A stretch of DNA of 9,406 nt, from assembly GCA_024681175.1 (NCBI GenBank), contig JAILBI010000228.1, forward strand, positions 1-9,406, given 5' to 3'. Shown here piece by piece: positions 1-9,406 of the stretch. Source of the DNA: Acholeplasmatales bacterium. GTDB lineage: Bacteria; Bacillota_I; Bacilli_A; Acholeplasmatales; Anaeroplasmataceae. The notes under the pieces were generated by a model that worked only from the letters and a program-made list of their open reading frames with translations, had not been told where the DNA came from and did no database searches. Positions within the stretch are counted from its first letter, which is position 1. Each line of letters starts with the position of its first letter. The position numbers and the translations under genes are program-made.

Positions 1-164
1 TATTAGCAATTTTAATTGTAGTAGGTAGATTCTTATCAGGTGTACATTGGGCAACTGATATTATTGGTGGAATTATATTAGGTTCATTTTTAATATCTTT
101 ATATATATCTATAGATACATTCTTAGAAAATAAATTTAATAAAGAAGCTGAAATAGAAGAATAG
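1..164 (+). CDS. PAP2-family membrane phosphatase, C-terminal fragment
   Basis: Only the last 53 codons lie in the window; the frame is open at the left edge and stops with TAG at 162-164. The fragment carries [16 protein letters not shown], which matches the third conserved motif of the PAP2 superfamily (S/G-R-x3-G-x-H-x3-D), with the catalytic His and Asp. It is followed by a hydrophobic segment ([14 protein letters not shown]), as expected for the last membrane helix, and a short charged tail rich in Glu and Lys. Family members dephosphorylate lipid phosphates such as undecaprenyl pyrophosphate or phosphatidate at the membrane; which substrate applies here cannot be told from the fragment. 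The next gene starts 8 bases after the stop and its ribosome binding site (AGGAG, 163-167) overlaps the stop codon, so the two genes are probably cotranscribed. Confidence 0.85.
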
Positions 165-172
165 GAGTTTTT

Positions 173-1480
173 ATGATTAACATTAAGGGTGATAAAAAAA
201 TAATTAATATACCAAATTTATGGAAATTAATAGAACGTTTTTTGTCTGTAATGGGTCCTGCATATGTTGATCATTGTAAAAGAACTGCTTATTTAATTTT
301 AAAATTATGTGAAGAAGAACATATTATTGAGCCTATAAAGAAAAAATTAGTTTTTGCTGCATATTTTCATGATATAGGTGCAATAGGTAAAAATAATGAA
401 TATTTATTAAATGAGGATTATGATATATATCATTCAATAGATGGATATTTAATCTTAAAATATCAATCATTTTTAAAAGATTCATCTAAAATGGTATTAT
501 ATCATCATACATCATTTCAAAATAAAATATTTGATAAATATTACCTACCAGGCTTAAAGATTGCAATATGTGATAGATTTGATGATTGGTATCGTCATAA
601 TATTCCATTTAATGATGTAATAAATAATATATTAAATTATAAAAATAAGAATTTTAATCCTATAGATGTTTTAGCAATTAAAAAAATATTATCTCATAAT
701 GATGTTATATATGATATTAAAAGTGGAAAATATGAAGATATATTAAATGAATATATTCAATCATTAAAATATTCAAAAAATGATGCTGAATCATTTATTG
801 AAATGTTATCATCATTATTTGAATTATATAATGAAACTACATTTAATCATTCTAAAAGTGTTTCTGTAATAGCTTATATGCTTGCGACAAAGATGAATTA
901 TAGTGCTGATGATGCATTTAAGATGTATTTTGCAGGCTTAATTCATGATCTTGGTAAAATATTCATTCCGCTTGAAATAATTGAAAAACCAGGCAAATTA
1001 ACTGAAGAAGAATATGAAATAATGAAGGGTCATGTTAAATATTTAGAAAAAATGGCGGATGATATTATGCCAAAGGAAATATTTAATATGGCATTATATC
1101 ATCATGAAAGATGTGATGGTTCTGGTTATCCATATAAATTAAATGGTGATGATTTAACTATTCCTCAGCAAATATTACAAATATCTGATGTAATATCTGC
1201 CTTACTTGCTAAAAGAAGCTATAAGGAAGAATATCCTTATGAAAAAATAAAAGAAATATTAGATGATAATATAAAAAATAATAAATTAAATAAAGATATT
1301 ATTGAAGTATTTTATAAATACCATGAAGAGATATCAAATGAAGCTAATGAAGTTATTTTAAATGGTTATATTATAAAAGAAAAGATCTTAAAGGAAAGAG
1401 AATTATTATATAAGCAAATTAAAGATTTTAGAGCAAAATTTAAGAATTTACCTTTATCAAATTTTGTTAAAAATAAATAA
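173..1480 (+). CDS. Tandem HD / HD-GYP domain phosphohydrolase
   Basis: A 435-residue soluble protein with two HD-type domains and no sensor, receiver or membrane segment. The N-terminal HD domain (about residues 25-190) has H34, the H66-D67 pair, H87, H111-H112 and D134, so its metal ligands look complete, but it lacks a GYP motif. The C-terminal domain (about 210-400) has H226, H258-D259 followed by G-K (262), H287, then HHERCDGSGYP at 310-320 and D339. That is a textbook HD-GYP signature. HD-GYP proteins hydrolyse cyclic di-GMP or, in some cases, 3'3'-cGAMP; no GGDEF gene is visible here to settle the substrate. The start at 173 is supported by AGGAG 5 bases upstream. It lies just behind the PAP2 gene and is closed by its own terminator, so it is not part of the sulfur operon downstream. 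Confidence 0.93.
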   Translation: MINIKGDKKIINIPNLWKLIERFLSVMGPAYVDHCKRTAYLILKLCEEEHIIEPIKKKLVFAAYFHDIGAIGKNNEYLLNEDYDIYHSIDGYLILKYQSFLKDSSKMVLYHHTSFQNKIFDKYYLPGLKIAICDRFDDWYRHNIPFNDVINNILNYKNKNFNPIDVLAIKKILSHNDVIYDIKSGKYEDILNEYIQSLKYSKNDAESFIEMLSSLFELYNETTFNHSKSVSVIAYMLATKMNYSADDAFKMYFAGLIHDLGKIFIPLEIIEKPGKLTEEEYEIMKGHVKYLEKMADDIMPKEIFNMALYHHERCDGSGYPYKLNGDDLTIPQQILQISDVISALLAKRSYKEEYPYEKIKEILDDNIKNNKLNKDIIEVFYKYHEEISNEANEVILNGYIIKEKILKERELLYKQIKDFRAKFKNLPLSNFVKNK

Positions 1481-1487
1481 AAAATAT

Positions 1488-1524
1488 AAATCTTGGGAAA
1501 TAAAACCCAAGATTTTATTTTTTT
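1488..1524 (+). terminator. Intrinsic terminator of the PAP2 / HD-GYP unit
   Basis: Eight bases after the HD-GYP stop there is a perfect 10-bp stem, AAATCTTGGG (1488-1497) with CCCAAGATTT (1506-1515), an 8-base A-rich loop and a following TATTTTTTT tract ending at 1524. It separates the upstream unit from the attenuated operon. The stem is also flanked by A residues on the left, so it could work weakly from the other strand, but no minus-strand gene is seen to need it. Confidence 0.92.
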
Positions 1525-1568
1525 ATATTAATAAAATTAATATAATAAATTATTTTTTAAAAATACTA

Positions 1569-1597
1569 TTGCATCTTTATTTTATTGGTGATAATAT
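1569..1597 (+). promoter_or_regulatory. Vegetative promoter of the sulfur operon (extended -10)
   Basis: TTGCAT at 1569-1574 is a fair -35, followed after exactly 17 bases by TAATAT at 1592-1597. The -10 is preceded by TG one base away (1589-1590), the extended -10 configuration. Transcription should begin near 1604, giving a leader of about 240 bases before the first large gene. The region 1525-1568 just upstream is very AT-rich and could act as an UP element. It is the only good promoter between the terminator at 1488-1524 and the operon. The motif match is by eye; in such AT-rich DNA a -10 alone would mean little, so the spacing and the TG carry the weight. Confidence 0.6.
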
Positions 1598-1608
1598 ATA
1601 GTTGTCAA

Positions 1609-1629
1609 TTCCTAGTAAACCGATAGGAA
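1609..1629 (+). repeat. Dyad/hairpin element at the start of the leader, copy 1
   Basis: TTCCTA (1609-1614) and TAGGAA (1624-1629) form a perfect 6-bp stem around the loop GTAAACCGA, about 5 to 25 bases after the predicted transcription start. A close relative lies just upstream of the first cysteine synthase (4248-4268): over a 19-base core 16 bases are identical. The outermost pair is swapped from T-A here to A-T there, keeping the pairing. It could be an RNA hairpin (5' stabiliser or protein site) or, at the DNA level, an operator placed where a repressor would block the promoter. I do not recognise it as a known riboswitch or a CymR site. Confidence 0.5.
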
Positions 1630-1674
1630 AAGGCGAAATGACACAGATTACAACAAAGGAGGATTTAAATTATT

Positions 1675-1758
1675 ATGATGATGTGTATGTGTAATATGAT
1701 GTGTATCATGTATAAAGTAAAGAAAGTTCAAGAGTGTTGTATGCGAATGTGCAAATAA
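1675..1758 (+). CDS. Cys/Met-rich leader peptide (27 aa)
   Basis: A small ORF in the leader, starting with three consecutive ATG codons at 1675-1683 and ending with TAA at 1756-1758. A full Shine-Dalgarno sequence AAAGGAGG (1655-1662) lies 12 bases before the first ATG and 18 before the third, so the first is the likelier start. The peptide begins MMMCMCNMMCIM and ends ECCMRMCK: 9 Met and 6 Cys in 27 residues, with five Cys codons TGT and one TGC. The enrichment falls into two clusters, residues 1-12 and 21-26, separated by a lysine-rich stretch. The structural genes downstream are transporter and cysteine synthase genes, and an intrinsic terminator sits between. The simplest reading is a regulatory leader peptide whose translation reports the supply of charged tRNA-Cys and perhaps tRNA-Met. 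A Cys/Met-rich metal-binding peptide is the alternative, but nothing metal-related is nearby. Confidence 0.82.
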   Translation: MMMCMCNMMCIMYKVKKVQECCMRMCK

Positions 1759-1799
1759 TATTATTACTAAATTATTATTTTGTATTTTCAAGACAGCAT
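1734..1799 (+). promoter_or_regulatory. Predicted antiterminator hairpin
   Basis: A long imperfect hairpin can form from the end of the leader ORF to the ascending arm of the terminator. Pairs seen by eye: 1734-1740 with 1793-1799 (7 bp, two G-U), 1745-1747 with 1787-1789, 1749-1752 with 1782-1785 (two G-U), and 1753-1760 with 1773-1780 (8 A-T pairs), leaving a 12-base loop. It uses bases 1793-1797 that the terminator needs, so the two structures exclude each other. A ribosome held at the first Cys codons (4, 6, 10) would leave 1734 onward free and let it form. A ribosome reaching the stop at 1756 would cover its left strand and let the terminator form. As in trp leaders, a third pairing is available: 1735-1741 with 1649-1655 (7 bp, all Watson-Crick), which could stop the antiterminator forming when the ORF is not translated. 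Stabilities were not computed. Confidence 0.55.
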
Positions 1800-1815
1800 G
1801 ACGCTGTTTTTTTTT
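1790..1815 (+). terminator. Leader terminator (attenuator) before the operon
   Basis: AAGACAGC (1790-1797), a 5-base loop ATGAC and GCTGTTTT (1803-1810) form an 8-bp stem with one G-U pair, running straight into nine T residues (1807-1815). This is a good intrinsic terminator lying between a promoter and the first structural gene, 31 bases before its ATG and 31 bases after the leader-peptide stop. Its position implies that transcription of the operon is limited by premature termination. Confidence 0.9.
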
Positions 1816-1846
1816 ATAAATTATTTAAATTAAAGGAGAGAAGATT

Positions 1847-3073
1847 ATGGCAATCAATGCATGTGAATTTCATCCAATTAAAAAGGATGTTAATAATAAA
1901 GTAGATTATACAGATGAGGAAGCAGAAAAGCACGCAAGTTTAGTTCATGCAATTCCAAGACCAAAGGAAACAATTGATGAAATTGATGAAAGAGGCGCAT
2001 TTATAAGACAAGCAAATTATTTCATCACTCAATTTGGAGATAAGGAAGGCGAATTTAAAGCTGATAAGGATAGATATGTTATTTATTGGGCACACGGATG
2101 CCACTGGTCAAATAGACCTGTAATTGTAAGAGACATCTTAGGATTACAAGATGTAATAAAAGATGTTGCAGTAACACATACTGGTGAAACAAATAAATAT
2201 GGTCATGGCTTTGCTAACCAGGAAGGTCATAAGGATAAAATCAGTGGATTTTATTTCTTATCAGAAGCATATTTAAATGCTGATCCTAATTATAAAGGAA
2301 GAGCAACAACTCCTACATTAGTTGATTATCAAACTAAGAAGGCAGTTAATAATGATTATCATAGATTAACAAATTATATTGAGGTGCAATTTAGAAAATT
2401 CCAAAAGCCTGATGCACCAGATTTATATCCAGTTAAATATAGAAAAGAAATAGATGAATTTAATGATTGGCTATTCCCTACAATTAATAATGGTCATTAT
2501 AGAATGGCTTTCTGCCAATCACCTGAGGCTTATGAAGAAAGCTATGAGGATTTCTTCACAAATCTTGAAAAATTAGATCAAAGATTAGCAAATAATAGAT
2601 TCTTATTTGGTGATTATATTACAGATTCTGATGTAAGATTATATGTTACATTAGTAAGATGGGAAACATCTTATTATCATAATGTAGGACCTATTAAGAA
2701 AAGAATTACTGAATTTAAAAATATTTGGGGCTATGTATTAGATTTATTTAGCCTAGATGTATTTAAAAAATATACATTCTTTGAATTCAATACAAATGAG
2801 CCTAGCTTATTTAGAAGCTATGCAGCAAGAATTGCTTCAAAGATTGATTATTCTAAGATATGGGTATCAGATGGCTCAAGAAAGAAATTATCATCTGATC
2901 CAGATAATGTATATCTTCGTCATCCAAAGGGAGAAAGTGTAGAAGATTATCAATCTGAAATTTCATTTAGTCATTGGAATAGTAAAAATATTAAGGATAG
3001 AAATCCTTATAATAGAACAATTTCAACTGACCCAGCAATTAACCCATTAAAGGGATTGTTAAAAAATAATTAA
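1847..3073 (+). CDS. Divergent glutathionyl-hydroquinone-reductase-like protein 1 (GST/Ecm4/YqjG family)
   Basis: A 408-residue cytoplasmic protein, longer than the usual 320-330 of this family. The N-terminal thioredoxin-fold part (about 52-180) contains WAHGCHWSNR at 81-90. C85 aligns with the catalytic Cys, but the family motif C-P-W-A-H-R has become C-H-W-S-N-R. The β-strand motif TPTLVD (155-160) with its cis-Pro is kept. The Asn-Glu-Ser that follows it in the family, whose Glu-Ser holds the γ-glutamyl end of glutathione, is replaced by N-D-Y (169-171). The helical C-terminal domain shows DLYPV (192-196), FLFGDYITDSDVRLYVTLVR (252-271) and, near the end, HWNSK with DR, the last shared with the second paralog in this operon. 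Between these the C-terminus is expanded by some 40 residues. Family members reductively cleave thioether conjugates, but the actual substrate and thiol partner here are unknown. It is the first gene after the attenuator; AAAGGAG (1832-1838) supports the start. Confidence 0.85.
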   Translation: MAINACEFHPIKKDVNNKVDYTDEEAEKHASLVHAIPRPKETIDEIDERGAFIRQANYFITQFGDKEGEFKADKDRYVIYWAHGCHWSNRPVIVRDILGLQDVIKDVAVTHTGETNKYGHGFANQEGHKDKISGFYFLSEAYLNADPNYKGRATTPTLVDYQTKKAVNNDYHRLTNYIEVQFRKFQKPDAPDLYPVKYRKEIDEFNDWLFPTINNGHYRMAFCQSPEAYEESYEDFFTNLEKLDQRLANNRFLFGDYITDSDVRLYVTLVRWETSYYHNVGPIKKRITEFKNIWGYVLDLFSLDVFKKYTFFEFNTNEPSLFRSYAARIASKIDYSKIWVSDGSRKKLSSDPDNVYLRHPKGESVEDYQSEISFSHWNSKNIKDRNPYNRTISTDPAINPLKGLLKNN

Positions 3074-3091
3074 TAATAAGGAGAGATAAAA

Positions 3092-4207
3092 ATGAGAAAA
3101 TTATTAAAGGGATTATTAGGATTAACATTAGCTGCATCATCTACAGCAGCATTAGTATCTTGCAAGGACAAGAAAAAAGAATATAAGCATGGTGAATTAA
3201 AGGTTTCAATTCCAACAGGAAACATTCGTGTTACAATTGATATTTTAGCTAAGGAGCTTGGCTATTTTGATGAAGAAGAGGTTGGCTTTACAGCTGTAAA
3301 CCTTGGTGGTAATGATGCATTAACTGCAATTGAAGCAGAAAATGACACATTAGACCTATTAACTGCAGGATTCGTTGCAGATTTACAACATATTGGTCAA
3401 GGTAGAGATTTAACATTCATTGCAGGAACTGCAGTAGAAGGTGGTGCCTTAATTGCAAAGGCTGGTCAAGCAGCACAATATAAGGATAGCAATACAGTAA
3501 TTAATTTTGATAAATTTAGAACTTCTAAATTTGGTCTTGCAAGAAATGAAGCATCATGGATTGTTACAAGACAATATTTAAAGGATAATGATCCACAATT
3601 TTCTGATACAATTGATGCAGAAAATAGTGATTTAATCACATATTATGCAGATGCTCAAACTACAGCTCAAGCAGTAGGTAGAGGAGAAGTTAAAATTGGT
3701 TATTTACCATTAGAATATGCATTATTATATCAAGATGGTTATGGTATTGAAATAATTGCAGCAGCAGGTGAATTACAACCAGAATATGTATGCTGCCGTG
3801 AAGTAACAGCTAAGAATACATATGAAGAAAAATATGAAGCATTCGTAGCTTATGAAAGAGCAAGAATTAGAGCTTGGGAATATTATAAGAAAGAAGAAAA
3901 TCAAGAAAGAGTAGTAAATATTGTTTCTCAATATTCTGGTAAAGAAAAGGATTATGTAAGAACATATTTATATGGTGGCGTTACTAAATTTTCTACAGAT
4001 CCAAACTCAAAAGGTATTAAAGCATATGTTAATGCAGCATTAAATGCAGGTGTATTAAAGCAAGATGTTGATGTATCAGAAAATATTTCAACAGGTGCAT
4101 ATAAAGAAGCATTAGATTCTTTAATTGCAGATTATCCAGCAAATACATTCTATCAAGAAACTTTAGCATTATATAACCAATATAATACTGAAAATAATAA
4201 TAAGTAA
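3092..4207 (+). CDS. ABC transporter substrate-binding lipoprotein, NitT/TauT/SsuA type
   Basis: A 371-residue exported protein. The N-terminus has two positive charges, a hydrophobic run (residues 6-22) and the lipobox L-V-S-C with C24 as the lipidated cysteine, then a Lys-rich linker. The mature part resembles the NMT1/SsuA-like fold: a β-strand (LKVSIPTG, 36-43), then ILAKELGYFDEE (51-62), which matches the family pattern in which the ligand pocket follows a predicted 'KELGYF' helix, and a GGNDALTAI loop (72-80). The partner ATPase and permease are three and four genes on and are of the same transporter class, so they form one importer. The class takes nitrate, sulfonates, taurine, thiamine precursors and similar small ligands. 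Sulfur compounds are favoured here only by the cysteine-synthase neighbours. An adjacent Cys pair (C234-C235) in the mature protein is unusual for a surface protein. AAGGAG (3078-3083) lies 8 bases before the start; the gap to the preceding gene is 18 bases. Confidence 0.87.
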   Translation: MRKLLKGLLGLTLAASSTAALVSCKDKKKEYKHGELKVSIPTGNIRVTIDILAKELGYFDEEEVGFTAVNLGGNDALTAIEAENDTLDLLTAGFVADLQHIGQGRDLTFIAGTAVEGGALIAKAGQAAQYKDSNTVINFDKFRTSKFGLARNEASWIVTRQYLKDNDPQFSDTIDAENSDLITYYADAQTTAQAVGRGEVKIGYLPLEYALLYQDGYGIEIIAAAGELQPEYVCCREVTAKNTYEEKYEAFVAYERARIRAWEYYKKEENQERVVNIVSQYSGKEKDYVRTYLYGGVTKFSTDPNSKGIKAYVNAALNAGVLKQDVDVSENISTGAYKEALDSLIADYPANTFYQETLALYNQYNTENNNK

Positions 4208-4209
4208 TA

Positions 4210-4235
4210 TTTTATCCGAGGCAACTCGGATAAAA
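4210..4235 (+). promoter_or_regulatory. Intercistronic GCAA-loop hairpin after the binding-protein gene
   Basis: Two bases after the binding-protein stop there is a perfect 11-bp stem, TTTTATCCGAG (4210-4220) with CTCGGATAAAA (4225-4235), capped by a GCAA tetraloop of the GNRA class. On the plus strand it is followed by A residues, not T, so it should not terminate the operon. A stable stem directly behind a binding-protein gene is a common way to protect that part of the mRNA from 3' exonucleases and keep the binding protein in excess over its transporter. That role is an inference from position. Confidence 0.7.
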
Positions 4236-4247
4236 AAATAAGGTGTT

Positions 4248-4268
4248 ATCCTAGTAAAACACTAGGAT
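4248..4268 (+). repeat. Dyad/hairpin element before cysteine synthase 1, copy 2
   Basis: ATCCTAGT (4248-4255) and ACTAGGAT (4261-4268) form a perfect 8-base inverted repeat separated by AAAAC. As RNA the two innermost A-T bases would more likely open into a 7-base loop on a 7-bp stem. It ends 2 bases before the ribosome binding site AAGGAGG (4271-4277) of the next gene. It matches the element at 1609-1629 at 16 of 19 core positions. Its left arm is also nearly identical to the left arm of the preceding hairpin (TTATCC-T-AG versus TTATCC-G-AG), so the two neighbouring hairpins can exchange partners. Confidence 0.55.
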
Positions 4269-4282
4269 TTAAGGAGGAAATT

Positions 4283-5215
4283 ATGAAGATATATAAGGAC
4301 TTAACATTATTAGTAGGAAAGACTCCATTATTAGAGCTTACTAAGCTTGAAAAGGTATATAAGCTTGATGCAAAAATCTTAGCAAAGCTTGAATATTTTA
4401 ATCCAGCAGGATCAGTTAAAGATAGAATAGCTTTAAAAATGATTAAGGATGCTGAAGATAAAAAATTATTAACTGAAGGCTCAACAATTATTGAGCCAAC
4501 ATCAGGTAATACTGGTATTGGTCTTGCAGCACTAGCAACAAGCAAAGGATATAATGTAATAATTACAATGCCTGATTCAATGTCAAAAGAAAGAATTACC
4601 CTCCTTAAGGCTTATGGAGCAAAAGTAATATTGACAGAAGGAGCCCTTGGAATGAAAGGTGCAATAGCAAAAGCAAGAGAGCTTGCTGAACAAACACCTC
4701 ATTCATATATTCCTGGTCAGTTTACAAATGAATCAAATCCAAAAGCCCATTACGAAACAACTGCACCAGAGATTTGGAATGATACAGATGGTAAGGTTGA
4801 TATTTTTGTAGCAGGTGTTGGTACAGGTGGAACAATTTCAGGAGTAGGTAAATATTTAAAAGAAAAGAATCCTGATGTAAAAATTATTGCAGTTGAACCA
4901 TCTGATTCACCATTACTTTCAAAAGGTACAACTGGTAAGCATAAGCTTCAAGGTATTGGTGCAGGATTCATCCCATATACACTTGATCAAAGTGTAATTG
5001 ATGAGGTTATTGCAATAGATGAAAATGATGCTTATATTGCAGCAAGAGAGGCTGCAAAGCTAGATGGTGTATTAGCAGGTATTTCATCAGGTGCAGCAAT
5101 ACATGCAGCATATTTAGTTGCAAAAAGAAAAGAAAATAGAGGTAAGAATATTGTAGTATTACTTCCAGATAGTGGAGAGAAATATTTAAGTACTTCCTTA
5201 TATGAAAAGGAGTAA
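4283..5215 (+). CDS. cysK: Cysteine synthase 1 (O-acetylserine sulfhydrylase), canonical type
   Basis: A 310-residue PLP enzyme of fold type II, the normal length for CysK. It should join sulfide to O-acetylserine to give cysteine in the cytoplasm. Landmarks: NPAGSVKDR with the PLP lysine K46; EPTSGNTG at 71-78 (the loop binding the substrate carboxylate); GQF at 145-147 with the substrate-contacting Gln and Phe; the phosphate-binding GTGGT at 180-184; GISSGAA at 266-272; and PDSGEKYLST at 295-304. One small change is TTAPEIW (159-165) where TTGPEIW is usual. All motifs expected of a working O-acetylserine sulfhydrylase are present. AAGGAGG (4271-4277) supports the start. It is separated from the binding-protein gene by a 75-base structured gap, and only 4 bases separate it from the ATPase gene. 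No serine acetyltransferase (cysE) is in the window, so the O-acetylserine source must lie elsewhere. Confidence 0.94.
   Translation: MKIYKDLTLLVGKTPLLELTKLEKVYKLDAKILAKLEYFNPAGSVKDRIALKMIKDAEDKKLLTEGSTIIEPTSGNTGIGLAALATSKGYNVIITMPDSMSKERITLLKAYGAKVILTEGALGMKGAIAKARELAEQTPHSYIPGQFTNESNPKAHYETTAPEIWNDTDGKVDIFVAGVGTGGTISGVGKYLKEKNPDVKIIAVEPSDSPLLSKGTTGKHKLQGIGAGFIPYTLDQSVIDEVIAIDENDAYIAAREAAKLDGVLAGISSGAAIHAAYLVAKRKENRGKNIVVLLPDSGEKYLSTSLYEKE
5205..5212 (+). promoter_or_regulatory. Ribosome binding site that sets the ATPase start
   Basis: AAAAGGAG lies inside the last codons of cysteine synthase 1, with 7 bases to the ATG at 5220. An in-frame ATG at 5202 precedes this site and would place the ribosome binding site inside the coding sequence, so 5220 is the better start. 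Confidence 0.8.
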
Positions 5216-5219
5216 TTAT

Positions 5220-6023
5220 ATGGAAAATATAAATTCAAAAATATCAATCAAAAATTTATATTTTGATTATATTGATAAAAAATCACGCTTTGGTGCTTTA
5301 GAGGATGTTAATTTAGATATTAAAGAAGGTGAATTTGTCTGCATCCTAGGTTCATCAGGATGCGGTAAATCAACATTATTAAGTATCTTAAATGGTCTTA
5401 ATAAAGCTAAAAGTGGTGAAATATTTATTGATGGAAAAAAGGTAGAAGGTCCTGGTATTGATAGAGCAATGGTATTCCAGCAGTATTCATTATTTCCTTG
5501 GTTAACAGTAAAAGGAAATGTGAAATTTGGAATTGACCAAAGTGGTAAAAAATATTCAAGAAAAGAAAAGGATCTTAAAGCAGAAAATTATGTAAGACAG
5601 GTTGGTCTTTATGGAGCAATATCAAAATATCCTTCTGAATTATCAGGAGGTATGCAGCAAAGAGTTGCAATTGCTCGTGCTTTAGCAGTAGAAAGTGATA
5701 TTTTATTACTTGATGAGCCTTTTTCAGCAATTGATCCTAGATTAAGATTAGAGCTTCAGGAGCTTGTTTCAAAATTATCTAAGGATAATCATAAAACAGT
5801 TGTGTTTGTAACACATGATGTTGATGAAGCAATCTTACTTGCAGATAGAATTGTTGTAATGGAGCCTAAAAAGATTAAAGCAATCTTAAATGTAGAATTT
5901 CCACATCCAAGATTAAGAGATGAGCTTGTTGGCAAAGAAGAATATGAAAACCTTCATAGAAAATTAATTTCACTTTTCTATGATGATGTTGAAAAAGAAA
6001 TTGATGGTGGTGTTTCATTATGA
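5220..6023 (+). CDS. ABC transporter ATPase, NitT/TauT/SsuB type
   Basis: A 267-residue cytoplasmic ATP-binding subunit that powers the importer. Walker A is GSSGCGKST at 44-52, the Q-loop is in VFQQYSLFPWLTV (85-97), the signature is LSGGMQQ at 141-147, Walker B is ILLLDEP at 161-167 with the catalytic E166, and the switch His is H199 in FVTHD. The QQYSLFPWLTV stretch and the overall length are typical of the nitrate/taurine/sulfonate subfamily (SsuB, TauB, NrtD). Translation is probably coupled to the preceding cysteine synthase gene (4-base gap) and to the permease (4-base ATGA overlap). Its TGA stop inside that overlap is the evidence that TGA is not read as Trp in this organism. Confidence 0.95.
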   Translation: MENINSKISIKNLYFDYIDKKSRFGALEDVNLDIKEGEFVCILGSSGCGKSTLLSILNGLNKAKSGEIFIDGKKVEGPGIDRAMVFQQYSLFPWLTVKGNVKFGIDQSGKKYSRKEKDLKAENYVRQVGLYGAISKYPSELSGGMQQRVAIARALAVESDILLLDEPFSAIDPRLRLELQELVSKLSKDNHKTVVFVTHDVDEAILLADRIVVMEPKKIKAILNVEFPHPRLRDELVGKEEYENLHRKLISLFYDDVEKEIDGGVSL

Positions 6024-7012
6024 TGCAAGAAGAGAAAAAACAAAATAAAGTATTATCAGCTATCATTAGTTTTTTAAAAAAGACATTCACATTAGAAAAA
6101 TCACATTTAATTGGTATAGGTATAGTAATTACATTATTTGCATTAGATATAATCTTAGCTTATACATTAGGTTATCAAACAAAGCATAAATATACATATG
6201 AAGCAACACCATATGTTGTTGCTTTATCAGTAATATTAATTTTGTATTTTATCAAATTGTTCGCATCTAAAAAGAAAAGTGCTACAGATTTAACAATTGT
6301 AATATTCACATTCTTTGGAATATGGGATGTAGCATTTAAGCTAGGTTGGATTACTAATGATATATTAGTTCCATCACCTGAAGGATTATTTAATGTATTT
6401 TATACAAAGCATACAGAAATATTAACTGATATATGGTTATCATTAAAATTATTATTCTGGGGCTTTTTATTAGGTATTGTACTAGGTACAGTACTTGGTC
6501 TTGTTGCAGGCTGGTTTGCAAGAGTAAGAGAGGTAGTAATACCTATTTCTAATGCAATTACATTATTACCACCATTATTATTCTCAGCTTATTTAATCAT
6601 GACACTTGATACATTTAAGCAAGCAGCTATTGCAGTAATATTCTTTGCAGTATTCTGGCCTACATTACAAGGTACAGTTGCAAGAGTATCAAGAATTGAT
6701 AAAAAGATTATTGAAGCCGCAAAGGTAATGGGTGTTGGAAATGTTGGAATGCTATTTAAAGTAATATTTCCATACTGCTTACCAGAGATCATTAGAAGTG
6801 TTTCAAAAAGCTTAAGAGGCGCATTTATGTGTCTCGCAGGAGCTGAAATGCTTGGTATTAATGGTGGTGTTGGATTCTTTATTGAAAAATATAAATCATT
6901 TGCTGATTTTAGAGTAGTATTAGCTGGTATTGTAACAATTGGTGTAGTTACTACAGTAATTGATTTAATTGTTACAAAGGTTGAAAAAGCTTTAATTAAA
7001 TGGAACTACTAA
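6020..7012 (+). CDS. ABC transporter permease, NitT/TauT/SsuC type, with N-terminal membrane extension
   Basis: A 330-residue integral membrane protein forming the channel of the importer, presumably as a homodimer with two ATPase subunits. The core (about residues 110-330) looks like SsuC/TauC: VPSPEGLF (117-124), several membrane segments between 140 and 215, the cytoplasmic EAA loop EAAKVMGVG at 232-240 that docks the ATPase, and a final hydrophobic helix (about 300-318). Compared with the usual 250-275 residues it has extra N-terminal sequence with hydrophobic segments at about 30-50, 64-82 and 90-106. The start overlaps the ATPase stop as ATGA (6020-6023); a second ATG follows directly at 6023, so the first Met is not certain. 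The specificity cannot be read from the permease. Confidence 0.94.
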   Translation: MMQEEKKQNKVLSAIISFLKKTFTLEKSHLIGIGIVITLFALDIILAYTLGYQTKHKYTYEATPYVVALSVILILYFIKLFASKKKSATDLTIVIFTFFGIWDVAFKLGWITNDILVPSPEGLFNVFYTKHTEILTDIWLSLKLLFWGFLLGIVLGTVLGLVAGWFARVREVVIPISNAITLLPPLLFSAYLIMTLDTFKQAAIAVIFFAVFWPTLQGTVARVSRIDKKIIEAAKVMGVGNVGMLFKVIFPYCLPEIIRSVSKSLRGAFMCLAGAEMLGINGGVGFFIEKYKSFADFRVVLAGIVTIGVVTTVIDLIVTKVEKALIKWNY

Positions 7013-7021
7013 GGAGTTATT

Positions 7022-7954
7022 ATGGGAAAGATATATGATAATATTTTAGAAACAATTGGACATACTCCAATTGTAAGATTACATAGAATAGAAAAAGAAT
7101 ATAATTTGAAAGCAAAATTATTTGCAAAAGTTGATTTTTTTAATCCAGGTGGATCTATTAAAGATAGAATGGCACTTGGAATGGTTGAGGCAGCTGAAAA
7201 AGAAGGATTATTAAAGGAAGGTGGCATGATTATTGAAGGATCAAGTGGAAACACAGGTATTGGTCTTGCCTTAGTTGGTGCTGCAAAAGGATATAAGGTC
7301 AAAATTTGTATGCCAGAAAATATGAGCCATGAGCGTGTTGTATTATTAAAAGCTTATGGTGCTGATGTTTATTTAACTCCAAGCAACCAATCAATGGCTG
7401 GTGGTGCTAAAAAGACTGATGAATTATTGCTACAATATCCTGATGCATTTACACCAAGACAAGGTAAAAATCCTAATAATCCAGGCTCACATTATAAAAC
7501 TACAGGTCCTGAAATTTGGGATGATATGGATGGTAATGTAGACATTTTAGTTGCTACATCAGGTACAGGTGGAACAATATCTGGTACAGGTAGATATTTA
7601 AGAGAACAAAAGCCTGATATTAAAATTGTTGCAGTAGAACCACTTGGCTCACCACTTTTAAATGGTGGTGTACATGGACCACATAAAATACAAGGTATTG
7701 GTGGTGGTGCAACACCTGAAACAACAGATCAATCATTATTTGATGAAGTAATTGATGTATCAGATGATGATGCTTACTTTTTTGCAAGATTATCACCTAA
7801 AAAGGAAGGTATCTTAATTGGTATATCTGCTGGAGCTGCATTATATGCTGCAGTAGAGGTTGCAAAAAGAGAAGAAAATAAGGACAAAAACATTGTAGTT
7901 ATTTTCCCTGATGGTGGCGATCATTATTTATCAAGTGATTTATATGAGGATTAA
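7022..7954 (+). CDS. Cysteine synthase-like PLP enzyme 2 (divergent CysK/CBS family)
   Basis: A 310-residue fold type II PLP enzyme, the same length as the first cysteine synthase of the operon, but clearly different in the active site. The PLP lysine (K47 in NPGGSIKDR) and the phosphate loop GTGGT (181-185) are intact. Three changes stand out: the substrate loop reads EGSSGNTG (72-79) instead of EPTSGNTG; the Gln-Phe contact reads R-Q-G (146-148) instead of G-Q-F; and GISSGAA and PDSGE have become GISAGAA (267-273) and PDGGD (296-300). The family includes O-acetylserine sulfhydrylase, O-phosphoserine-using enzymes and β-synthases that use homocysteine or other nucleophiles. I infer a different donor or nucleophile from cysteine synthase 1, but cannot say which. 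The ribosome binding site AAGGAG (7011-7016) overlaps the permease stop, and the next gene starts 2 bases after its own stop. Confidence 0.87.
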   Translation: MGKIYDNILETIGHTPIVRLHRIEKEYNLKAKLFAKVDFFNPGGSIKDRMALGMVEAAEKEGLLKEGGMIIEGSSGNTGIGLALVGAAKGYKVKICMPENMSHERVVLLKAYGADVYLTPSNQSMAGGAKKTDELLLQYPDAFTPRQGKNPNNPGSHYKTTGPEIWDDMDGNVDILVATSGTGGTISGTGRYLREQKPDIKIVAVEPLGSPLLNGGVHGPHKIQGIGGGATPETTDQSLFDEVIDVSDDDAYFFARLSPKKEGILIGISAGAALYAAVEVAKREENKDKNIVVIFPDGGDHYLSSDLYED

Positions 7955-7956
7955 TT

Positions 7957-8955
7957 ATGAGTGAAATTTCTTGTAGCTTAGCAAATAGAAAAATAAATAA
8001 TAAAAATTATGTTGAATCATTAAAAACAGAACATGGTGAAGGTGGTAAATTTGTAAGACAAAAAAATAGATTTACTACACCTTTTGGAGATAAAGAAGGA
8101 GAGCTTCCAGTTGAGGCTAATAGATATAGATTAATATGGGCTCCTGTTTGTCCTTGGGCACATAGATCAATCATTGTAAGAAGTCTTTTAGGCTTAGAGG
8201 ATGTAATAAGTGTTGGAACACTTGATCCTGTAAGACCTGATACACCTACATCTGATTGGGCATTTACACTTGATAAGGATGGAGTTGATCCAGTTTTAGG
8301 TGTTCACCTATTAAGTGAATTATATTTAAAAACTGACCCAGAATATAATGGAAGACCTACAGTACCATGTGTAGTAGATCTTAAAACAAAAAAGGTAGTA
8401 AATAATGATTATTTTAATTTAACTAGATATTGGGAAACTAAATGGACTAAATTTCATAAAAAAGGTGCACCTGATTTATATCCAGTAGAATTAAGAGAAG
8501 AAATAGATAAATTTAATGATGATCTATTTGATAAAGTAAATAATGGTGTATATAAAGCAGGCTTTGCAAGAAGCCAAGAGGCTTATGAGGATGCGGTAAT
8601 GAATGTATTTAAAAAATTTGATGAGCTTGAAGAAAGATTATCACATTCAAGATATTTATTTGGAGATAAAATAACCGAATCTGATATAAGATTATATGTT
8701 ACATTAGTAAGATTTGATATTGCATATCATAATGCATTTAAGGTTAATTTAAAAACCTTAAAGGAATATAAAAATTTATGGGGCTATGCAAGAGATTTGT
8801 ACCAAACTAAAGGATTTGGAGACACAACAAATTTTGATACAATAAAGAAGCATTATCACCTTTGCTGTGTATCAAATCCATATAAAATATTACCTTTAGG
8901 TCCAAATTTAGATGAATGGAATTCTAAACATAATAGAGATAGAGAATATAAATAA
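7957..8955 (+). CDS. Glutathionyl-hydroquinone-reductase-like protein 2 (GST/Ecm4/YqjG family)
   Basis: A 332-residue protein of normal length for the YqjG/Ecm4 family, which reduces glutathionyl-hydroquinones and related thioether conjugates through a reactive Cys. CPWAHR is intact at 65-70 (C65 catalytic), preceded by NRYRLIWAPV as in the family. VPCVVD (136-141) carries the cis-Pro. The glutathione-binding Asn-Glu-Ser is again replaced, by N-D-Y at 150-152, the same change as in the first paralog. The helical domain has APDLYPVELR, SRYLFGDKITESDIRLYVTLVRFD, and RDLYQ followed by IKKHYHLC and LGP near the C-terminus, all good family landmarks including the Tyr-containing segments that bind the substrate ring in known members. 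It ends in WNSK with DR, shared with paralog 1. TGAGGA (7945-7950) within the end of the preceding gene is a modest ribosome binding site, and translation is probably coupled. A thiol other than glutathione is plausible for this lineage. Confidence 0.92.
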   Translation: MSEISCSLANRKINNKNYVESLKTEHGEGGKFVRQKNRFTTPFGDKEGELPVEANRYRLIWAPVCPWAHRSIIVRSLLGLEDVISVGTLDPVRPDTPTSDWAFTLDKDGVDPVLGVHLLSELYLKTDPEYNGRPTVPCVVDLKTKKVVNNDYFNLTRYWETKWTKFHKKGAPDLYPVELREEIDKFNDDLFDKVNNGVYKAGFARSQEAYEDAVMNVFKKFDELEERLSHSRYLFGDKITESDIRLYVTLVRFDIAYHNAFKVNLKTLKEYKNLWGYARDLYQTKGFGDTTNFDTIKKHYHLCCVSNPYKILPLGPNLDEWNSKHNRDREYK

Positions 8956-8972
8956 TTAAAGGAGTAAATCTT

Positions 8973-9406
8973 ATGAGTATTATTTATAAAAATAATATAG
9001 AAGAAAAAGATTATAAAGATGCATATAAATTACAAAATGATAATTATTTTAAATCATATGATGATTTTAAATATGCACTTGATAATACAAGATACATAGT
9101 ATCAGCATATATAGATAATAAGCTTGTAGGATTTGCAAGAGCTTTGTCAGAGGGTGTTGAAACTGCATTTATAATTGGTACATATTCTTTAGAATATGAT
9201 ATTAGACTAAATTTAATAAAAGAATTAGAAAAATTATTAATAGGCAAAAGAAAAATGCTTTTTGCAAATCCTAATGATATTAAATTATATGAAGAATTAG
9301 GCTATTTAAGATGCAAAAATGCATATACATATATTAATTTTGATATTAATAAATTTAATAATTATTTTTTACCATTAAATTATAAATTTGAAACAGAATT
9401 TTATAG
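8973..9406 (+). CDS. GNAT-like acetyltransferase, C-terminally cut by the window
   Basis: An open frame of 144 codons running off the right edge, started by ATG at 8973 with AAAGGAG at 8958-8964, 17 bases behind the preceding gene. The order of elements fits a small GNAT domain: a helical N-terminus, the strand pair YIVSAYIDNKLVGFARAL (about 41-58), a following strand (about 64-69), a helix NLIKELEKLL (about 80-89) and the typical closing motif LYEELGYLRCKNAYTY (about 106-121). The acetyl-CoA pyrophosphate loop (Gln/Arg-x-x-Gly-x-Gly/Ala) expected before the helix is not recognisable; the sequence there is YDIRL. It may therefore be an inactive or unusual member. The last residues after the GNAT end look like the beginning of a further segment. 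In Bacillus, small acetyltransferases take part in salvage of S-modified cysteines, which would suit this operon, but this is only an analogy. Confidence 0.7.
   Translation, partial: MSIIYKNNIEEKDYKDAYKLQNDNYFKSYDDFKYALDNTRYIVSAYIDNKLVGFARALSEGVETAFIIGTYSLEYDIRLNLIKELEKLLIGKRKMLFANPNDIKLYEELGYLRCKNAYTYINFDINKFNNYFLPLNYKFETEFY

Follow-up and report, generated by a model that had tools for sequence, protein, structure and literature searches.

The window, by which we denote the whole AT-rich stretch of 9406 bases analysed here, harbors a Cys/Met-rich leader ORF followed by an intrinsic terminator at the head of a sulfur operon, and this arrangement is quite probably a ribosome-mediated transcription attenuator reading the supply of sulfur amino acids. 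The ORF, the terminator, the recurrence of the arrangement, the enrichment of Cys together with Met and a predicted switching in many relatives are computed results, while we infer translation, stalling, switching of the copy in the window, the response to Met and the repressor discussed below. As a class, the leader-peptide attenuators are well supported; for the window's copy the reading is plausible but structurally unproven.

According to the proposed mechanism, RNA polymerase would start near 1600-1605 and transcribe the leader with its ORF. With ample Cys-tRNA, and probably Met-tRNA as well, the ribosome would clear codons 2-12 and reach the stop codon, upon which the terminator would fold and the operon would be off. 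If Cys- or Met-tRNA is scarce, the ribosome would stall in the Cys/Met cluster, the downstream leader RNA would form base pairs with the terminator's 5′ arm, and transcription would continue into the operon.

Leader, terminator and operon of the window

The leader ORF (1675-1758; all features are on the + strand unless stated otherwise) comprises 27 codons and encodes the peptide MMMCMCNMMCIMYKVKKVQECCMRMCK, with six Cys (codons 4, 6, 10, 21, 22 and 26) and nine Met (codons 1, 2, 3, 5, 8, 9, 12, 23 and 25). This composition is extreme, since the seven genes of the operon hold just 16 Cys and 29 Met among 2335 codons. A first cluster of putative control codons spans codons 2-12 (1678-1710), the same position as the cluster of the relatives, and a second one, CCMRMC, spans codons 21-26 (1735-1752) and contains the C-x-R-M-C motif common to L028, L107 and L033. 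The Shine-Dalgarno sequence AAAGGAGG (1655-1662) lies 12 nt ahead of the ATG, a spacing which is a little long. The ORF with its Cys and Met content and Shine-Dalgarno sequence, as described in a first-pass annotation of this DNA, is thus borne out by the sequence of 1655-1758. None of eight leader peptides tried reaches a Pfam or NCBIfam cut-off.

Behind the ORF follows the intrinsic terminator AAGACAGC-ATGAC-GCTGTTTT plus T run (1790-1815), consisting of an 8-bp stem at 1790-1810 and a T run to 1815. Three terminator-like sites are found in the 601-bp region scanned versus 0.1 in shuffles, the remaining two being both strands of one hairpin at 1488-1515. The segment 1740-1820 folds with z = -2.57, so that scan and fold both uphold the terminator claimed earlier; the transcript 1600-1846 as a whole folds no better than shuffles (z = -0.91). 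Sulfur amino acid genes of Bacillota are described as targets of T-box, S-box or CymR control. At the gathering threshold no Rfam family matches in the window, hence neither a T-box nor an S-box is found; at E ≤ 5 the segment 1550-1860 yields just rseX and S15-leader matches, which are far under the cut-offs and were taken as chance. Among 18 leader loci no Rfam family was matched either.

The gene order downstream of the leader is GST/lipoprotein/cysK/ABC/cysK/GST. The first gene, preceded by its Shine-Dalgarno sequence at 1832-1840, encodes a protein with a GST C-terminal domain (1847-3073; PF13410), and is followed by a lipoprotein (3092-4207) without a Pfam or NCBIfam family match, presumed from its position and a lipobox identified by eye to be the substrate-binding protein of an ABC transporter. 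Cysteine synthase A (4283-5215; TIGR01139, 437 bits, cut-off 351), the ABC transporter ATPase (5220-6023; by profile match nitrate/taurine/SaoA-like, under the NCBIfam cut-offs shown), the permease (6020-7012; PF00528), a second cysteine synthase (7022-7954; TIGR01139, 386 bits, cut-off 351) and a second GST-domain protein (7957-8955; PF13410) complete the operon. The profile matches thereby confirm the long operon with two cysteine synthase genes and a transporter. An attenuator of this kind would be expected to govern genes making or importing the amino acid that it reads, and the two cysK genes are of this sort.

The first gene product has 1469 relatives, one of which, a metagenomic protein, shares 98% identity with it; among the best 120 of these relatives, most of the others with a length of about 400 residues are 67-77% identical, and the sources named are Acholeplasmatales, Lachnospiraceae, Oscillospiraceae and others. 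The upstream neighbour of the operon (173-1480) is a protein with HD domains (HD_5, HD and HDIG matches). Directly after the lipoprotein gene a strong 11-bp hairpin with a GCAA loop is located at 4210-4235, with no T run on the + strand; it may set the ratio of the lipoprotein to the downstream proteins.

Recurrence and joint enrichment of Cys and Met

Small ORFs were collected from 278 intergenic gaps of 100-900 nt ahead of genes in the loci L001-L079 plus the window, requiring a preceding Shine-Dalgarno sequence, 8-60 codons and at least three of the tested residue within 8 codons. Cys-cluster ORFs occur 22 times versus a mean of 0.6 in five dinucleotide shuffles (0, 2, 0, 0, 1) and Met-cluster ORFs 20 times versus 0.2 (0, 0, 1, 0, 0). 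Twelve other amino acids show much smaller shifts, the largest being that of Asn (11 vs 2.2), followed by Tyr (3 vs 0.8), Phe (4 vs 1.8), Lys (10 vs 4.6) and Arg (17 vs 9.8), with the remaining ones around chance or under. Among 98 small ORFs 22 are Cys-rich, 20 Met-rich and 13 both, and the share of Met after the first residue amounts to 14.7% in the Cys-rich ORFs against 4.3% in the rest. All 21 distinct leaders from the Cys-only filter carry Met past residue 1, with a mean distance from Met to the nearest Cys of 3.18 residues compared to 6.09 (sd 0.35) for random placement; over 44 leaders, a set including 13 picked by a Met-containing search pattern, the values are 2.87 and 5.90. The joint bias towards Cys and Met is statistically real. 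Among 160 genomes of the order the codon string MMCMC has four matches (reversed control 2), namely the already known leaders L110 and L111, a new leader (L113) and, as judged by eye, one site inside a membrane-protein gene (L112); MMCCMC has five matches, all of them previously seen leaders (reversed control 0).

These shuffle controls, together with the similar leaders found in relatives, render it extremely improbable that the window merely contains a chance ORF ahead of an ordinary terminator, even though the structure tests of the window, that is the fold of the whole transcript and the stall model described below, are negative as such a reading would have it.

The GST is present in 12 of 55 genomes of the family of the nearest genome. 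In the stretches examined, at least one Cys/Met-rich leader occurs in eight of these twelve (G002, G003, G005, G006, G013, G020, G022, G025). The leader of G007 is short (MFLRKLFGNSFRCHRMCN) and lacks a terminator, G004 shows the Shine-Dalgarno-led ORF MMSNKLNLI without Cys, no Cys/Met leader was found in the stretches of G027, and in G001 the contig stops in the upstream gene, so that a leader is not judgeable there. The gene order GST-SBP-cysK-ATPase-permease-cysK-GST is intact in L001, L002 and L004; L003 is devoid of the first cysK, and in many other relatives the order is rearranged. A clear Cys/Met leader with terminator is located at five of seven readable operon heads, i.e. the window, L002, L003, L089 and L090, the latter two being counted as operon heads by their GNAT-GST order only. 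In these four relatives the leader and terminator are placed ahead of a GNAT gene which precedes the GST gene. The two other heads have a short leader with two Cys and no terminator (L033) and a short Shine-Dalgarno-led ORF without Cys (L004). In L004 another frame across the terminator (8874-8930) contains a Cys pair (MRRIKVDCCLLFILNYEL) and no Shine-Dalgarno sequence. The expectation that relatives keep the Cys/Met codons and let the middle of the peptide drift is confirmed, usually with a terminator behind; that such a leader always stands upstream of this operon does not hold, as seen from L033 and L004.

Two shapes of leader can be distinguished. In type A, which includes the window, the Cys/Met cluster is N-terminal; examples are MKMMCMCSMKKILNTGRCFRMCSFE in L028 (5970-6047), where it precedes a GST paralogue, and MKMMFMCNMKKIMNTWRCFRMCSFE in L107, both similar to the window's peptide, as well as leaders starting with MCNMMCMK (L002), MCNMMYMK (L089, L090) and MMRMCMN (L003). 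In type A, Met varies no more than Cys does. The leaders of L089 and L090 are identical and differ from that of L002 in 13 codons, 4 of them synonymous; the synonymous/nonsynonymous comparison comprises three pairs, too few for use. In type B the first clustered Cys is found at residue 16-18, with cores such as NMMMCCMC, KMMCSCMC, NMCFGCCMC and NMMCMCCC (L015, L028, L088, L091, L094, L109). A type B leader also precedes a PepV-type M20 dipeptidase in L015 (2065-2163) and L028 (7439-7537), profile-scanned in L015, which suggests that the breakdown of peptides is controlled likewise. The leader of L113 (MTRNNVRISCCMNSMMCMCSDMCLIMQKNLPNAK), from a genome outside the 55-genome family search for the GST, is followed by a terminator and by an SDF-family symporter, which may carry cystine as TcyP does; among solved structures, carriers of aspartate and glutamate come nearest to it. 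At 1630-1690, past the terminator and ahead of the symporter gene, lies another very short ORF, which contains CC (MSSDCCMYKETTFNK).

A sister leader family (MCCCRM...SRA) exists in another bacterial family. The pattern MCCC(R/S)M has matches in 17 of 397 genomes of the family of the L060 genome (reversed pattern 1), and a second set adds two of three genomes, one of them shared with the first set, giving 18 loci combined. By eye 14 of these are leader-like, among them L151 without a recognised Shine-Dalgarno sequence, and in 11 of the 14 the terminator scores -12 kcal/mol or lower; L136, L137, L138 and L148 look like chance. As the search pattern itself fixes the MCCCRM codons, conservation there is circular and the surroundings alone are informative. 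Downstream genes were profile-scanned for ten loci: metY (O-acetylhomoserine sulfhydrylase) is present in L147, L149 and L151, MetQ/NlpA-type lipoproteins, under the NCBIfam cut-off, in L140 and L144, an amino acid-type permease in L141 and a family-3 binding protein in L146. In L143 (1737-3017), L145 (3-1319) and L150 (1-1311) the Cys leader is followed by a lipoprotein which unites a family-3 domain and then a MetQ/NlpA domain in one chain. Leaders of the sister family also stand ahead of M20 peptidases (L045, L056, L060), and that of L076 ahead of a DUF2292 protein, a misfit with no obvious sulfur gene. In several members, as judged by eye, the S-R-A codons (TCCCGGGC) can base-pair with the terminator's 5′ arm (GCCCGGGAG), and the duplex test shows this pairing for L045, L056, L060 and L076. 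We take the SRA codons to be the antiterminator, a role in which their conservation would find its explanation.

A functional Cys/Met-rich small protein, for instance a metal binder, in place of a control peptide appears very unlikely. Cys and Met are typical metal ligands, and a missing family match is no exclusion of such a protein; against it, length (18 to 45 residues) and non-cluster sequence vary greatly among the leaders, while the place and mostly the terminator are kept.

Sensing of Met by the attenuator is suggested by codon content. A variant in which the attenuator senses cysteine only, with Met present for another reason (repeated starts, RNA pairing or slow decoding), is a possibility to be taken seriously, if not the one we would expect to be true. 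Some leaders have downstream genes for amino acid binding proteins of family 3, a group to which cystine binders belong. Met clusters are nevertheless over-represented like those of Cys, close to Cys and often far from the start codon, Met is kept better than Cys in L003, L089 and L090, and metY and MetQ types are among the downstream genes. As far as their available text goes, leaders reading Cys are the published precedent (PMC1262725, PMC8632094).

Predicted switching and possible control at the promoter

In the stall model all RNA up to a point 13 nt from the first base of the A-site codon was masked, and it was computed how probable the terminator stem is; for the null, the RNA between cluster and terminator was shuffled. 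For 26 leaders the mean terminator probability is 0.49 with the ribosome on Cys codons versus 0.89 at the stop codon (null 0.83), and for 10 further leaders 0.23 versus 0.93 (null 0.88). These ten comprise nine sister-family loci (L140-L146, L149, L151) and L113; L134 and L135 repeat L045 and L060 of the 26, and L139, L147 and L150 were omitted for a poor terminator call. A p ≤ 0.05 is reached by 16 of the 26, 8 of the 10 and neither of L089 and L090, thus by 24 of 38 leaders in total, with the window among the 14 with p > 0.05. Strong antiterminators are predicted for the L015 4944 and L094 336 leaders. In L089 and L090 the terminator probability is 0.99 at every codon, i.e. no switch is predicted, and the shift is small in some of the significant leaders, with values under stall of 0.95 (L071), 0.90 (L094 3872) and 0.82 (L091). 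A kinetic measure, which asks whether the arm is sequestered before its 3′ partner has been transcribed, reaches significance in just 4 of 10. Fisher values are 7.6e-9 for 14 family members with the window, 3.9e-14 for the 26 and 2.1e-9 for the 10; they ignore relatedness and are overstated, since leaders with almost the same sequence (L015/L028; the MCCCRM set) do not count as independent. The direct duplex test of the antiterminator pairing is weak (Fisher p = 0.02, 31 rows including a wrong-frame one, L003). From its 32 rows, L033 (spurious stem) and L066 (no terminator) are not among the 26, and L045 8738, L054, L070 (a duplicate of L056) and L076 were also left out.

For the window itself a stall at codons 4 and 6 leaves the terminator probability at 0.93, compared with 0.91 for a ribosome at the stop codon (p = 0.95); at codon 10 it is 0.88-0.93 for footprints of 9-17 nt, and just some of the A-site positions from codon 12 to codon 16 give values of 0.54-0.62. 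The release of the terminator by a stall at control codons 4-10, as assumed previously, is consequently not supported by the model, which predicts no fall at codons 4, 6 and 10. By eye a weak candidate antiterminator arm, GUGUUGU, is located at 1734-1740, opposite ACAGCAU at 1793-1799. The core pairing of -3.9 kcal/mol is no better than chance (p = 0.68), and with the ribosome at codon 10 this alternative falls short of the terminator fold by 4.6 kcal/mol; the antiterminator of the window's leader is unproven. Either switching of this leader would require kinetics or factors outside the model, or this copy would be weak. The notion of a peptide attenuator reading Cys and Met together hence stands with respect to recurrence, enrichment and switching in many relatives; it lacks the predicted switch in the window, and its Met part is deduced from the codons.

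A candidate promoter, TTGCAT-17-TAATAT with an extended -10 TG (TGATAATAT), is recognised by eye at 1569-1597. The consensus scan of the window reports no + strand site ahead of the presumed transcription start, and the script's score of 8/12 belongs to another place than the promoters of the relatives; the promoter announced at the outset is therefore visible by eye but weaker than stated. A promoter scoring 10-12/12 is located 32-60 nt ahead of the ORF in 14 of 17 upstream regions examined, the exceptions being the window, L002 and L028 7439.

Twelve nt past the end of the by-eye -10 of the window starts a 21-bp dyad, TTCCTAGTAAACCGATAGGAA (1609-1629, no strand assigned), a candidate operator of an Rrf2/CymR-type repressor or else a 5′ RNA hairpin. 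Of the 17 upstream regions, 14 show a CCTA/TCTAG element, recognised by eye, that begins 7-14 nt past the -10; the window is among them, its place in this count depending on the by-eye -10; L113 has a similar element at the -35, while L002 and L028 7439 have none. The usual linear order at leader loci is promoter, CCTA element, Shine-Dalgarno sequence, leader, terminator and gene. A second dyad of the window, ATCCTAGT-AAAAC-ACTAGGAT (4248-4268), is situated between the lipoprotein gene and cysK directly before the Shine-Dalgarno sequence, with no obvious promoter, and elements resembling it are found upstream of the GST in L001, L002, L003, L089 and L090. Because the element also occurs in such intergenic positions before a Shine-Dalgarno sequence, it may have an RNA role. 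A 5′ riboswitch at 1600-1650 was considered and dropped, since the fold is weak (z -0.88, -1.78), Rfam gives no match and the shared element resembles a DNA dyad.

In G001-G004 genes for Rrf2 proteins share a contig with the operon at a distance of no more than about 6 kb, and in G144 such a gene and the leader are about 9 kb apart. An Rrf2 gene over the cut-off is found in 12 of 13 genomes of relatives, G027 having none over the cut-off. As labelled by eye, the Rrf2 gene adjoins a cysK-like gene in L126 and lies between metY-like and cysK-like genes in L120; in L130/L003 it is immediately upstream of the leader and GNAT gene, and the solved structures closest to the L130 protein include those of IscR and CymR. 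The dyad next to the promoter and the Rrf2/CymR-like genes near the operon of four relatives suggest a second layer, in which initiation is probably controlled by a CymR/IscR-like Rrf2 repressor acting at the dyad. The peptide attenuator had been set against the usual control of such genes by T-box, S-box or CymR. Neither of the two RNA elements is matched by Rfam in the window; as the dyad follows the -10 and Rrf2 genes are near the operon in G001-G004, CymR-type control is probably added and not replaced.

The same observations could be explained by a repressor at the promoter dyad being the actual control, with the leader ORF of the window as a relic or minor modulator. This we consider unlikely. 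The dyad, the recurring CCTA/TCTAG element, the Rrf2 genes near the operon and beside cysK-like genes, the IscR and CymR matches and the missing predicted switch of the window all fit it. However, most relatives with the element also keep Cys/Met clusters and terminators, a relic would presumably hardly retain 15 sulfur codons out of 27, and Rrf2 and GST genes are on different contigs, in fragmented assemblies, in seven genomes (G005, G006, G007, G013, G020, G022, G025). Moreover, two layers are compatible with each other, as in Listeria, where according to the available text the ilv leader Rli60 works alongside the global repressor CodY (PMC5864092).

Comparison with known leaders and sulfur regulators

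Taken beyond the window, the data would describe a Bacillota class of leader peptides with a mixed Cys/Met control zone, reporting both amino acids via one stall; they would stand before various sulfur operons (GST/cysK/ABC, metY, M20 peptidases, and binding proteins of the amino acid and MetQ types), act on top of a CymR-like repressor and occur in at least two distant animal-gut lineages; we advance this full description tentatively, giving it slightly under an even chance. If true, translation itself would be an added sensor for sulfur genes of Bacillota, maybe combining two amino acids. Such leaders are easily overlooked with their 18-45 codons and no match in Pfam/NCBIfam (8 peptides) or Rfam (18 loci), and a simple codon pattern suffices to find them in genomes. 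A literature search, with preprints and most subscription papers outside its reach, found no mixed Cys and Met leader in Bacillota. The principle of attenuation is known, and Cys leaders have been described in Actinobacteria and in Rhodobacterales.

In the available text of the sources, the actinobacterial cys leaders are short Cys-rich ORFs upstream of cys genes without clear terminators (PMC1262725), and the mycobacterial polycysteine sORFs are leaderless and Cys-rich (Canestrari et al. 2020 as cited in PMC9094748). They share with the window a short Cys-rich ORF before cys genes and a proposed or reported response to cysteine. Whereas they are leaderless or show no conserved terminator hairpin in that text, the leader of the window is led by a Shine-Dalgarno sequence, is followed by a terminator, has Met mixed in and belongs to Bacillota. 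The combination typical for the mycobacterial ORFs, i.e. leaderless, with a Cys run and no intrinsic terminator, is thus not found here.

Closer in architecture is uORFC-8-2 upstream of cysS in Rhodobacterales, for which the accessible part of the report describes Cys codons in the leader ORF plus a terminator and proposes attenuation (PMC8632094). It differs in having two tandem Cys codons, in its alphaproteobacterial origin and in preceding a tRNA synthetase gene, and that part notes no Met cluster. Within Bacillota, Rli60 (PMC5864092) and the his leaders of bacilli (PMC2965389) are leader-peptide attenuators like the one proposed here, but as described in the text at hand they read branched-chain amino acids or histidine.

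The accessible portions of two reports describe CymR as an Rrf2 repressor of cysK, sulfonate, mccAB and tcyP genes and as controlling cysK and transporters in clostridia (PMC3828012, PMC2940859). The CymR/CysK regulon may form the second layer here, and differs from the attenuator by acting on DNA at initiation with no leader peptide. T-box(Cys) and S-box elements, as far as that text of PMC2940859 covers them, resemble the proposed attenuator in that premature termination controls sulfur genes of Bacillota; they are RNA elements without a translated leader.
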